Virus record (IMG/VR): IMGVR_UViG_3300031256_000002 | Span: 1-49,298 of that record | Strand: one strand, 5' to 3' | DNA length: 49,298 nucleotides | Source: a virus | Part shown: positions 1 to 49,298 of the stretch, in pieces | Layout of the letters: each line of letters begins with the position of its first letter | Numbering within the stretch: the first letter of the stretch is position 1 | The notes under the pieces: generated by a model | Told to the model about the DNA's origin: nothing | What the model saw: the letters and a program-made list of their open reading frames with translations, nothing else | Database searches by the model: none | Made by a program: the position numbers and the translations under genes

Positions 1-80
1 CATATATTATCATCGAGAAATTCTCTGATTATCAGAAATGAAGAAATTAAACTAAGCCAGATAAAAATTATTATTGTCAT
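1..80 (-). other. 5' part of the junction-spanning small membrane-protein gene (duplicate copy)
   Basis: The first 26 or so codons of the 58-residue reading frame annotated in full at 49075-49251 recur here because of the terminal repeat. The ATG at 80 overlaps the TGA of the gene at 77-217, the ATGA arrangement typical of this block. The frame runs off the window end at position 1. Confidence 0.7.
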
Positions 81-127
81 GTTTTTTCCTTTCTTTCATG
101 TAATTTTGCAATAACCTTCATTGCTGA
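1..127. repeat. terminal direct repeat, left copy
   Basis: The first 127 bases are repeated exactly at 49172-49298. The left copy holds the 3' part of one small leftward gene and most of the start of another, both of which read continuously if the two window ends are joined. The genome unit is therefore 49171 bp. A length of exactly 127 also equals a common maximum assembler k-mer, so this is more likely an assembly overlap of a circular or circularly permuted genome than a biological terminal repeat. That last point is inference. Confidence 0.95.
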
Positions 128-217
128 ATTTAGAGCAGTTGATTTTACTTTGCTTGCTTGATTTGCAAGTCTTAATTGTCTGCGTATCTTTCGGATATAA
201 CGGTCCTTTTTGTTCAT
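77..217 (-). CDS. small basic protein, unknown function
   Basis: This 46-residue frame starts at ATG 217, preceded by AAGGA about nine bases upstream, and ends in a TGA that overlaps the next ATG. It is strongly basic (many Lys and Arg in the first 20 residues) and predicted mostly helical. Nothing in it identifies a function. It sits at the downstream end of the early small-gene cluster, just before the assembly junction. A nucleic-acid binding role would fit the charge, but that is speculation. Confidence 0.55.
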   Translation of the reverse strand: MNKKDRYIRKIRRQLRLANQASKVKSTALNSAMKVIAKLHERKEKT

Positions 218-228
218 TTTAGTTTTCC

Positions 229-411
229 TTAAAGCTTAAAAAAATTCCGAATAGCTTTTTTCCTACGATCAAGGTATATAGAAATATCTGATATCTCCAA
301 TGAATCAAGGATATCTTCTATTGATATTTCAATAACCTTATTATTTAGGTCTTCTGTTACATATAACTTATCTTTTACTCGATGGTCTTTTATTATTCTA
401 AGTTCCTTCAT
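229..411 (-). CDS. small hypothetical early protein
   Basis: A 60-residue frame with ATG at 411 preceded by AAGGGA. It is a mixed-charge protein with an IEISIEDILDSLEISDISIYL stretch (given here only as alternating Ile, acidic and Ser residues) and a basic RRKKAIRNFF tail. No family is recognised. It is in tandem with same-strand genes on both sides, spaced by about 12-16 bp, consistent with co-transcription in the leftward block. Confidence 0.55.
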   Translation of the reverse strand: MKELRIIKDHRVKDKLYVTEDLNNKVIEISIEDILDSLEISDISIYLDRRKKAIRNFFKL

Positions 412-426
412 TCGTTTGTCCCTTCT

Positions 427-618
427 TTATGTGTTAGGTACAAAATCTTTACATTGATTTTTTTTCATAGCTGGCATTCTTGGATCATAGAGAGTACAAA
501 CTATGCAATATTTTCCTAAAATATTTCTAAAGAAGTCTTCCAGAGGTAGCATTTGATTTTCTCTATTATAAACAAAGAAAAGACATTTGAAACATAATGA
601 TTTTTTAACTTCCTTCAT
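427..618 (-). CDS. small Cys-pair protein, probable metal binder
   Basis: 63 residues starting at ATG 618, immediately after the stop of the upstream gene, with AAGGAGG inside that gene's end. Two CxxC pairs (CFKC near residue 9 and CIVC near residue 38) plus a late Cys near 56 suggest a small zinc-stabilised fold. Function is unknown. It belongs to the genome-wide set of tiny Cys-rich early proteins. Confidence 0.6.
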   Translation of the reverse strand: MKEVKKSLCFKCLFFVYNRENQMLPLEDFFRNILGKYCIVCTLYDPRMPAMKKNQCKDFVPNT

Positions 619-1107
619 TTAGTCCTCCTTCAACATCTCAAATCTAACATCACAATCAGCGTAGTCTGTGTCTGGTTCCCAGAAATGATAAAAACAATCA
701 CACTCTGGATCTTGGCTGTTACAGCGGATTTCAAGACCGTCGAGAACACGTCCGACAAACTCTTGATCTGAACCAGAGATTTCATAAACATCCTGATAAT
801 GCAATGAATCGTATGTACAAATCCGCTTGCAACCTTTCCATAGGTCTATCTCTGCACTATAGATTATCTTTCCGGATTCGATTTTGTAACTATCACGTTC
901 CGGATCTTCCCAGGAACAGCGCAAATTCAAAACTTTCGAGACTTGCTCTGGTTCTGGCAAAGTCAAACACGGATAAGTGCTCCAAATTCTGACATAGTTG
1001 AAACAGCTTAGATTCAATGTCTGCCATGATAATTCCGGAAATACTTTGCTTAGTATGTTTTCAATTTCAATTAAAGCTATTGCTGGGATTTGGTTTGGAC
1101 ATTTCAT
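619..1107 (-). CDS. hypothetical early protein, acidic
   Basis: 162 residues, ATG at 1107 preceded by a purine-rich AAAGGAG site. The protein is acidic, with several Cys and aromatic residues and a C-terminal YHFWEPDTDYADCDVRFE region. No family or catalytic motif is recognised. It is separated by 14 bp from the upstream gene and abuts the downstream one. Confidence 0.6.
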   Translation of the reverse strand: MKCPNQIPAIALIEIENILSKVFPELSWQTLNLSCFNYVRIWSTYPCLTLPEPEQVSKVLNLRCSWEDPERDSYKIESGKIIYSAEIDLWKGCKRICTYDSLHYQDVYEISGSDQEFVGRVLDGLEIRCNSQDPECDCFYHFWEPDTDYADCDVRFEMLKED

Positions 1108-1121
1108 TTATTTACTCTCCT

Positions 1122-1577
1122 TTAGCGTTCAGAAAAGCCTTTTGTTATCGCTTGCACAATAGCTTCTCCAATGTAATCTGCGTTTGCGTTTAATTCTTTT
1201 GCATAATCTCGGTTTTTGATAGCTTGCAGCACAAGTCCGTCAATAAGATGTTTGTATTTTTCAACTGCTTTTTTTACTTCGAGATATGCTACAGAGTCTT
1301 CTAAACCCCATGCATTTTTTTTGCGGAATAAACTATATGATGATGGATCTTTGATTATATCTTTAACTGATATTTGAATCATATGAATATCTTCTGCTGT
1401 AAGAGCACTATTTAATAACTTTTCAGCAGCTGCATAAGCCATGTTAGACAATACTCGTTCTTTATGATTGTCGTTTCCGGAACCTCTAAGAGTTTCTTTG
1501 ATGTATTCTATACAGAGTTCTTTTTTTTCTTCTTCTGATACATAATCATCAATGTTTATTTCAATTGTTTGGTTCAT
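1122..1577 (-). CDS. hypothetical early protein, helical
   Basis: 151 residues, ATG at 1577 with AAAGGAGGG upstream. The sequence is predicted to be largely helical, with charged repeats and no Cys pair of the type seen in neighbouring genes. The middle contains AVEKYKHLIDGLVLQAIKNR, typical of amphipathic helices. No family recognised. It is in tandem with neighbours at 14-15 bp spacing. Confidence 0.6.
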   Translation of the reverse strand: MNQTIEINIDDYVSEEEKKELCIEYIKETLRGSGNDNHKERVLSNMAYAAAEKLLNSALTAEDIHMIQISVKDIIKDPSSYSLFRKKNAWGLEDSVAYLEVKKAVEKYKHLIDGLVLQAIKNRDYAKELNANADYIGEAIVQAITKGFSER

Positions 1578-1591
1578 TTATTTACCCTCCT

Positions 1592-1858
1592 TTAAAGTTT
1601 GTCAAATTGATTTTGTAAACAATTTAATTCGTAAGTTAAAACTTCAATTACGCTATGCCGCAATTGCCGAACAAACCTTACATCATCAGTAAGTGTTGCT
1701 CTGACAGAACCATTACCGTATACAATTTCGATCCAGCAATCTTGACAATTGCCGCTGTTTGAGTTGAAATAACTAGTATTTAACTCTTTAAGCTGATCTG
1801 TAAGTTTTACGATGTTAGTTCTTAATTTTTCAATTTCTTTAAATCTTTCTTCTGTCAT
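1592..1858 (-). CDS. hypothetical early protein with N-terminal coiled coil
   Basis: 88 residues from ATG 1858, chosen because GGAG lies upstream at proper distance; a longer frame to 1996 would run over the next gene and lacks a site. Residues 1-30 form a likely coiled coil (KEIEKLRTNIVKLTDQLKEL). The middle has a CQDCW pair and a WIEIVYGNGSVRATLTDDVR segment that could be a small beta unit. Function unknown. Confidence 0.55.
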   Translation of the reverse strand: MTEERFKEIEKLRTNIVKLTDQLKELNTSYFNSNSGNCQDCWIEIVYGNGSVRATLTDDVRFVRQLRHSVIEVLTYELNCLQNQFDKL

Positions 1859-1862
1859 GATT

Positions 1863-2324
1863 TTAGTTCTCCTTCTGATCAACACGAAAACCACATGGGC
1901 ATATAGATTGAATATTATATACCAATCCACCACATCCAGGACATGTACCATAAGCCATTTCAATAGAATCAACATCAGTTTCTTCAACAACCCCATGAGC
2001 CGGTTCGTTATCGATTATCTCAAAGTTAACATCAAGCACGTTATAACAAGCATCAAAAAATTCATCAAGTGATGAACTGGATGCTATTTCTCGTGTATAA
2101 GCCATCATTTGATATTTGATTATTTTTGCAATTTGAGTTAACTTTTCGCGTTCAACCCCATCGGTGAGATTTGCAAGCTGAATCAATTCTGGAGTTTGTT
2201 TGTGTTCTGGATATGATGCGTCGAAAAAATTTTCTACCGTATCATAATCATGTCGGTTTTCTATCTGTTCTTCGAGGTTTTTTTCAAGATCCTTAAACTC
2301 TTGTTTGTTAATTTTAATTGTCAT
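1863..2324 (-). CDS. hypothetical protein with C-terminal zinc ribbon
   Basis: 153 residues. The start at 2324 follows AAGGGAG by six bases; an upstream in-frame ATG at 2354 would overlap the previous gene and has no site. The C terminus carries CPGCGG, then CPCG about a dozen residues later, the pattern of a zinc ribbon. The rest is acidic and helical. It may bind a protein or nucleic-acid partner; no family is recognised. Confidence 0.6.
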   Translation of the reverse strand: MTIKINKQEFKDLEKNLEEQIENRHDYDTVENFFDASYPEHKQTPELIQLANLTDGVEREKLTQIAKIIKYQMMAYTREIASSSSLDEFFDACYNVLDVNFEIIDNEPAHGVVEETDVDSIEMAYGTCPGCGGLVYNIQSICPCGFRVDQKEN

Positions 2325-2335
2325 TTGTTTCTCCC

Positions 2336-2578
2336 TTATCTTGATTTTTTCCAACCCTTATTTTTCATGGGATGTTTTGTTGATTTTCCGGTCTTTCGAG
2401 TCAAGACCGGATTATATTTTGCAGTCGATACACCTACAAACAATAACCTTTCCATGTAGTCAGCTTGCTTGTCAGCGAAAAACTGTTTTATGTTTCTAAA
2501 TACTACGCCCTGTCCGCGATCATAACGATTAAAATTCAACCAGAACCCATCGGAAATTATAGACCATATGTCGTACAT
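2336..2578 (-). CDS. small basic hypothetical protein
   Basis: 80 residues from ATG 2578, which overlaps the stop of the upstream gene (TAATG) and follows AAAGGAAT. The C-terminal third is rich in Lys and Arg (TRKTGKSTKHPMKNKGWKKS), suggesting nucleic-acid contact. No family recognised. Confidence 0.55.
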   Translation of the reverse strand: MYDIWSIISDGFWLNFNRYDRGQGVVFRNIKQFFADKQADYMERLLFVGVSTAKYNPVLTRKTGKSTKHPMKNKGWKKSR

Positions 2579-2772
2579 TATTCCTTTCCTTTCTCTGCTC
2601 TTTTATTCCATTTCTTAGCCATTCTATCGCTTACAATCCAGGTTTTTGATCCTCTGTTTATTTCAAAAATTATACAATCATCCTTGTGCATTATAAAATA
2701 ATCACCATCCCAAAATTCCGGTTTAACCCCACAAAACGGGCATGATTTAATTTGTTTGATTTTAACTGACAT
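2578..2772 (-). CDS. Lar-like zinc-ribbon protein
   Basis: 64 residues starting at ATG 2772 behind AAAGGAG. Near the N terminus it has SCPFCGVKPEF, followed by YFIMHKDDC and a Trp-rich tail with KKWNKR. This layout (CPFCG, then a second Cys, then a W near the end) resembles the small Lar family of restriction-alleviation proteins found in many phages. Only the resemblance is visible; an anti-restriction role is inferred from the family. Confidence 0.55.
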   Translation of the reverse strand: MSVKIKQIKSCPFCGVKPEFWDGDYFIMHKDDCIIFEINRGSKTWIVSDRMAKKWNKRAEKGKE

Positions 2773-3077
2773 TTTTTATTCTCCTTTGTTGTATCAGATT
2801 CCTGAGATATAATCTTGTTGATTATGTTCTCAGCTGCGTTATGTCCATTATCTCTATTGTAGAGACGCGTATCTAATTCGGTCTCTTTGCTTAGATCAAT
2901 TTTCATAACTCTGCCCTTTACATAATCGAAATATGTCTGACCAGAATCTAACATCGATTGTGCTTCTTTTGTAGACATATCACCCGAGATAAAATGAATA
3001 AACCCCATTCCCTGTACTTTGGCATTATTATATAACGCCGATAAAATTTTTGCTTTGCTAATTCCTTTTATGTTCAT
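2691..3077 (-). CDS. conserved-type phage early protein with run-on C terminus
   Basis: 128 residues from ATG 3077. The first 95 residues (INGKG-like start, GMGFIHF, QTYFDYVKGRVMK, LYNRDNGHNAAENII) resemble a small phage protein family of unknown function that I have seen with the FDYLKGRVMKVDL motif. The last 27 or so residues run across the ribosome binding site and start of the next gene, overlapping it by about 80 bp in another frame. They look like an extension after loss of an original stop. Confidence 0.6.
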   Translation of the reverse strand: MNIKGISKAKILSALYNNAKVQGMGFIHFISGDMSTKEAQSMLDSGQTYFDYVKGRVMKIDLSKETELDTRLYNRDNGHNAAENIINKIISQESDTTKENKKCQLKSNKLNHARFVGLNRNFGMVIIL

Positions 3078-3092
3078 GTTTATTTTCCTTTC

Positions 3093-3332
3093 TTACTCAT
3101 TGAGATTTATTTCAACCAATAGTTCTTCTATAACCATTTTAGGCAGTTTTATTTCCCGTTCGTATAATCGTCCACAATTATCACATATCCATAAATCCCT
3201 ATGGCCATAAATACCATTTTCAAGAGTTAGTATTTGTGCTGAATGAAACCAATCTCCACCACATGAACAATGGTGGAGATTCATTACTGAATTTTTCTCA
3301 AACCGTAAATTTGCTTTGTCGTTATTTGACAT
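3093..3332 (-). CDS. small zinc-ribbon protein
   Basis: 79 residues, ATG at 3332. It has HHCSCGGDW near residue 20 and WICDNCGR near residue 48, two Cys pairs spaced as in a zinc ribbon. The tail is acidic and helical. It lies in tandem with same-strand neighbours. Function unknown. Confidence 0.6.
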   Translation of the reverse strand: MSNNDKANLRFEKNSVMNLHHCSCGGDWFHSAQILTLENGIYGHRDLWICDNCGRLYEREIKLPKMVIEELLVEINLNE

Positions 3333-3350
3333 ATTTTGCTCTCCTTACCC

Positions 3351-3566
3351 TTAACCCTGGGTGCTAGGTAATCTTCTCCAGTATAATACTTTTTGCCCAA
3401 TCCAATCATAGCTATGTTCCTTTGAGAAAAACAAAGAATGATATGGAAACAAGCGACGTGCTCTTCTTATTTCTTGAATATGATAAAGCTTTACTTCTAC
3501 AACTTCATGTAGCGGAGGTAATTCTTTATTCACATGTATCCATTTATTGCGCGAGTGCTTCTTCAT
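3351..3566 (-). CDS. DUF551-like small protein
   Basis: 71 residues from ATG 3566; a longer frame to 3629 would lie inside the upstream gene. The pattern WIHVNKELPP near the N terminus, then EVKLYH, then VLYWRRLP at the C terminus matches the small DUF551 phage proteins (W-I-V, LP, final W-LP). Its start overlaps the upstream gene by 23 bp and the AGAGAGG site is close. Function of the family is unknown to me. Confidence 0.55.
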   Translation of the reverse strand: MKKHSRNKWIHVNKELPPLHEVVEVKLYHIQEIRRARRLFPYHSLFFSKEHSYDWIGQKVLYWRRLPSTQG

Positions 3567-3723
3567 ACGCCTCTCTTGCTTCGGATTCGTTGTCAAAATA
3601 ATCAATATACTCATCAAAATTATTGCCACTGGTTTTTGTATCGCTTAGTTTGATAGGTACTTGATTTATATACGCTTTTGTTTTACCAGAATCAAAAAAT
3701 TGTGTTATTACTTGCCATGCCAT
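3544..3723 (-). CDS. small hypothetical protein
   Basis: 59 residues starting ATG at 3723 with AAGGAG upstream (AAGGAGAGTAAAATTATG). It begins MAWQVITQFFDSGKTKAY and ends in an acidic helix with EAREAYEEALAQ. It overlaps the downstream DUF551-like gene by 23 bp. No family recognised. Confidence 0.6.
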   Translation of the reverse strand: MAWQVITQFFDSGKTKAYINQVPIKLSDTKTSGNNFDEYIDYFDNESEAREAYEEALAQ

Positions 3724-3758
3724 AATTTTACTCTCCTTATTTCTCGAAACCTCATCAG

Positions 3759-3806
3759 TGATGGCAACACCATCAGAATAGCAGAGAGAAACTTTACTCT
3801 GCTATT
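3759..3806 (-). other. two tandem hairpins between early genes
   Basis: On the minus strand an AATAGCAGAG/CTCTGCTATT stem (3777-3786 with 3797-3806, 10 perfect pairs, 10-nt loop) is followed by a TGATGG/CCATCA stem (3759-3775, 5-nt loop). Neither is followed by a clear U-tract in the leftward direction. They lie between the gene ending at 3833 and the one starting at 3723. They may be an RNA processing or attenuation site rather than a terminator. Confidence 0.5.
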
Positions 3807-3832
3807 TTCGGTTTGGTTAGTTAGCTGCAAAT

Positions 3833-4282
3833 CTAAAATGATTTTAAATCTCGTTTTTTGCAGTTTTCTTGTTTGAAAGTACGCAAGATGATGTTATTGT
3901 CTTGGCAGTAACTCCAAAGTGCAGGTTTGGCATCAATTGGAATCTCTTCTTCTTGTTTCAGTAATACCAATGCCATATCTTTGTAATGATCTCCATACCC
4001 GTATTGGTATGCCATTTTGTATTCTCTTTCTGATTTCATGCCAAAATTGACAGTCACAACACCGGCAAAATACGAATTCCCGTTGGCCTTGTCAAACCAT
4101 TCTTTTACGTTAACATCGATGGTTTTGATTTTTGGTTTTTTACTCATTTGTTTTGTTCCTTTATATTTGTTATCATGTTGTTTTCCTAACCATTCAACAT
4201 AACAATCTTCACAAACTGTTTCATTTTCGTTTTCTCTGTAATATGAATCTTTTGTTTCTTCGTGACATTGTTCACATTTCAT
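3833..4282 (-). CDS. Cys-pair domain fused to a phage early-protein domain
   Basis: 149 residues. Residues 1-45 hold CEQCHEE and CEDCYVEW, a small zinc-binding-like unit. From residue 46 a second unit begins (KTIDVNVKEWFDKANGNSYF, then YQYGYGDHYKDMA), a pattern I associate with stand-alone small phage proteins. An AAAGGAAC site seven bases before the internal ATG at 4147 suggests the second unit can also be translated alone. So the gene is either a fusion or encodes two nested products. Confidence 0.6.
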   Translation of the reverse strand: MKCEQCHEETKDSYYRENENETVCEDCYVEWLGKQHDNKYKGTKQMSKKPKIKTIDVNVKEWFDKANGNSYFAGVVTVNFGMKSEREYKMAYQYGYGDHYKDMALVLLKQEEEIPIDAKPALWSYCQDNNIILRTFKQENCKKRDLKSF

Positions 4283-4330
4283 ATATTATCTCCTTGTTAT
4301 TCGTTTTAGCCACTAAACCCCATAAAGAGT

Positions 4331-4624
4331 CTAGTAATTTTGTATAATAAAACCTTCGCTTCCAGGTATTGGAATTACAATTGTATGATTGTTCAGATCA
4401 CCCATGGTTTCGATGTCGGTATAGTTTTGCTGCAGTTCTTCAAGATTGTTGTATTCAGTGTACGTACAACACAACGCAATAACATCGAGAGTTATTTCTT
4501 CTTCTGCCTCAAACTCGTCGAGATAATCAAAAAGTGCTCTCAACCCATCGGGAGAGAAATTTTCCAACCTGTCGTAGTCTGAAAATGCTTTTACAAATTC
4601 AATATAATTTACATCTTGTTTCAT
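4331..4624 (-). CDS. acidic hypothetical early protein
   Basis: 97 residues, ATG at 4624 preceded by AAGGAG. The segment FSPDGLRALFDYLDEFEAEE followed by ITLDVIALCCTYTEY is a pattern seen in small phage early proteins of unknown function (often FSYEGLEALYDYLEE...DVIAICCEFTEY). Acidity would suit a DNA-mimic or antirestriction role, but the sequence does not show that. Confidence 0.6.
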   Translation of the reverse strand: MKQDVNYIEFVKAFSDYDRLENFSPDGLRALFDYLDEFEAEEEITLDVIALCCTYTEYNNLEELQQNYTDIETMGDLNNHTIVIPIPGSEGFIIQNY

Positions 4625-4645
4625 TTTGTTTTACTCCTTATTTGG

Positions 4646-4828
4646 TTATATTTCATACCCGTATCTAACGAGTAAGATTGCTTTTTCAATATCTGATAAA
4701 TCTATACCATTAACAGAACTATACATTAACATATTTTTTGCTGCATTCTTCACCCGCATTGATTTCCAGTTATTGTTCACATCTGTCATGGATACATTGT
4801 ATTTGTTTAAGACATCAGATATTGTCAT
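4646..4828 (-). CDS. small hypothetical protein
   Basis: 60 residues from ATG 4828 with AGGAG upstream. Helical, with no Cys pair or membrane segment. The upstream leader contains the GC-rich structured element at 4863-4912, so translation of this gene could be influenced by it. Confidence 0.5.
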   Translation of the reverse strand: MTISDVLNKYNVSMTDVNNNWKSMRVKNAAKNMLMYSSVNGIDLSDIEKAILLVRYGYEI

Positions 4829-4862
4829 GTTTTATTTACTCCTAAACCTTGAATTTATTTTG

Positions 4863-4912
4863 CCTTCCGGCTAAAGCCGGTCGGGGAGTTGAACCCCGGG
4901 ACCGTTCCGGCT
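4863..4912 (-). other. GC-rich structured element resembling a tRNA acceptor plus T-arm minihelix
   Basis: On the minus strand, AGCCGG (4907-4912) can pair with CCGGCT (4875-4880), and between them sits a CGGGG/CCCCG stem with loop TTCAACT (4882-4898). That loop fits the tRNA T-loop consensus TTCRANN closed by a G-C pair, and the T-arm is one base from the acceptor-like strand. D and anticodon arms are absent; only eight bases link the parts. A second AGCCGG (4867-4872) can pair with the same CCGGCT instead. The element stands out as GC-rich in an AT-rich region. Confidence 0.5.
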
Positions 4913-4916
4913 ATTT

Positions 4917-5072
4917 TTAATTGTTCGCAATAAGATCCGTTGTCTGTTGCTGCATATCGCATACATCCGATTCAAGTAACTCTACGGTGTTTTTCAACAA
5001 CTTTACTGCATGTATTGCTGCGTTGAGTCTGTCTTGTAGTTGTTGTAGTTTGGTTTGATCGTTTTTGGTCAT
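4917..5072 (-). CDS. small coiled-coil protein
   Basis: 51 residues from ATG 5072, whose ATGA overlaps the TGA of the upstream gene. The sequence is one amphipathic helix rich in Gln, Leu and Lys (QLQDRLNAAIHAVKLLKNT), a likely coiled coil. No family recognised. Confidence 0.6.
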   Translation of the reverse strand: MTKNDQTKLQQLQDRLNAAIHAVKLLKNTVELLESDVCDMQQQTTDLIANN

Positions 5073-5314
5073 TTCAAATCTCCTGTTTTGTATGTCCAGA
5101 TTGAATGTAGTATATTGTCAATTACAACAATCCCTTTGAATGTCTTTAGTTTGACCATTTTTTGCAACTTCACCAACTCTATAGCCATATTGCTATGCGG
5201 TATATATATAGCTGAAGAAGAAAATTCTATTTTTCCACCAACAACAAAGACTACAGAAAGAATATCCTTCTTAACTTGGCTGGTGTCTTTTAGATTATTG
5301 AGTGTTATGGTCAT
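5069..5314 (-). CDS. small hypothetical protein
   Basis: 81 residues, ATG at 5314 overlapping the upstream stop by four bases; its own stop overlaps the next start. It looks like a small beta-rich protein with VVFVVGGKIEF and a FKGIVVIDNI segment. Function unknown. The four-base overlaps from here to 7257 imply translational coupling. Confidence 0.6.
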   Translation of the reverse strand: MTITLNNLKDTSQVKKDILSVVFVVGGKIEFSSSAIYIPHSNMAIELVKLQKMVKLKTFKGIVVIDNILHSIWTYKTGDLK

Positions 5315-5628
5315 TTTGTTGCCTCCTCGAGTGGTTTTCTTACATAAACAGGCGCGTCAATATAGTCGTACAGTAATTTAGGTACCAATAAACCGTTTTT
5401 TACGCCTTCAAACTCTACCCAATAGAAAGTCTTAGGTGTTTTTAATTTTCTATACTCAAGGCATACCTTTTTATTGCTATACTCTTGAATACTTATTCCT
5501 TTTAGTTTTGGTGTATGAGTTTTCAAGTACCTCTCCCATGTATTTAATAATCCATTGATATTTGATAGCCTTGTAAGTATCTTGTTTAATTTTGCTTTGT
5601 TCATAGTTGATATGGTTGGTCTGCTCAT
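5311..5628 (-). CDS. small basic hypothetical protein
   Basis: 105 residues, ATG at 5628 overlapping the upstream stop. A basic N-terminal helical half is followed by FYWVEFEGVKNGLLVPKLL, perhaps a short beta segment. GGGG-A purine site lies before the start. No family recognised. Confidence 0.6.
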   Translation of the reverse strand: MSRPTISTMNKAKLNKILTRLSNINGLLNTWERYLKTHTPKLKGISIQEYSNKKVCLEYRKLKTPKTFYWVEFEGVKNGLLVPKLLYDYIDAPVYVRKPLEEATK

Positions 5629-5858
5629 TCTATCCCCTTTCGTGCGTTATATGCACTTGTTGTGATGATTTGAAATTGCTCACTTGATATGATATAGTTG
5701 TGAGCTGCAATTATTGCACACTGTTTTAAGTTATAGTAGTTTACAGTGTGTTTTTTCCTGGTCGCTGATTTAATGCATATTGCATACGACAGCAACAACG
5801 ATTCAATACAAAACTCTTTGGGTTTGGTTAGAAACAATTCTCTTTGTTGTTGAGTCAT
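5625..5858 (-). CDS. small helical hypothetical protein
   Basis: 77 residues starting at ATG 5858, one base from the upstream stop; its stop overlaps the next ATG. It is helical with an Ala and Tyr-rich centre (QCAIIAAHNYIISSEQF) and resembles no family I can name. Part of the tightly coupled early cluster. Confidence 0.55.
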   Translation of the reverse strand: MTQQQRELFLTKPKEFCIESLLLSYAICIKSATRKKHTVNYYNLKQCAIIAAHNYIISSEQFQIITTSAYNARKGIE

Positions 5859-5859
5859 T

Positions 5860-6399
5860 TCACTTTATCTCCGACATTATTAAGATTTTATAAGTATCGT
5901 TCTCAAATAACCATGCATGATTCCCACCGAGAGTAACAGTATATACACCATCAGGAATGTTTTTATAATACTCTGGACTTATGCATAACGGAGGATCTCG
6001 AAATTTGTTCTCGTCATAAAAATCTCTGCGGATTATTTCTGAAACTAGCATTGCAAATGATCTAAAAGACTTTGTTTTTTTATGATCAAGAATTTTTATA
6101 TCAGCTGCTTCTCTCTGCATTTCAAAAAGTTTATATGTACTTGCTGGAAATAAACCTGCACTTGAATCGTCATGCAGTAGAGCAAATTCATTTTTTGCTG
6201 TTTTGTTTGGTTGATAGTCTTTGTATTTGTAGTCTCCTAGTGGTAGTATTACTGCAATCAGTTGTTTTCCGTTTGTTGCTATAGCATGAGGAATATTGTT
6301 GATTTCTTGTACGTTAACATATCGAAAACAGTCTCTGTTAGGATCTTTACTTTTGAATGTTTGTAAAGCTTCATAGGCTTGTTTGGTTATTTTTATCAT
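5860..6399 (-). CDS. hypothetical early protein, possibly sliding-clamp-like fold
   Basis: 179 residues, ATG at 6399 overlapping the previous stop. Features are KITKQAYEALQTF at the start, AIATNGKQLIAVILP near residue 40, and IPDGVYTVTLGGNHAWLFE near the end. The 'AT(N/D)G+.L' element and 'DG.Y.V' ending are weakly reminiscent of phage clamp-domain proteins, but no motif is decisive. It is the longest gene of the first early cluster. Structure prediction would settle the fold. Confidence 0.55.
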   Translation of the reverse strand: MIKITKQAYEALQTFKSKDPNRDCFRYVNVQEINNIPHAIATNGKQLIAVILPLGDYKYKDYQPNKTAKNEFALLHDDSSAGLFPASTYKLFEMQREAADIKILDHKKTKSFRSFAMLVSEIIRRDFYDENKFRDPPLCISPEYYKNIPDGVYTVTLGGNHAWLFENDTYKILIMSEIK

Positions 6400-6602
6400 T
6401 CTGTTGCCTCCGTTGACGAAAACAATACACCCTGTTTGTAGTATTTTATTGCTAAGGGTAATATTATATCTGACCCGAATCTGTTTTCCATAGCGCTTGT
6501 AATGTTTTCGATTGTTACATTTGCGTTTGTAATGTTTTTAAGCTTCAAGATTCTTTGTATGTGCTGTAATGGTGTCATTGCACAAAATTGTTTTTGTGTC
6601 AT
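6396..6602 (-). CDS. small hypothetical protein
   Basis: 68 residues, ATG at 6602, overlapping both neighbours by four bases. N-terminal helix (QFCAMTPLQHIQRILKLKN) then an acidic centre. No family recognised. Confidence 0.55.
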   Translation of the reverse strand: MTQKQFCAMTPLQHIQRILKLKNITNANVTIENITSAMENRFGSDIILPLAIKYYKQGVLFSSTEATE

Positions 6603-6844
6603 TTTGTTACCTCCGATACGATATCAAATTTGCTCTTGATTCGTTTTACTATTTGTTTTATTTCACTTAGGTTTTTAGCGGCATACATGGAATTAGAAGC
6701 TTTTCCAGTAAACCAATACATCCAACCGCCGTTTAAAGGATTTTTACCATACGAAAAAGCGGCTTGTTTGTTATTGTATATGTACACCAGATTAAATTGT
6801 TTGTCTAACAGTTGGTGTTTTTTCACAATCAGGTTATTGCTCAT
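6599..6844 (-). CDS. small basic hypothetical protein
   Basis: 81 residues, ATG at 6844, four-base overlaps with both neighbours. Basic, with a YNNKQAAFSYGKNPLNGGWM segment of possible beta hairpin character and a Lys-rich C-terminal helix. No family recognised. Confidence 0.55.
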   Translation of the reverse strand: MSNNLIVKKHQLLDKQFNLVYIYNNKQAAFSYGKNPLNGGWMYWFTGKASNSMYAAKNLSEIKQIVKRIKSKFDIVSEVTK

Positions 6845-7257
6845 TTCGTTACCTCGTGTACAAAAATCGGATCAAATGATATTACTTTGATTGTGCCGTT
6901 TGCGATTTGCTTGTTCAGTTGCTCTGTTGTACATTTCAGAAACATGTTTCTGTACTTTGCGGTTGTTTTTGAGCAATTGTGTATGTCCCGGTTTAGAAAT
7001 ATCCGACCTACACTATCAACCATGCATACAATTGAATCATACGACTGTAAGTATGTACAACCTGTTGTACCATCAAACAAGATTTGATGGTTTGCTACGG
7101 GTTTTTGTGTTTTGTTGTTCAACATAATAGCACGCCCGGTGACGTTAATTGTTATCGGACAACGATTCTTTAGATTTTTCCTAAATCTTTCAGGTGTGTT
7201 ACACTCTGGTTTTTCTAGTCCTGGTCTCCATATACCAGGTTGATTTGCATTTCTCAT
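6841..7257 (-). CDS. first gene of the leftward block, hypothetical
   Basis: 138 residues starting at ATG 7257 behind GGGAG. It is the first gene after the leftward promoter. The region TTGCTYLQSYDSIVCMVD followed by KTTAKYRNMFL resembles small phage proteins with an 'S.TT.KYR..FL' ending, function unknown. N-terminal residues are Pro- and basic-rich. Being promoter-proximal, it is probably among the earliest products. Confidence 0.65.
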   Translation of the reverse strand: MRNANQPGIWRPGLEKPECNTPERFRKNLKNRCPITINVTGRAIMLNNKTQKPVANHQILFDGTTGCTYLQSYDSIVCMVDSVGRIFLNRDIHNCSKTTAKYRNMFLKCTTEQLNKQIANGTIKVISFDPIFVHEVTK

Positions 7258-7269
7258 AGTTACTCCCTC

Positions 7270-7287
7270 GAGAGATTTTATTCTCTC
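7270..7287 (-). promoter_or_regulatory. leader hairpin before the first leftward gene
   Basis: GAGAGA and TCTCTC form a six-pair stem with a six-base loop in the 5' leader, immediately upstream of the GGGAG ribosome binding site of the gene at 6841-7257. It could modulate initiation or protect the transcript end; no ligand-binding fold is visible. Confidence 0.4.
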
Positions 7288-7308
7288 TTTGTTTTATTTT
7301 ACTTCTAT

Positions 7309-7337
7309 AATTTATCATATCTGCAACCAGGAGTCAA
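7309..7337 (-). promoter_or_regulatory. leftward sigma70-type promoter
   Basis: On the minus strand TTGACT (7332-7337) is followed after 17 bp by TAAATT (7309-7314). The -35 box matches the two rightward promoters exactly. The -10 is weaker (four of six). An AGTTGCTTATTTT box ends one base upstream of the -35, the position of an activator or repressor site. Expected start is about 45 bp before the first leftward ATG. Confidence 0.6.
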
Positions 7338-7338
7338 G

Positions 7339-7351
7339 AAAATAAGCAACT
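7339..7351 (+). repeat. AAAATAAGCAACT box 1
   Basis: One of four exact copies in the control region. This one abuts the leftward -35 element, reading away from it, so it is placed to control the leftward promoter. Confidence 0.7.
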
Positions 7352-7598
7352 TTTTTTACTTATTTTTTGCCGACTTTGTTTTTTGCCTATTAACTATAGA
7401 AGAAAACGTGAAAATTTTGTCTTTTTTTGAGCTAATTTGTTGTATTATAAGCAATTAGATGAATATTTTTAGTTGTTTTTAATGATTTACGGTGTATTTG
7501 CTGGAATTGTTAGTTTTTGTGGTTGTAATTTGAAGTTTTTTGTTTTTAGTTTGCTGATTTTGGTATGGTTCTTGCATCATTATGGTTTTGCTTGAACC

Positions 7599-7611
7599 AA
7601 AATAAGCAACT
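7599..7611 (+). repeat. AAAATAAGCAACT box 2
   Basis: Exact copy in the outer left arm of the palindrome. Its mirror partner is at 8057-8069 in inverted orientation. Beyond the box the similarity continues outward to a shared CCATAAT. Confidence 0.75.
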
Positions 7612-7623
7612 GGCAAAATGATT

Positions 7624-7648
7624 TAATTACTTATGCCATAGGGAGTTA
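7624..7648. repeat. 25-bp dyad operator 1
   Basis: TAATTA, c, TTATG, c, CATAG, g, GAGTTA. The family consensus is TAAYTN-n-TTATG-g-CATAA-n-NAGTTA, a nearly perfect dyad. It is 87 bp from dyad 2, the same spacing as between dyads 3 and 4. Confidence 0.7.
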
Positions 7649-7687
7649 GCTGATTTTGGGTATGTTTGTTTTTAGTTAGCGAGGAAG

Positions 7688-7701
7688 AATTATGCATAAT
7701 T
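7688..7701. repeat. AATTATGCATAATT palindrome 1
   Basis: Perfect 14-bp palindrome, one of four identical copies. It lies 10 bp before dyad 2. The core TTATGCATAA is related to the TTATGGCATAA core of the 25-bp dyads, so one protein might bind both with different affinity. Confidence 0.75.
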
Positions 7702-7710
7702 GTATTTTGC

Positions 7711-7735
7711 TAACTTGTTATGGCATAAGAAGTTA
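7711..7735. repeat. 25-bp dyad operator 2
   Basis: TAACTT, g, TTATG, g, CATAA, g, AAGTTA. Apart from single-base spacers it is a perfect dyad and the most symmetrical of the four. Confidence 0.75.
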
Positions 7736-7740
7736 CGTGA

Positions 7741-7754
7741 AATTATGCATAATT
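7741..7754. repeat. AATTATGCATAATT palindrome 2
   Basis: Exact copy, starting 53 bp after palindrome 1. Palindromes 3 and 4 show the same 53-bp spacing. Confidence 0.75.
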
Positions 7755-7853
7755 ATGGGGGGTGTCTTTACTAACCTTACTTGAACTGAAGAAAACTAAG
7801 ATATTCTTTTTTTATATATAATATATATATATTATAGTATATCTCTACCTAGA

Positions 7854-7866
7854 GGGGGGGGGGGGG
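7854..7866 (+). other. run of 13 G
   Basis: An uninterrupted G13 tract lies just right of the AT tract, in an otherwise AT-rich stretch. Its mirror in the other half is a T-rich segment, so it breaks the palindrome. Length is uncertain because homopolymers are often misread. It could form a quadruplex or mark an RNA/DNA transition, but this is unproven. Confidence 0.6.
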
Positions 7867-7913
7867 AGAATTTCCTTTTTCTTTAAGTTAAGGTTAGTTA
7901 AGACGTATGGCAT

Positions 7914-7927
7914 AATTATGCATAATT
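7914..7927. repeat. AATTATGCATAATT palindrome 3
   Basis: Exact copy and mirror partner of palindrome 2 about the centre 7834. Confidence 0.75.
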
Positions 7928-7932
7928 TTAGC

Positions 7933-7957
7933 TAACTCTTTATGGCATAAGGAGTTA
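7933..7957. repeat. 25-bp dyad operator 3
   Basis: TAACTC, t, TTATG, g, CATAA, g, GAGTTA. Mirror partner of dyad 2; both half-sites are perfect complements. Confidence 0.75.
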
Positions 7958-7966
7958 CAAAAATGT

Positions 7967-7980
7967 AATTATGCATAATT
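7967..7980. repeat. AATTATGCATAATT palindrome 4
   Basis: Exact copy and mirror partner of palindrome 1. Confidence 0.75.
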
Positions 7981-8019
7981 GTAGCTTGATAACTAAAAAT
8001 AAATTAACCCAAAGTCACC

Positions 8020-8044
8020 TAATTGCTTATGGTATAATGAGTTA
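8020..8044. repeat. 25-bp dyad operator 4
   Basis: TAATTG, c, TTATG, g, TATAA, t, GAGTTA. The most diverged copy; mirror partner of dyad 1. Confidence 0.65.
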
Positions 8045-8056
8045 CGAGTTTTAAGC

Positions 8057-8069
8057 AGTTGCTTATTTT
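8057..8069 (-). repeat. AAAATAAGCAACT box 3 (inverted)
   Basis: Exact inverted copy in the outer right arm. Together with box 2 it delimits the palindrome. Confidence 0.75.
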
Positions 8070-8268
8070 GATTAACGCGAAACCATAATTGAAATGATCT
8101 GGTTTAGGCTGGTTTGCACTGGTATGAGCTTCTGTCCTAGAGGTTACGCAAATATGCTCTACAACATAGCATAGATCCCCGTAGTGCGATTTTATATCCT
8201 GTTTGGTATAATCTTACGTTTGTGTACTCTAGTTCTCTCACGGGCTTTGGTTGTGCACTGTACGCTAT

Positions 8269-8288
8269 TGTTATGATTTATCACAACA
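8269..8288. promoter_or_regulatory. operator-like dyad TGTTATGATTTATCACAACA
   Basis: TGTT/AACA and TGAT/ATCA half-sites are symmetrical about the central TT. It is two bases from a second dyad with the same TGATTTATCA core, a tandem arrangement typical of repressor sites. Confidence 0.55.
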
Positions 8289-8290
8289 AC

Positions 8291-8306
8291 GTATGATTTA
8301 TCATAC
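8291..8306. promoter_or_regulatory. operator-like dyad GTATGATTTATCATAC
   Basis: A perfect 16-bp dyad (GTATGAT, TT, ATCATAC) adjacent to the preceding one. It is about 230 bp upstream of the rightward -35 element, so direct promoter blocking would need looping; another promoter nearby is not obvious. Confidence 0.55.
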
Positions 8307-8503
8307 ACCCGAGAGGATCAATGTATTGCAAAGTACACTGAACTAATTCTACTACACGTTTGTTAAGTTGTTTTGGTTTGCCTGGCCTTTTCAACCCCAT
8401 GGTTGACGTTGTGTCATTGTGTCATTTTGACCCATACCCGGTATGGAAATCGATCGCGGCCCTGTGGTAAACCCCCCACGCCCATGCTCGAGCAAAATTT
8501 GAA

Positions 8504-8516
8504 AAAATAAGCAACT
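8504..8516 (+). repeat. AAAATAAGCAACT box 4
   Basis: Exact copy ending 17 bp upstream of the rightward -35 box. With box 1 at the leftward promoter, it links both promoters to the same presumed regulator. Confidence 0.7.
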
Positions 8517-8533
8517 TTTAACTCAACTCAATC

Positions 8534-8562
8534 TTGACTTCAGCTTTGGTTTATAGTATACT
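8534..8562 (+). promoter_or_regulatory. rightward sigma70-type promoter
   Basis: TTGACT (8534-8539), 17-bp spacer, TATACT (8557-8562). The first gene starts at 8595 after AAAGGAG. The same boxes with the same spacing occur at 10107-10135. Confidence 0.75.
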
Positions 8563-8594
8563 TTCCAGTAAGGTAAATCAAAGGAGTATCAATT

Positions 8595-8927
8595 ATGAAC
8601 TTATCGATTTTAAAACGCAAAGATCTACCGTTTAATCGTAGAGTCTTTAGATTTTTTTCTGAACAAATCTATAAACTTCCTGAAGGATCTAAAATGCCTT
8701 TTGGTTTAGCATTGCTTAAAGGTTTGTTGTTTAGACAGTTTAAATTGTTTTTCTTATCGTACGTGCTAAAAACCAAAGGTGATACATTTGCTGATACTAT
8801 TGGTGTTTGGTATGATTTTTCGACAGACTCGTATTGGTTTTTAGATCATAACATCAAAGGTAAAATCTTTCGTGAACATATTGCAAAATTATATGAAGAA
8901 GATAAGAACAAAGAGCGACAAATATGA
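8595..8927 (+). CDS. first gene of the rightward block, hypothetical
   Basis: 110 residues from ATG 8595 with AAAGGAG upstream. Basic N-terminal half (KRKDLPFNRRVFRFFSEQ), then WYDFSTDSYWFLDHNIKGK and a charged C-terminal helix. A weak hydrophobic stretch around residues 40-60 is probably not a full membrane segment. No family recognised. Being promoter-proximal and overlapping the next start (ATGA), it is likely expressed early in the rightward programme. Confidence 0.6.
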   Translation: MNLSILKRKDLPFNRRVFRFFSEQIYKLPEGSKMPFGLALLKGLLFRQFKLFFLSYVLKTKGDTFADTIGVWYDFSTDSYWFLDHNIKGKIFREHIAKLYEEDKNKERQI

Positions 8928-9124
8928 AGTCTGATCAAAATCAACTAATAAACCAACAAATCCAAACCTTACGAGATAAACTCAAAACAACTTTAGGTAC
9001 CCGAACCGAAGTCTACACTCGTATTGTAGGCTATTATCGGTCAATCAAAAACTGGAACCCTGGCCAGCGCGAACAATTGAAATCCAGAGTTCCATATAAA
9101 CTTCCAGAAGGAGCCCAAAAATGA
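8924..9124 (+). CDS. small hypothetical protein
   Basis: 66 residues, ATG overlapping the upstream stop, and its own stop overlapping the next ATG. Rich in Gln, Arg and Lys, helical N-terminal half (QLINQQIQTLRDKLKTTLG). No family recognised. Confidence 0.55.
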   Translation: MKSDQNQLINQQIQTLRDKLKTTLGTRTEVYTRIVGYYRSIKNWNPGQREQLKSRVPYKLPEGAQK

Positions 9125-9420
9125 AAATTAAAATCAAACAAATATTAGATCTTTATTGCAAAGTAACTTGCAAAGGTATATGTAAATTTAATAAAGCATG
9201 CTTTGGTCGTATAAACTTCAAAATAGCTCTCGAAGATTACAAAAAAATTGCAAAAACCACACCAGAGCTGCCTGTATCAGTTTATGGAACATCTTGTATA
9301 GCTTGGGATAATGTTTCTGGTAAATACAACTTAGCTTACTGTTCTCAATGCTCTGTTCGACAATCTTGTATTTATCACTCGCATCCTGAACTTTGTAAAC
9401 TTAAAATCATGTCCAAATGA
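9121..9420 (+). CDS. Cys-rich protein, probable metal binder
   Basis: 99 residues starting at the ATGA overlap, with GGAGCC upstream. It has ten Cys: CKVTCKGICKF and a further Cys in the first 27 residues, one near residue 60, then CSQCSVRQSC and one more near the C terminus. The spacing suggests two zinc (or iron-sulfur) sites. Function unknown. The stop is directly followed by the structured element at 9422. Confidence 0.6.
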   Translation: MKIKIKQILDLYCKVTCKGICKFNKACFGRINFKIALEDYKKIAKTTPELPVSVYGTSCIAWDNVSGKYNLAYCSQCSVRQSCIYHSHPELCKLKIMSK

Positions 9421-9421
9421 C

Positions 9422-9529
9422 CCGTAATCAAGTCGCTGATCTGTTGTGGTCAAACGCGCTTTTGCAACAGCCATTGTGCCTGCAAGAAGCCGCGATCAAA
9501 TCATAGATCAGATCAGCGTATGATTACGG
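9422..9529 (+). ncRNA. long structured inverted repeat, candidate phage RNA or cis element
   Basis: CCGTAATCA (9422-9430) pairs with TGATTACGG (9521-9529), and CGCTGATCTG (9434-9443) with CAGATCAGCG (9509-9518): 19 Watson-Crick pairs with only AGT/TA between them. Inside, CGCG pairs with CGCG and CTTTTGCA with TGCAAGAAG, giving a rod-like or forked fold with an apical loop around 9465-9480. It fills almost the whole gap between two rightward genes and has no terminator-type U-tract. It could be a stable RNA, an RNase III site, or a DNA recognition structure. Confidence 0.65.
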
Positions 9530-9560
9530 TCAAAACACCAAATATTAAAGGAACTTGAAA

Positions 9561-9749
9561 ATGAAAATTAAACCTCCAACAGATGCTACAGAGAATGAAT
9601 ATTGGCCTATTCCAATATGTATGTGGTGCGGAGAAGAATGCAATGTTACTGAAGTAGTCGATATTGGTATGGGCGAATACGAACTGTGGTGTTATTGCCC
9701 GAAATGTGAAGTAGATACTTTTCATTCTGCTGAAGGAGATCAAAAATGA
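9561..9749 (+). CDS. zinc-ribbon protein
   Basis: 62 residues from ATG 9561, chosen over an in-frame TTG at 9555 because AAAGGA lies eight bases upstream. CMWCGEEC near residue 20 and CYCPKC near residue 48 form the two knuckles of a zinc ribbon. The stop overlaps the next ATG. Function unknown. Confidence 0.6.
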   Translation: MKIKPPTDATENEYWPIPICMWCGEECNVTEVVDIGMGEYELWCYCPKCEVDTFHSAEGDQK

Positions 9750-10036
9750 ACGTTGGAGCTTATGTCAATACAATCAAACAAGAAAATCGCATAGGTAGGT
9801 TTACATTAACCTCGCAACTATTACAAGCTTTAACTATACAAGAGCTAAACTGCCTTTTTGCTGATGTTTTTATACGTCGTACAGATGATTCTTTTATTTA
9901 TTCTGAAGAAATACAATATCTTGCATATTCAAAAGATTTTGAACCTGTTGCAGAAGGTGTTACGATTCCAGTTTATGTTGCTGAAATATGCCGTACAGGA
10001 AAAGGAATTTTGTTTAGAACCTGGATCAAACAATAA
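9746..10036 (+). CDS. hypothetical protein
   Basis: 96 residues, ATG overlapping the upstream stop, AAGGAG ten bases before. Mixed alpha/beta; no motif recognised. It ends the first rightward mini-cluster; an AAACC pentamer repeated four times and AT-rich DNA follow, then a second promoter. Confidence 0.55.
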   Translation: MNVGAYVNTIKQENRIGRFTLTSQLLQALTIQELNCLFADVFIRRTDDSFIYSEEIQYLAYSKDFEPVAEGVTIPVYVAEICRTGKGILFRTWIKQ

Positions 10037-10056
10037 AATTTACTGCTTAAATAATA

Positions 10057-10080
10057 AACCAAACCAAACCAAACCAAAAT
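10057..10080 (+). repeat. short tandem AAACC repeat
   Basis: Four adjacent AAACC units followed by AAAAT, between the first small-gene cluster and the second rightward promoter. Too short to assign a role; may have arisen by slippage. Confidence 0.5.
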
Positions 10081-10106
10081 AAAATAAATTATTTTTTACT
10101 TTTTGC

Positions 10107-10135
10107 TTGACTTCTTTTTTGCACTACTGTATACT
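10107..10135 (+). promoter_or_regulatory. second rightward promoter, before the terminase cluster
   Basis: TTGACT (10107-10112), 17-bp spacer, TATACT (10130-10135), the same boxes and spacing as at 8534-8562. The next ATG is only 11 bp downstream of the -10, so the GroES-like mRNA would have almost no leader unless a longer upstream transcript is used. Confidence 0.7.
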
Positions 10136-10146
10136 TTATTATAACA

Positions 10147-10419
10147 ATGTATACTAAATCATACACTAACAGAACATATAAACTCTTGAAAGATTCGATC
10201 TTGGTTGAAATCTACTCGACACCGGTCAAACATGGCAGCTTAATTCTGCCGACACAGAGAAAAACCCAACAAGCTAGAGTCTTTCAAGTTAGTTCTGATC
10301 TCGCGGATGAGATTTTCCCCGGAGACAATTTGATTTTTAATCCGTTCAAAGGTACTGAGATAGATCAGAAATATCTGCTCTTACGCAAAGGAGATATCCT
10401 TGCTCGAATTAACAGATAA
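10147..10419 (+). CDS. GroES-like co-chaperonin (late copy)
   Basis: 90 residues. From residue 16, DSILVEIYS is followed by HGSLILP (the short equivalent of the mobile-loop region), RVFQVSSDL, FPGDNLIFNPFKGTEI and the ending YLLLRKGDILARI. This is the strand order of Cpn10 (R-V-L, GIILP, GEV, GD.V.F..Y.GT, ..ILAI). Family members cap GroEL-type chaperonins during folding; phages such as T4 use their own for capsid protein. Its place directly before the terminase fits virion folding. No strong ribosome site precedes the start. Confidence 0.7.
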   Translation: MYTKSYTNRTYKLLKDSILVEIYSTPVKHGSLILPTQRKTQQARVFQVSSDLADEIFPGDNLIFNPFKGTEIDQKYLLLRKGDILARINR

Positions 10420-10654
10420 GTTTGAACAACAATTAACTGATCTTACTGAAGAAGCTCTATTCAAGTTACATAACCGGATCAATTCCGACGACGAAAAAAC
10501 ATCGCTAGCAGCAATCAATTCTGTGCTTGCCATTACCATACCATCAAAGAAAAACCAACCATCAACTCCGCCTATGTCGATCAACATTGACCTTGGCAAA
10601 CTAGCAAATGGTTTGCAAAAAATGAAACAAGTCGGAGGTCAAGATGATCTCTAG
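10400..10654 (+). CDS. probable small terminase subunit
   Basis: 84 residues with a TTG start at 10400, set by AAAGGAG seven bases upstream; it overlaps the GroES-like gene by 20 bp. Helical N terminus (DKFEQQLTDLTEEALFKL), then a linker with Pro-Thr-Pro-Pro and a C-terminal tail. Assigned from position directly before the large terminase and from size; no HTH is clearly visible. Unusually short for a small terminase, so it may only recognise DNA together with another factor. Confidence 0.5.
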   Translation: MLELTDKFEQQLTDLTEEALFKLHNRINSDDEKTSLAAINSVLAITIPSKKNQPSTPPMSINIDLGKLANGLQKMKQVGGQDDL

Positions 10655-12365
10655 ACTAGCTTATTCGCCTCATCCACAAGCTCCGTTGTTTGCACAAAAC
10701 GACTTTGGTTTGCTTATTGATCAGACTATAGCTGAGATTTCATCACCGAACTTGTCTACTTCTAACGAAAACCTTCGACAACTTTTGCGTCAAGCTGGAT
10801 TTGTTAATTTATGGTTTTTGCTGAAATACATTGCTGGTCATGCCGGTCCATTTGATCTGCTAAACGAAGATCTGCATTTGGATATGTGTAATTTTAGACA
10901 AACTCAAATGGTTCCTGGCCGTAAAGCTGCTGGGTTTACGTCTCGAAAATTCTTTAAAACTACTATATTCACTGAAGGTGGTGGGATTTATACGTTGCTG
11001 CGTAATCCTGATGCTTGTGTAGATTTGTTTTCGTGTGTTGATACTAGGAGTACTGACTTTTTTCGGACTATACAAAAATTCTTTGACTCAAACGAACTTG
11101 TAGCTTGGTTATATCCGGAATACGTACCTGTTAAAGGCCAAGAACGCTGGAACAATACTGAAATGGTTCTGCCTAACCGTACTAAACATCTTACCGAACC
11201 GTCCCTACGTGGTCATGGTGTGGGTTGTTCGACTCAAGGTATACATAGTACTGATATACTTGTAGACGATGCTATCGGTGACTCACAGTTGAATTCGGAA
11301 CGTGATTCAAACGCCGATATGGAGCGGATTCGGAAGTGGTTAATCTCGAACATCAACAACGAGACGCTTTTAAAAAATCCAGATATGTCTACGGTGTTTT
11401 ATACCGCAACTCGATACGGTATAAACGATGCTCATAGTTTTATTTTTGAAGACATCGCAGCAACATACGGGCATTGGGACAATTTAAACTACGAAGTCTC
11501 CGGAGATCCGCTAGGTTGGCATGTGTATAACCGATCTATTGTTGAAAACGGTGTGTTGATTTTTCCGGAAGCAATGAGCCAAGAAAAAATCGACAAAATG
11601 AAAGAAGAAGATCCCTGGACGTATTACACACAATACGAAAACAACCCAGCACAGTCTGGTTTAAACGAACTAAACGACTACACTGTCAAAGAATGCACTT
11701 TAGCTTTCGATACTACCTGGATAATTGAGTTCAGGTTTAATCATGAACTTTATACTGTTCCGTTAAACGAATGTGATGTTGTTATTGCTTGTGATCCTGG
11801 TGCCACTATTGGACGGCAGACTTCAAAAACTTCAAAATCTGCTGTTGTTGTTCTTGCTCGGGATTGGAGAAATAACATATATGTTGTAAGACTTAAACAA
11901 GGCTATAAGAAACCTTCCGAGGTATTTGATTGGACATATGGATTTGTAAAACTCTTCCATACAACCTTCAGATGCTCTGTTTTAGAAACTCAGGGTGCTT
12001 TTAAGTTACTAGAATCAGTCTGGAAAGACTACTGGAAGGTTAAAGTTGAAGCAGCTAGAGCTGCCGGAGAAACGTATTATACATTGAAACTCCGGGGCCA
12101 GTCTAAAACCGGAGACAAAAAAGCCATGATCCGAAATACATTGGAACCTATTCTAAAACAAGGCAGCTTGTATGCTGAAAAGTCAATTCATTCTGAAGTT
12201 GCCAAAGCGATTTTGTCGTTTCCGTTTGGGACTCTGGATGTTCTTGATGCAATATGTTTAGGTATCAGATCGTCGATAAAACCATTGTCAGTTCAGCAAA
12301 AGCAGCAAAAACGCAGAACTGATGATAGATTCTATAACGAGACTAGAAACGCTGCGGGATATTAA
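10644..12365 (+). CDS. large terminase subunit (packaging ATPase and nuclease)
   Basis: 573 residues, ATG 10644 after GGAGG. A deviant Walker A is seen at about 91-103 (PGRKAAGFTSRKF) and a Walker B at 204-210 (DILVDDA). The C-terminal half has an RNase-H-like nuclease: CDPGA with Asp about 384, LETQG with Glu about 448 and a late LDVLDAI Asp near 545. The protein docks on the portal, pumps DNA into the prohead and cuts it. The length fits the family. The start overlaps the preceding gene by 11 bp. Confidence 0.85.
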   Translation: MISRLAYSPHPQAPLFAQNDFGLLIDQTIAEISSPNLSTSNENLRQLLRQAGFVNLWFLLKYIAGHAGPFDLLNEDLHLDMCNFRQTQMVPGRKAAGFTSRKFFKTTIFTEGGGIYTLLRNPDACVDLFSCVDTRSTDFFRTIQKFFDSNELVAWLYPEYVPVKGQERWNNTEMVLPNRTKHLTEPSLRGHGVGCSTQGIHSTDILVDDAIGDSQLNSERDSNADMERIRKWLISNINNETLLKNPDMSTVFYTATRYGINDAHSFIFEDIAATYGHWDNLNYEVSGDPLGWHVYNRSIVENGVLIFPEAMSQEKIDKMKEEDPWTYYTQYENNPAQSGLNELNDYTVKECTLAFDTTWIIEFRFNHELYTVPLNECDVVIACDPGATIGRQTSKTSKSAVVVLARDWRNNIYVVRLKQGYKKPSEVFDWTYGFVKLFHTTFRCSVLETQGAFKLLESVWKDYWKVKVEAARAAGETYYTLKLRGQSKTGDKKAMIRNTLEPILKQGSLYAEKSIHSEVAKAILSFPFGTLDVLDAICLGIRSSIKPLSVQQKQQKRRTDDRFYNETRNAAGY

Positions 12366-12383
12366 CAAACAAGGAGTGCTTTT

Positions 12384-14315
12384 TTGAATACTGATATTAT
12401 AAAAACCGAAGAAATCAAACAAGAACTCGCTAGTTATTTGAGTTCTGAAATTGAAACATCTTATAGTGAACTTGCAGGGATTCGAGAAAAATGGGATATC
12501 TGGCGGCGTCAACGTGAAGCCGAAGTACAATCTGCTTCAAAAAACTTCCCTTGGAAAGGAGCTAGCAATGTTACTGCTCCGTTGGCTTCTACCGCCACGA
12601 AAAAAATCTTTGCTGCAATGAAAGCAGCGTTTGAGCCTAAGAAACCGTTTTTTCATGTCGGATGGTTTGATTTAAAATCTAAACCTCAAGCTGAAGTACT
12701 GGAAAAATATTTAAACATTATTACTGAAAGTAAATTTCATATCGATTTGCGCAAAATAAATAATGAAATATTCTACGAGCTAGTAAGCCTAGGCATTCAA
12801 TTCGTTCATGTTCCATGGTTAATCGATACACATTTATATAAACGTAAAGATCCTGAATCTGGTTTAGTCGAAACCGTTGAAGTTACTCGGAAAGATTCTC
12901 CGGTTGTAATTCCTATTCCTCCGGAAGATGTTTTTTATCGTGGTTATACTACTTCAATTCAACGAACTCCCTGGATTGGCATCCGAAATCGAATCACAAA
13001 ACAAGAGCTTTTACAACGTGAGCATCTCGGTCAATATGACGATGTTCAGAATGTTTTGGATAATCCAACAAAATCTATTCCGGATAATCTGCAAAAACAA
13101 GACACTCGTGCTGGTATAACTGCTGAACTCGAAGATCATTATGAGATTTTTGAGATCTATATGTTCTGGGATGTAGACGATGATGGTGTAATGGAAGATG
13201 TAAAAATCTGGTATGAACCGAAAAGTCAAACGATTTTACGTGCTGAATATAACTCGCTTGGTATACGTCCGATAAGTTGTTTTCGATATATTCCGTATAC
13301 CAAAAAAGAAACATCCGGAATCGGTATTGGTAAAATGGTCGAAAAGATGCAAGAAACAACCGATGCGTTATTGAACATGGGGATTAACTCTACGCATATT
13401 TCGAGTTTACAACTCTTTATTACTCCTGAAGACACTGGTCTTGGACCTATCGAAGAAATTTATCCGTTGAAGCAAATTACTGTACCGAATCCCCGAGATT
13501 TTATACCGATCACTTTTCCTAACACTTTGTTACCAAACTTGCAAATGATTGGAGCAATTCAACAATGGGTTGATCGTGATACTGGTGCGACAAATGCTAT
13601 GTCAGGATCTCCGGACAACATGGCTAAAACTAGAGCCACTGCATCAGGGACTATGTTTTTAGCTCAACAAGGCGATAAGATGTTTAATGCAATCATTGAA
13701 GGAGTCGAAGAAACTTTTGCTGAAGTCGGGAGTTTTATATTTTTTCAGTTAGCTTTGAACAAAAACCGGGTTGATTTGAAACAACTTTCTGAAGAAGAAC
13801 AAAGGATTTTAAAAGAAGTCTTGGATCTTCCGGCAAACCAATTGCCGTTAAGATTTAGCTTTTCGATTACAACTTCTGAAGCTGATCAAACCGAAGAAGC
13901 AAAACGACAGAAGTTGTTAACAATGACTCAATTATACACAGTTTATGGTCAACAAACAATGCAGTTGCTAATGCAATATCTGCAAGTAATGACGCAATAT
14001 CAAAATCAAGAAGCCACACAATTGGCTCTTGGAAAGATTCACGAATATACAGCGAATTTTCTAAACGGTTCTTCTAAAATGATGACCGAAGTTTTAGAAG
14101 AATTCGGTAAACCTACTGATGGTTTTTTACCAAACATGAAAGACATCGCTGCTATGGTAGAAGCTATCAATGTTCAAAGGGAGCAAAAATATGGAGGAAT
14201 TAGACAACAGCAAAATGGAAGTTCTGTACAGCAAGTACAAGGAAATTCCCCACCAGGAGATAGCCAAGGTGCTGGAAATATGGACGGATCCGGATCTGAG
14301 ACAAGCGGTGGTTAA
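12384..14315 (+). CDS. portal protein
   Basis: 643 residues with a TTG start at 12384 behind AAGGAG. The N-terminal region (WRRQREAEVQSASKNFPWKG, then ASNVTAPLAS) and the GIGKMVEKMQETTDALLN helix followed by ATASGTMFLAQQGD are typical of podovirus and P22-type portal proteins, which form the dodecameric ring at the capsid vertex. A Gln-rich coiled region (about 530-570) resembles the barrel helix and the tail is Gly/Ser/Gln-rich and disordered. The last 125 bp are also used by the next gene in another frame. Confidence 0.85.
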   Translation: MNTDIIKTEEIKQELASYLSSEIETSYSELAGIREKWDIWRRQREAEVQSASKNFPWKGASNVTAPLASTATKKIFAAMKAAFEPKKPFFHVGWFDLKSKPQAEVLEKYLNIITESKFHIDLRKINNEIFYELVSLGIQFVHVPWLIDTHLYKRKDPESGLVETVEVTRKDSPVVIPIPPEDVFYRGYTTSIQRTPWIGIRNRITKQELLQREHLGQYDDVQNVLDNPTKSIPDNLQKQDTRAGITAELEDHYEIFEIYMFWDVDDDGVMEDVKIWYEPKSQTILRAEYNSLGIRPISCFRYIPYTKKETSGIGIGKMVEKMQETTDALLNMGINSTHISSLQLFITPEDTGLGPIEEIYPLKQITVPNPRDFIPITFPNTLLPNLQMIGAIQQWVDRDTGATNAMSGSPDNMAKTRATASGTMFLAQQGDKMFNAIIEGVEETFAEVGSFIFFQLALNKNRVDLKQLSEEEQRILKEVLDLPANQLPLRFSFSITTSEADQTEEAKRQKLLTMTQLYTVYGQQTMQLLMQYLQVMTQYQNQEATQLALGKIHEYTANFLNGSSKMMTEVLEEFGKPTDGFLPNMKDIAAMVEAINVQREQKYGGIRQQQNGSSVQQVQGNSPPGDSQGAGNMDGSGSETSGG

Positions 14316-14487
14316 TCAGATAACGGCTAAACGCGAAATGTATATTAAAAAGTTATTGACTGAAACAAACACGAACCTAATGTTGCATAATCAAGGTGCA
14401 ATTGCGGGTTTGGATAATTTGTTATTTAGTTTTAACAGAATTCACAACGAGTATAAAAGATTAACTAATATGGAGGTTAACGAATGA
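14191..14487 (+). CDS. hypothetical protein overlapping the portal gene
   Basis: 98 residues from ATG 14191, eight bases behind AAGGGAG; an ATG at 14170 lacks a site. It overlaps the 3' end of the portal frame by 125 bp and its stop overlaps the next start. Helical and charged (MEVLYSKYKEIPHQEIAKVL; DLRQAVVNQITAKREMYIK). The place between portal and scaffold suggests an assembly factor; this is inference. Confidence 0.65.
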   Translation: MEELDNSKMEVLYSKYKEIPHQEIAKVLEIWTDPDLRQAVVNQITAKREMYIKKLLTETNTNLMLHNQGAIAGLDNLLFSFNRIHNEYKRLTNMEVNE

Positions 14488-15245
14488 GTGATTTAAACAT
14501 TGCTGCTCCATCCGAAGATGAATGGAACGACAAAATAGAGTTTGTCCCGGATACTCCGGAACCAGACGACGCAGTGACAAAAGAAGATTTGCTGAAACAA
14601 GTTGAAACAGCTACAGCACAGGCTCAACTTCTACAAGAACAAAATACAACATTGCTTCAGCAAGCTGACTCAACTAAAATCATAGCTACTGGATTAAAAG
14701 ATCTTCAAGCTTCTTTAGCTAAACCGGCTCCAAAAGCTCCGGAAGAACCTGAATTTGATTCTGAAGCATTGCAGAGTGAGTTTTTTGAGAAACCGATTTC
14801 TGCGTCAACTAAACTGATAGACAAAATCGCTGGTGATAAGTTTAAAACATTGCAAACTAATATGATTGGAATTCATTTGAACTCTTCAAAAGCATCAGTT
14901 GCTAATGAAATTGCTATGACAAAATATGCTGCTGAAGTCGAAGAGTTGATTCAATCAACTCCTGCGGATGCGTTGCTGGGATTTGCTAATCCATACAAAC
15001 AAGCTTGTGATTTGGTTGCTGCAAGACATCTGGCTGAGATTTTAGAAGAAGCAAAGAAAACTTCGGAGCCAACAAAAACTACCGTCGATCCGCCGTTTAC
15101 TGAAACTAGTTCTGTAACTGCTGCGTCACCTGGAGTTAAAACAAAAAAAATACGAATGACTCCACAATTGGAAAAAGAAAGAAAACATTGCCAAAACATT
15201 GGGATTGATTTTAATGAATATTATAGGAGAAAATACAATGGCTAA
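14484..15245 (+). CDS. probable scaffolding protein
   Basis: 253 residues, ATG overlapping the previous stop, GGAGG upstream. The first 30 residues are acidic, residues 35-75 are Gln/Ala-rich coiled coil, a Pro-Ala-Lys linker follows, then a helical middle and a basic C terminus (KTKKIRMTPQLEKERKH). Acidic start, coiled middle and basic C-terminal coat-binding tail describe scaffolding proteins, and it sits between portal and capsid genes. Confidence 0.65.
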   Translation: MSDLNIAAPSEDEWNDKIEFVPDTPEPDDAVTKEDLLKQVETATAQAQLLQEQNTTLLQQADSTKIIATGLKDLQASLAKPAPKAPEEPEFDSEALQSEFFEKPISASTKLIDKIAGDKFKTLQTNMIGIHLNSSKASVANEIAMTKYAAEVEELIQSTPADALLGFANPYKQACDLVAARHLAEILEEAKKTSEPTKTTVDPPFTETSSVTAASPGVKTKKIRMTPQLEKERKHCQNIGIDFNEYYRRKYNG

Positions 15246-15861
15246 AAAAATATCTGAAACACCAGAACTGACTGATGTTAAACCCGCGAAGGTAGATAAA
15301 ACCTTTGCAGTTACTCAAACTACACCGTTATTTGAGATACTTACCGCAGACAAAGAAGGAAAACTTCTTGTGTTTGATTATGATAATTTCCGAACTCTTT
15401 CCGAAGATGTTTGGAAAGATTTGTCCGCGCAGAATGTGAAATCATACATGATCACACAAAGCGCAGTGAAAAAGTCAGGGGAGAGTTTGGATAACCCCCC
15501 GATTGAGATGTTCAAAATAGACCCTGAACGTGCAACTGCAACAGCACAAATTAAAGTTGAAGGCCGCGATCCGAAGTTTCACTATGCTTATAGACGACCA
15601 GACGAACTGGCTCAAGTTCAAGCAGAAGGTGGAGTAGTCGTTAAAGACAAAGATATCGTTGCGTTTAACAAACAAGGTTCGACTCCGATTGTCGGTTTGC
15701 TAGGTAAACCCGAGCTGGTTTTGATTAAAACACCAGTAGAGATTTACGAAAACAACCGACGCAGATGCGAAGACGAATCTCGTAGATTAGATGGGAATGT
15801 TATTCCTGATGCTGAAGAAGCAATAAAACAACAGGGTTTTCAAACAGTAGGAGGAAATTAA
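15238..15861 (+). CDS. hypothetical head-region protein
   Basis: 207 residues from ATG 15238 with GGAG upstream; the longer frame from 15199 lies inside the scaffold gene. It starts basic, then holds TPLFEILTADKEGKLLVFDY and KVEGRDPKFHYAYRRPDELA, and ends with Glu-rich helix. No family recognised. Placement between scaffold and capsid decoration suggests a minor head or assembly protein. Confidence 0.6.
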   Translation: MAKKISETPELTDVKPAKVDKTFAVTQTTPLFEILTADKEGKLLVFDYDNFRTLSEDVWKDLSAQNVKSYMITQSAVKKSGESLDNPPIEMFKIDPERATATAQIKVEGRDPKFHYAYRRPDELAQVQAEGGVVVKDKDIVAFNKQGSTPIVGLLGKPELVLIKTPVEIYENNRRRCEDESRRLDGNVIPDAEEAIKQQGFQTVGGN

Positions 15862-15864
15862 ATT

Positions 15865-16338
15865 ATGGCGAATATAAATAACCCAAATGGGTTTACATTT
15901 AATTCGATGTTGTCCGGGCAGCCGACGATAAAAACTGGAGTTCTAGCTGATAGTCAAACAATTGCTAAAGGTGATGCATTGGTTATTGCCTCTGGTCAGT
16001 TAGGAATAGGACTTTCAAACAGTCCGGCACTCTATGGTGTTGCTGCTGAAGCGAAGGTAACTGATGGTGCGGTTGCTGATATTTTGTTTTATCCGGCAAC
16101 CAAAGATACATTGTTTGAAGCGCAGTGCTCCGGTACATTCGCGGCATCAATGATTGGTGCGGATGTTGATATTGAAGGTGCAACTGGTGTAATGCAGGTT
16201 AACGAAAATGCTACAACCGAACAGGTTTTTCATATTGTTGACTACGTTCGGACAGATGAAAATGCTATAGGTGCTAATACAAGAGTGATCGGATTTTTTA
16301 CTCGGTCTCAGTATATACCTACTAGTACAGTAATATAA
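15865..16338 (+). CDS. probable capsid decoration protein
   Basis: 157 residues, AGGAGG upstream. Small, beta-rich and Ala/Gly/Thr-rich (KTGVLADSQTIAKGDALV, YGVAAEAKVTDGAVADILF), directly before the major capsid gene. These are properties of head-stabilisation or decoration proteins; the assignment rests on composition and place. Confidence 0.6.
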   Translation: MANINNPNGFTFNSMLSGQPTIKTGVLADSQTIAKGDALVIASGQLGIGLSNSPALYGVAAEAKVTDGAVADILFYPATKDTLFEAQCSGTFAASMIGADVDIEGATGVMQVNENATTEQVFHIVDYVRTDENAIGANTRVIGFFTRSQYIPTSTVI

Positions 16339-16351
16339 GGAGAAATAAACT

Positions 16352-17260
16352 ATGGCTATAGGAACAACAGCGACATTTCCAAAAGAATTGGATAAGTCGA
16401 TAGATAAGATTTTTTTTGACAACTACACGGAAGCTCCAACAGAGTATGACAAGATTGCAAAAATCGTTCCGTCATTTTCTGGGTCGTCTATAAAAGAAAG
16501 TGAGCTTTCCGGAATAGGTCCAATGAGAGACCTTACAGAAGGTGACAGGATTCAATACGAGTCTTTGGTTGAAGGGAACGAGAAAGAACGTTTTGCAACA
16601 GAATTTGGGTTGGGATTTCAAATTACTCAAGTAATGTACGAAGACGACGACCGGCATGGAAACATCAGAGTTGCTAGTAAAGAACTTTCGGCTTCTGCTG
16701 CGTATAAGCGCGAGACAAAGTTTTTTGATCTGTTTAACAACGGTTTTGCAACTCATGTTGCCTGGGACGGAAATTATATTTTTGTAGCTGCTGGCAGGAC
16801 AACACTCAAGGGCGGGTATACGAACAACAATCGGCCTGCTGTGGATGTGGCACTTTCCGAAACTGCGATTAACGCAATGATTGAGTACTTCAAAACAACT
16901 AAAGGTTCTTCAGGTAGGCCTATTGTAATCAATTTAAACATGCTGGTTGTACCAACTGAGTTAAGCTCTTTAGCTTGGCAACTACACGAAAACAAAATGT
17001 CTCCCGGAACTATGGATAACGATTTGAATACCTTGAAACGCGACGGAACTTGGTCTGTACACGAATCACGACATTTGACTTCTGCTACTGCATTTTTCGG
17101 TTTATCAGGAGATCATGATATGCGGTTTGTCTGGAAAAGAAATATCACTTTAGGAAGCTCTGATGATTTTGAAACAGGTAACAGACTTTACAAAGCAACC
17201 GGAAGATTTTCTACGTTCTGTAACAATCCGATCGGTTGCTGGGGAACAACTGGGGCATAA
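16352..17260 (+). CDS. major capsid protein
   Basis: 302 residues, AAGGAG upstream. Features include ELSGIGPMRDLTEGDRIQYE, FATEFGLGFQITQVMYEDDD and RGFSTF-like C-terminal RFSTFCNNPIGCWG. The FGLGFQIT..MYEDD pattern recalls gpT-type HK97-fold capsid proteins. Position after scaffold and decoration genes and a typical length support this. An N-terminal cleavage site is not evident. Confidence 0.75.
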   Translation: MAIGTTATFPKELDKSIDKIFFDNYTEAPTEYDKIAKIVPSFSGSSIKESELSGIGPMRDLTEGDRIQYESLVEGNEKERFATEFGLGFQITQVMYEDDDRHGNIRVASKELSASAAYKRETKFFDLFNNGFATHVAWDGNYIFVAAGRTTLKGGYTNNNRPAVDVALSETAINAMIEYFKTTKGSSGRPIVINLNMLVVPTELSSLAWQLHENKMSPGTMDNDLNTLKRDGTWSVHESRHLTSATAFFGLSGDHDMRFVWKRNITLGSSDDFETGNRLYKATGRFSTFCNNPIGCWGTTGA

Positions 17261-17271
17261 AGGAGGAAGAT

Positions 17272-18114
17272 ATGTCTGATTCTCATGCCGCCAGAAATGA
17301 CGGTGACAAGATTTATATTGGTCCTGCGGGATCATACATAGCATCCGATGGAGATGATCTGATTTTCTACGATGCTACTAATGCTGCTGAAAAGACACTT
17401 TCAGAAACACTTACTACTGCAATTGCTTCTCCGGTTGTTATTGATCTTGCTGATGATGCTGGTCCGGGGTTGTCTGTTACAAATCCAGATGTTACTGGCG
17501 ATACTAATGCTGTTGAGATTGTTCCTTCGGGTGCTGGGGCTGGTATAGCGATTACTCCACAAGAAGTCGATACACAAGGGATATTGATTACTACAATAGC
17601 ATCTTCTACTGTTTCGTTAATTGATTTGGATCTAACTACCGGGGCTGGATGGGTAGGAGCAGATGGTGAAGGAGCAATACGATTAACCTCAGATGCTACT
17701 AATGCTCATGCAAATGCAAGTTTGATAAACATCGTGAAAACCGGTGCAACTGCTGCTGCTATGGATGGTTCGTGTTTACGTATTGATGATGCTTCGACTG
17801 GTGGAGCTACTGCTGGTTATGCTGTGTCGATCAACGCTTCAGGTGCTCTTGAAGCTCTGCATGTTGATGCTGGAACTGTAGTTGTTGATGAAACCGTGCA
17901 AGCTCTTGGTGGAATAATTACAGTAAACGCAGAAACAGATGTTGCTGATCCTCCAACGCAGGCGAACATGGATACCGCGTTTGGTGCCGGTGCTGCTGCA
18001 AACGACGGAATGCTTGGAGTTATAAACGATGCTGGTGCAGGAACAAATGTTTGGCTCTGCGTCAACACAAATGGTGCTTGGTACTATGCTGCTAAGTTAA
18101 CTTTAGGAGCATAA
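17272..18114 (+). CDS. beta-rich fibre-like or head-decoration protein
   Basis: 280 residues from ATG 17272, behind AAAGGAGGAAG. Dominated by Ala, Gly, Thr, Val and Asp in short repeats (VIDLADDAGPGLSVTNPDVT, ISTGGATAGYAVSINASGA-like units), then an ending with ANDGMLGVINDAGAGTNVW. This resembles trimeric beta-helical fibres and capsid fibres. Because it follows the capsid gene rather than the tail genes, a head fibre or host-surface adhesion role is plausible. Confidence 0.55.
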   Translation: MSDSHAARNDGDKIYIGPAGSYIASDGDDLIFYDATNAAEKTLSETLTTAIASPVVIDLADDAGPGLSVTNPDVTGDTNAVEIVPSGAGAGIAITPQEVDTQGILITTIASSTVSLIDLDLTTGAGWVGADGEGAIRLTSDATNAHANASLINIVKTGATAAAMDGSCLRIDDASTGGATAGYAVSINASGALEALHVDAGTVVVDETVQALGGIITVNAETDVADPPTQANMDTAFGAGAAANDGMLGVINDAGAGTNVWLCVNTNGAWYYAAKLTLGA

Positions 18115-18138
18115 TAAGAAATTTTTAAGGAGGGTATA

Positions 18139-18384
18139 TTGAATACCACAATTGAGACACACGAGTTAGAAGATTTAAAAGTCAAGTATTCCCAGGATCG
18201 TGTAAAGATCACAACTGAACTTGATCAGTTAAACAAACAAGAAGCTGCGATAAAAGACAGACGGATTATTTTATACGCAAATTTGAATGCAACTATTGGC
18301 GGTTTGAATACAATTGAACAGTTGTTAAAGAAAGCCGGAACAGACAAAACACCGCCAAAAGCTTTTTGCGAAGGGAAAAAATAA
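18139..18384 (+). CDS. coiled-coil hypothetical protein
   Basis: 81 residues starting at TTG 18139 after AAGGAGG. The sequence is a long amphipathic helix (ELEDLKVKYSQDRVKITTEL; LDQLNKQEAAIKDRRIILY). Similar small coiled-coil proteins are frequent after capsid fibres in phage head modules. Function unknown. Confidence 0.6.
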   Translation: MNTTIETHELEDLKVKYSQDRVKITTELDQLNKQEAAIKDRRIILYANLNATIGGLNTIEQLLKKAGTDKTPPKAFCEGKK

Positions 18385-18385
18385 C

Positions 18386-18616
18386 ATGGGACGACATACG
18401 CTACAGACTGAAATTGCCGCAGACGGGACTATATTGACATCTTATGAAGCTGAATCCGGAACACGTGGTGCTCCTTCGGGACTCCGTTGGTACGTTTGTA
18501 GAATATGTCACCAGGATACTCGTGAAGATTCTGTACAACTTATTGGGGGTGCTCCATATTGCACTCTCAATGGTTGTGCGGAAGAGAAACAAGACGAAAT
18601 AGACGGGAGAAAATAA
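18386..18616 (+). CDS. small Cys-pair protein
   Basis: 76 residues, one base after the previous stop, ATG 18386 with AAGGGAAAA upstream. VCRICHQDTRED near residue 38 and YCTLNGC near residue 60 give a potential zinc site. The stop overlaps the next start. Function unknown. Confidence 0.55.
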   Translation: MGRHTLQTEIAADGTILTSYEAESGTRGAPSGLRWYVCRICHQDTREDSVQLIGGAPYCTLNGCAEEKQDEIDGRK

Positions 18617-18975
18617 TGGCAATATTAACAGAAAGAGATCTACATGATGTAGTTGAAACAGAATCCGATTCTGGCAACATCGCGTATCTTACAACAGCAG
18701 CTATAAGCCAAGCTAGTCCGAAATTCAAAAGTTTTAGATTGCATTTAAGCGAGGCTGGGGGAGCTACCAACTTAACATTAAAATTTGATTCGCACCTTGG
18801 AGCAGCGTATGATACAGTTTTAGATATTGAAGACATGACTGCTGTAACTGATTATGAATATATACCACCACAAGATGGTTTATTAAAACTTTATCCAGGG
18901 GATAAAATAAGTGTTACATGGGTAAATGGCAATCAAGCAACGTATGGTTATACTGCAACTTATATTATAGAATAA
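18616..18975 (+). CDS. hypothetical beta-rich structural protein
   Basis: 119 residues, ATG overlapping the upstream stop, GGGAG before it. Predominantly beta (FRLHLSEAGGATNLTLKFDS, DGLLKLYPGDKISVTWVNG). A jelly-roll-like fold is plausible. Lies between head and connector genes, so probably a virion component. Confidence 0.55.
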   Translation: MAILTERDLHDVVETESDSGNIAYLTTAAISQASPKFKSFRLHLSEAGGATNLTLKFDSHLGAAYDTVLDIEDMTAVTDYEYIPPQDGLLKLYPGDKISVTWVNGNQATYGYTATYIIE

Positions 18976-18987
18976 AGGAGCTATCTG

Positions 18988-19929
18988 ATGACATTATCGG
19001 AAATTAGAAACTCAATTTGGGATGCTCTTGGCAAGCCAACAGATCTTGATCCAGCTACGGACGTTCAATACATCGGTGGTCCTTTGTTGAACTTTATAGT
19101 CAACGAGGGTCAAAGACAAATTGCGTTTTGGAAAGATCCTGTAAAACAAACTATGGTGCGTATTCATAGTCTTACCGGAAGCTTGAACTATTCTTCGTCG
19201 GTTGTTGCCGGAGTCGTCGCAGCTGTCAATAACGCAGTTCCTCCGTACTCAGTAACTATAACTGGTTTAGGAATTGAAGACGACAGATACAACGATTGGC
19301 TTATAGTGATTAACAACGAAGCTAGATATGTTGTTGATTTCGTTGGTGCTACTGGGGTCTGTTATATCAATGAAGCTTTTTCTACTGCTCCTGAAGCTGA
19401 TGATATTGTTGCGTTGTATAAAAACTTTGATCTGCTTTTACCTTCAACTCATGCTTGGGTTACAGATCATATCGAGCTTCCGGTTACAACCGATATTTAT
19501 CGTGCTGATGGAAATCTTTTTGAAGTTCTTTCGGTTGTTAATTTAACTAATGGTTCTGAACTAAGTAGGTCTGATCAGATTGAAAAGTTTTCCGGGACTT
19601 TGATGAACTACGGGGATCCTGCGTCGTGGAATCTTTATGGAAACAAAATTATTTACAACCAAGCTGTAGATTCGACTATTTGGCTGAAACTTGAATATTA
19701 TCGCTATCCGATGGCTATGACTTTAGCTGACGATGTTCCTGAGATTCCGGAAGTTTATCACTATGGTATTGTGCTATGGGGTATTTGGCATGGTTTGATT
19801 AGAACTCGTGAAGCTTCTATGTCACAGTTAGCTTGGAATAATTTGGTTGCTTTTATGCGATCTACTTACGCGCAGAGTAGTATTGGTAGAAACAGAACAT
19901 CCTCACATGGAGTTATAAAATACAGTTAA
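18988..19929 (+). CDS. head-to-tail adaptor or tail-tube-like connector
   Basis: 313 residues, AAAGGAG upstream. The start MTLSEIRNSIWDALG followed by LLNFIVNEGQRQIAFW is a common opening of phage adaptor proteins that join the portal to the tail. The middle is beta-rich, the end has YHYGIVLWGIWHGLI and a final helix. Size and location between head and fibre genes agree. Not certain whether it is the adaptor ring or a nozzle component. Confidence 0.6.
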   Translation: MTLSEIRNSIWDALGKPTDLDPATDVQYIGGPLLNFIVNEGQRQIAFWKDPVKQTMVRIHSLTGSLNYSSSVVAGVVAAVNNAVPPYSVTITGLGIEDDRYNDWLIVINNEARYVVDFVGATGVCYINEAFSTAPEADDIVALYKNFDLLLPSTHAWVTDHIELPVTTDIYRADGNLFEVLSVVNLTNGSELSRSDQIEKFSGTLMNYGDPASWNLYGNKIIYNQAVDSTIWLKLEYYRYPMAMTLADDVPEIPEVYHYGIVLWGIWHGLIRTREASMSQLAWNNLVAFMRSTYAQSSIGRNRTSSHGVIKYS

Positions 19930-19944
19930 AGGAGAAACAAAACT

Positions 19945-21036
19945 ATGGGAACTTGGAATGCAGCATGGTTATTATTACCAACAGGAACATCTTCACCGGC
20001 TCTGGGAGATGATAATATTCGTGAAGTAAAAGTCGAAGTTGGCGGCAGATTGAATCAAGAGCATGTGATTTTGAACACTGCTACAACCGGAGCTTCGGTA
20101 CACAGATCCGGTTCTGCTGTAGTGTATCTACAAGACGCTGAACCAACATTGCGACCTGATGGTGTGACTGTTTTTGATGTTAACGATCATGGTCGGATTT
20201 GGATTGATTCAAATGATAGTAATCATATGTATGTTTATAATGGTACTGATGCTGAAATGCAAGAACTTACTGTTGGAAATATCGCTAACGACGGAGATCT
20301 TGATGTTACCGGAGCTTTGACTGTTGGGACAACTGTTGATATTGGTGGTGATGTTTCTATTGCTGCTGGTGCTACAATCGCAACTGGTGGTGAAACCTCT
20401 CCGGATTGTGATGATGGAGGAATAACTTTAGTAGGAGGTACAGGCGATAAAATAATGACATTTAAAGATGCAGCTCGACCGCATCCGTTCACGACATACG
20501 CAGAATCAGATACACAAGGTATATTTTACTTAGACAAAGGATTAAATTTATATGGATTTTCATCTCAATATACTGGACTTAAATTAACAGCTTATACTGC
20601 TTTGACTTACACAACTACAGTTCCAGACGCTGCTATAATGTTTAATGCTGCTAAAACAAATGGGGGAACCGGGAAGACTACTTTTGCTGCTACAGAAAAT
20701 ATACTATCATGTTCAAATAATGGTGATGTTAAATTACTGTTGAAAGGTAATGGAACTTTGTATCTTGATGCTGGAGTTTTGAGTTTTGATACTGAAAACG
20801 ACATCGAGCTTGCCAGAGCATTGCAACTGGGTATGGCAAAACAGCCAACTTTAGAACCATATCGCGAGCGGTTGGAAGAATTAAACATTATGGAAAACGG
20901 TTGTGTTTCTACTCAAGGTTTTATGGCTTTGAGTTTAGGTACGTTACATCAAATCTGGAACGGACTTAAAGCTGTGGCAAAAAGGTTAGATATTTCCGAA
21001 GTCGAACTTTTTGAATTCGCTAAAGGAGAAGTTTAA
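19945..21036 (+). CDS. tail fibre-like protein
   Basis: 363 residues, AAAGGAG upstream. N-terminal SPALGDDNIREVKVEVGGRL is a frequent anchor motif of podovirus tail fibre proteins. Repeats such as GDLDVTGALTVGTTVDIGGD mark a beta-helical or trimeric shaft. The C-terminal 80 residues switch to an alpha-helical segment (LEPYRERLEELNIMENGCVS). Likely a structural fibre or its base, perhaps receptor binding. Confidence 0.65.
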   Translation: MGTWNAAWLLLPTGTSSPALGDDNIREVKVEVGGRLNQEHVILNTATTGASVHRSGSAVVYLQDAEPTLRPDGVTVFDVNDHGRIWIDSNDSNHMYVYNGTDAEMQELTVGNIANDGDLDVTGALTVGTTVDIGGDVSIAAGATIATGGETSPDCDDGGITLVGGTGDKIMTFKDAARPHPFTTYAESDTQGIFYLDKGLNLYGFSSQYTGLKLTAYTALTYTTTVPDAAIMFNAAKTNGGTGKTTFAATENILSCSNNGDVKLLLKGNGTLYLDAGVLSFDTENDIELARALQLGMAKQPTLEPYRERLEELNIMENGCVSTQGFMALSLGTLHQIWNGLKAVAKRLDISEVELFEFAKGEV

Positions 21037-21584
21037 TGTCTGACAATGAGATTTTTACAGCTGCTGTTATTCCCGAGGAAGCTTTAGATCCGGTTTCTGT
21101 ACCGATCGGGATCTTTGAATATTCTGAAGGTTCTATTGCTGCGCCATATGTTCAAGTCAAAACTGGCCGAGATTTTGTTGTTGTTGATGATTTATATGTT
21201 GGAGGGGATTCTGAGATTACTGGTAATTTGAATATTGAGGGAACTTCGCTGTTTGGAGATAATGTTGTAATTAAATCTCCAAATTATAATTCATTAACAT
21301 TTGATAGAACAGAAAATGCAAATGTAGATACTATTTTTCATCAAGGAGTATCGTACTCTGCTCTTAATAATGATTATTGGTGGGTTGGAAGCAATACAAC
21401 AAGGTTTTTAGTTGTTACAGATGATGGAAATATTGGTATAGGAACAGAAACTCCAACTTCTTCTCTACATGTTGTTGGTCTTCCAGCATATGCAAACAAC
21501 GCCGCAGCAATAGCTGGAGGGTTAACAGTTGGGGCATTCTATAGAACTGGTGGAAATCCTGATTCAGTATGTGTAGTGCATTAA
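21036..21584 (+). CDS. tail fibre-like protein, second
   Basis: 182 residues, ATG overlapping the previous stop by one base. Shaft-like repeat YVGGDSEITGNLNIEGTSLF, then GNIGIGTETPTSSLHVVG, a motif common in trimeric phage fibres, and an end with LTVGAFYRTGGNPDSVCVVH. Probably a second fibre subunit or tip. Confidence 0.65.
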   Translation: MSDNEIFTAAVIPEEALDPVSVPIGIFEYSEGSIAAPYVQVKTGRDFVVVDDLYVGGDSEITGNLNIEGTSLFGDNVVIKSPNYNSLTFDRTENANVDTIFHQGVSYSALNNDYWWVGSNTTRFLVVTDDGNIGIGTETPTSSLHVVGLPAYANNAAAIAGGLTVGAFYRTGGNPDSVCVVH

Positions 21585-21599
21585 AAGGAGGAACTAAAA

Positions 21600-21800
21600 A
21601 TGCAAGGTGTTGAATGGTCAAAAGAAGAGAAAGATAGAGTATTAACAAGCTTAGATTTAATAAGCGAAATGCGAACAGCAATTGCGTTAATACAACAGTA
21701 CATAAAATCCCGAACAGGTCTAACTAGATTTATTGTTCCTACTCTAATTTCTGTTGTATCGCTTGCTTGTTGTATTTATGTCACATTTGTAAAGCCATAA
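21600..21800 (+). CDS. small membrane protein of the lysis cluster
   Basis: 66 residues, AGGAGG upstream. A charged helical N terminus (KEEKDRVLTSLDLISEMRTA) and one C-terminal membrane segment at about 42-62 (FIVPTLISVVSLACCIYVTF). It lies just before the peptidase. Plausible roles are holin, pinholin or spanin-like helper; topology alone cannot decide. Confidence 0.55.
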   Translation: MQGVEWSKEEKDRVLTSLDLISEMRTAIALIQQYIKSRTGLTRFIVPTLISVVSLACCIYVTFVKP

Positions 21801-21811
21801 AGGAGGTTTTG

Positions 21812-22423
21812 ATGTTAACAAAATATACTATAGAAAATTGGAAAAAGAAATTTATCGCGGAGATGGAAAAACAACTCGGCGATCCGTACTGGTACGGCGG
21901 TGGGCAACAAACGACATTTGTGAGTCCTATCGATGGAACAATATTTGATGGTATAGACAACACAGGTTATCCTACCGGAAAAGACTGTAGCGGTGGAATT
22001 ATATTTGCGCTTGAACAAACGATAGGAATAGAATTTGCGCTGTGTCCACCAAGAGGATTTGCTAAAAAACCTTGGTTAACAACCATTGACGAAGTTGATC
22101 TTCAAGAAGGTGATTTAATTTTAGTTGATGTTCCGAAAATGAAAGGATCGTCACCAATGCAAACTGCTACTGGTCAGATCGAATACGGACATATTGATCA
22201 TGTAATGACGTATGCTCCACACAACCAATATGATATAATTACAACAGAAGGATCAGGTGGCGACCAAAGAAGAAATCCAAATTCTAAAGCCAATACCCGC
22301 CGATGGAAATGGTCAAGCTTCAAACAGGTTTCTGATCGCATTTTTAGTGGTGCTACGAAGTATCATTTCCGTCGTATCAATTGGCAGTGGTTGTTTAATT
22401 GGAAAAACAAACACCAAGTATAA
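21812..22423 (+). CDS. NlpC/P60-like cysteine peptidase, probable endolysin
   Basis: 203 residues from ATG 21812 behind AAAGGAGG; a longer frame from 21767 lies in the upstream gene. It has the KDCSGG nucleophile motif (Cys59), a GDLILVD strand near 100 and GHIDHVMTY with a catalytic His near 127-130. These enzymes cut peptide bonds in peptidoglycan stems. No signal peptide is visible. Flanked by small membrane proteins, it is most likely the endolysin, though a virion-associated peptidase remains possible. Confidence 0.7.
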   Translation: MLTKYTIENWKKKFIAEMEKQLGDPYWYGGGQQTTFVSPIDGTIFDGIDNTGYPTGKDCSGGIIFALEQTIGIEFALCPPRGFAKKPWLTTIDEVDLQEGDLILVDVPKMKGSSPMQTATGQIEYGHIDHVMTYAPHNQYDIITTEGSGGDQRRNPNSKANTRRWKWSSFKQVSDRIFSGATKYHFRRINWQWLFNWKNKHQV

Positions 22424-22436
22424 AGGAGACAATGCG

Positions 22437-22673
22437 ATGAAAAAATTTATGCAGAGTAGAAAATTTTGGATTATGATTATTGTTTTTGTTTTGATTTGGT
22501 CTGGGTTTTGGTTCACAATTCAATCAAAACTTGTTACCGAGAACAGTATTGTGTTGCTTTTTGGTCTTACTGTTTCCTGTACAACGCTATTTGGTGTTGC
22601 ATCGATTGGTGGATACATTTGGAAAGACTGGATAAAATCTACGCACTTCAAAGAGGAACTTAATGGCCTTTAA
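22437..22673 (+). CDS. probable holin
   Basis: 78 residues from ATG 22437 after AAAGGAGAC. Short basic N terminus (MKKFMQSRKF), membrane segments at about 10-28 and 37-61 separated by a short loop, and a charged tail with KDWIKSTHFKEELN. Two-segment size and its place directly after the endolysin fit a class II holin. It overlaps the tail hub gene by 11 bp. Confidence 0.6.
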   Translation: MKKFMQSRKFWIMIIVFVLIWSGFWFTIQSKLVTENSIVLLFGLTVSCTTLFGVASIGGYIWKDWIKSTHFKEELNGL

Positions 22674-25413
22674 TTATCATACTCCGAACGATCCGGTTGT
22701 AGTTCCTATCAGACCATTGTTGGGAATGCAGCAAGATATTGCTTCAAATATGCTGAAACTGGGAAACTTTCTGACACTCTCAAATTATTATGTTACCAGA
22801 AAAGGTATCCAAAAACGTTGTGGTTATGTTCCTTTTGCCGGTAATGTAGCTATTCCGGTACCTGATCAACCTATTATTGCTCTTGCTCCTGTATGGAAAA
22901 CAACCGGAGTGCAATTTGCTGCATTACTAACTAGTCGATTTTTATTTGCGCTTTCCGCGCTTAGTTCTCCAGTACCGGTGCATTGGGTTTATGACACAGG
23001 GCTTTGTAGCAATGATGGTATTACTGTTACAGGTTATGGAACTGACTGGAATGCGGTCGCAAACTATATTCAAGCTGGAGATTATATTGTTTTTGATACT
23101 GCTGTAGTAGAAGAGTTTACAAATGGAGACTGCGAAGCTGCGACATCTCCCACGTTGACTGGAAGTGTTTTAGTCTACCCTGGTAACACATGGGAACGTT
23201 CTGCTGTTCAAGTTCATTCTGGAACATATAGTTGGTGCTTGACTGTAACAGAGCAATATGAATTTGGTGTTATTTTACACAGTCCATTATCGTTGATTGC
23301 ACACGGATTTACTTTAGGTCAATCTTATTCTTTGAGTCTTTGGATGTATACAGATGCTGTTGTTCCTTCAAATGCTCGTTTTGAAATCAGTGAGTACGAC
23401 ATATACCACAACACTCTTGCAGTACATACACAAACTGTGTCAACATCTTCGGTATGGGAAGAGCTAACTGATACTATCGTGTTCAACTCCGAGATGCATA
23501 GTGTTACATTTAGACTTGTGATAGATGCTACAGAAGCTGTGGGAACAGTTTTATATATAGACGATTTATCGTTTATTGCAGTTGCCACTGCGCCTGTGCG
23601 TATAAGTTCTATTACAGATCAAAATACAATTACATTAGAAACAGAACCAGACATAGCTGCTGTCACTGAGTATATAGAATACGGTGATTGTGAAAACGCT
23701 AACTCGCCGACAATAGATGCCGGATCAACTGGACTTACAAATGGAACTTGGGCTAGATCTACTGCGCAGTTTAAATCCGGTTTATCTTCATGGGTTTTAA
23801 CTAAAACATCTGTTGCTAGTGCTGGCGAAGCTTCAGTAAATCTAGCCGATAACGAAACTACTACTGATATGCATGGATTAACTGCTGGCGATACGTATTT
23901 TTTTTCGTTGTGGGCTTATACTAATGCTGCTGTTCTAGCTAACACAACAATAAAGTTCCAAGAATATCACACTGCTGCATGGAACGATTCAATTGAGTTT
24001 ACTTGTGCTGCTACTTCAACATGGGAGAACTTCAGTGAATCAATTACTTTGAACGCTTCAACAACAGGCATCAGAATAGAACTTGTGATACATACAGACG
24101 AGACTGTCAATACAGTTTTGCATATTGATAATATTTCTTTGGTTGAATCTGGTAACTCGTATGCAATTCATAGAGCGTTTAATGTTAACGATTCAACATT
24201 GCTTGATTGGACTGTTACAGATGGAAAGCTTATTGTTGCTGATCATACAAGACCGTTGTATTCTTATAATGGTTCTACGTTTACAATTTACGATTCTGAT
24301 GTGACTTACATCCCAGCTTGTGTTACATTTTTTTCTGATCGTCTATGGATCGCGAATATTATTGAAGACGGAGTATATTATTATCAACGGCTACGCTGGA
24401 GTTCTCCTACAGATCGGACTAGCTTTGATCCAAGTGATTATATTGATTTACCGTATACTGCCGGACCGATAAAACGTATTGTTCCATTGGGTAGATTTTT
24501 AGCTGTGTATTTCCAAGATACAATTTTCATTGGAGTTCCTAGTAACTTAGCTTATCTACCGTACGCATTTAAGCAGTTTGAAACTGGGAACAAAGGTCTA
24601 ATCGGAGCACGTGCGATAACAACCGTAATGGGTGGACATTTTTTCGTAGGCCAAGACGATGTTTATTATTTTTCAGGCCAAGAATTGAAAGCACTAAATT
24701 GTCCTGTTGTCGAAGCAATGATTCTATCTTGTCAAGATAGTCGTAGGATCTACGCAATCAATGATGTATCTAACAGTCGAATACTTTTTGGAATGCCTGA
24801 AACTGGAAAGTATATAGAAAAGATATGGAGTTATAGTTATAAAACTCAACAATGGTCTTATGATAATATTTCAGCAACATCATTGAGCAGTCCGGCATTG
24901 GATCTTGGATTGTCTTGGGATGATCTTGCAACTTATTTATCAGTAGATACTTGGGACGAAGGGATGCTTACTTTTGAATCGTGGGATTCTATTGGATCGA
25001 TAATTTCATCAAACAAAGTTTATAAATCTGAAAGCGGATTTATAACACAACTTTCAGATAATTCCGGATCAGATAATGGAACTGCTTATACAACAACTTT
25101 TGAAACTAGCGACATGGATTTTAATGAACTTGACAAAGACAAATCGTTTTTTCAGTTCAGATTAAAACTTGCCGAGCGTCCGGAAGTTGCGTTAAATTTT
25201 TATGTAACCTATTCGCTCGATGGTGGTTATACTTGGACTGATTGTGGGATTTTAACTGTACCTATCACAGCTCGGGAAAGCAAAGTTGATTTCATTGCCA
25301 CAGGGTCAGCAATCAGATTTAAAGTAACTGAAACCAGCACAGCTTTGCCGTATACAATAACAGAACTTTCGTTGCGTTTATGCACAAAAGGAGATGAAAT
25401 TGAGCTTGATTGA
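22663..25413 (+). CDS. tail hub or nozzle protein with two inserted carbohydrate-binding-like modules
   Basis: 916 residues, AGAGGAAC upstream. N-terminal 1-100 and the region from about 500 (LLDWTVTDGKLIVADHTRPL, SDRLWIANIIEDG, RRIYAINDVSNSRILFGMPE) resemble P22 gp10/T7 gp12-type hub proteins. Two repeat modules at about 152-305 and 338-495 both start GDCE-A, contain W.RS..Q..SG..SW.LT, then SLW.YTDA/NA and end VLYIDDLS/VLHIDNIS, a jelly-roll pattern of CBM4/9-like domains. They would project from the hub and bind surface glycans. Confidence 0.65.
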   Translation: MAFNYHTPNDPVVVPIRPLLGMQQDIASNMLKLGNFLTLSNYYVTRKGIQKRCGYVPFAGNVAIPVPDQPIIALAPVWKTTGVQFAALLTSRFLFALSALSSPVPVHWVYDTGLCSNDGITVTGYGTDWNAVANYIQAGDYIVFDTAVVEEFTNGDCEAATSPTLTGSVLVYPGNTWERSAVQVHSGTYSWCLTVTEQYEFGVILHSPLSLIAHGFTLGQSYSLSLWMYTDAVVPSNARFEISEYDIYHNTLAVHTQTVSTSSVWEELTDTIVFNSEMHSVTFRLVIDATEAVGTVLYIDDLSFIAVATAPVRISSITDQNTITLETEPDIAAVTEYIEYGDCENANSPTIDAGSTGLTNGTWARSTAQFKSGLSSWVLTKTSVASAGEASVNLADNETTTDMHGLTAGDTYFFSLWAYTNAAVLANTTIKFQEYHTAAWNDSIEFTCAATSTWENFSESITLNASTTGIRIELVIHTDETVNTVLHIDNISLVESGNSYAIHRAFNVNDSTLLDWTVTDGKLIVADHTRPLYSYNGSTFTIYDSDVTYIPACVTFFSDRLWIANIIEDGVYYYQRLRWSSPTDRTSFDPSDYIDLPYTAGPIKRIVPLGRFLAVYFQDTIFIGVPSNLAYLPYAFKQFETGNKGLIGARAITTVMGGHFFVGQDDVYYFSGQELKALNCPVVEAMILSCQDSRRIYAINDVSNSRILFGMPETGKYIEKIWSYSYKTQQWSYDNISATSLSSPALDLGLSWDDLATYLSVDTWDEGMLTFESWDSIGSIISSNKVYKSESGFITQLSDNSGSDNGTAYTTTFETSDMDFNELDKDKSFFQFRLKLAERPEVALNFYVTYSLDGGYTWTDCGILTVPITARESKVDFIATGSAIRFKVTETSTALPYTITELSLRLCTKGDEIELD

Positions 25414-25906
25414 TCTACCAGCTGGTGCAAACTTTTTTGAAGTGACAATAAATTCGATACAAAATCTCTGGGAGCGTATGAAAGATTTTGATCCACTGTT
25501 TTCTGATAACGCACGATGGGATCAGCAGAAGTTCATTGATAGGATTTTGAACAGAAATACTGTTATTTTGGAGGTAGAAAACGGAATTATGTTTTTATCG
25601 GAAATTATAGACAATCATTATGCACAAGTTCATGCATGTTTCTGGGATCACAAATTATCTGCCAGAGTTAATCTGTTGAAGGAAACAATTTTTTGGGCCT
25701 TTAATGCTTTTAATCTTGTACGTCTGGAAGCTATTGTTCCGGATTTTTCCCGTGGTCTGAAACGATTTTTAGAGCACAAGTTGATGTTTGTCTTCGAGGG
25801 CAGACTACGTAAGAGAATGTTTTATCACGGGATTTACGAAGACATAGTTATTTATAGTTTATTAAAATCAGAATTAAACAAGCTAGGAGAATGTTATGGG
25901 AGATAA
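25394..25906 (+). CDS. GNAT-like acetyltransferase fold protein
   Basis: 170 residues if the ATG at 25394 is used; but AAAAGGAG ends one base before it, so the in-frame TTG at 25400 is better spaced and probably the true start. LEAIVPDFSRGLKRFLEHKL, then MFVFEGRLRKRMFY and HGIYEDIVIYSLLKSE are typical of the C-terminal half of GNAT proteins. The N-terminal half has no obvious acetyl-CoA loop. Similar genes occur beside tail genes in other podoviruses. Overlaps both neighbours. Confidence 0.6.
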   Translation: MKLSLIDLPAGANFFEVTINSIQNLWERMKDFDPLFSDNARWDQQKFIDRILNRNTVILEVENGIMFLSEIIDNHYAQVHACFWDHKLSARVNLLKETIFWAFNAFNLVRLEAIVPDFSRGLKRFLEHKLMFVFEGRLRKRMFYHGIYEDIVIYSLLKSELNKLGECYGR

Positions 25907-26555
25907 TAAAATAGGTTCTGCGTCTGATGTTCAAAACGTTAATCCAAATACTGATAACGTTTATAATATGATGCAGCAAATGATGAGTCAGTCTGGGGCA
26001 CAAATGGGGAACCTCGATGCTATGGGAAACATGGCAGCATTGCAAGGCATCGCGCCTGGAATACAAAGTCTAGTTGGACAGCTAAGCGGAAATTATGTCA
26101 ACAACGCAGAACAGGCACGAAACTTAATTCAACAAAACGCTATGCAAAATGTCGCTGGTATGTATTCTAATCAAGGTAATATTAACTCTGGTGCAGCGTT
26201 ATCTGCAATGTCACGTGGAGCTGCGGAACCAGCAGCAAACACAGCTATGCAAATTGCCGGTATGCAAGGTCAAATGGGTATGGGTTTAAGCAATGCTTTT
26301 TTAGGCCAACGCGGTCAAGAGTATCAAACACAAGCTGGATTGTATGGTCAAGCTGCCGGGCAGCTTGGTCAAATGGGGCAAGCTGAATGGTGGCAACCAG
26401 CATATAGTCAAGGTATGGGAGGTATGGGTGGTTTGATGCAAGGCGCTGGTGTTGGTGGTGGTATAGGCGCTGCTATAGGAGGTCCGCCTGGCGCAGGAAT
26501 AGGTGCAGGAATAGGTGGTTTAGCGGGATTACTTGGAGGATTATTTGGATTATAA
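25896..26555 (+). CDS. small ejection (internal virion) protein
   Basis: 219 residues, AGGAG upstream. Met/Gln/Asn/Gly-rich (MMQQMMSQSGAQMGNLDAMG), then a Gly-zipper C terminus from about 175 (GAGVGGGIGAAIGGPPGAGI). Gly-zipper tails insert into membranes and are found in P22- and T7-type proteins ejected before DNA. It lies before two larger ejection-type proteins. Confidence 0.6.
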   Translation: MGDNKIGSASDVQNVNPNTDNVYNMMQQMMSQSGAQMGNLDAMGNMAALQGIAPGIQSLVGQLSGNYVNNAEQARNLIQQNAMQNVAGMYSNQGNINSGAALSAMSRGAAEPAANTAMQIAGMQGQMGMGLSNAFLGQRGQEYQTQAGLYGQAAGQLGQMGQAEWWQPAYSQGMGGMGGLMQGAGVGGGIGAAIGGPPGAGIGAGIGGLAGLLGGLFGL

Positions 26556-26567
26556 AGGAGCAAAACA

Positions 26568-28679
26568 ATGGCTATAAGTTCACCAAACGTAGTAAACAAA
26601 GAAAAACCAGATCTCTTACAAGCTGGTATGCAGATCGGTCAGATGCTGCAGCAAAAAAAACAAGCAGATCAAAACGATGCAATGACAACATTCCAAATGC
26701 TCGACACAATTGCAAAAGATACATCAATGGCTGGTGGCTGGAATGCGTTATTAAAACGCCCTGGAGTTGAACAGACTCTCAAAAGCGCGTTCAGAAAACT
26801 AGGAGTTGATGATGCTGTTTCGACTGAACTGATGAGTAATCTCGGGGAGTCAGAAGCTACACCTGAAGCTATGATGGAAATGGTTTTACCAGTACAAGTG
26901 TATTTAGCTAAAGGCGAAAAGCCACCTCCGGAGTTTTATCAAAATTTCAAAACTGGTCAGCAAAATGCGCCTCCGCCAGCTTCTGAAATTACCGGTCAGA
27001 CATACGAATGGCAAGATAAACAAAAAACAACAACTACTCCAGGTACAACCGGACCAGTAGAACAACAACAAGCATATCAACCAGCAGATTTACGTAGCGC
27101 TGGTGAAGCATTAAACAAAGCTGTAATCGACTATGATCGAACTCTTACTGCTATGGGTTATGATCCTAAAATCCATGGCTCAAAAGAAAAGTTTATCTCA
27201 CAAGCCAACGCTGATGTTCCTGAAGTTATGGCCAAAGCTCAAAGTCAAGTTGATGCTGCCCGACAGAATCTAGATACAATGATGGGTCAAAAGCCTGTTG
27301 ATATTTCTACACCAAGTTCAACTAATGCTCCTCAACAGCAACAGAAAGTAATCGATGGTAATTGGGCTGTAGCAAAAAAAGACACAGTTATCGGAGAGGT
27401 TCGTGGAGGAATCTTTAGACCAAATAAGGATTTTCAATGGACTAATGAAACAGAAATGCTTAATGGTTTAGCTAAACAAACCTGGGGCGAAACTAAACCG
27501 GATACTGAAGCATTTAAAAATATGCTTTACGAGTCTGCGAAAGAATCTGGATACAAAGGTTCTAAAGAAAAATTCTTTTACGCGAAAGCAAACAAAGTTG
27601 GTATGGGTAGAGCTTCAACACATGGTGCATGGATGCCGGAGTGGTATGATTATGCGCAAAAACATGGCTTAAAAATAAAACAACCATACGAAACATCAAC
27701 AGTAGATGCGTTGAAATATTCAACTGCTGCTAGCACAGGAAAACTACAGGCGATTAGCAAAACAGAAGATCAAATCAAAGGTGTTGTTAAAAAATTATCA
27801 GACGGAATTGAAACTACATATCAAGGTAAACAAGCATCCGAATCCGGAGCTGGAGGATATGTTAAAACTGATGCGCGAGTTCCCGGATATTTAACTTTTG
27901 AAGAAGCCAAAGCGAACGAAAAGTTCTTACGCAAACATCTTGGACATTATTCGGATTTAATCTTTAAAGACAAGAAAACTTACAACGCTGTAATGGCTCA
28001 GCAAAAACGAATCTACGAAAATCTCGGCGGTGATGGGATTTTAGAAACTCTTGCTCCAAATAAACAACAACTTGAAAAAGCAAAGTTCAATGCAGCTTTA
28101 GATCAGTTTACACAAACATTTGCAGCAGACAACAAATGGAAAAAAATGGGGTTCGATTTGCAATCCCGTGGTTTGGATTTACAAGAGCGATCGATGAACA
28201 TGGATGCTGCATTAAAATGGAACCTTGCTCAAAGTAAAGCTGCTGAAAAAACACAAGGTATAACAAAACAGCTTTCAGATGAAGGATTCAAAGTAATGGA
28301 ATTGTTTAAAGACCAACTGGCTGATCCAAAAACAGACATCGCACAATTGTATATTGACAATCCGATCTTTGCTTCTGGATATAATAACTTTTTGATGGTT
28401 TCTGCAATCCGTAATGGTATTGATCCTAAAGAGTTTATAAACGCAATTGAATATCAAAAAGAAAGCGATCCATCGGAGTTTGGAAAGTTTATAAACTCAA
28501 TTCCTGGTTTTTGGAAATGGATGGAAACACCAAAAGCTCAGTTACCAGTTGTAGGTTCGACTAAGGCAATTCAACCGCAAACACAAACCGAAGCTGAAAT
28601 GCAAGCGCAGGTCCAACAACGTAAAGACCAACAACTTGCAGATGAAGAAGAACTTAGAAAATCAGGATTACTTGACTAA
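26568..28679 (+). CDS. internal virion or ejection protein, mid-size
   Basis: 703 residues, AAAGGAGC upstream; the stop overlaps the next start. Gln-, Lys- and Ala-rich, largely helical, with low-complexity linkers around 150-260 and a Gln-rich end (EAEMQAQVQQRKDQQLADEE). No enzyme motif is clear. The pair with the 1499-residue protein and its position resemble the ejection trio of podoviruses. Confidence 0.55.
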   Translation: MAISSPNVVNKEKPDLLQAGMQIGQMLQQKKQADQNDAMTTFQMLDTIAKDTSMAGGWNALLKRPGVEQTLKSAFRKLGVDDAVSTELMSNLGESEATPEAMMEMVLPVQVYLAKGEKPPPEFYQNFKTGQQNAPPPASEITGQTYEWQDKQKTTTTPGTTGPVEQQQAYQPADLRSAGEALNKAVIDYDRTLTAMGYDPKIHGSKEKFISQANADVPEVMAKAQSQVDAARQNLDTMMGQKPVDISTPSSTNAPQQQQKVIDGNWAVAKKDTVIGEVRGGIFRPNKDFQWTNETEMLNGLAKQTWGETKPDTEAFKNMLYESAKESGYKGSKEKFFYAKANKVGMGRASTHGAWMPEWYDYAQKHGLKIKQPYETSTVDALKYSTAASTGKLQAISKTEDQIKGVVKKLSDGIETTYQGKQASESGAGGYVKTDARVPGYLTFEEAKANEKFLRKHLGHYSDLIFKDKKTYNAVMAQQKRIYENLGGDGILETLAPNKQQLEKAKFNAALDQFTQTFAADNKWKKMGFDLQSRGLDLQERSMNMDAALKWNLAQSKAAEKTQGITKQLSDEGFKVMELFKDQLADPKTDIAQLYIDNPIFASGYNNFLMVSAIRNGIDPKEFINAIEYQKESDPSEFGKFINSIPGFWKWMETPKAQLPVVGSTKAIQPQTQTEAEMQAQVQQRKDQQLADEEELRKSGLLD

Positions 28680-31600
28680 TGACAATTCAAGAAGCTCTAA
28701 AAAAACAAAACAGCGATCCGGAGTTTGTAGCTAAAACCTACGACGAACAGCTTCATTGGCGTAGTGCATTGTTAAATGCTAAACTCATTAAAGAGCCAGC
28801 ATTTATTGCATTTACCGATAGTCAAAAAACAATGGCATACGAAAAGCTTTTGTATCAAGCGCCAGCGTTTGAAGAAAACAACCCAAAAATTGCAGCTGAA
28901 ATGGATAGCTATATCAAAGCAATAGAAACCAACATTGATCCTGATATATCGGCAAATCAAATCATGCAAGGTACTCCGGAAGAGTTAAAACAAAAAAGTA
29001 CAATTAAATATTTGTATGCATTAAATTTTGTTCGCAAGTGGACTGAAGATTCTGTTTTAGCAGAAGGAATTTGGAAAGGTATTAGTAAAATTATCGATGT
29101 GGTTCAACCAGGCAGAGGTAAGAAGTTTTATCAAAGTGTCAAAAAAGGACATCGAGATATGGATAAATTACTATCATACATGGATTATAAAATGTCTGCA
29201 GACAAACGGACTGCTGGTATGCTTGGTCCTATGACATTTATTGCTAAAATGGGAGCTATGGCTGCTGATCTATCTGTTATGTACAATTTAACGACAGCTT
29301 CTGCTATAGGATTTGCATCAGGGGCAACTAGTGGTATGGGATTGTTTAAGACTCTTTCGATGGCTAAAGGGTTCAAAACATTAGCTAAGTTTTCAAAACC
29401 ATTGAGTGCCGGATTACAAAAAGCTACATTACATGCCGCTGCTCCAATTGCACATGCTACCATGGATGGTTTTATTGGTGTGCTTCGAGAGAACATGCAT
29501 GACAATTTAATCAAAGGAATGACAAACTTAACATCACAAGAAATCATGCGTAATTCAGTGAAATACTTTGGAGAGTATGCACTTGGAGATATTTTAATGT
29601 TTACGGGTTTCAAGTTAGCTGGAAAGTTTTTTGGTACAGCAGGAAGATATATTTCCGGAAAAGTTAAAGGTAAAACAAACCCATTGGAAGAAGTAAACGA
29701 TGCTATAAAACGTATCGTTCAGCTTGAAGATTTAGATCCTGTGTGGTTTGCTAGGCAGTCTCCGATTGATCAAGAGGTTTTGAGACAAACTCAAGCTGCT
29801 ATGAAAACATTTAGCAAAGTTGAAAGGTTAACTCCGGAAAACGCGTTTAAAGTTTTCTCAGGTTCGCGGGGTTTTTTAGCTTTACCGGATGGTCCGGATG
29901 GTTGGAAGATGTTGAGTTTATTTGATGATGATCTACGCAAGACTTTTAAACCAACCACAACTAAAGCCGGTAAGACAATTTCTGCTATGGACAAAGCTGT
30001 AACCTGGGTTAATGATACAATCGAAAAAATATCATTAAAAACCACAGGCAAGACTCCAAATATTGTTAGTTCTGAAGTAGCAGCTTCAACTATCAAAAGT
30101 AAACTAAAAGTACAGTTCCCCAAAGCTTCAGAAAATGCGCTGAAATTGTTAACTGAAACTATCGCTCCAGTTGCCGGAAAGTTCACATCTGAAGGTATTG
30201 AAACTTTTGCTAAAGGATTTTTAAAAGTAGGAAACGCTACTGATGATGCAATACGTGGACTTAAAGCTGTTCAAGAAGGCAGCGAGATTTTGTTGAAATC
30301 CGGAGACGGTGTTTTAGCACGAGTTCCAAAATATGTTGGAACTGCTGCTGACGAAACTTCAGCAATTAAATCAATTACTGATAGTTTAGATAAACTAATT
30401 GAAGGTAAACAATCTTTACAGGACGTTTACCTTGGACAACTTAAAACCAAAGCTTTATACACTCCAAGTTGGGTTGATAATTTTGCTAAACAACGCGGAA
30501 GTATAATTAAAACTCTCGACAATGGAACTATCGAAACAAACCTTTTTGGTAAGCTTGAAGAGTTTGCAGATTATAATGATCTTGGAAATAAAATAGTTCA
30601 GGATTTTGTCAAACAAGATCCGGCTTTATTGAAGCAATATTTGTCGAACTATCATGGAGTTAATTTAGTTGCATCAAAAGGCAAATATACACTCTATCGC
30701 AGTGGTAAAAAGATCTCTGAATCATACGACGATCTGAGTCAGGTCATAGCAAAAAATCCAGAGTTTACTCCCGCTATCCCAGCAGAACTCGGACCCAAGA
30801 TGACTTTAGTAAACAACGCAACTCAAGTAGAATACCACCAAGGAGTTCTAACTGGCCAGACTTCAGATATTCTAACTGAACTGTCAAAGTTCAAAGACAT
30901 CCAGCGCGGTAAAAAACCAATCCATTTTCGTGGAGCAAATGTATTGCCCCTGGGTACTGAGTTTGAATTAAACATTCCAAAGCTTGGGTTTACTGAGACG
31001 TTTGATTCTGTTGATAAAATTAACAAGTTCATCAACAAAGAATTGTTTGAAAAAATTGAATACATAGCGCCAAGAAAAGGATTTATTTTTTCGCGCTTCA
31101 GTAATCAGTTTCATTTAACAACCGAAAACGGAAAAACCTTTGTTGCCAATTCGCTTGATGAAGCAGCAGAGATTTTGTCAACTAAAGGCATTATGCCAGA
31201 GTGGGCACCAGAGTTAACCGGAGTTGATAGTCAGCTATTGGCGAGTCTGAAAAAAATCCCAGGGTTTCACTACAAACCAGAAGACTTTATGCCGGTTCCA
31301 GGAACCAAAGACCTTTCTGCTGGTCAGGTTTTCTCTACACTTTATCGTGCTCCAGATCAGTTTTTCCGTAAGGCCATGATCAAAGGTGTCAAAGGTAGCG
31401 AAGATGTTTTAAGTCGCTTTCGTGCTCTTGAAGATGCCAGGGAACTCGGCATTGGAATGAGTCAAAAAATGGCTCCGGTTATTGACGACACGTTTAAGTT
31501 CCGTAATGGCAGAAACCTCAACAAAGTCGAACGAAGCCATATTACTGCGCTCAGCGAAATGCAACCAGAACTATGGGATGATTATCTCAAAACCAACAAA

Positions 31601-33178
31601 CTCAAACCGGAACTCAAAAGCGTAGCTAACAACCTTCGGGAGTTTTATGGTAAGAACGCAGATTCGGGTTTGTACGGCTATATGGGTAATGATCCACAAT
31701 TGTTTTTAAAAGAATATATGCCTGTGCTCAGAAAATATGTTGCTACTGGACAAATGAAAAGATTCAATGACGTAGATGTAAATGCATTTTTGTCAGATGC
31801 CTACAAAACAAAAGTCCCTAAACAAATCAGTGTCTTTTTTGAGCACGCAAGAACGTCAGATATCATTGATCTTGCTAGAGAAACAGACGCAAAGTTGTTA
31901 CTGCAAAAATACGTTGTGCTTGGAAACCGAAAGAAATATCTCAGCCCAGTCATCGAAGAAATAAACAACTGGGCAATGAGCAATGGAGGAAACATAGACG
32001 ATGGTTTGTTAAAGCGCTTTGGTGCATATTTGACCGATGTTGCTGGAGTTCCATCGACACTAAATGAAAAGCTTGCTCAAGATTTTACTGAAAAACTTTT
32101 CACACAACTCAAGATCGGAGACAAAATCGCAGCAAAAAATATCACAGAAGTTTTTATGGGAGCTAGCTATATTGCAACTATGGGTTGGCGTGCTTGGCTG
32201 CCAGTTAGAAACTCGTTTCAAATCTGGACAACATTAGCGCCAAGAATGGGTAATACTTGGACAGCTAAAGGTATTGAAGCTTTATACAAAGACAAAACCG
32301 GAGCAATATATAAAATGCTTCAGCAACGTGGAATAATCACAGCCGGTCTACCGGTTGGTGGTAGCGAGATGTTTAAAGGTTCAGATTTAATTGCAAAGTT
32401 TACAAAGTCGTCATTGGCAGCATACAAAAACTCTGATTCGTTCACCAGAGCAGTAGCGTATATGACTACTAAAGTACGTTTCGACGATGCGTTTGAGAGA
32501 TTTAGCAAAGGATTGTTAGATCAAAAGCAATTTATTAAGCATTCTGGATTATACAATTTGGCTGAAGATCGCTTAAGTGCAGCACTGAAACTGCTTTCTG
32601 AAGGTAAAGTTGACTCAGCTATGGATTTGTTTGGTCGTGACATGGTGATCGAAACAATGTTTCCATACCGTGCAGGGACTAGTCCATTGGCTTACCGTGG
32701 AGTAATTGGAAAACTGTTTGGTCAAATGGGGCATTATCCACAATATTGGATTGAAAACATAAAACGCGGAGTAACTAGAGGTGGTGGATTGGACAAACTA
32801 GGATATATTACTAGATTCCTCGGAAATACCACAGCAATCGCAACGTCGTTAACTGCTATAGGGGTTAAATCTTCAACATTCTTGGCTTGGTCACCAGCAC
32901 AGTTTAGTGGTGGACCATGGTATGATATATTAAACGATGGTATACAACTTTGGGGAAAAGGATATGAAGGGAAACAAGCTAGAGCAAAATTGCTTGGTAT
33001 AAAATCAAAGGACGGTAAGCCCTATTGGGATCTTAACGCCCTCCGAAAAAGTCCGATATCAACTATGCTTGGGGTTAACTCGGTAATGTTTCAAAGCTTA
33101 GAAAAAGCAGGTAAGTATCTCAATAATGGAGATTTTTACAGATTCATCATGAGTTTGGCTAGCGTGCCGATGGTGTAA
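28679..33178 (+). CDS. giant internal virion or ejection protein
   Basis: 1499 residues, the longest gene. Starts with helical MTIQEALKKQNSDPEFVAKT; residues 180-260 are Ala/Gly-rich and amphipathic (AKMGAMAADLSVMYNLTTAS; GFASGATSGMGLF), suggesting membrane interaction. The rest is mostly helical, with later hydrophobic segments (IATSLTAIGVKSSTFLAWSP). T7 gp16-like size and end position in the structural block fit the protein that crosses the envelope during DNA entry. No lysozyme or transglycosylase motif is evident. Confidence 0.6.
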   Translation: MTIQEALKKQNSDPEFVAKTYDEQLHWRSALLNAKLIKEPAFIAFTDSQKTMAYEKLLYQAPAFEENNPKIAAEMDSYIKAIETNIDPDISANQIMQGTPEELKQKSTIKYLYALNFVRKWTEDSVLAEGIWKGISKIIDVVQPGRGKKFYQSVKKGHRDMDKLLSYMDYKMSADKRTAGMLGPMTFIAKMGAMAADLSVMYNLTTASAIGFASGATSGMGLFKTLSMAKGFKTLAKFSKPLSAGLQKATLHAAAPIAHATMDGFIGVLRENMHDNLIKGMTNLTSQEIMRNSVKYFGEYALGDILMFTGFKLAGKFFGTAGRYISGKVKGKTNPLEEVNDAIKRIVQLEDLDPVWFARQSPIDQEVLRQTQAAMKTFSKVERLTPENAFKVFSGSRGFLALPDGPDGWKMLSLFDDDLRKTFKPTTTKAGKTISAMDKAVTWVNDTIEKISLKTTGKTPNIVSSEVAASTIKSKLKVQFPKASENALKLLTETIAPVAGKFTSEGIETFAKGFLKVGNATDDAIRGLKAVQEGSEILLKSGDGVLARVPKYVGTAADETSAIKSITDSLDKLIEGKQSLQDVYLGQLKTKALYTPSWVDNFAKQRGSIIKTLDNGTIETNLFGKLEEFADYNDLGNKIVQDFVKQDPALLKQYLSNYHGVNLVASKGKYTLYRSGKKISESYDDLSQVIAKNPEFTPAIPAELGPKMTLVNNATQVEYHQGVLTGQTSDILTELSKFKDIQRGKKPIHFRGANVLPLGTEFELNIPKLGFTETFDSVDKINKFINKELFEKIEYIAPRKGFIFSRFSNQFHLTTENGKTFVANSLDEAAEILSTKGIMPEWAPELTGVDSQLLASLKKIPGFHYKPEDFMPVPGTKDLSAGQVFSTLYRAPDQFFRKAMIKGVKGSEDVLSRFRALEDARELGIGMSQKMAPVIDDTFKFRNGRNLNKVERSHITALSEMQPELWDDYLKTNKLKPELKSVANNLREFYGKNADSGLYGYMGNDPQLFLKEYMPVLRKYVATGQMKRFNDVDVNAFLSDAYKTKVPKQISVFFEHARTSDIIDLARETDAKLLLQKYVVLGNRKKYLSPVIEEINNWAMSNGGNIDDGLLKRFGAYLTDVAGVPSTLNEKLAQDFTEKLFTQLKIGDKIAAKNITEVFMGASYIATMGWRAWLPVRNSFQIWTTLAPRMGNTWTAKGIEALYKDKTGAIYKMLQQRGIITAGLPVGGSEMFKGSDLIAKFTKSSLAAYKNSDSFTRAVAYMTTKVRFDDAFERFSKGLLDQKQFIKHSGLYNLAEDRLSAALKLLSEGKVDSAMDLFGRDMVIETMFPYRAGTSPLAYRGVIGKLFGQMGHYPQYWIENIKRGVTRGGGLDKLGYITRFLGNTTAIATSLTAIGVKSSTFLAWSPAQFSGGPWYDILNDGIQLWGKGYEGKQARAKLLGIKSKDGKPYWDLNALRKSPISTMLGVNSVMFQSLEKAGKYLNNGDFYRFIMSLASVPMV

Positions 33179-33340
33179 GGTTACTTTACTTATTTGATTT
33201 TTCTTTTTAATTATAATTTCCATTCGTACGGCATTGTATTCAATTCATTTTTATTTAAATTTTTCGCTGTACAAGTGACCGTATCATCATGGATATATCT
33301 ACAGCCCACACAAGAATTACTGAAGTTCGCACACATTTTT
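33179..33340. other. convergence zone of the two gene blocks
   Basis: The rightward block stops at 33178 and the leftward one at 33211. I searched for a stem followed by a T-run on both strands and saw only a weak GCTGTA/TACAGC pairing around 33267-33305. A factor-dependent or collision-type termination is possible. Confidence 0.4.
33211..33336 (-). CDS. small Cys-rich protein, or C-terminal part of the upstream gene
   Basis: 41 residues from ATG 33336, without a strong ribosome site. It holds CANFSNSCVGCRY, a later Cys near residue 22, and ends PYEWKL. The frame is open upstream as far as the A10 tract at 33362-33371, where a one-base shift would fuse it to the gene at 33341-33631, giving a continuous second Cys module. 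Whether it is separate or a slippage product is open. Confidence 0.45.
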   Translation of the reverse strand: MCANFSNSCVGCRYIHDDTVTCTAKNLNKNELNTMPYEWKL

Positions 33341-33631
33341 TTAATTTTTTCCAGCTCGCTTAATTTTTTTTTTCCGAACTACTCTTGTGTCAATATCTAC
33401 AACAACAAGATCACCTTTGTTTAGTTCTTCACCTGCAATAAAACTATCACTGGTTTTGTTTTTTCTTTTCGAGGGTAGTTCGTTGATATTCCATAGTCCA
33501 GGATACGTACGATCTGACCAATGGCATCCGGTTTTATTTATTATGCAATTTTCGCACGAATAACCACAACACCACTTTTTTAAAATTCTTGCCGCTTTGA
33601 TTGCTTGTTTTTCTGTTGGTTTCTTACTCAT
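33341..33631 (-). CDS. Cys-rich protein with C-terminal A10 tract
   Basis: 96 residues, ATG overlapping the upstream stop, AAGGAG before. Central WCCGYSCENCIINKTGCHW and a following PGLWN form a Cys module, then a linker and NKGDLVVVDIDTRVV. The frame then crosses ten A residues (Arg-Lys-Lys-Lys) and ends 13 codons later. A minus-one slip there would extend it by about 50 residues with a second similar Cys module. Confidence 0.6.
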   Translation of the reverse strand: MSKKPTEKQAIKAARILKKWCCGYSCENCIINKTGCHWSDRTYPGLWNINELPSKRKNKTSDSFIAGEELNKGDLVVVDIDTRVVRKKKIKRAGKN

Positions 33632-33975
33632 TTAATTCTCCTTTTTATTTCATTAACAAACATTTGCCACCAAGAAAGCTTAGGTTTCAAATGTCGTTTA
33701 TGATGATAATAATTATAAACTTTCCTATACGGTCTATCTCGCATATGTTTGATTGTTAATTTGAAAATGAAAAATCTAAACGACGAGAATTTCACAAACA
33801 TGTATTTGCCTTTGGTACGTATGCGATAGCTACTGTACTTAGCTTCGTGGTACACCAAAGGCATATGCAATGCGGTTCTCAAATTCAACAAACTAATTGT
33901 AACAACAGACTCAAACCATGTCCAAGACAAACTGATTGGGATCAGTGAGTCTAAAGATCTAACTTTTAGTTTCAT
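33628..33975 (-). CDS. small basic hypothetical protein
   Basis: 115 residues, four-base overlaps with both neighbours. Very basic (RTKGKYMFVKFSSFRFFIFK, DRPYRKVYNYYHHKRHLKPK). Possibly nucleic-acid binding. No family recognised. Confidence 0.55.
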   Translation of the reverse strand: MKLKVRSLDSLIPISLSWTWFESVVTISLLNLRTALHMPLVYHEAKYSSYRIRTKGKYMFVKFSSFRFFIFKLTIKHMRDRPYRKVYNYYHHKRHLKPKLSWWQMFVNEIKRRIK

Positions 33976-34178
33976 TCTGATAGCTCCTCTTTGCTTTTGA
34001 AATAATTTCTAATGGTTTGATGGATTTTTTTTTGTAATTCCATATCATCGAAATTATCTTTATCGCCGTAAGTTTCGCAAACAGTTTGCCTATTCTTTTT
34101 ATTATCAAGAAAAACTTTTGATCCGCCACAATCGTAAATATAAAAATTCAAGTTTTCAAATTTATACAAATCTTTCAT
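33972..34178 (-). CDS. small hypothetical protein
   Basis: 68 residues, overlapping both neighbours by four bases. Short beta start (NFYIYDCGGSKVFLDNKKNR) and acidic helical end. No family recognised. Confidence 0.55.
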   Translation of the reverse strand: MKDLYKFENLNFYIYDCGGSKVFLDNKKNRQTVCETYGDKDNFDDMELQKKIHQTIRNYFKSKEELSE

Positions 34179-34708
34179 TCTATAATCTCCTTTAGATCTT
34201 CCAATGTAGTTAAGATCTTGAACTTATGCGGTCCTACCCAAGCTGTTATCTCAATTTGATCTGACAGATAATCGCCTTTGATTTGATACAGTTCGACTAT
34301 CGAAAACGGTAACAATTTCCCACAAGTTGTTTTCATGTGGACATATTTTGGGATTTCGATTTGGCCTATGTTTTTCATAAATACTTTCCTCCTATGGATA
34401 AAAAAACTATTAACAATATCTTTTGATAACCCGGTAAGCTTTCGGATTGCTTTCCAGGATCTAGGTAAAACAACTCCCGGATGGTTCGCGCACCAACGTA
34501 CCAAAGCTGAATAAGTTCTGCGATGATAACCAGTACTACATCCGGGAGTCAAAATCAAACCAGCACGGTTCAGCCAACGACGGATTGTCCGAGATGATGT
34601 TGAAAAGTGTTTAGCCAAAACGTTACAGTTTCGACCAGACTTGTAATACATCTCGACTAACTGTGAAATAGTTAATCTGTTGGTTTCTAAAAAATTCTTT
34701 CTGGACAT
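34175..34708 (-). CDS. HTH DNA-binding protein, candidate regulator
   Basis: 177 residues. LVEMYYKSGRNCNVLAKHFS followed by SSRTIRRWLNRAG is a helix-turn-helix of the resolvase/transposase-IS3-like type (helix, turn, recognition helix ending RWL..AG). A second helical block follows at about 65-105, and a beta-like C terminus. One of few visible DNA-binding domains in the genome, so a candidate to bind operators in the control region; this link is speculative. Confidence 0.55.
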   Translation of the reverse strand: MSRKNFLETNRLTISQLVEMYYKSGRNCNVLAKHFSTSSRTIRRWLNRAGLILTPGCSTGYHRRTYSALVRWCANHPGVVLPRSWKAIRKLTGLSKDIVNSFFIHRRKVFMKNIGQIEIPKYVHMKTTCGKLLPFSIVELYQIKGDYLSDQIEITAWVGPHKFKILTTLEDLKEIIE

Positions 34709-34709
34709 T

Positions 34710-34979
34710 TTATTGTTGGTCCTTTTTGCTTTTAATAAGTTTAGGTAAATCTTTTTTAGTTATTCCAAAATGCTTTTCTCCGCACTTCATACAGAACCAT
34801 AAACCGCACTGCAAACATCTATACAAATCAACCATTCCTATTTTTCTTTTGCAGTCAGGACATGTTACTTTAATTGCGTAAAATGTACTTAAAGATAGTT
34901 GTTTTTTAATTTCTGTAAGTTGTGAAGATAATGTTTGCAATATCTTTTCCTGTTCTTCTTCTGTGAGCTCATCTTTCAT
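34710..34979 (-). CDS. zinc-ribbon protein with N-terminal coiled coil
   Basis: 89 residues. N-terminal acidic coiled coil (EEEQEKILQTLSSQLTEIKK) followed by TCPDCKRK and CLQCGLWFCMKCGE, giving six Cys for one or two zinc sites. Stop lies one base before the next gene. Function unknown. Confidence 0.6.
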   Translation of the reverse strand: MKDELTEEEQEKILQTLSSQLTEIKKQLSLSTFYAIKVTCPDCKRKIGMVDLYRCLQCGLWFCMKCGEKHFGITKKDLPKLIKSKKDQQ

Positions 34980-35314
34980 TTCTTGTCTTCCTCCCAGCCC
35001 ATGAGTTTGCTTTTACGTTTGATAGCATCGATGACCAAATTAGCAGTCCATGCGTTTTCAATACGTTGAATAAAACCTTGGATGTCCCAGGATTTAAAAC
35101 TAGACACTGTTGCTGCTCCAACAAGTGCGCTGATTAACGCAATGCTGCCAGTAAAAAACTTGAACATATCTACAGTCAAAACATCAGGATTTAGCTGTTG
35201 ATAAATAATATAAAACAATTGAATAACTAACAACAGTATACCTATGCATATTCCCGCAGCAATACAATACAAGCCGCGTTTTCCCCAGGTTTCTTTTTTG
35301 TTAAAGTTTAGCAT
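34976..35314 (-). CDS. membrane protein with two segments
   Basis: 112 residues. Membrane segments at about 14-37 (YCIAAGICIGILLLVIQLFY) and about 52-70 (FFTGSIALISALVGAATVSS), then a basic cytoplasmic tail ending KLMGWEEDKK. Could be a superinfection-exclusion or holin-like protein. It is away from the lysis cluster, among replication genes. Confidence 0.55.
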   Translation of the reverse strand: MLNFNKKETWGKRGLYCIAAGICIGILLLVIQLFYIIYQQLNPDVLTVDMFKFFTGSIALISALVGAATVSSFKSWDIQGFIQRIENAWTANLVIDAIKRKSKLMGWEEDKK

Positions 35315-35817
35315 TGTTTATTTCTCCTTTCGACTGCTGCAATAGTATCATGGATAGCTCCACCGTGACAGAACATACCAAGGCGTTCGAGTTTAAAGTT
35401 CCGTGTTTTCCCCATCACATTCGAGTTGTAACCGAATGTAATAACAATACCATTTTCAGTTAACATTGTAGGCAACAAGTCAAGTACAATATTGAATCTC
35501 GAACGTTTATGACCATCATAAAACTTCATGCTTTTCCTTTCCGAATACGGAGGATCGAGCACAACTGCATCAAAAACGCCGCCAAATTGAATGAAATATC
35601 TGCAAAAATCAACAGCATCATAGTGATAATCAGCAGGCATTTCTTTGTTGCTGTCGTTTCTGATTTCGTTTATGTTTAATTTTGTACATCCGGCATATAA
35701 ATTTAAAGTTAATTTCCCCTTGCACAAATACTCTACCCACAAACGTATGTCTTTAGATTTAAATGTATATTTGTTTATTGGTGTTTTAAAGTAATCTACA
35801 GGTACATTTACTTTCAT
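35308..35817 (-). CDS. short solitary DNA methyltransferase
   Basis: 169 residues. LNLYAGCTKL (38-47) is a motif I-like SAM site and AVVLDPPYSE (DPPY at 88-91) is the catalytic motif of N6-adenine or N4-cytosine methyltransferases. No separate target-recognition domain or partner endonuclease is nearby. Such orphan enzymes may protect phage DNA from host restriction. The unusually small size may limit specificity or indicate an RNA or protein substrate. Confidence 0.65.
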   Translation of the reverse strand: MKVNVPVDYFKTPINKYTFKSKDIRLWVEYLCKGKLTLNLYAGCTKLNINEIRNDSNKEMPADYHYDAVDFCRYFIQFGGVFDAVVLDPPYSERKSMKFYDGHKRSRFNIVLDLLPTMLTENGIVITFGYNSNVMGKTRNFKLERLGMFCHGGAIHDTIAAVERRNKQC

Positions 35818-35820
35818 TGT

Positions 35821-37155
35821 TTACTCCTCCTTATAACCTTTCCAATGATACTCTTCGTCTCCGTTTGTTGAAGTCCAGGCTTTTTGTTTGCCATCGCGGA
35901 TGATATGAACTTCCCCAGAACCCACAAGTTCATTGATTGCCTGATTGAGTTCTTGTGCTAATATACCTCGAGATGCAAATGCCATTTGGATTGCTCGACG
36001 TTTTATTTTTCCGCGTTTGCGGATGTACTTCCGTACAGAATCTACCTTTTTTGCGACCTCACCGAAGCCCAAAGTTCCAGTTGTGTCTTTAGCATCTTGC
36101 TGAACAGACTTAATTAGCTTTAACGCATCTTTGTAATCTCTGGGTTCAATCTCATCACCAGGTTCATAGCGCTGAATGCGTAACAGCAACGCAAGTTTCA
36201 GTACATGAGTACCGTCCCGTTCTCGTCCGGGTTGCATAGATCCGTTTTTATGTTTCTCCGCAAAGTTTTTATACCAGCGTTCATGGAGAGTTCTGACTTC
36301 ATCGGATAGTGTATATTCTCCTCGAGCAGTTGCAGCAATCCAGGCTAAACGTTCTTGTAAGTCTTCGGGACTCGGGCCTCCTTCAACAGTATATGGTTGT
36401 GCATAGAATCTAGTCGGTACATCAGAACTAACAAGCAAGATACGCGATAAAAATCCCTGACCGAACGCTTCTTCAGGTACAGATGCCTCCATTCCTTCTT
36501 GAGTTGTAGCCGCAAAAAAAGTCATATAGATGTCTCTGAGCTGTTGTTTTTTTCTCGAAATCGTATACGAGTTATCAGCATCTTTGCAGTCGTATAAGTC
36601 TGTTAGCTTTTGAACTGTTCCCATGTTGTAGTTTTTTTTACCCAAAAATGTAGCCAGCTCAGAAATAATCACCGTAACATTAGAACCATGATCTACTTCA
36701 GTAAGTACTCCATCAAGATCCCGAACGTTTTTTGTTGTAGGTTTCAGAAGCTGATACAAAGCCTCTGGGGTAGCAGAACCTAGTATGATGTTTCTGATTT
36801 TTTTCTTCTCGCGTATAACTGGGTCAGCAATCTTCTCGTGGAACTTCATTAAAATATTCTGTGTTCCCCAGTTCATAGCACTGGACTTGGCGCAAAACGC
36901 AGGAGGAGCAATGATAAACACAAATAAATTGGGATACAAACTCAACGGTCCCCAGTCCAGTTCAACATCGCGCTTGAGTACGGACGAAAGCAAAAACAGC
37001 GCAGTCCAGGCACAGAATTTTGTCGGCGTTAAAAACCCACGAGTAGCTAAAACAAAGTCAGTTACAAACCCTGCTTGTGGAAGGTTCTTGTCCCAAGCTT
37101 CTGCTTCCCAGAACTTGCAGACAGATTTTTCTTTAAACGGTTTAGGTGGTAACAT
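35821..37155 (-). CDS. P-loop ATPase of DUF3987-like type, degenerate Walker A
   Basis: 444 residues. LYPNLFVFIIAPPAFCAKSS occupies the Walker A position but lacks the GK(S/T) core; VTVIISELATFLG is the Walker B-like strand; ITRK-type and MTFFAATTQEG elements follow. The C-terminal 90 residues contain a winged-helix-like part (IKRRAIQMAFASRGILAQEL). DUF3987 proteins act like helicase/primase-helicase components in mobile elements. Here ATP use is doubtful. It overlaps the HAD gene by 14 bp. Confidence 0.55.
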   Translation of the reverse strand: MLPPKPFKEKSVCKFWEAEAWDKNLPQAGFVTDFVLATRGFLTPTKFCAWTALFLLSSVLKRDVELDWGPLSLYPNLFVFIIAPPAFCAKSSAMNWGTQNILMKFHEKIADPVIREKKKIRNIILGSATPEALYQLLKPTTKNVRDLDGVLTEVDHGSNVTVIISELATFLGKKNYNMGTVQKLTDLYDCKDADNSYTISRKKQQLRDIYMTFFAATTQEGMEASVPEEAFGQGFLSRILLVSSDVPTRFYAQPYTVEGGPSPEDLQERLAWIAATARGEYTLSDEVRTLHERWYKNFAEKHKNGSMQPGRERDGTHVLKLALLLRIQRYEPGDEIEPRDYKDALKLIKSVQQDAKDTTGTLGFGEVAKKVDSVRKYIRKRGKIKRRAIQMAFASRGILAQELNQAINELVGSGEVHIIRDGKQKAWTSTNGDEEYHWKGYKEE

Positions 37156-37594
37156 GAACTAACCTCGCTTTGAAAGTAGTTATTTTTTCTTTTAAACCAA
37201 GATAGCTACCTGTAAAACAAATAACTCTGTCGTCAATAAGAACATCGAAAACAGCTTTATGATTACATATACCAACAGATGCAATACCATCAACTATTTT
37301 GTTTCTTACAAACTTCTCCCAGAAAGGCATAACACGAAAACTAAATTCACACACCCATGAATAATCACTACAGTTATTTTTATTCGTAGGATCAGGAAAA
37401 CAGTACAGCTTTTTAAAATGTTTAAAAATTTGCCTCTTCGATCTGGTTGATAAGATAAATACTGTGTGACCTTCTTCCAAAAGTTCTCTTACCAACAAAA
37501 TCCACTGATAAGAAATAGGATCATATATTGATCCGTCTTTCCATCCTTTACTATATTTATGTATTACTCCATCAAAATCAAAAGCTATTGTCAT
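37142..37594 (-). CDS. HAD-superfamily phosphatase
   Basis: 150 residues from ATG 37594 behind AAAGGAGG; a longer frame overlaps the upstream gene. IAFDFDGVIHKY holds motif I (D.DG), FILSTRSK motif II (S/T), and VLIDDRVICF motif IV (DD). Phage HAD proteins often act on nucleotides. Neighbours are a ThyX-like gene and replication genes, so a nucleotide phosphatase is plausible. Confidence 0.65.
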   Translation of the reverse strand: MTIAFDFDGVIHKYSKGWKDGSIYDPISYQWILLVRELLEEGHTVFILSTRSKRQIFKHFKKLYCFPDPTNKNNCSDYSWVCEFSFRVMPFWEKFVRNKIVDGIASVGICNHKAVFDVLIDDRVICFTGSYLGLKEKITTFKARLVHVTT

Positions 37595-37598
37595 TGTT

Positions 37599-37889
37599 CT
37601 ACCTCCTTTTCGGTTCAACATGATTAATATCTTCAAGAGTTTGCATAGTTCCAGAGCCTTCTTCAAATTCACACATGCATAAGTTCGCAATGTCTACAAG
37701 TAATTCAGAATTGCCAGAACCTTCGTATGCTTTCAATCTACGATATATACTTAATATTCTATTGTATTCTAATTTGTCCGGATCATTTAAAGCTCCATAA
37801 CGATAATATCCAACAGCCATACGATTACGCATAAGCTTTTCAAAGGTCTTTGACCAGTTCGATTTGATTTCAGTTTGTTTCATGTTCAT
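37599..37889 (-). CDS. conserved-type phage hypothetical protein
   Basis: 96 residues from ATG 37889, behind AGGAGG. NRMAVGYYRYGALNDPDKLE and SELLVDIANLCMCEFEEG form a pattern I know from phage early proteins ('GNTELLVDVANLALCEFEE'), with all-helical character similar to MazG-like folds. The metal ligands of a MazG enzyme are not all visible. Function is uncertain. Confidence 0.55.
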   Translation of the reverse strand: MNMKQTEIKSNWSKTFEKLMRNRMAVGYYRYGALNDPDKLEYNRILSIYRRLKAYEGSGNSELLVDIANLCMCEFEEGSGTMQTLEDINHVEPKRR

Positions 37890-37942
37890 TTCTAATCCTC
37901 CTGTTTTCCAGAGCCACAGGTTGCGTAGAAAAAAAGCTCTGT

Positions 37943-38515
37943 TCATTCTGTTATAATCCACGAGTACGGTAATGTTGTAATCCAATCACAAAACTCGCGC
38001 CAGTGTTTGAGTTTATGATTTTTCCGTTGATGATAGATTCCACGTAAAGCCTGGTATGAAGCTACAACAAAACGTTGTTGCAAAAACCCCTCCGGCAATC
38101 TGCGTTTCAGCTCAATCAATGCATCAGGGTTTGTGAGATCTCTGTATTCATCGATAAGTACATTTAATGTATTGAGTGTAAGATCTCCGATGTTGTTTTC
38201 GTCAAAGTCAGATGCTGTTAAACTTCGCTTGTAGATTGTATGCATTGTAGATTCCGAACCTTTTTCAACACCAACTCGGTAGGTATCGAACTCTTGCCAC
38301 CAAAATCTCGGTGCATTTACTGTAAACCATGCGAAGATTTGTCTGATACATTTACAATGTGAACTACCGGCTTTTACAAGACGTCGTAGAAGTTCTTGAT
38401 CAGCATCGCCTATTGTAGGTCCGTATGTATCGGATTTTTCATACGACTTCATTGCGGCTCGTGCTGATAAGATTGCAGGTAAAAACCCCTGTACATCTAA
38501 TGTTATTATTTCCAT
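37943..38515 (-). CDS. ThyX-like protein
   Basis: 190 residues. CKCIRQIFAWFTVNAPRFWW, then EFDTYR (75-80) and SESTMH (87-92), and the C-terminal LQQRFVVASYQALRGIYHQR with HWREFCDWI resemble flavin-dependent thymidylate synthases, where an RHR..S.N..S.R segment binds flavin and dUMP. The classical RHR motif is absent. So the protein may be a diverged ThyX or a relative with another substrate. A link with the uracil-glycosylase polymerase nearby is attractive but inferred. Confidence 0.5.
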   Translation of the reverse strand: MEIITLDVQGFLPAILSARAAMKSYEKSDTYGPTIGDADQELLRRLVKAGSSHCKCIRQIFAWFTVNAPRFWWQEFDTYRVGVEKGSESTMHTIYKRSLTASDFDENNIGDLTLNTLNVLIDEYRDLTNPDALIELKRRLPEGFLQQRFVVASYQALRGIYHQRKNHKLKHWREFCDWITTLPYSWIITE

Positions 38516-38826
38516 TATTTTATCTCCTTTGATAATTCAATAACTCTTTTCACATTACTTTGATACATCAAATTTTTTTTATGTGATTTAAACGGTTTAT
38601 TTTTTTTTGTTAATAATGGTCCATAATACACGCATTCTGATTCATCATATTTTGACATACGTATCTTTATTTCTTCAATTAGTATTCGTTGGTAATGATC
38701 TTCTATGATTTGCCCTATCTTATAGGGATTATTCGACAAAGCGTACGTTGTATAAACTTTGTCTTTTTTTGTTATGTATTCTACTTCAATATTTTTGATT
38801 TTGGTTTGTAGTTCGTCTTTGTTCAT
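38515..38826 (-). CDS. small basic hypothetical protein
   Basis: 103 residues, overlapping both neighbours by one base. Helical and Lys-rich (KNKPFKSHKKNLMYQSNVKR), ending in ELSKEIK, identical to the ending of the upstream 65-residue gene. The shared sequence around the junctions suggests a local duplication of the stop/ribosome-site segment. Confidence 0.55.
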   Translation of the reverse strand: MNKDELQTKIKNIEVEYITKKDKVYTTYALSNNPYKIGQIIEDHYQRILIEEIKIRMSKYDESECVYYGPLLTKKNKPFKSHKKNLMYQSNVKRVIELSKEIK

Positions 38827-39023
38827 TATTTAATCTCCTTTGATAATTCATGACTTTCTGGAATAATAGAATACCATCTAACTTCCAATAATGGTATATG
38901 TCTATTTTGACCGTTTGTTAATCTCATCCACAAAAGAGATTTCCCAAATCTAACTTCATTACATTCAAAACTTTCCATGTACCCATCAAACCATCTTACA
39001 TTTACATTTATTTCTTTCTTCAT
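38826..39023 (-). CDS. small hypothetical protein
   Basis: 65 residues between the polymerase and the 103-residue gene, one-base overlaps at both ends. NVNVRWFDGYMESFECNEVR recalls small beta proteins. It ends HELSKEIK, like its downstream neighbour. Function unknown. Confidence 0.6.
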   Translation of the reverse strand: MKKEINVNVRWFDGYMESFECNEVRFGKSLLWMRLTNGQNRHIPLLEVRWYSIIPESHELSKEIK

Positions 39024-41692
39024 TATTTTATCTCCTTTAATTCACCGAAGCTAAACCCGCAAGAAATATCTACAGGAAAAGAAACCATCTGTCCGTAGAT
39101 GTCTACAGGTTTTTCCATTTCAGTTTTGATAAGTTTAATCAAATCGGTTTTCTCGTCAGGCCAGGCTTCAAACAAAAGCTGATCGTAGATTTGTAAAATC
39201 ATCTGTGACTTGCATCCCCATTTTTCCATTGCGTCTTCAATACGTATCATAGCACGGTTGATAACATGCGCAATGAGTCCTTGAATTGGAGTATTGATCG
39301 CTTGTTTTTTTATGTCAGCATCAGAACCGTATAAGGTTCTAACAAATCCCATAGGTGTTGAGGTTTTACGCTCGGTTAAAGCAATACGCTGCTGTTCGTC
39401 AATCCACGCACGTTGAATCGGATGGGCCTTGAAATACGCAGTATTGATTGCGGTGAAATCCGACAAGGTCATCTTGATATCCGGACATTCGATCAGGATC
39501 TTTTCAAAAATCTCCCTGTCCGAACCACCATACTGTATGCAACCAAACTGGTACGTTTTCATTACCGCACGTTTTTGATCCCAATCCGGATCATCGGGAG
39601 TAATACCAAAAACAGCTTTGGTGTTGATGTCATGGATGTTCAGGTTCTTTTCGACAACTTCAATTAACATAGGATCTTTGGTGACATACGCTAGGGCAAT
39701 GAACTCTGCGTTTTTGTAGTCTGCCGAAACAAACTCAAACCCAGGTTCCGGAACAAATGCATCACGTAAAGACTTATCACGTTTTTTCGGCAGTGTTCCC
39801 AAGTTTGGTTTTGAAAACGCTGGCCGACCAGTAGTAGTGCCGATTAAGTTTATACTGCAATGAATCCGGCCATCACGACGGATCCATGAACTCAGTCCGG
39901 AATAATTTGAAATCAACGTGGCGATTCTGGTATGTTCAGTATACAAACTCAACCAAGCAAGTACAGAATTTATCTGCTTAATTTCGGTTTGGAACGTTGT
40001 GTTGTTTTTGTTTTTCAATTGCGCTATAGTTTTGAGTCGTTTGTTTAGATGATTTCGGTATGACATCAGATTTTGTTCATCAGTCTTTTGGTCTTTGGTT
40101 GTTTTTGTTTTACGTCCCTTAAATCCGTGTGGAATATATAACGGTTTGGTCTGTGATACTTTCACTTGTTCGATTAAATCTTGATGACACTTTGCTTTGA
40201 ATGCTTTTAAAGCTTGTTTAGGTTTGTTTGCTTTGTTGAGTTCAGCGATTTTCAATTCTCTAGCACGAAGCTTTGCTTTTGCAGTTACAAACTTCGATTC
40301 TTCAGAAGCAAACAAAAACAATCTAAGATCCGCAGCAGAAGCAAAGTTGAAACCGGCCGGGAGGTTACCAGTAGATCGTAATTTGATTTCAAGTTCATCT
40401 AAAATAGTTTGTTTTTTAGCAACCCACGCTCGGAGCTTCTTTTTGTCCAGTCTAATCCCACGTAACATCATGCGCACAAAAGGTTTAATGACTTTCAATC
40501 GTTCGTTATAATATAAATCTTCTAAACCAAGTTCTTTCAGATCTTCAAGTAAAGCTGGCAAAGCACGGAACAAAATCGTACAGTCGTCAAGGTTGTATGT
40601 GCGTAATTCCTCATCCGAAAGATTTATTGTAGAAACTTTTTTGTTCTTTAACGTACCCTTGTGATATGCGACATCCGCACATGTCGAGCCAATAAAACCT
40701 AAATTATGCGGGAGTTCCGGATTGATGACGTGGTGCAAAATCATTATATCGTGCATGATGTTGTCAAAATTCACCGAAATCCCTCGGTTTTCCAGTACAA
40801 ATGTATCAAATGCAGCATTTTGAAACAACAATGGATGTGTTGTAAGCAGATGTGAAAGTTTGTCTTTCGTTGATTGCAAGTTATCACCAAGCACATCGAC
40901 TCCGTATTGAGACAAAAACGGCACACAAGCAGCATTATATGTGTTGTTTGCAAGACCTGTACATATTATATCTGCTGTTGACTGATCAAAACCTCCACTA
41001 CCTTTGTTTGTTGTTTCAATGTCTACAGCTAACGGTGATCCATGTGGGAATAAACCAAGCACGTCCGGATTGTTTGTGATCTGATACTGTTTTTTTGGAT
41101 ACACTTCACGACCGCCATCAGAGATACGTTTGATTTTGGCTCCGTCGGCAGCCCAAACCGCGAACGTTTGTGGGTTGTGCTGGTTGTAACCCAAATACGA
41201 CGGATGAAATGTAGGAATCACAACCAACTTTAAACCATGTCCGGAGTAATCGTATACACTACCACGGGTTTGTAAGATCCCATCAGAGTCCGGAAAAAAT
41301 ACCTTCAACGCAGTATCACCGAGCACTGCTATGGTTTTGCATTGTGCTGTAACGTATGTAAGTTCTTCCCAAAAACCATCAGAGCAACATTGCATTGCTG
41401 TTTGTGCGTCACAGGATAGCAAGTCGTTTGCTTTCCGACGAGTATCCGGAGGTTTACAACCGAGCACGTTCATGACATAGCATTGATGTCGAGCAATTCC
41501 AGATTGTGCAAGCCAAACGTTCAAGAACTTCCCGGCCATGCCAACAAACGGACGACCTTCCAAAGCTTCTGATCGTCCCGGAGCTTCGCCAACAAGCACG
41601 ATCTTGGGATTTTCTGGACCCTCGCCAGCCACACGGCGGGAAGTACATAACGGACAGGTAGAGCATTTCGATTTCTTACGGGTATATCTCAT
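39023..41692 (-). CDS. fusion of uracil-DNA glycosylase and family A DNA polymerase
   Basis: 889 residues, ATG overlapping the upstream stop. Residues 28-185: family 4-like uracil-DNA glycosylase with VGEAPGRSE (35-42), GRPFVGMAGKFLN, MNVLGCKPP and HPSYL; Cys10, 13 and 16 plus later Cys could hold a 4Fe-4S cluster. Residues 220-385: 3'-5' exonuclease with DIETT, QNAAFD and YNLDD. Residues 390-889: polymerase with motif A DYKNAE (Asp658), motif B KTYQFGCIQYG, and motif C IYDQ (Asp837) instead of VHDE. This is the replicative polymerase; the glycosylase part probably screens for uracil. Confidence 0.85.
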   Translation of the reverse strand: MRYTRKKSKCSTCPLCTSRRVAGEGPENPKIVLVGEAPGRSEALEGRPFVGMAGKFLNVWLAQSGIARHQCYVMNVLGCKPPDTRRKANDLLSCDAQTAMQCCSDGFWEELTYVTAQCKTIAVLGDTALKVFFPDSDGILQTRGSVYDYSGHGLKLVVIPTFHPSYLGYNQHNPQTFAVWAADGAKIKRISDGGREVYPKKQYQITNNPDVLGLFPHGSPLAVDIETTNKGSGGFDQSTADIICTGLANNTYNAACVPFLSQYGVDVLGDNLQSTKDKLSHLLTTHPLLFQNAAFDTFVLENRGISVNFDNIMHDIMILHHVINPELPHNLGFIGSTCADVAYHKGTLKNKKVSTINLSDEELRTYNLDDCTILFRALPALLEDLKELGLEDLYYNERLKVIKPFVRMMLRGIRLDKKKLRAWVAKKQTILDELEIKLRSTGNLPAGFNFASAADLRLFLFASEESKFVTAKAKLRARELKIAELNKANKPKQALKAFKAKCHQDLIEQVKVSQTKPLYIPHGFKGRKTKTTKDQKTDEQNLMSYRNHLNKRLKTIAQLKNKNNTTFQTEIKQINSVLAWLSLYTEHTRIATLISNYSGLSSWIRRDGRIHCSINLIGTTTGRPAFSKPNLGTLPKKRDKSLRDAFVPEPGFEFVSADYKNAEFIALAYVTKDPMLIEVVEKNLNIHDINTKAVFGITPDDPDWDQKRAVMKTYQFGCIQYGGSDREIFEKILIECPDIKMTLSDFTAINTAYFKAHPIQRAWIDEQQRIALTERKTSTPMGFVRTLYGSDADIKKQAINTPIQGLIAHVINRAMIRIEDAMEKWGCKSQMILQIYDQLLFEAWPDEKTDLIKLIKTEMEKPVDIYGQMVSFPVDISCGFSFGELKEIK

Positions 41693-41847
41693 TTTGTGCG
41701 CTCCCCCTCTCTTCGTGATTTCCAGTTTGAAAAATCAATATCACAACTCGCGCAGGGTTCTCTGTCCATATCTAATCGGGTATACTTACAATTAAAACAA
41801 TGGATTTCCTTTTGTTTTGTTTTATCTAATGGCATATTGTCTTTCAT
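41689..41847 (-). CDS. small zinc-ribbon protein
   Basis: 52 residues, ATG 41847, with ATGA overlaps to both neighbours including the polymerase start. IHCFNCKY near 16-22 and PCASCDIDF near 31-39 give two CxxC pairs. Basic C terminus. Coupled to the polymerase, so a possible accessory factor. Confidence 0.6.
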   Translation of the reverse strand: MKDNMPLDKTKQKEIHCFNCKYTRLDMDREPCASCDIDFSNWKSRREGERTK

Positions 41848-42143
41848 TTACTTACCCCCTGCCAGATAGTTATGCATAGCAACACCAAACCAATCCCCCC
41901 AGTAATTATATTGGTTTGTTCAAGACGTTTGATTTCAAGTTTGTATGCAGCAGAAAGTTCACGGTAGTATTTTAAATCTGACAAAGCTAACAGTACATCT
42001 GTGAAATCTTGTTCGGTTAAAAAATATCCGTTAACACCGTTGTATGTAATTTGAATAGGTTCAGCATGTAATCTAACTGTTATTATACAAAGCAAACTAA
42101 CAGCTATCAATGATAGTATTTTCCACAAATTATTTTCATTCAT
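41844..42143 (-). CDS. membrane protein with signal-like N terminus
   Basis: 99 residues. Hydrophobic 7-27 (WKILSLIAVSLLCIITVRLH) with a possible cleavage after A-E-P, a polar coiled middle (YRELSAAYKLEIKRLEQTN) and a second membrane segment near the C terminus (ITGGIGLVLLCITIW). The layout may be a spanin or holin-type accessory. It overlaps the next gene by eight bases. Confidence 0.5.
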   Translation of the reverse strand: MNENNLWKILSLIAVSLLCIITVRLHAEPIQITYNGVNGYFLTEQDFTDVLLALSDLKYYRELSAAYKLEIKRLEQTNIITGGIGLVLLCITIWQGVSK

Positions 42144-42384
42144 CCCGGTTCTCCTTCCAGTCTTTTCTTGCGCTGTTAAACAAATCGATCTTTTCGTCTG
42201 GTTTTGCGGTTTTAATTTGTTTTTCCCTGGTAGTTCGCTGTTTGTTGAGTTCTTTTTTGATCTTAGGTAAATCGGAGTTGTTGAATCTTGAAAATGTCTT
42301 TTTTAACCAAGACAAAACTTTGATTCCTCCAAAACCAATCAAACCAAGACCTGCTATGGTTGTTATAACTTGTAGTATGTCCAT
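42136..42384 (-). CDS. membrane-anchored coiled-coil protein
   Basis: 82 residues. N-terminal membrane segment about 5-26 (QVITTIAGLGLIGFGGIKVL), then a strongly charged helix (KKELNKQRTTREKQIKTAKP). Type II anchored coiled coil, as in inner-membrane spanins, though far from the main lysis cluster. It may form a pair with the preceding membrane protein. Confidence 0.55.
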   Translation of the reverse strand: MDILQVITTIAGLGLIGFGGIKVLSWLKKTFSRFNNSDLPKIKKELNKQRTTREKQIKTAKPDEKIDLFNSARKDWKENRDE

Positions 42385-42605
42385 TAGATTTCCTCCTCCT
42401 GTTTAATTTGTTCGTCAATGTATTCCAACCAGCATTCTTGACAAGTACGAGTACTGCATAAAGGTTGCGGATCTGGGCAACCACAATTAGTTCCTGTAAC
42501 ACGATCGCGTTCGATCAACCAATCAAATGCCCTAGCTTTTCGTTCAATCTGTACTAAATCATTTATGTCGTTTAAAATATCGTTATTGTTTGTTTCGTTT
42601 TCCAT
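42384..42605 (-). CDS. small Cys-rich protein
   Basis: 73 residues, one-base overlaps with both neighbours. Helical acidic N terminus, then NCGCPDPQPLCSTRTCQECW with six Cys, likely zinc binding, and an acidic tail. Function unknown. Confidence 0.6.
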   Translation of the reverse strand: MENETNNNDILNDINDLVQIERKARAFDWLIERDRVTGTNCGCPDPQPLCSTRTCQECWLEYIDEQIKQEEEI

Positions 42606-43162
42606 TATTTACCTCCATGGATTTTTTCTGCAAACATTGATTCTCCAGGCATCAAAACATTCCAGATTAGTTTTGATCGCTTGAAGAAATCAACAACTAC
42701 CGAATCAGTAAAGCTTGATAAATCAAGATACAGAAACGGTACTTTCGGTTCAGTGATAATTGCCGGTTCGACATGCGTTTGCGGGGTATACCAAAGTTGT
42801 TGGACCTGAAATGGAACCCATTTAGTCCCGGTTAGTTTGATAACCAAATGATCAACCATACTGTACCATGATCGGTAGCCAAAATCTGCTGGCATTTCAG
42901 CAATAATAACATGATGTTGATCACGAAGCGGTTTCAACAAACCTATCATTGTTGAATCTGTCGGAAGCTTTGAGCCGGTGATCAGAACATCTGGCTTGAG
43001 TTTCCGAGCAACGCTTGAACCATGCCCGCGTAAATCGAACAAAGCCCCCGCGATTTGATCAGTAGATAACTTCGGTGCGTTGATGTCGATATGGTATATC
43101 GGTGATCCTGCCAAAAGCCCTTGTTTGATGTTGGTATATGTGATTGTTATTGGTTTGCTCAT
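42605..43162 (-). CDS. hypothetical alpha/beta protein
   Basis: 185 residues. Alternating strands and helices: IYHIDINAPKLSTDQIAGAL, KPDVLITGSK, LLKPLRDQHHVIIAEMPADF, MVDHLVIKL. The arrangement vaguely recalls the second half of QueE-type radical SAM proteins, but no CxxxCxxC motif is present and no other queuosine gene is seen. I regard it as unknown. Confidence 0.55.
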   Translation of the reverse strand: MSKPITITYTNIKQGLLAGSPIYHIDINAPKLSTDQIAGALFDLRGHGSSVARKLKPDVLITGSKLPTDSTMIGLLKPLRDQHHVIIAEMPADFGYRSWYSMVDHLVIKLTGTKWVPFQVQQLWYTPQTHVEPAIITEPKVPFLYLDLSSFTDSVVVDFFKRSKLIWNVLMPGESMFAEKIHGGK

Positions 43163-43329
43163 TGTGCAGGATCCTCTTTACGTGTTGCATTTAGATATGT
43201 GGCTTTTTCTTTCTGCAACACAGACATTGCCATTTCGATCATGCCTAATATTTCTACATTAGTACCTGTTATATTTGTAGATATACCAATTTTATTATGG
43301 CCTTCTTTAAGTTCGATTAATAATTTCAT
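43159..43329 (-). CDS. small hypothetical protein
   Basis: 56 residues from ATG 43329 behind GGAGG. Beta start (KLLIELKEGHNKIGISTNIT) and helical end with MIEMAMSVLQKEKATYL. Overlaps both neighbours by four bases. No family recognised. Confidence 0.55.
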   Translation of the reverse strand: MKLLIELKEGHNKIGISTNITGTNVEILGMIEMAMSVLQKEKATYLNATRKEDPAQ

Positions 43330-43718
43330 TTTACTTCCTCCTTTGGTTGGGCTGGTAAATACCACCAGTATTTTGCTTTTTGCGGGAAATCAGAATCGTC
43401 GGTCCATCGATTTATACGATGATCGAAAAAACCTATTTCCCAACATTTGTCTAGACCAAGGACTAAAACATCAATACTCCGATAATGAGAGATGTCTGAA
43501 TCTGGTGGTATTTCAGAAGCTAAATGTGGTGTGTTGTATTTTGCTTCGGATACAACCAATGGCAAATTTAACAACTCATCGATTTGGTCTTCGTCCTCAG
43601 GTTTTATATCACAATTATCGACAATACAATCGATATCACTGCGATCAAAATCGTTAATTAGTTCTGTTAAAAACCCCAAATATTTATTCTTTAATTCGTC
43701 AGTCAATTTTTCCTCCAT
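43326..43718 (-). CDS. acidic protein with DUF551-like C terminus
   Basis: 130 residues, GGAGG upstream. The first 60 are acidic and helical. Residues 75-125 (SIDVLVLGLDKCWEIGFFD, then AKYWWYLPAQP) follow the DUF551 pattern seen also at 3351-3566. It is the first gene after the intra-operon terminator. Function unknown. Confidence 0.6.
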   Translation of the reverse strand: MEEKLTDELKNKYLGFLTELINDFDRSDIDCIVDNCDIKPEDEDQIDELLNLPLVVSEAKYNTPHLASEIPPDSDISHYRSIDVLVLGLDKCWEIGFFDHRINRWTDDSDFPQKAKYWWYLPAQPKEEVK

Positions 43719-43728
43719 TTTAGTTTGG

Positions 43729-43780
43729 TAATAAAAACAAAAAGAGAGAAGGAAGTTGAACTCCTTCCTTCTTCTCTCTT
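43729..43780 (-). terminator. rho-independent terminator after the SSB-like gene
   Basis: Minus strand: AAGAGAG/CTCTCTT (43774-43780 with 43742-43748) and AAGGAAG/CTTCCTT (43764-43770 with 43749-43755) form a 14-pair stem with a three-base bulge and eight-base loop, followed by TTTTTGTTTTTATT. It lies within the leftward block, so it should reduce expression of the polymerase cluster relative to the SSB-like gene, or be overridden by antitermination. Confidence 0.75.
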
Positions 43781-43793
43781 ACCAGATTAACCT

Positions 43794-44183
43794 TTACACT
43801 GCTGCAAAAAATTTTATGATCCGTGTATCAGAAACACCGTCTTTAGTTTTTGTTTTCAATGTAATTCCAGTGGTTTTCCCAACTATATCGTCGGTATCGA
43901 AGTCATCCGGATTGATGTTAAATGCCTGGCCAATCCTGTATAAATCCGTTTTGCGCTGCTTTTTCATCCATGCTTCATCAGCTCCTTCTACGTCTGTCGA
44001 AAACCAGAACATTGCGCCCTCACCGGCCCACTCTTGATCATCTGGTCCGTCAATTATGTCCATTAAAATTGTATAACCGTTACCGTTTGCAGATTCTTTC
44101 ACCTCACGAACTGTCGCTGTGAAATTCCCGTTTAACTCAACAGGCGCATAATCTTTCATTGTTGGTACATTTACTCTAGCCAT
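43794..44183 (-). CDS. SSB-like single-stranded DNA-binding protein
   Basis: 129 residues, AAGGAGG upstream. A single OB-like beta domain: LNGNFTATVREVKESANGNG, YTILMDIIDGPDDQEWAGEG, AMFWFSTD, then VGKTTGITLKTKTKDGVSDT and IIKFFAAV. Phage DUF669-type and other SSB-like proteins of this size lie next to Sak4-type ATPases. No acidic SSB tail is seen. The terminator directly downstream suggests high expression. Confidence 0.55.
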   Translation of the reverse strand: MARVNVPTMKDYAPVELNGNFTATVREVKESANGNGYTILMDIIDGPDDQEWAGEGAMFWFSTDVEGADEAWMKKQRKTDLYRIGQAFNINPDDFDTDDIVGKTTGITLKTKTKDGVSDTRIIKFFAAV

Positions 44184-44189
44184 TTAAGG

Positions 44190-44264
44190 CCTCCTTAAAA
44201 AAATAATATTATTTTGAACAAAGCAACGCTTTGTTTTTGAAACTAAATTGGTTTAAGTTTTTTG
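44190..44264. promoter_or_regulatory. short hairpins between two leftward genes
   Basis: ACAAAGC/GCTTTGT forms a seven-pair stem around 44219-44236, and AAAATAATATTATTTT is a perfect palindrome around 44199-44214. In the leftward direction the first stem lacks a direct U-run. It could be a weak terminator or processing site ahead of the SSB-like gene. Confidence 0.4.
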
Positions 44265-44516
44265 CTATTCTACTTTTTTCCAGTTTGTTACAACAATTGT
44301 TTTTTCAACCTGCTGCACTTCTGGAGCATCCTGAGCTTCATATTCGTTTTCCTGGTTTTCTGTTAAACCTTGTTCCCAATAAATTGAATAAAACTTGTTA
44401 TCGATTTTGACTATTGTCGTATTGGTTCTTGACCATCGCCGGTCTTCACCTACGATTTCGTCAACACCTTCACCGGCCCATTCGCGGACTTCTTCTTTTG
44501 TAAAATGTCTTGTCAT
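44265..44516 (-). CDS. small hypothetical protein
   Basis: 83 residues from ATG 44516 after AAGGAG. KEEVREWAGEGVDEIVGEDR and a beta-like WSRTNTTIVKIDNKFYSIYW. Acidic Gln-rich C terminus. The phrase EWAGEG also occurs in the downstream SSB-like protein, probably by chance. No family recognised. Confidence 0.6.
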   Translation of the reverse strand: MTRHFTKEEVREWAGEGVDEIVGEDRRWSRTNTTIVKIDNKFYSIYWEQGLTENQENEYEAQDAPEVQQVEKTIVVTNWKKVE

Positions 44517-44532
44517 AATTTTTATCTCCTTC

Positions 44533-45333
44533 CTATTTAAAATTTTTCGGATTAAAAATCTCATCATACGTTGGATTAACAATCTGCAATGGTCCAATGT
44601 AACCACGGATTTTTGCCGGAAAATTATTAACCGTCGTGACATTGACGGCCACTTTTCCGTTTGGTAAACGTTCTGAGTACAACTGCGCATCAAAATGTCT
44701 GCCTACTTCTTGACGGAACGAGCCAATGCACATGGGCATTCCAGCGATTCGACCAGACAGATCGTCTTTGTCTTTCTGGACCATAGCAGTGACATATATG
44801 TGCATCGGAAGCGCATCGATCAAAGTAAACAAGCTTTGTAATTTTGATTGTAGAACCCCATATTCGTCCCAGACTGGTTTGGCTTTTGTTGGATCTTTTT
44901 GCCGATCGATTGTCGGATCCCATAAACATTCGTCCATCAAAAATTGCGCTAATGTAGTCAATCCGTCGATCATAAGCGTTTTGTAACCTTCGGGATTAGT
45001 AACTAAACTTTCGAGCAAATTATAAAGGACTCTAAACAACGGGATTCGTTTTGTTTTATCCGGTGTGCTGATCTCGTGTTGATGAAAAGTATACACCATT
45101 GGATCGATTCCTGGCGGCAATCCACGCAAGCTTCCGTCAACGTCAATGATCACTGCTTTACCGGAACGCATTCCTGGACAAGTACCGCCTAGATACGTTT
45201 TACCGGTTCCGGTTTCACCGTAGACTATAATTTTATCTCGGTTTGCTGTCGGAAGTGACGACAGTTTTCGCGGAGTTCTCAAGTAACTCGGCGGGGGTGT
45301 TGGTGATGGCTTTGGTTGATTAGTTTGATTCAT
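44533..45333 (-). CDS. Sak4-like RecA-fold ATPase
   Basis: 266 residues. Walker A GETGTGKT at 39-46, IIDVDG strand at about 62, Walker B TLMIDG at 119-124, and YVTAMVQKDKDDLSGRIAGM further on, with a Pro-rich N terminus. This is the AAA_24 or Sak4 type of single-strand annealing recombinase found in phages next to SSB and exonuclease genes. Expected to work with the nuclease upstream and SSB downstream. Confidence 0.75.
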   Translation of the reverse strand: MNQTNQPKPSPTPPPSYLRTPRKLSSLPTANRDKIIVYGETGTGKTYLGGTCPGMRSGKAVIIDVDGSLRGLPPGIDPMVYTFHQHEISTPDKTKRIPLFRVLYNLLESLVTNPEGYKTLMIDGLTTLAQFLMDECLWDPTIDRQKDPTKAKPVWDEYGVLQSKLQSLFTLIDALPMHIYVTAMVQKDKDDLSGRIAGMPMCIGSFRQEVGRHFDAQLYSERLPNGKVAVNVTTVNNFPAKIRGYIGPLQIVNPTYDEIFNPKNFK

Positions 45334-45542
45334 TTTAAATTTTTCTCCTTCAATGCTGGTTGTGGATATTTACTATTCCAATGTGCTATTGCAAGTGCAA
45401 TAACTTGTCGCGAACGTAATGAACCACCCGCGAGCGAACAATAGTGGTTTATTATGTTCAGTTCTGCTTCAAGAGAATAAGTTAACTCTTGATTTGGTGT
45501 TGCTTCGAGCATACACAATGCTGTTTTTATATAAGCTCGCAT
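45330..45542 (-). CDS. small hypothetical protein
   Basis: 70 residues, stop overlapping the ATPase start. Helical with Ala, Leu and His (SLEAELNIINHYCSLAGGSL; SRQVIALAIAHWNS). Lies between the nuclease and the ATPase. A 13-codon frame between 45543 and 45581 may be a leader; not annotated. Confidence 0.55.
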   Translation of the reverse strand: MRAYIKTALCMLEATPNQELTYSLEAELNIINHYCSLAGGSLRSRQVIALAIAHWNSKYPQPALKEKNLK

Positions 45543-45581
45543 TTTATTTAACCTCCTTTGATTTATAATATGCTTGCATTG

Positions 45582-46424
45582 TCATTTAAATTCCTCCTTT
45601 AGTTTATATCCTAGCGGCATTCCGGATGCCTCGTGGGTAATACGACAGATTTCCTGGTAGTCACATTTGAAATTCGAGCCTTCAGTACAGCTAAAACACC
45701 GCGGATAGGACTCCTCTGGTGCATCGGATTTCAACTTGTAACTGATCTCATTGCACCAGTAACGCAGGTACTCTTCAAACCAAAGCAGATCTGAAGTCGA
45801 ACGGTATATTGGTGCTCTTCGTTCGATACGATGTACTCCACCGCGGGAGTAGAAAATCTCCGGAATAACTTCATGTAAATCGGTGTTGAATTTGCGATTC
45901 CAACCCCAAAGATACCCGGTAACTTGATCTGTTTGTGTGAGATTTCCTGCCACAGCATCCAGCGAATAACCAGTAGTTTTTATTTCAAACAAAATATGTT
46001 TGTTTGTGATACGATCAAAAAGCACACGATCGGGTTTGATTAAAAACTCAAAACCATCGACGTCTACACCGAGCATTTGATCGATCAGAACAGCCGATGA
46101 GTTTCGGTCTTCTGGATGGATTTCTTCAAACCATTTTTGAAATAATTTGAACCCTCGGTTGATCAGATCAGTATCAGTCAAACCTTCAAGAACTACAGTT
46201 GAGTCGTAAAGATTATATAAATCTTGTTCTGGATCTACCGTGATCGCTCCGGTCACAGCATGGAGTACTCTGCCCCAGGCTTGCTTTTGATTCGTTTCAG
46301 TTGGTATCCAGCGTTTCACATACCGAAACCAGAATGCGCGTTGGCATTTCTGGTAAGTCGTTAACATCGAATACCCACCACGTGGAATAAACGGTTGATC
46401 AGATTGGGTTTGATTTTGATTCAT
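45582..46424 (-). CDS. Cas4/RecB-like PD-(D/E)XK nuclease
   Basis: 280 residues, AGGAGG upstream. SMLTTYQKCQRAFWFRYV opening (Cys27), GRVLHAVTGAI, then motif II-III with IKPDRVL (Asp132) and FEIKTT (Glu147, Lys149), a Gln at about 167, and a C-terminal cluster CFSCTEG...KCDYQEIC that with Cys27 could bind Fe-S. Such exonucleases process ends for recombination. Location before the Sak4-like gene supports this. Confidence 0.75.
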   Translation of the reverse strand: MNQNQTQSDQPFIPRGGYSMLTTYQKCQRAFWFRYVKRWIPTETNQKQAWGRVLHAVTGAITVDPEQDLYNLYDSTVVLEGLTDTDLINRGFKLFQKWFEEIHPEDRNSSAVLIDQMLGVDVDGFEFLIKPDRVLFDRITNKHILFEIKTTGYSLDAVAGNLTQTDQVTGYLWGWNRKFNTDLHEVIPEIFYSRGGVHRIERRAPIYRSTSDLLWFEEYLRYWCNEISYKLKSDAPEESYPRCFSCTEGSNFKCDYQEICRITHEASGMPLGYKLKEEFK

Positions 46425-46425
46425 T

Positions 46426-46593
46426 TTATTCTTCCTCCTCGTAGTGAGCTTCTTGATGTAATTTGATCGCTGTTCTCCAACGGCAAATACAATCTTCTAA
46501 ATCTTCAATATTCTCTTCGTTATCGAAAGCATCACCAGTGAAAATACAAGAGTCAAGTTGGTTAAGTAGATCAATGAAATTTTTGTCAGCCAT
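46426..46593 (-). CDS. small acidic hypothetical protein
   Basis: 55 residues from ATG 46593 (one-base overlap with the preceding stop), ending at TAA 46426 just before the nuclease start. ADKNFIDLLNQLDSCIFTGD, then DLEDCICRWRTAIKLHQEA. Helical and acidic. No family recognised. Confidence 0.6.
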   Translation of the reverse strand: MADKNFIDLLNQLDSCIFTGDAFDNEENIEDLEDCICRWRTAIKLHQEAHYEEEE

Positions 46594-46802
46594 TATTTTT
46601 CCTCCTCGTACGTAATCATTACTCCACAGTTAATAATTTCAATATGTGGTTTTTTATCACCAACTAAATGCACAGTAAAATGAGATTTGTAAAAATATTC
46701 AGTTTCTTTGCTGTGATCTAATATAGAAATTACATCATTTTCACCTACAACAAAACAATATTTATCGTACACATCAAGGCTTTCTATAGTCTGTTTAGCC
46801 AT
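46593..46802 (-). CDS. small hypothetical protein
   Basis: 69 residues; beta-rich (DKYCFVVGENDVISILDHSK; HFTVHLVGDKKPHIEIINCG). Overlaps the upstream gene by eight bases and the downstream one by one base. No family recognised. Confidence 0.6.
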   Translation of the reverse strand: MAKQTIESLDVYDKYCFVVGENDVISILDHSKETEYFYKSHFTVHLVGDKKPHIEIINCGVMITYEEEK

Positions 46803-46980
46803 TAGTTTGCTCCTTTAGTTCAGCATCGATTTCGTCTCTGATATACCTGAGATCTTCAGGATCTGTTATGTTCCATTCTTTAATTGTTTCTCCACCTCCC
46901 CATGGCTTAGGTCCGGCAACTCTAAAATCATTGATTCTAAGACTATTACCTGCAACACCACTGCAATATTTTATGGTCAT
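46795..46980 (-). CDS. small hypothetical protein
   Basis: 61 residues from ATG 46980 (TAATG overlap), behind AGGAGG. Gly-rich centre RVAGPKPWGGGETIKEWNIT and an acidic C-terminal helix with DLRYIRDEIDAELKEQ. No family recognised. Confidence 0.6.
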   Translation of the reverse strand: MTIKYCSGVAGNSLRINDFRVAGPKPWGGGETIKEWNITDPEDLRYIRDEIDAELKEQTNG

Positions 46981-47216
46981 TATTCTTCCTCCTGGTCTGG
47001 TTGATCTAAACAATTCATATCAACGTCATCTGGTGTAATTAAAATCCCGTTGATTTTCGGAGATCTCCACATAAGTACGTTGTCTTTAGTTTCGATACCC
47101 CATAGGTCCAGGACAACTTGTGGTATTGTAATTCGTCCGCCTTTTGCGCCCTGAGCTTGAATTGAATAACTTCCTTTGCCAACTTTGAACCAGGTTTTTG
47201 GTATTTTACTTGGCAT
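46980..47216 (-). CDS. AbrB/SpoVT-like DNA-binding protein, candidate regulator
   Basis: 78 residues. KGGRITIPQVVLDLWGIETK followed by DNVLMWRSP and GILITPDD is the swapped-hairpin AbrB pattern (R.TIP..V...LGI..GD.L). Such proteins bind AT-rich or palindromic DNA as dimers. With the HTH protein at 34175-34708, it is a possible binder of the control-region dyads; untested. Confidence 0.55.
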   Translation of the reverse strand: MPSKIPKTWFKVGKGSYSIQAQGAKGGRITIPQVVLDLWGIETKDNVLMWRSPKINGILITPDDVDMNCLDQPDQEEE

Positions 47217-47385
47217 TTGTATCTCCTATTATATTTTCTATTCGTTTGTTTGACCATTTGTCCGAAAATCTACAATCTCCACATGGTGATGCTGGATATG
47301 CCATTCTACCATCGCAATTAGAACAGATTTTAAGTGCTTGTACTATTTCTTCGACTTGTTGTTTTGTGTATGTTCTATTTCGCAT
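47206..47385 (-). CDS. small Cys-pair protein
   Basis: 59 residues from ATG 47385 after GAGAGGAG. KICSNCDGRMAYPASPCGDC holds four Cys, followed by a WSNKRIENII helix. Similar in layout to the gene at 48369-48554 (CCDNCDYGY...CVNC...WTNKAIKELI), so the two are likely paralogues. Confidence 0.6.
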   Translation of the reverse strand: MRNRTYTKQQVEEIVQALKICSNCDGRMAYPASPCGDCRFSDKWSNKRIENIIGDTNAK

Positions 47386-47668
47386 TCGCTTGCTCCTCTC
47401 GTGCAATAATGTCTTCAGGTTGCAGAATAATCTGCGGTGGATCAACAGTGTTGATTATAGTTCCTTTGCTGGAATCGTAATAAACCGTATCACCAACACT
47501 GATTGTAATTTCAACATCCGGACCTAACGCAATGACCTTAGCTCTAGTTAGTTCTGTCGCCATTGGTTCCATTATAAATATAGGTATATCTTTTGTTAGT
47601 TCAGATCGTTCAACTATGATACTTTTGCCTATAGGTTCGATATAAAGTGCTTTGTTTTGTTCACTCAT
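47375..47668 (-). CDS. GroES-like co-chaperonin (early copy)
   Basis: 97 residues. PIGKSIIVERSELTKDIPIF, then AKVIALGPDVEITISVGDTV, YYDSSKGTI and IILQPEDIIARE reproduce the Cpn10 strand order, including 'GD.VYY....T' and the final '...EDIIA'. The region equivalent to the mobile loop is short. It is not closely similar to the late copy at 10147, so not a recent duplicate. Overlaps neighbours by 8-11 bp. Confidence 0.65.
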   Translation of the reverse strand: MSEQNKALYIEPIGKSIIVERSELTKDIPIFIMEPMATELTRAKVIALGPDVEITISVGDTVYYDSSKGTIINTVDPPQIILQPEDIIAREEQANAK

Positions 47669-48080
47669 TAGTTTTCTTTTCCTCCTTTAATAATTCCGGA
47701 TTTTCATGAATGTTACCGATTACTGTATGTACACCATCATGAAGTAAATCAAAGTCTCCTAACTTATTCGTAGCAACAAATTGCGCGTTTTTTTGAAAAA
47801 GCACAACAGAATTTATGTACCCTCCCTCGACTTTTACTATATCGCCCTCGTAAATTTCTTTTCCGTTTTTGTCTTTAAGCCCGGTGTATTGTCCTAAAGT
47901 TTCTGGGTCTATTTTATCTCTACGATAAATCTCAGTAGCTTCTTTTCCATATTCCGAGAGCATTGAAAAGATGCATACCTCCCCCGATTCATAAAAAACC
48001 GGGGTTCCGTATCTCCATTGATCTCCATAAATAGGTCTTTCATCTTTAGCTAATTTGCCTCTAAACTTTATCTTTCGCAT
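47661..48080 (-). CDS. YopX family protein
   Basis: 139 residues, GGAGG upstream. IKFRGKLAKDERPIYGDQWR, then LGQYTGLKDKNGKEIYEGDI and VIGNIHENPELL match the phage YopX family (FRGK...WVYG...TVGQYTGLKDKNG.EIYEGDIV...IGNIHENPEL). The family is widespread in phages but its function is unknown to me. Residue order and length are typical. Confidence 0.85.
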   Translation of the reverse strand: MRKIKFRGKLAKDERPIYGDQWRYGTPVFYESGEVCIFSMLSEYGKEATEIYRRDKIDPETLGQYTGLKDKNGKEIYEGDIVKVEGGYINSVVLFQKNAQFVATNKLGDFDLLHDGVHTVIGNIHENPELLKEEKKTNE

Positions 48081-48382
48081 TTTTCCTCCTTTATGTTTTG
48101 GTTTATTTCCAGCAGAATTTCTGCCGGATAGTTAACTTGAAAAGCCCTGGTAGTTGACTGTGACGTACCAATCAAATAAAACGTTGCGGGAACATCGTCA
48201 GCAATACGAATACAGATTATCGGCATGTCGACCCATTGACCCTCAGCAATTACTGCAACTGCTCCATGCGGCAGACATAAGCTTGAGATCTTCCGAACTT
48301 TAACTGGTTCAATACGAAAACTGATCAACCATCGACCTAAAGTAAATAGAAACTCCCGGATTCTGATTTTAATTTTGTTCAT
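48068..48382 (-). CDS. hypothetical beta-rich protein
   Basis: 104 residues, 13-15 bp overlaps with neighbours. A basic start (NKIKIRIREFLFTLGRWLIS) and a beta-rich middle (GAVAVIAEGQWVDMPIICIR; DVPATFYLIGTSQST). No family recognised. Confidence 0.55.
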   Translation of the reverse strand: MNKIKIRIREFLFTLGRWLISFRIEPVKVRKISSLCLPHGAVAVIAEGQWVDMPIICIRIADDVPATFYLIGTSQSTTRAFQVNYPAEILLEINQNIKEEKCER

Positions 48383-48554
48383 TGATCAGCTCCTTTATTG
48401 CTTTATTGGTCCAGTTTGGTAATTTGTTTCCTTTGCGTGTACAGTTGACACATCTCACGTAATCTTCAAGTGTTTCACGTGGGTTAATATAACCATAATC
48501 ACAATTATCACAACACTTAAGCAAATTTATTATTTTCTCGACTGTTTCATTCAT
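48369..48554 (-). CDS. small Cys-pair protein, paralogue of 47206-47385
   Basis: 61 residues, AAGGAG upstream. KCCDNCDYGYINPRE, then CVNCTRKGN and PNWTNKAIKELIN. Probably a zinc ribbon. It is the first gene downstream of the tRNA-like genes. Confidence 0.6.
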   Translation of the reverse strand: MNETVEKIINLLKCCDNCDYGYINPRETLEDYVRCVNCTRKGNKLPNWTNKAIKELINEQN

Positions 48555-48589
48555 TGTTTATTCTCCTTTCAAAATTAAATTTCTTCTCT

Positions 48590-48720
48590 GAACCCAGTCA
48601 GGGGTGTAAAATAAAACATCTTAAGGAGAAACTTTAGAAGCTTTTCCCTGACCAGGTCGAGAGAAGAGGCAAGCAACGCTATGCCTCGACTCATCTCAAG
48701 AGTAAAACAAAAAGTCAAAC
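48590..48720 (-). other. structured intergenic segment after the tRNA-like genes
   Basis: In the leftward transcript GAGGCA/TGCCTC makes a six-pair stem (48665-48686), and GTCAGGG pairs with CCCTGAC (48599-48605 with 48644-48650). A U-tract does not follow directly. It may be a processing region between the tRNAs and the next messenger; no reading frame of note. Confidence 0.4.
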
Positions 48721-48724
48721 AACT

Positions 48725-48933
48725 TGGGGATAGCAGGATTTGAACCTGCAAGGTGTTGGTCGGGTTGTCCCTTGCCGTCATAAGTCTCGTTATCATCACG
48801 AACAACTTAGCGGGCGACTCACCACAGCCATTACAAACTGTCTAATGCCGAATTCAGGTACGGTTTCAAGCCGTCCTGGTCATTGGTTTGATCCAACTAT
48901 CGACAATGCGTTTACCAATTTCGCCATATCCCC
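48725..48933 (-). tRNA. tRNA-Leu-like gene with a large insertion in the anticodon region
   Basis: Ends pair perfectly (GGGGATA with TATCCCC, then A73). TGGCGAAATTGGTAAACGC is a Leu-type D arm, and GCAGG TTCAAAT CCTGC a normal T arm. Between them lie 157 nt instead of about 32. TTGTC and GACAA could be the anticodon stem, with CAAGG before GACAA giving a Leu CAA anticodon if the interior is removed, but U33 is not accounted for. An 8-pair hairpin (CAGG-ACGG, loop CTTGAAA) lies within. CCA is not encoded. Confidence 0.6.
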
Positions 48934-48940
48934 ATAAAAT

Positions 48941-49011
48941 GGCAAGTGACCGGATTTGAACCGGCGCTTCCCGAATCACCATCAGAGCTCTACCGCTGAG
49001 CTACACTTGCC
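48941..49011 (-). tRNA. tRNA-His-like gene (GTG), unusual anticodon arm
   Basis: An eight-pair acceptor GGCAAGTG/CACTTGCC, with the extra G(-1):C73 pair of tRNA-His, TA at 8-9, D stem GCTC/GAGC with loop AGCGGTA, and T arm GCCGG TTCAAAT CCGGT. The stem TCTGA/TCGGG encloses TGGTGAT, giving anticodon GTG, but position 33 is G instead of U and one base is missing around 26-27. Possibly decaying or specialised. CCA is not encoded. Confidence 0.6.
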
Positions 49012-49024
49012 ATTGCAGATTTAC

Positions 49025-49057
49025 GCTTTGAATCCGCACAATGTACGGGATTAAAGC
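49025..49057 (-). other. hairpin upstream of the tRNA-like pair
   Basis: GCTTT-AATCC pairs with GGATT-C-AAAGC, ten pairs with a one-base bulge and a twelve-base loop, in the 63-bp gap between the last small gene and the tRNA-His-like gene. A likely processing or protection signal for the tRNA transcript. Confidence 0.45.
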
Positions 49058-49074
49058 TCATCTTCTTCCTTATA

Positions 49075-49251
49075 TCATTTCCAAAAAGGAAATATTTTCC
49101 ATGCGATATGACTTTTGCTCCATTTCATTCCTACCCATAGGCCGTCCTTGTTAATAAAAACAATCGGAAGCCATATATTATCATCGAGAAATTCTCTGAT
49201 TATCAGAAATGAAGAAATTAAACTAAGCCAGATAAAAATTATTATTGTCAT
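49075..49251 (-). CDS. small membrane-associated protein, spans the assembly junction
   Basis: 58 residues from ATG 49251, which in the joined circle overlaps the TGA of the gene at 77-217. Residues 1-18 are strongly hydrophobic (MTIIIFIWLSLISSFLII), followed by WLPIVFINKDGLWVGMKWS and an aromatic basic end (HIAWKIFPFWK). Probably a small membrane protein; function unknown. Confidence 0.55.
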   Translation of the reverse strand: MTIIIFIWLSLISSFLIIREFLDDNIWLPIVFINKDGLWVGMKWSKSHIAWKIFPFWK

Positions 49252-49298
49252 GTTTTTTCCTTTCTTTCATGTAATTTTGCAATAACCTTCATTGCTGA
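49172..49298. repeat. terminal direct repeat, right copy
   Basis: Exact copy of positions 1-127, from which the circular unit of 49171 bp is deduced. Confidence 0.95.

Follow-up and report, generated by a model that had tools for sequence, protein, structure and literature searches.

A large mirrored palindrome on the weakest duplex of a tailed-phage genome is a likely bidirectional replication origin

The window analysed here, a whole IMG/VR virus record of 49 kb (49,298 nucleotides), contains a 511-bp element that, judged from its anatomy and conservation, is likely to be the site from which a tailed phage with a circular map replicates its DNA in both directions. The window carries a 127-bp terminal repeat and therefore maps as a circle. 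Its protein set includes a terminase, an SU10-type portal, a family A DNA polymerase fused to a uracil-DNA glycosylase (UDG-fused PolA), a DUF3987 protein, Sak4, and a PD-(D/E)XK nuclease. Protein scans placed the polymerase gene, part of the replication module, at 39023-41692 on the minus strand. The uracil-DNA glycosylase domain is an N-terminal fusion that is widespread across this phage assemblage. The genes diverge between 7257 (minus) and 8595 (plus) and converge near 33.2 kb. A search of the phage collection found no DNA relatives of the window.

The element lies between the divergent gene blocks, as an earlier sequence-only reading had stated, and consists of two 201-nucleotide arms, at 7579-7779 on the plus strand and 7889-8089 on the minus strand. 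The arms are complementary at 152 of 201 positions (76%), ungapped and with no indels, close to the 77% over 135 positions estimated before. The mirror sum of 15668 and the centre at 7834 had been given exactly. The description of the full 511 bp as palindromic holds for the arms but not for the core between them (7780-7888), 109 bp that are not palindromic in the mirror comparison; with the core included, 163-164 of 255 positions (64%) match. The ungapped palindrome score was 103, whereas the maximum in 1000 shuffles of positions 7300-8400 was 19, a value also never exceeded in dinucleotide shuffles of the whole genome. When every centre in the window is compared over 511 bp, the mirror match here exceeds the mean by 13 standard deviations, and the next centre has 103 matches. 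Matches are found in 66 of 78 positions inside repeated elements (85%) and in 86 of 123 spacer positions (70%), compared with a mean of 34 and a maximum of 53 for the spacers after shuffling.

Two types of repeated element, both themselves palindromic, are arranged in the mirrored order A-B-A-B / B-A-B-A. The 25-mer A element, TAACTNNTTATGNCATAANNAGTTA, starts at 7624, 7711, 7933, and 8020 (0.01 occurrences expected), with the copies A1 (TAATTACTTATGCCATAGGGAGTTA, itself palindromic, 7624-7648, mirrored by A4), A2 (TAACTTGTTATGGCATAAGAAGTTA, 7711-7735), A3 (TAACTCTTTATGGCATAAGGAGTTA, 7933-7957), and A4 (TAATTGCTTATGGTATAATGAGTTA, 8020-8044). The B element, AATTATGCATAATT, is a perfect 14-bp palindrome present at 7688-7701 (B1), 7741-7754 (B2), 7914-7927 (B3), and 7967-7980 (B4). 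Mirror partners had been claimed for all repeated elements, and we found every one at its exact position. The element thus has what is expected of an origin, arrayed initiator-like sites (four A and four B in mirror order) beside an unwinding element. A degenerate fifth A-like copy lies outside the palindrome and lacks a mirror partner (7433-7457). The sequence AAAATAAGCAACT also has an extra copy outside the palindrome, at 7339-7351, in addition to those at 7599-7611 and, inverted, 8057-8069. The doubled B element did not occur in IMG/VR. A search for DnaA boxes (TTATNCACA) within 400 bp found none in the window and one each in the phages vir526 and ctLwi270, and host DnaA boxes were therefore rejected as a general component. 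The box in ctLwi270 (TTATCCACA, at about 35926-35934) is perfect and lies within the palindrome core, which is not general in the group.

We calculated duplex stability by the nearest-neighbour method for 50-bp spans over the whole genome. The weakest span coincides with a TA tract at 7792-7842 (dG -44.6, z 4.7), the presumed DNA unwinding element, and is 18 bp away from the centre of the palindrome. The melting-prone centre proposed earlier is hence the genome-wide minimum of duplex stability. A run of 13 G on the plus strand (7854-7866) adjoins the TA tract, and in several relatives, too, the TA tract is bordered by a C- or G-rich stretch. In T7, the same stability measure placed the two weakest 50-bp duplexes at 452, at the phiOL promoter, and at 5962, just past phi1.1A/B, respectively in the secondary and primary origin regions of this phage. 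This is a fair check of the measure, and it suggests that looking for the weakest duplex may help to find phage origins. An analysis of GC skew near 7834 had also been suggested. The skew minimum is 2.3 kb from the palindrome and the maximum is near the convergence point, and the intergenic skew flips too, but the signal is inseparable from transcription because both sides are transcribed away from the site. With the same confounding, the minimum lies within 2.4 kb of the site in the window, vir526, ctLwi270, G008, G015, G025, and G023.

Is the layout kept in other phages? Scans of IMG/VR with single proteins gave no match, and an alignment with vir526 was needed to retrieve polymerase relatives. 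We took these from IMG/VR and GenBank and scanned them blind for palindromes. In this de novo scan the top palindrome of the genome surrounds a TA-rich tract in ctLwi270, G008, G012, and G018, and also in G011, G025, Microcystis phage Mel-JY34, ctMlz233, G026, G027, a Desulfofustis phage, G036, and G024. These phages are distant relatives with the same UDG-fused PolA, and their arm sequences are unrelated between lineages. Their palindromes coincide with transcription divergence, and in at least 12 of the genomes the weakest duplex is no more than 25 bp from the palindrome centre. G011 and G025, whose genomes are 79% identical, have tandem 11-bp TCTCGGGTATC iterons in inverted arrays flanking the TA tract, an arrangement with the textbook look of initiator sites. 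The nearest annotated phage is vir526, with a terminase and a polymerase 34-37% identical to those of the window. It has its own inverted repeat in the same gap (69-nucleotide arms, 77%), and its TA tract is located 320 bp from that repeat, inside a second small inverted repeat. That the layout keeps reappearing at divergence points in unrelated sequence, and for the most part on the weakest duplex, requires selection. This agrees with the sequence-only reading, which held that selection acts on geometry and that relatives lacking the symmetry would speak against an origin; palindromes of unrelated sequence were found in the relatives.

We then quantified the mutual inversion of the DNA on either side of the weakest duplex of each genome and compared it with random positions in the same genome. 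There was one predetermined position per genome and no search over places, and p<0.01 was scored as positive. By this criterion, 16 of 25 dereplicated DUF3987-encoding records were positive, against 2 of 15 among the polymerase relatives that lack DUF3987 (Fisher p=0.003, for records that are not independent, as they partly cluster on the polymerase tree). Most positives belong to one DUF3987-bearing clade of this tree, and the window and vir526 are placed elsewhere with uncertain support. Part of the tested set was predicted from DUF3987 before inspection. Of the phages with DUF3987 that were added once the association had emerged, clear positives were G026, G027, Tiera, and the Desulfofustis phage. 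In the same added set, Kuura gave a weaker signal (p=0.015) and was counted among the 9 of 25 negatives, and 119X/PaP2, AeroP5, VS-ABTNL-3, G028, G029, G031, and G035 were misses. Lambda, T7, and P22 were negative. The palindromes of G013, G015, and ctSAF950 are shorter, failed the single-position test, and were excluded from the positives; the records of EBPR podovirus 3 and G033 are incomplete and uninformative. We rejected DUF3987 as an obligatory partner, the palindrome being present without it in G024 and G036. With 9 of 25 carriers negative and 2 of 15 non-carriers positive, DUF3987 is not sufficient, nor is it needed.

The DUF3987 protein of the window (PF13148; 35821-37155, minus strand) was characterized by profile, structure model, and fold matches as an MCM-like AAA+ protein with a C-terminal winged helix. 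The model has a pLDDT of 82.7, and its best 50 PDB fold matches in Foldseek are all MCM helicases (E 1e-11 to 2e-8), with a TM score of about 0.45. The Walker A residue K90 and residues E166, R238, and R313 are invariant or nearly so. The sequence match to MCM was not significant (MCM4_WHD, E 0.13 in one member; 3f8t, E 1.0), and we therefore call the protein MCM-like by fold and not a member of the MCM family. DUF3987 is uncharacterised and has been predicted to be a replicative helicase of mobile elements, with the winged helix suggested to recognize the origin (Kazlauskas 2018, PMC5862659; PICMI satellites, PMC10803314). The window protein is of the same Pfam family, but it stands alone, without a fused primase, and is associated with a specific architecture of the presumed origin. 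It is a candidate helicase and a possible origin-recognition protein. The sequence-only reading had named two other candidate binders, neither of which is supported: a sub-threshold HTH hit was all that the protein encoded at 34175-34708 gave, and that at 46980-47216 matches nothing. Its proposal of a bidirectional origin is otherwise largely supported, with the symmetry, melting-prone centre, and divergence point confirmed and the geometry conserved in distant relatives.

The main rival to an origin is a pure promoter/operator region, in which two early promoters face apart, each with the same set of operators, and the TA tract is promoter DNA. We consider this improbable, although it accounts for several features. 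The site is where both gene blocks diverge, the palindromic 14- and 25-bp sites resemble operators bound by dimers, and the same operator set at both promoters would by itself give an inverted arrangement. However, operators need no symmetry axis on the weakest duplex of the genome, the arms stop 322 and 506 bp short of the first start codons, and sigma-70-like matches are not in excess (8 versus 6.5 in shuffles). Moreover, a separate palindromic motif resembling TATGATTTATCATA is present near the starts of both gene blocks and outside the large palindrome, at 7306-7319 and within 8272-8305 (8272-8283 and 8292-8305), and likely represents promoter/operator elements. Origin and transcription-control functions may share the site.

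Large palindromes are also typical of telomere resolution sites, and the element could be imagined to process DNA as a protelomerase site with hairpin telomeres or as a resolution, partition (parS-like), or packaging site. This is very unlikely: sites of telomere resolution continue the palindrome through their centre, the scanned window proteins include no protelomerase, ParB, or recombinase, and the genome maps as a circle, given its 127-bp terminal repeat. A protelomerase site in particular was rejected, as the palindrome is not continuous through the central 109 bp. Least probable of all is that a regulatory segment was duplicated in inverted orientation and left a remnant with no present function, a history that would explain why mirror identity runs through the spacers but not why the A and B elements are better conserved than the spacers or why relatives keep the layout with unrelated sequence at divergence points, mostly on the weakest duplex.

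If the element is a bidirectional origin, a DNA-binding protein of the phage would occupy the inverted arrays, and the two protein complexes facing each other across the TA tract would melt it. Two copies of the MCM-like DUF3987 helicase could then be loaded facing opposite ways. Forks would thus leave in both directions, each travelling the same way as transcription, and would meet near where the genes converge, at about 33.2 kb. Such paired loading is a further step of interpretation that we consider probable. The sites might be read by the winged helix of DUF3987 or by a separate small protein, and each lineage would have its own site sequence, such that the letters change and the geometry stays.

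On the best reading, the presumed origin would work in the manner of OriS/OriL of herpesviruses or of the ORB origins of archaea. HSV OriL is sited between divergent genes. OriS and OriL are palindromic, with inverted UL9 boxes flanking an AT-rich spacer, in a genome that circularises after infection (PMC12543377). They share with the window the palindromic form and the inverted site arrays about an AT-rich spacer, and also a viral initiator and a circularising genome, which are presumed for the window. The HSV array is much shorter and works with the SF2 helicase OBP, whereas the window has 200-bp arms and an AAA+ MCM-like helicase candidate, and the window proteins scanned include no homologue of the UL9-like SF2 helicase, nor are the sequences homologous. 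In archaeal Orc1/Cdc6 origins, ORB elements in inverted orientation flank an AT-rich unwinding element, and an MCM-type helicase is loaded. Inverted sites flanking an unwinding element and an MCM-type helicase, whose loading in the window is presumed, are common to both systems; the differences are a phage genome, unrelated site sequences, and no Orc1/Cdc6 among the scanned proteins. The iteron origins of lambda and P22 (O protein) and of the satellite PLE (RepA, PMC7145576) likewise have repeated initiator sites beside an AT-rich stretch. Unlike the mirrored arrays of the window, the lambda iterons form a single array inside gene O, and lambda and P22 have no palindrome at the weakest duplex.

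The sequence-only reading had called the origin type unrecognised. We found no description of a tailed-phage origin of this layout in the literature searched, the coverage of which was incomplete, although the layout itself is familiar from the herpesvirus and archaeal origins. We tentatively raise the possibility, which we consider less likely than not, of a widespread and unrecognised class of tailed-phage origins, in which large symmetric palindromes on the weakest duplex would serve two DUF3987 helicases head-to-head, as an independent counterpart in bacterial viruses of archaeal and eukaryotic double-hexamer loading. Where transcription diverges, a palindrome centred on the weakest duplex provides a sequence-independent signature for locating presumed origins in genomes of uncultured phages. 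It links the presumed origin to a helicase family of uncharacterised role, DUF3987, and makes bidirectional phage initiation by an MCM-like helicase directly testable. Experiments may be possible because some relatives, such as Microcystis phage Mel-JY34 and Polaromonas phage Tiera, are recorded with named bacterial hosts.

A few observations concern hosts and gene content. A 3-kb contig of a Bacteroidia MAG (JANYKW010000040.1) encodes a polymerase 35% identical to that of the window, a possible hint of the host if the binning is right. The genome of vir526, whose labelled host is Methanomicrobiales, has groS (10 kDa chaperonin) annotated at 42826-43182; given this gene and the bacterial hosts recorded for several relatives, the host label may deserve a check. 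The sole tRNA found in the window genome is a tRNA-His at 48940-49011.

Follow-up and report, generated by a model that had tools for sequence, protein, structure and literature searches.

Is a tRNA-Leu gene with a long insertion in its anticodon region an interrupted tRNA, a broken one or a different RNA built on a tRNA frame? This question is raised by the window, by which we mean the whole stretch of DNA analysed here, a 49.3-kb head-tail virus record (49,298 nt) that carries near its end, on the minus strand (48725-48933, RNA position 1 being 48933), an RNA gene with a tRNA-Leu-type frame. On that strand the gene reads GGGGATA-TG-GCG-AAATTGGTAAA-CGC-[158 nt]-GCAGG-TTCAAAT-CCTGC-TATCCCC-A; its acceptor, D and T arms are all perfect, U8, U48 and A73 are present, and the anticodon and variable arms are the exceptions (Table 1). 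The distance from D stem to T stem is 158 nt, about 125 nt of it extra, as compared with 28-40 nt in the normal phage tRNA-Leu genes of our comparison set. This agrees with the original prediction, which had described a tRNA-Leu-like gene with about 125 additional nucleotides and good acceptor, D and T arms. The D arm is of the bacterial or phage tRNA-Leu type and, judged from the sequence, chance does not explain a D-arm consensus, a T arm and a 7-bp acceptor that all stand where they should.

The fold of the whole RNA is more stable than those of its dinucleotide shuffles (z of -2.6 and -3.1), and so is that of the insert by itself (Table 1). A long-range helix that resembles a variable arm stops 2 nt short of the T stem; its 4 contiguous base pairs lie within the range of the shuffles, and GUCG/CGAC extends it. 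The crossing-helix score of the gene gave p 0.45 against shuffles, and UUGUC/GACAA is a plausible crossing partner in the insert. Y32-U33 is absent, G32-A33 following UUGUC, and the gene lacks the 7-nt anticodon loop with U33 of a functional decoding tRNA-Leu. Both hairpins reported earlier, with loops CTTGAAA and GATGATA, are present. The former's likeness to the anticodon loop of Ser-UGA and the run TGA-TGA-TAA in the latter look incidental, because no relative sharing either was found.

Table 1. Positions of the features discussed, in window coordinates or, for family X, by locus.
Feature	Position	Strand	Evidence
tRNA-His(GUG), directly upstream of the Leu-framed gene, 6-nt gap	48940..49011	-	ARAGORN and Rfam
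Acceptor stem, 5' strand GGGGAUA	48927..48933	-	sequence; 7/7 pairs with 48726-48732
D arm GCG-AAAUUGGUAAA-CGC, Leu type; A14, A15, G18G19	48908..48924	-	sequence; fits tRNA-Leu D-arm search pattern
158-nt body replacing anticodon and variable arms	48750..48907	-	sequence; own fold z -2.1
UUGUC, positions 27-31, candidate anticodon-stem 5' strand; then G32 A33	48902..48906	-	sequence; 5 Watson-Crick pairs with GACAA 48765-48769
Hairpin GUUGG-AUCAAA-CCAAU	48882..48897	-	RNA folding
Strong hairpin CAGGACGG-CUUGAAA-CCGUACCUG	48855..48878	-	RNA folding
GGUG-A-GUCG, partner of CGAC-CAA-CACC just 5' of T arm	48815..48823	-	folding pairs GGUG/CACC and GUC/GAC
Hairpin UCGU-GAUGAUA-ACGA; loop over UGA-UGA-UAA	48787..48801	-	sequence and folding
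GACAA, candidate anticodon-stem 3' strand	48765..48769	-	sequence; inference
CGACCAACACC, 3' strand of GGUG-A-GUCG helix, then UU (U48)	48752..48762	-	RNA folding
T arm GCAGG-UUCAAAU-CCUGC	48733..48749	-	sequence
Acceptor stem, 3' strand UAUCCCC	48726..48732	-	sequence
Discriminator A73; CCA not encoded	48725..48725	-	sequence
Family X members	L158:6893-7050, L173, L195, L320, L620, L622, L627, L628, L631-L634, L641		
Family X members, further	L645, L650, L652, L653, L655; diverged L110:3343-3493, L276:770-920		

With default settings, ARAGORN and the Rfam tRNA model called only the adjoining tRNA-His in the window and missed the Leu-framed gene. With introns allowed, ARAGORN reported it as 'tRNA-Ile(tat)' or 'tRNA-Thr(agt)', varying with the setting, and these two different calls therefore do not fix its anticodon. 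The tRNA-His and the Leu-framed gene are probably on one transcript; in the former, G33 replaces U33 and the anticodon stem is weak, so this tRNA-His may not decode normally. The closest relative of the terminase and DNA polymerase of the contig is vir526 (34% identity), which is assigned to Methanomicrobiales, and five more IMG/VR relatives stand at about 33%; on sequence grounds, a methanogenic archaeal host is plausible. None of these six nearest virus relatives contained a tRNA, a tRNA-Leu frame or a Leu D arm when searched, indicating that the element is not common to the known relatives; nor was there among them a relative with an ordinary tRNA, which the original prediction had named as a refutation. 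Searches for DNA relatives of the gene itself gave only short tRNA-arm matches in phages and none in viral contigs.

The same architecture recurs elsewhere. We searched 2.9 million viral contigs with the pattern GGCGNAATTGGTANACGC ... GGTTCRANTCC at gaps of 145-175, 64-94 and 95-120, a pattern that itself imposes the D-arm and T-arm consensus of the class; for each of the three gaps, the counts are those among the matches listed. The class was defined by a 7-bp acceptor, a Leu D arm and a T arm around a 50-180 nt body without an inner T arm, and the acceptor and inner-arm requirements exclude D and T arms paired by chance across tandem tRNAs. Among the matches listed, 139 Leu-framed genes with such bodies came from viral contigs. 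The 64-94 gap gave at least 120 matches; 84 of the 103 distinct ones listed had a perfect 7-bp acceptor, which is not in the pattern, and 96 of the 103 a full T stem. At gaps of 145-175 most raw matches were tandem tRNAs (17 of 91 lacked an inner T arm, among the matches listed), so the class is rarer at the size of the window gene. Applied to 84,980 bacterial and archaeal genomes, this pattern matched 70 times, and tandem tRNAs accounted for many of the matches. Additionally, a generic D-arm control over the whole collection gave 97 matches, 27 of the 84 distinct ones being real, so Leu is a common frame and not the sole one.

When the 139 disrupted genes (among the matches listed) were set against 69 normal tRNA-Leu genes taken from the contigs that carry them, it became apparent which parts of the tRNA are kept. 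U48 was found in 98% of the disrupted genes (100% of the normal ones) and A73 in 82% (100%), whereas U33 dropped to 31%, the random level (88% in normal genes), and Y32 to 37% (93%). The class thus retains the elbow and the LeuRS identity and loses decoding. An anticodon-stem partner was present in 22 of the 139 disrupted genes listed, with 7.3 expected by chance. Furthermore, helices scoring at least 6 occurred in 38% of class bodies and 13% of shuffles, and 38 of 59 such helices stopped precisely 2 nt short of the T stem, the site at which the variable arm of a normal tRNA-Leu ends, with their other strand far upstream. Crossing helices were also enriched (32% vs 13% of shuffles at a score of at least 11). 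The window gene has the acceptor, D arm, T arm and body that define the class, and it likewise keeps A73 and U48 and does not keep Y32-U33.

The class is large and mostly unannotated in phages. Among isolated phages, Bacteroides phage BS-TP2 carries, at about 19550-19660 of its record, an unannotated gene that has a 57-nt body with GAGTA(1)-GAGCTTT(2)-TACTC(1')-AAAGCTC(2') just 5' of the T arm, and Lactobacillus phage Lenus and Brochothrix phage BtpYZU01 have such genes, also unannotated, with the T loop TGCAAAT. We found no description of this phage class in the open-access literature, an absence that is no proof. In the clustering of 1399 neighbouring ORFs from 188 loci, no widely common neighbour emerged except Ro60 in a cyanobacterial family. 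Two phage tRNA arrays, L367 (a 170-kb contig) and L383, contain four or five tRNA-framed non-decoding genes amid normal tRNAs. One tRNA-Leu-framed RNA is common to three phyla (L447, L463 and L467, from Terriglobia, Chlorobiaceae and Desulfobulbus), and its compensatory changes (AGGG/CCCT to AGTG/CACT, GGCCGT/ACGGCC to GGCAGT/ACTGCC) imply a pseudoknot. At L105:3276, L282:119 and L275:4435, a tRNA-Leu with a normal anticodon stem and variable arm has 30-60 extra nucleotides in or before the anticodon loop, and these members may contain introns or duplicated arms.

Two kinds of module were recognised in other class members. In one subset the anticodon loop holds the Ro60-binding motif CUUGYCY..RGNCCGA, found 28 times against 0.2 expected by shuffling. 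The cyanobacterial genes with this motif adjoin a Ro60 gene (vWA_Ro60 E 7.8e-36, TROVE 2.7e-18), and the phages L535 and L560 carry the motif and encode a Ro60 protein. This subset consists of Y RNAs, which are an established type of tRNA mimic (PMC8394870, PMC7790460). Arrays of tRNA-framed Y RNAs adjoining Ro60 genes were observed at the cyanobacterial loci L450, L458, L459, L471, L475, L478, L486 and L488. The other module, which we call family X, is a pseudoknotted phage RNA with a core of about 150 nt containing GTAAGACAAGT-NNNN-TAAATA and NNNN-ACTAACA (Table 1). Its covariation score was 0.63 against 0.19 when shuffled, and its five helices, one of them crossing, had 86.7% paired cells (63% shuffled) and 133 double changes (39 shuffled). 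The crossing helix was paired in 18 of 18 sequences; of the five pairs in this helix, the search pattern had fixed two, G-C and U-A. Family X had no match in Rfam and, with its strong covariation, is a new RNA family. About half of its members lie inside a tRNA-Leu frame and the rest in plain closing stems or in a frame with a changed T loop, showing that frame and module are separable.

The window gene could also be read as a tRNA-Leu with a small intron of unknown type that is excised to leave a normal tRNA. In this regard, UUGUC (27-31) has partners in GACAA and GGCAA, pairing with GACAA would give a variable region of 15 nt, the normal tRNA-Leu size, and ARAGORN models a 116-nt anticodon-loop intron; moreover, joining the loop ends CTT..AAAA of L105 and L282 could yield a Leu-UAA loop, and these two genes may therefore contain very small introns. 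However, the loop of the window gene begins with G32-A33 and has no U33, which is at random level class-wide, and the 15-nt variable region is unable to form a hairpin by itself and base-pairs with part of the insert. In addition, neither a group I model match nor a convincing bulge-helix-bulge motif was found, and we regard such an intron as unlikely. As to group I introns, the Rfam model RF00028 gave no match on the window and none at the Leu-framed genes of 17 records, and inspection by hand showed a P3-like pairing, no P8 and only a 3-bp P7; the group I intron of tRNA-Leu(UAA) is likewise an anticodon-loop insertion, whereas the window gene has only about 125 extra nucleotides and no P7/P8 core. 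The cyanobacterial 'group I introns' of 22-49 nt are also anticodon-loop insertions, and the window gene lacks their published motif, C-T-T-G-x-C-T ... A-A-G (PMC5733544); those introns are themselves probably Y RNAs, because this motif resembles the Ro-binding motif beside Ro60. An archaeal bulge-helix-bulge intron of a methanogen virus, cut by the host endonuclease EndA, was a serious candidate because of the possible archaeal host, to which the vir526 matches of polymerase and terminase point, and archaeal tRNAs are known to contain introns of 11-129 nt (PMC4090602). Nevertheless, when hBHBh' was sought in both orientations, the candidates were all weak and rich in wobble pairs, none with strong helices where an anticodon loop would be restored, and the gene lacks the 3-nt bulge, 4-bp helix and 3-nt bulge of such splice sites; with a D arm of bacterial Leu type and a host that is only a candidate, this origin appears very improbable. 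A box C/D guide within an archaeal intron was also considered and rejected, a single GTGATGA being present without the ordered C-D'-C'-D set.

Decay or recombination that left junk sequence separating two tRNA halves, or an assembly error, would account for an insert without relatives, for the position of the gene near the contig end and for the unusual G33 of the adjoining tRNA-His. It would not account for three perfect arms, the retention of A73 and U48, a fold better than shuffles and an architecture recurring in more than 100 contigs with selected acceptors, and we consider it improbable. Least probable of all is a diverged Y RNA of the bacterial type with a host Ro60 as its partner: it would share its scaffold principle with the Ro-motif members beside TROVE genes, but the insert lacks CUUGNCY..RGNCCGA and the contig has no Ro60/TROVE gene. 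Membership in family X was rejected as well, since the covariance model R2 reached a best score of 0 bits on the window even with filters off, although family X is of similar size and about half of it sits in the same frame. A tmRNA proper was not supported by ARAGORN -m or Rfam, and the gene has no tmRNA signature or tag reading frame. Among the options of the original prediction, a tRNA-based RNA is the best supported, as the class keeps the elbow and A73 and not U33 or Y32, while an intron or a broken gene fits the class badly.

We therefore think it probable that the window gene, as a member of a large class of such phage genes, encodes a non-decoding, tRNA-shaped RNA and not an intron-bearing tRNA, with a Leu frame for processing and perhaps leucylation and a module of about 120 nt as effector or decoy. 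Given its frame, A73 and U48, the lack of U33, and the absence of Ro motif, Ro60, family X core and any relative of the insert (none among 295 sampled bodies), we assign it to the Leu-framed class with an orphan module; as the insert has no sequence relative, it offers no covariation test and we infer the function of the RNA. Transcription, maturation and leucylation of the window RNA, and a partner for its module, are predictions. With its tRNA frame, the RNA would be a substrate for RNase P, 3' processing, CCA addition and the T-loop enzymes, and would thereby be protected or stabilised. The laboratory 'tRNA scaffold', with an insert at the anticodon position, protects RNA likewise. Only a few tRNA identities, leucine among them, are served by a synthetase that takes no account of the anticodon. 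For charging, E. coli LeuRS depends on A73, A15-U48 pairing and G18G19; it dispenses with anticodon and variable arm and accepts truncated tRNA-Leu (PMC9976931). By sequence, the window gene has these identity elements. Leucylation of the frame by the host LeuRS would be likely in a bacterium and less certain in an archaeon, because the archaeal enzyme makes use of the variable arm (PMC9976931). The structured module that replaces the anticodon loop would do the work by binding a partner. Alternatively, the RNA would be a decoy bound without effect by host defences that cut tRNA, a role already put forward for YrlA as a competitive inhibitor of anticodon nuclease (PMC7790460).

A non-decoding RNA of this kind has several known counterparts. 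YrlA (RF02553) and the tRNA-framed Y RNAs beside cyanobacterial Ro60 combine, like the window gene, mimicry of D, T and acceptor arms with an RNA module, theirs being protein-binding. The two ends of YrlA make up its Ro-binding stem (PMC8394870), whereas those of the window RNA form an acceptor. tmRNA has an aminoacylatable tRNA frame without a decoding anticodon and a synthetase that ignores the anticodon, Ala in its case and, as predicted, Leu in that of the window gene, which differs as described above. Stable RNA C (species 1) of phage T4 is also a phage stable RNA with a T arm adjoining a tRNA cluster, but it lacks a Leu-type D arm and a perfect tRNA acceptor.

tRNA cleavage is a common antiviral weapon. 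That phages widely exchange structured modules (Y RNAs, family X and many others, that of the window gene included) on a non-decoding, leucine-chargeable tRNA frame, forming a general class of stable effectors or decoys that annotation misses or labels as tRNA pseudogenes, is a broader proposal that we hold tentatively, as quite possible though somewhat short of probable. If true, a wide set of phage RNAs with elbow and A73 and without an anticodon loop would form a new layer of phage RNA biology, in the form of decoys, amino-acid donors or protein-binding scaffolds. Some sequences now taken for tRNA pseudogenes or small tRNA introns may likewise be something different. Elsewhere in the window, 39023-41692 encodes a family A DNA polymerase (Pfam DNA_pol_A 3.2e-51) that carries a uracil-DNA-glycosylase domain at its N terminus (Pfam UDG 2.6e-26). 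Lastly, downstream of the Leu-framed gene, the non-coding stretch 48590-48670 contains an inverted repeat, CCTGGTCAGGG/CCCTGACTGGG, together with another hairpin, and is perhaps another structured RNA.
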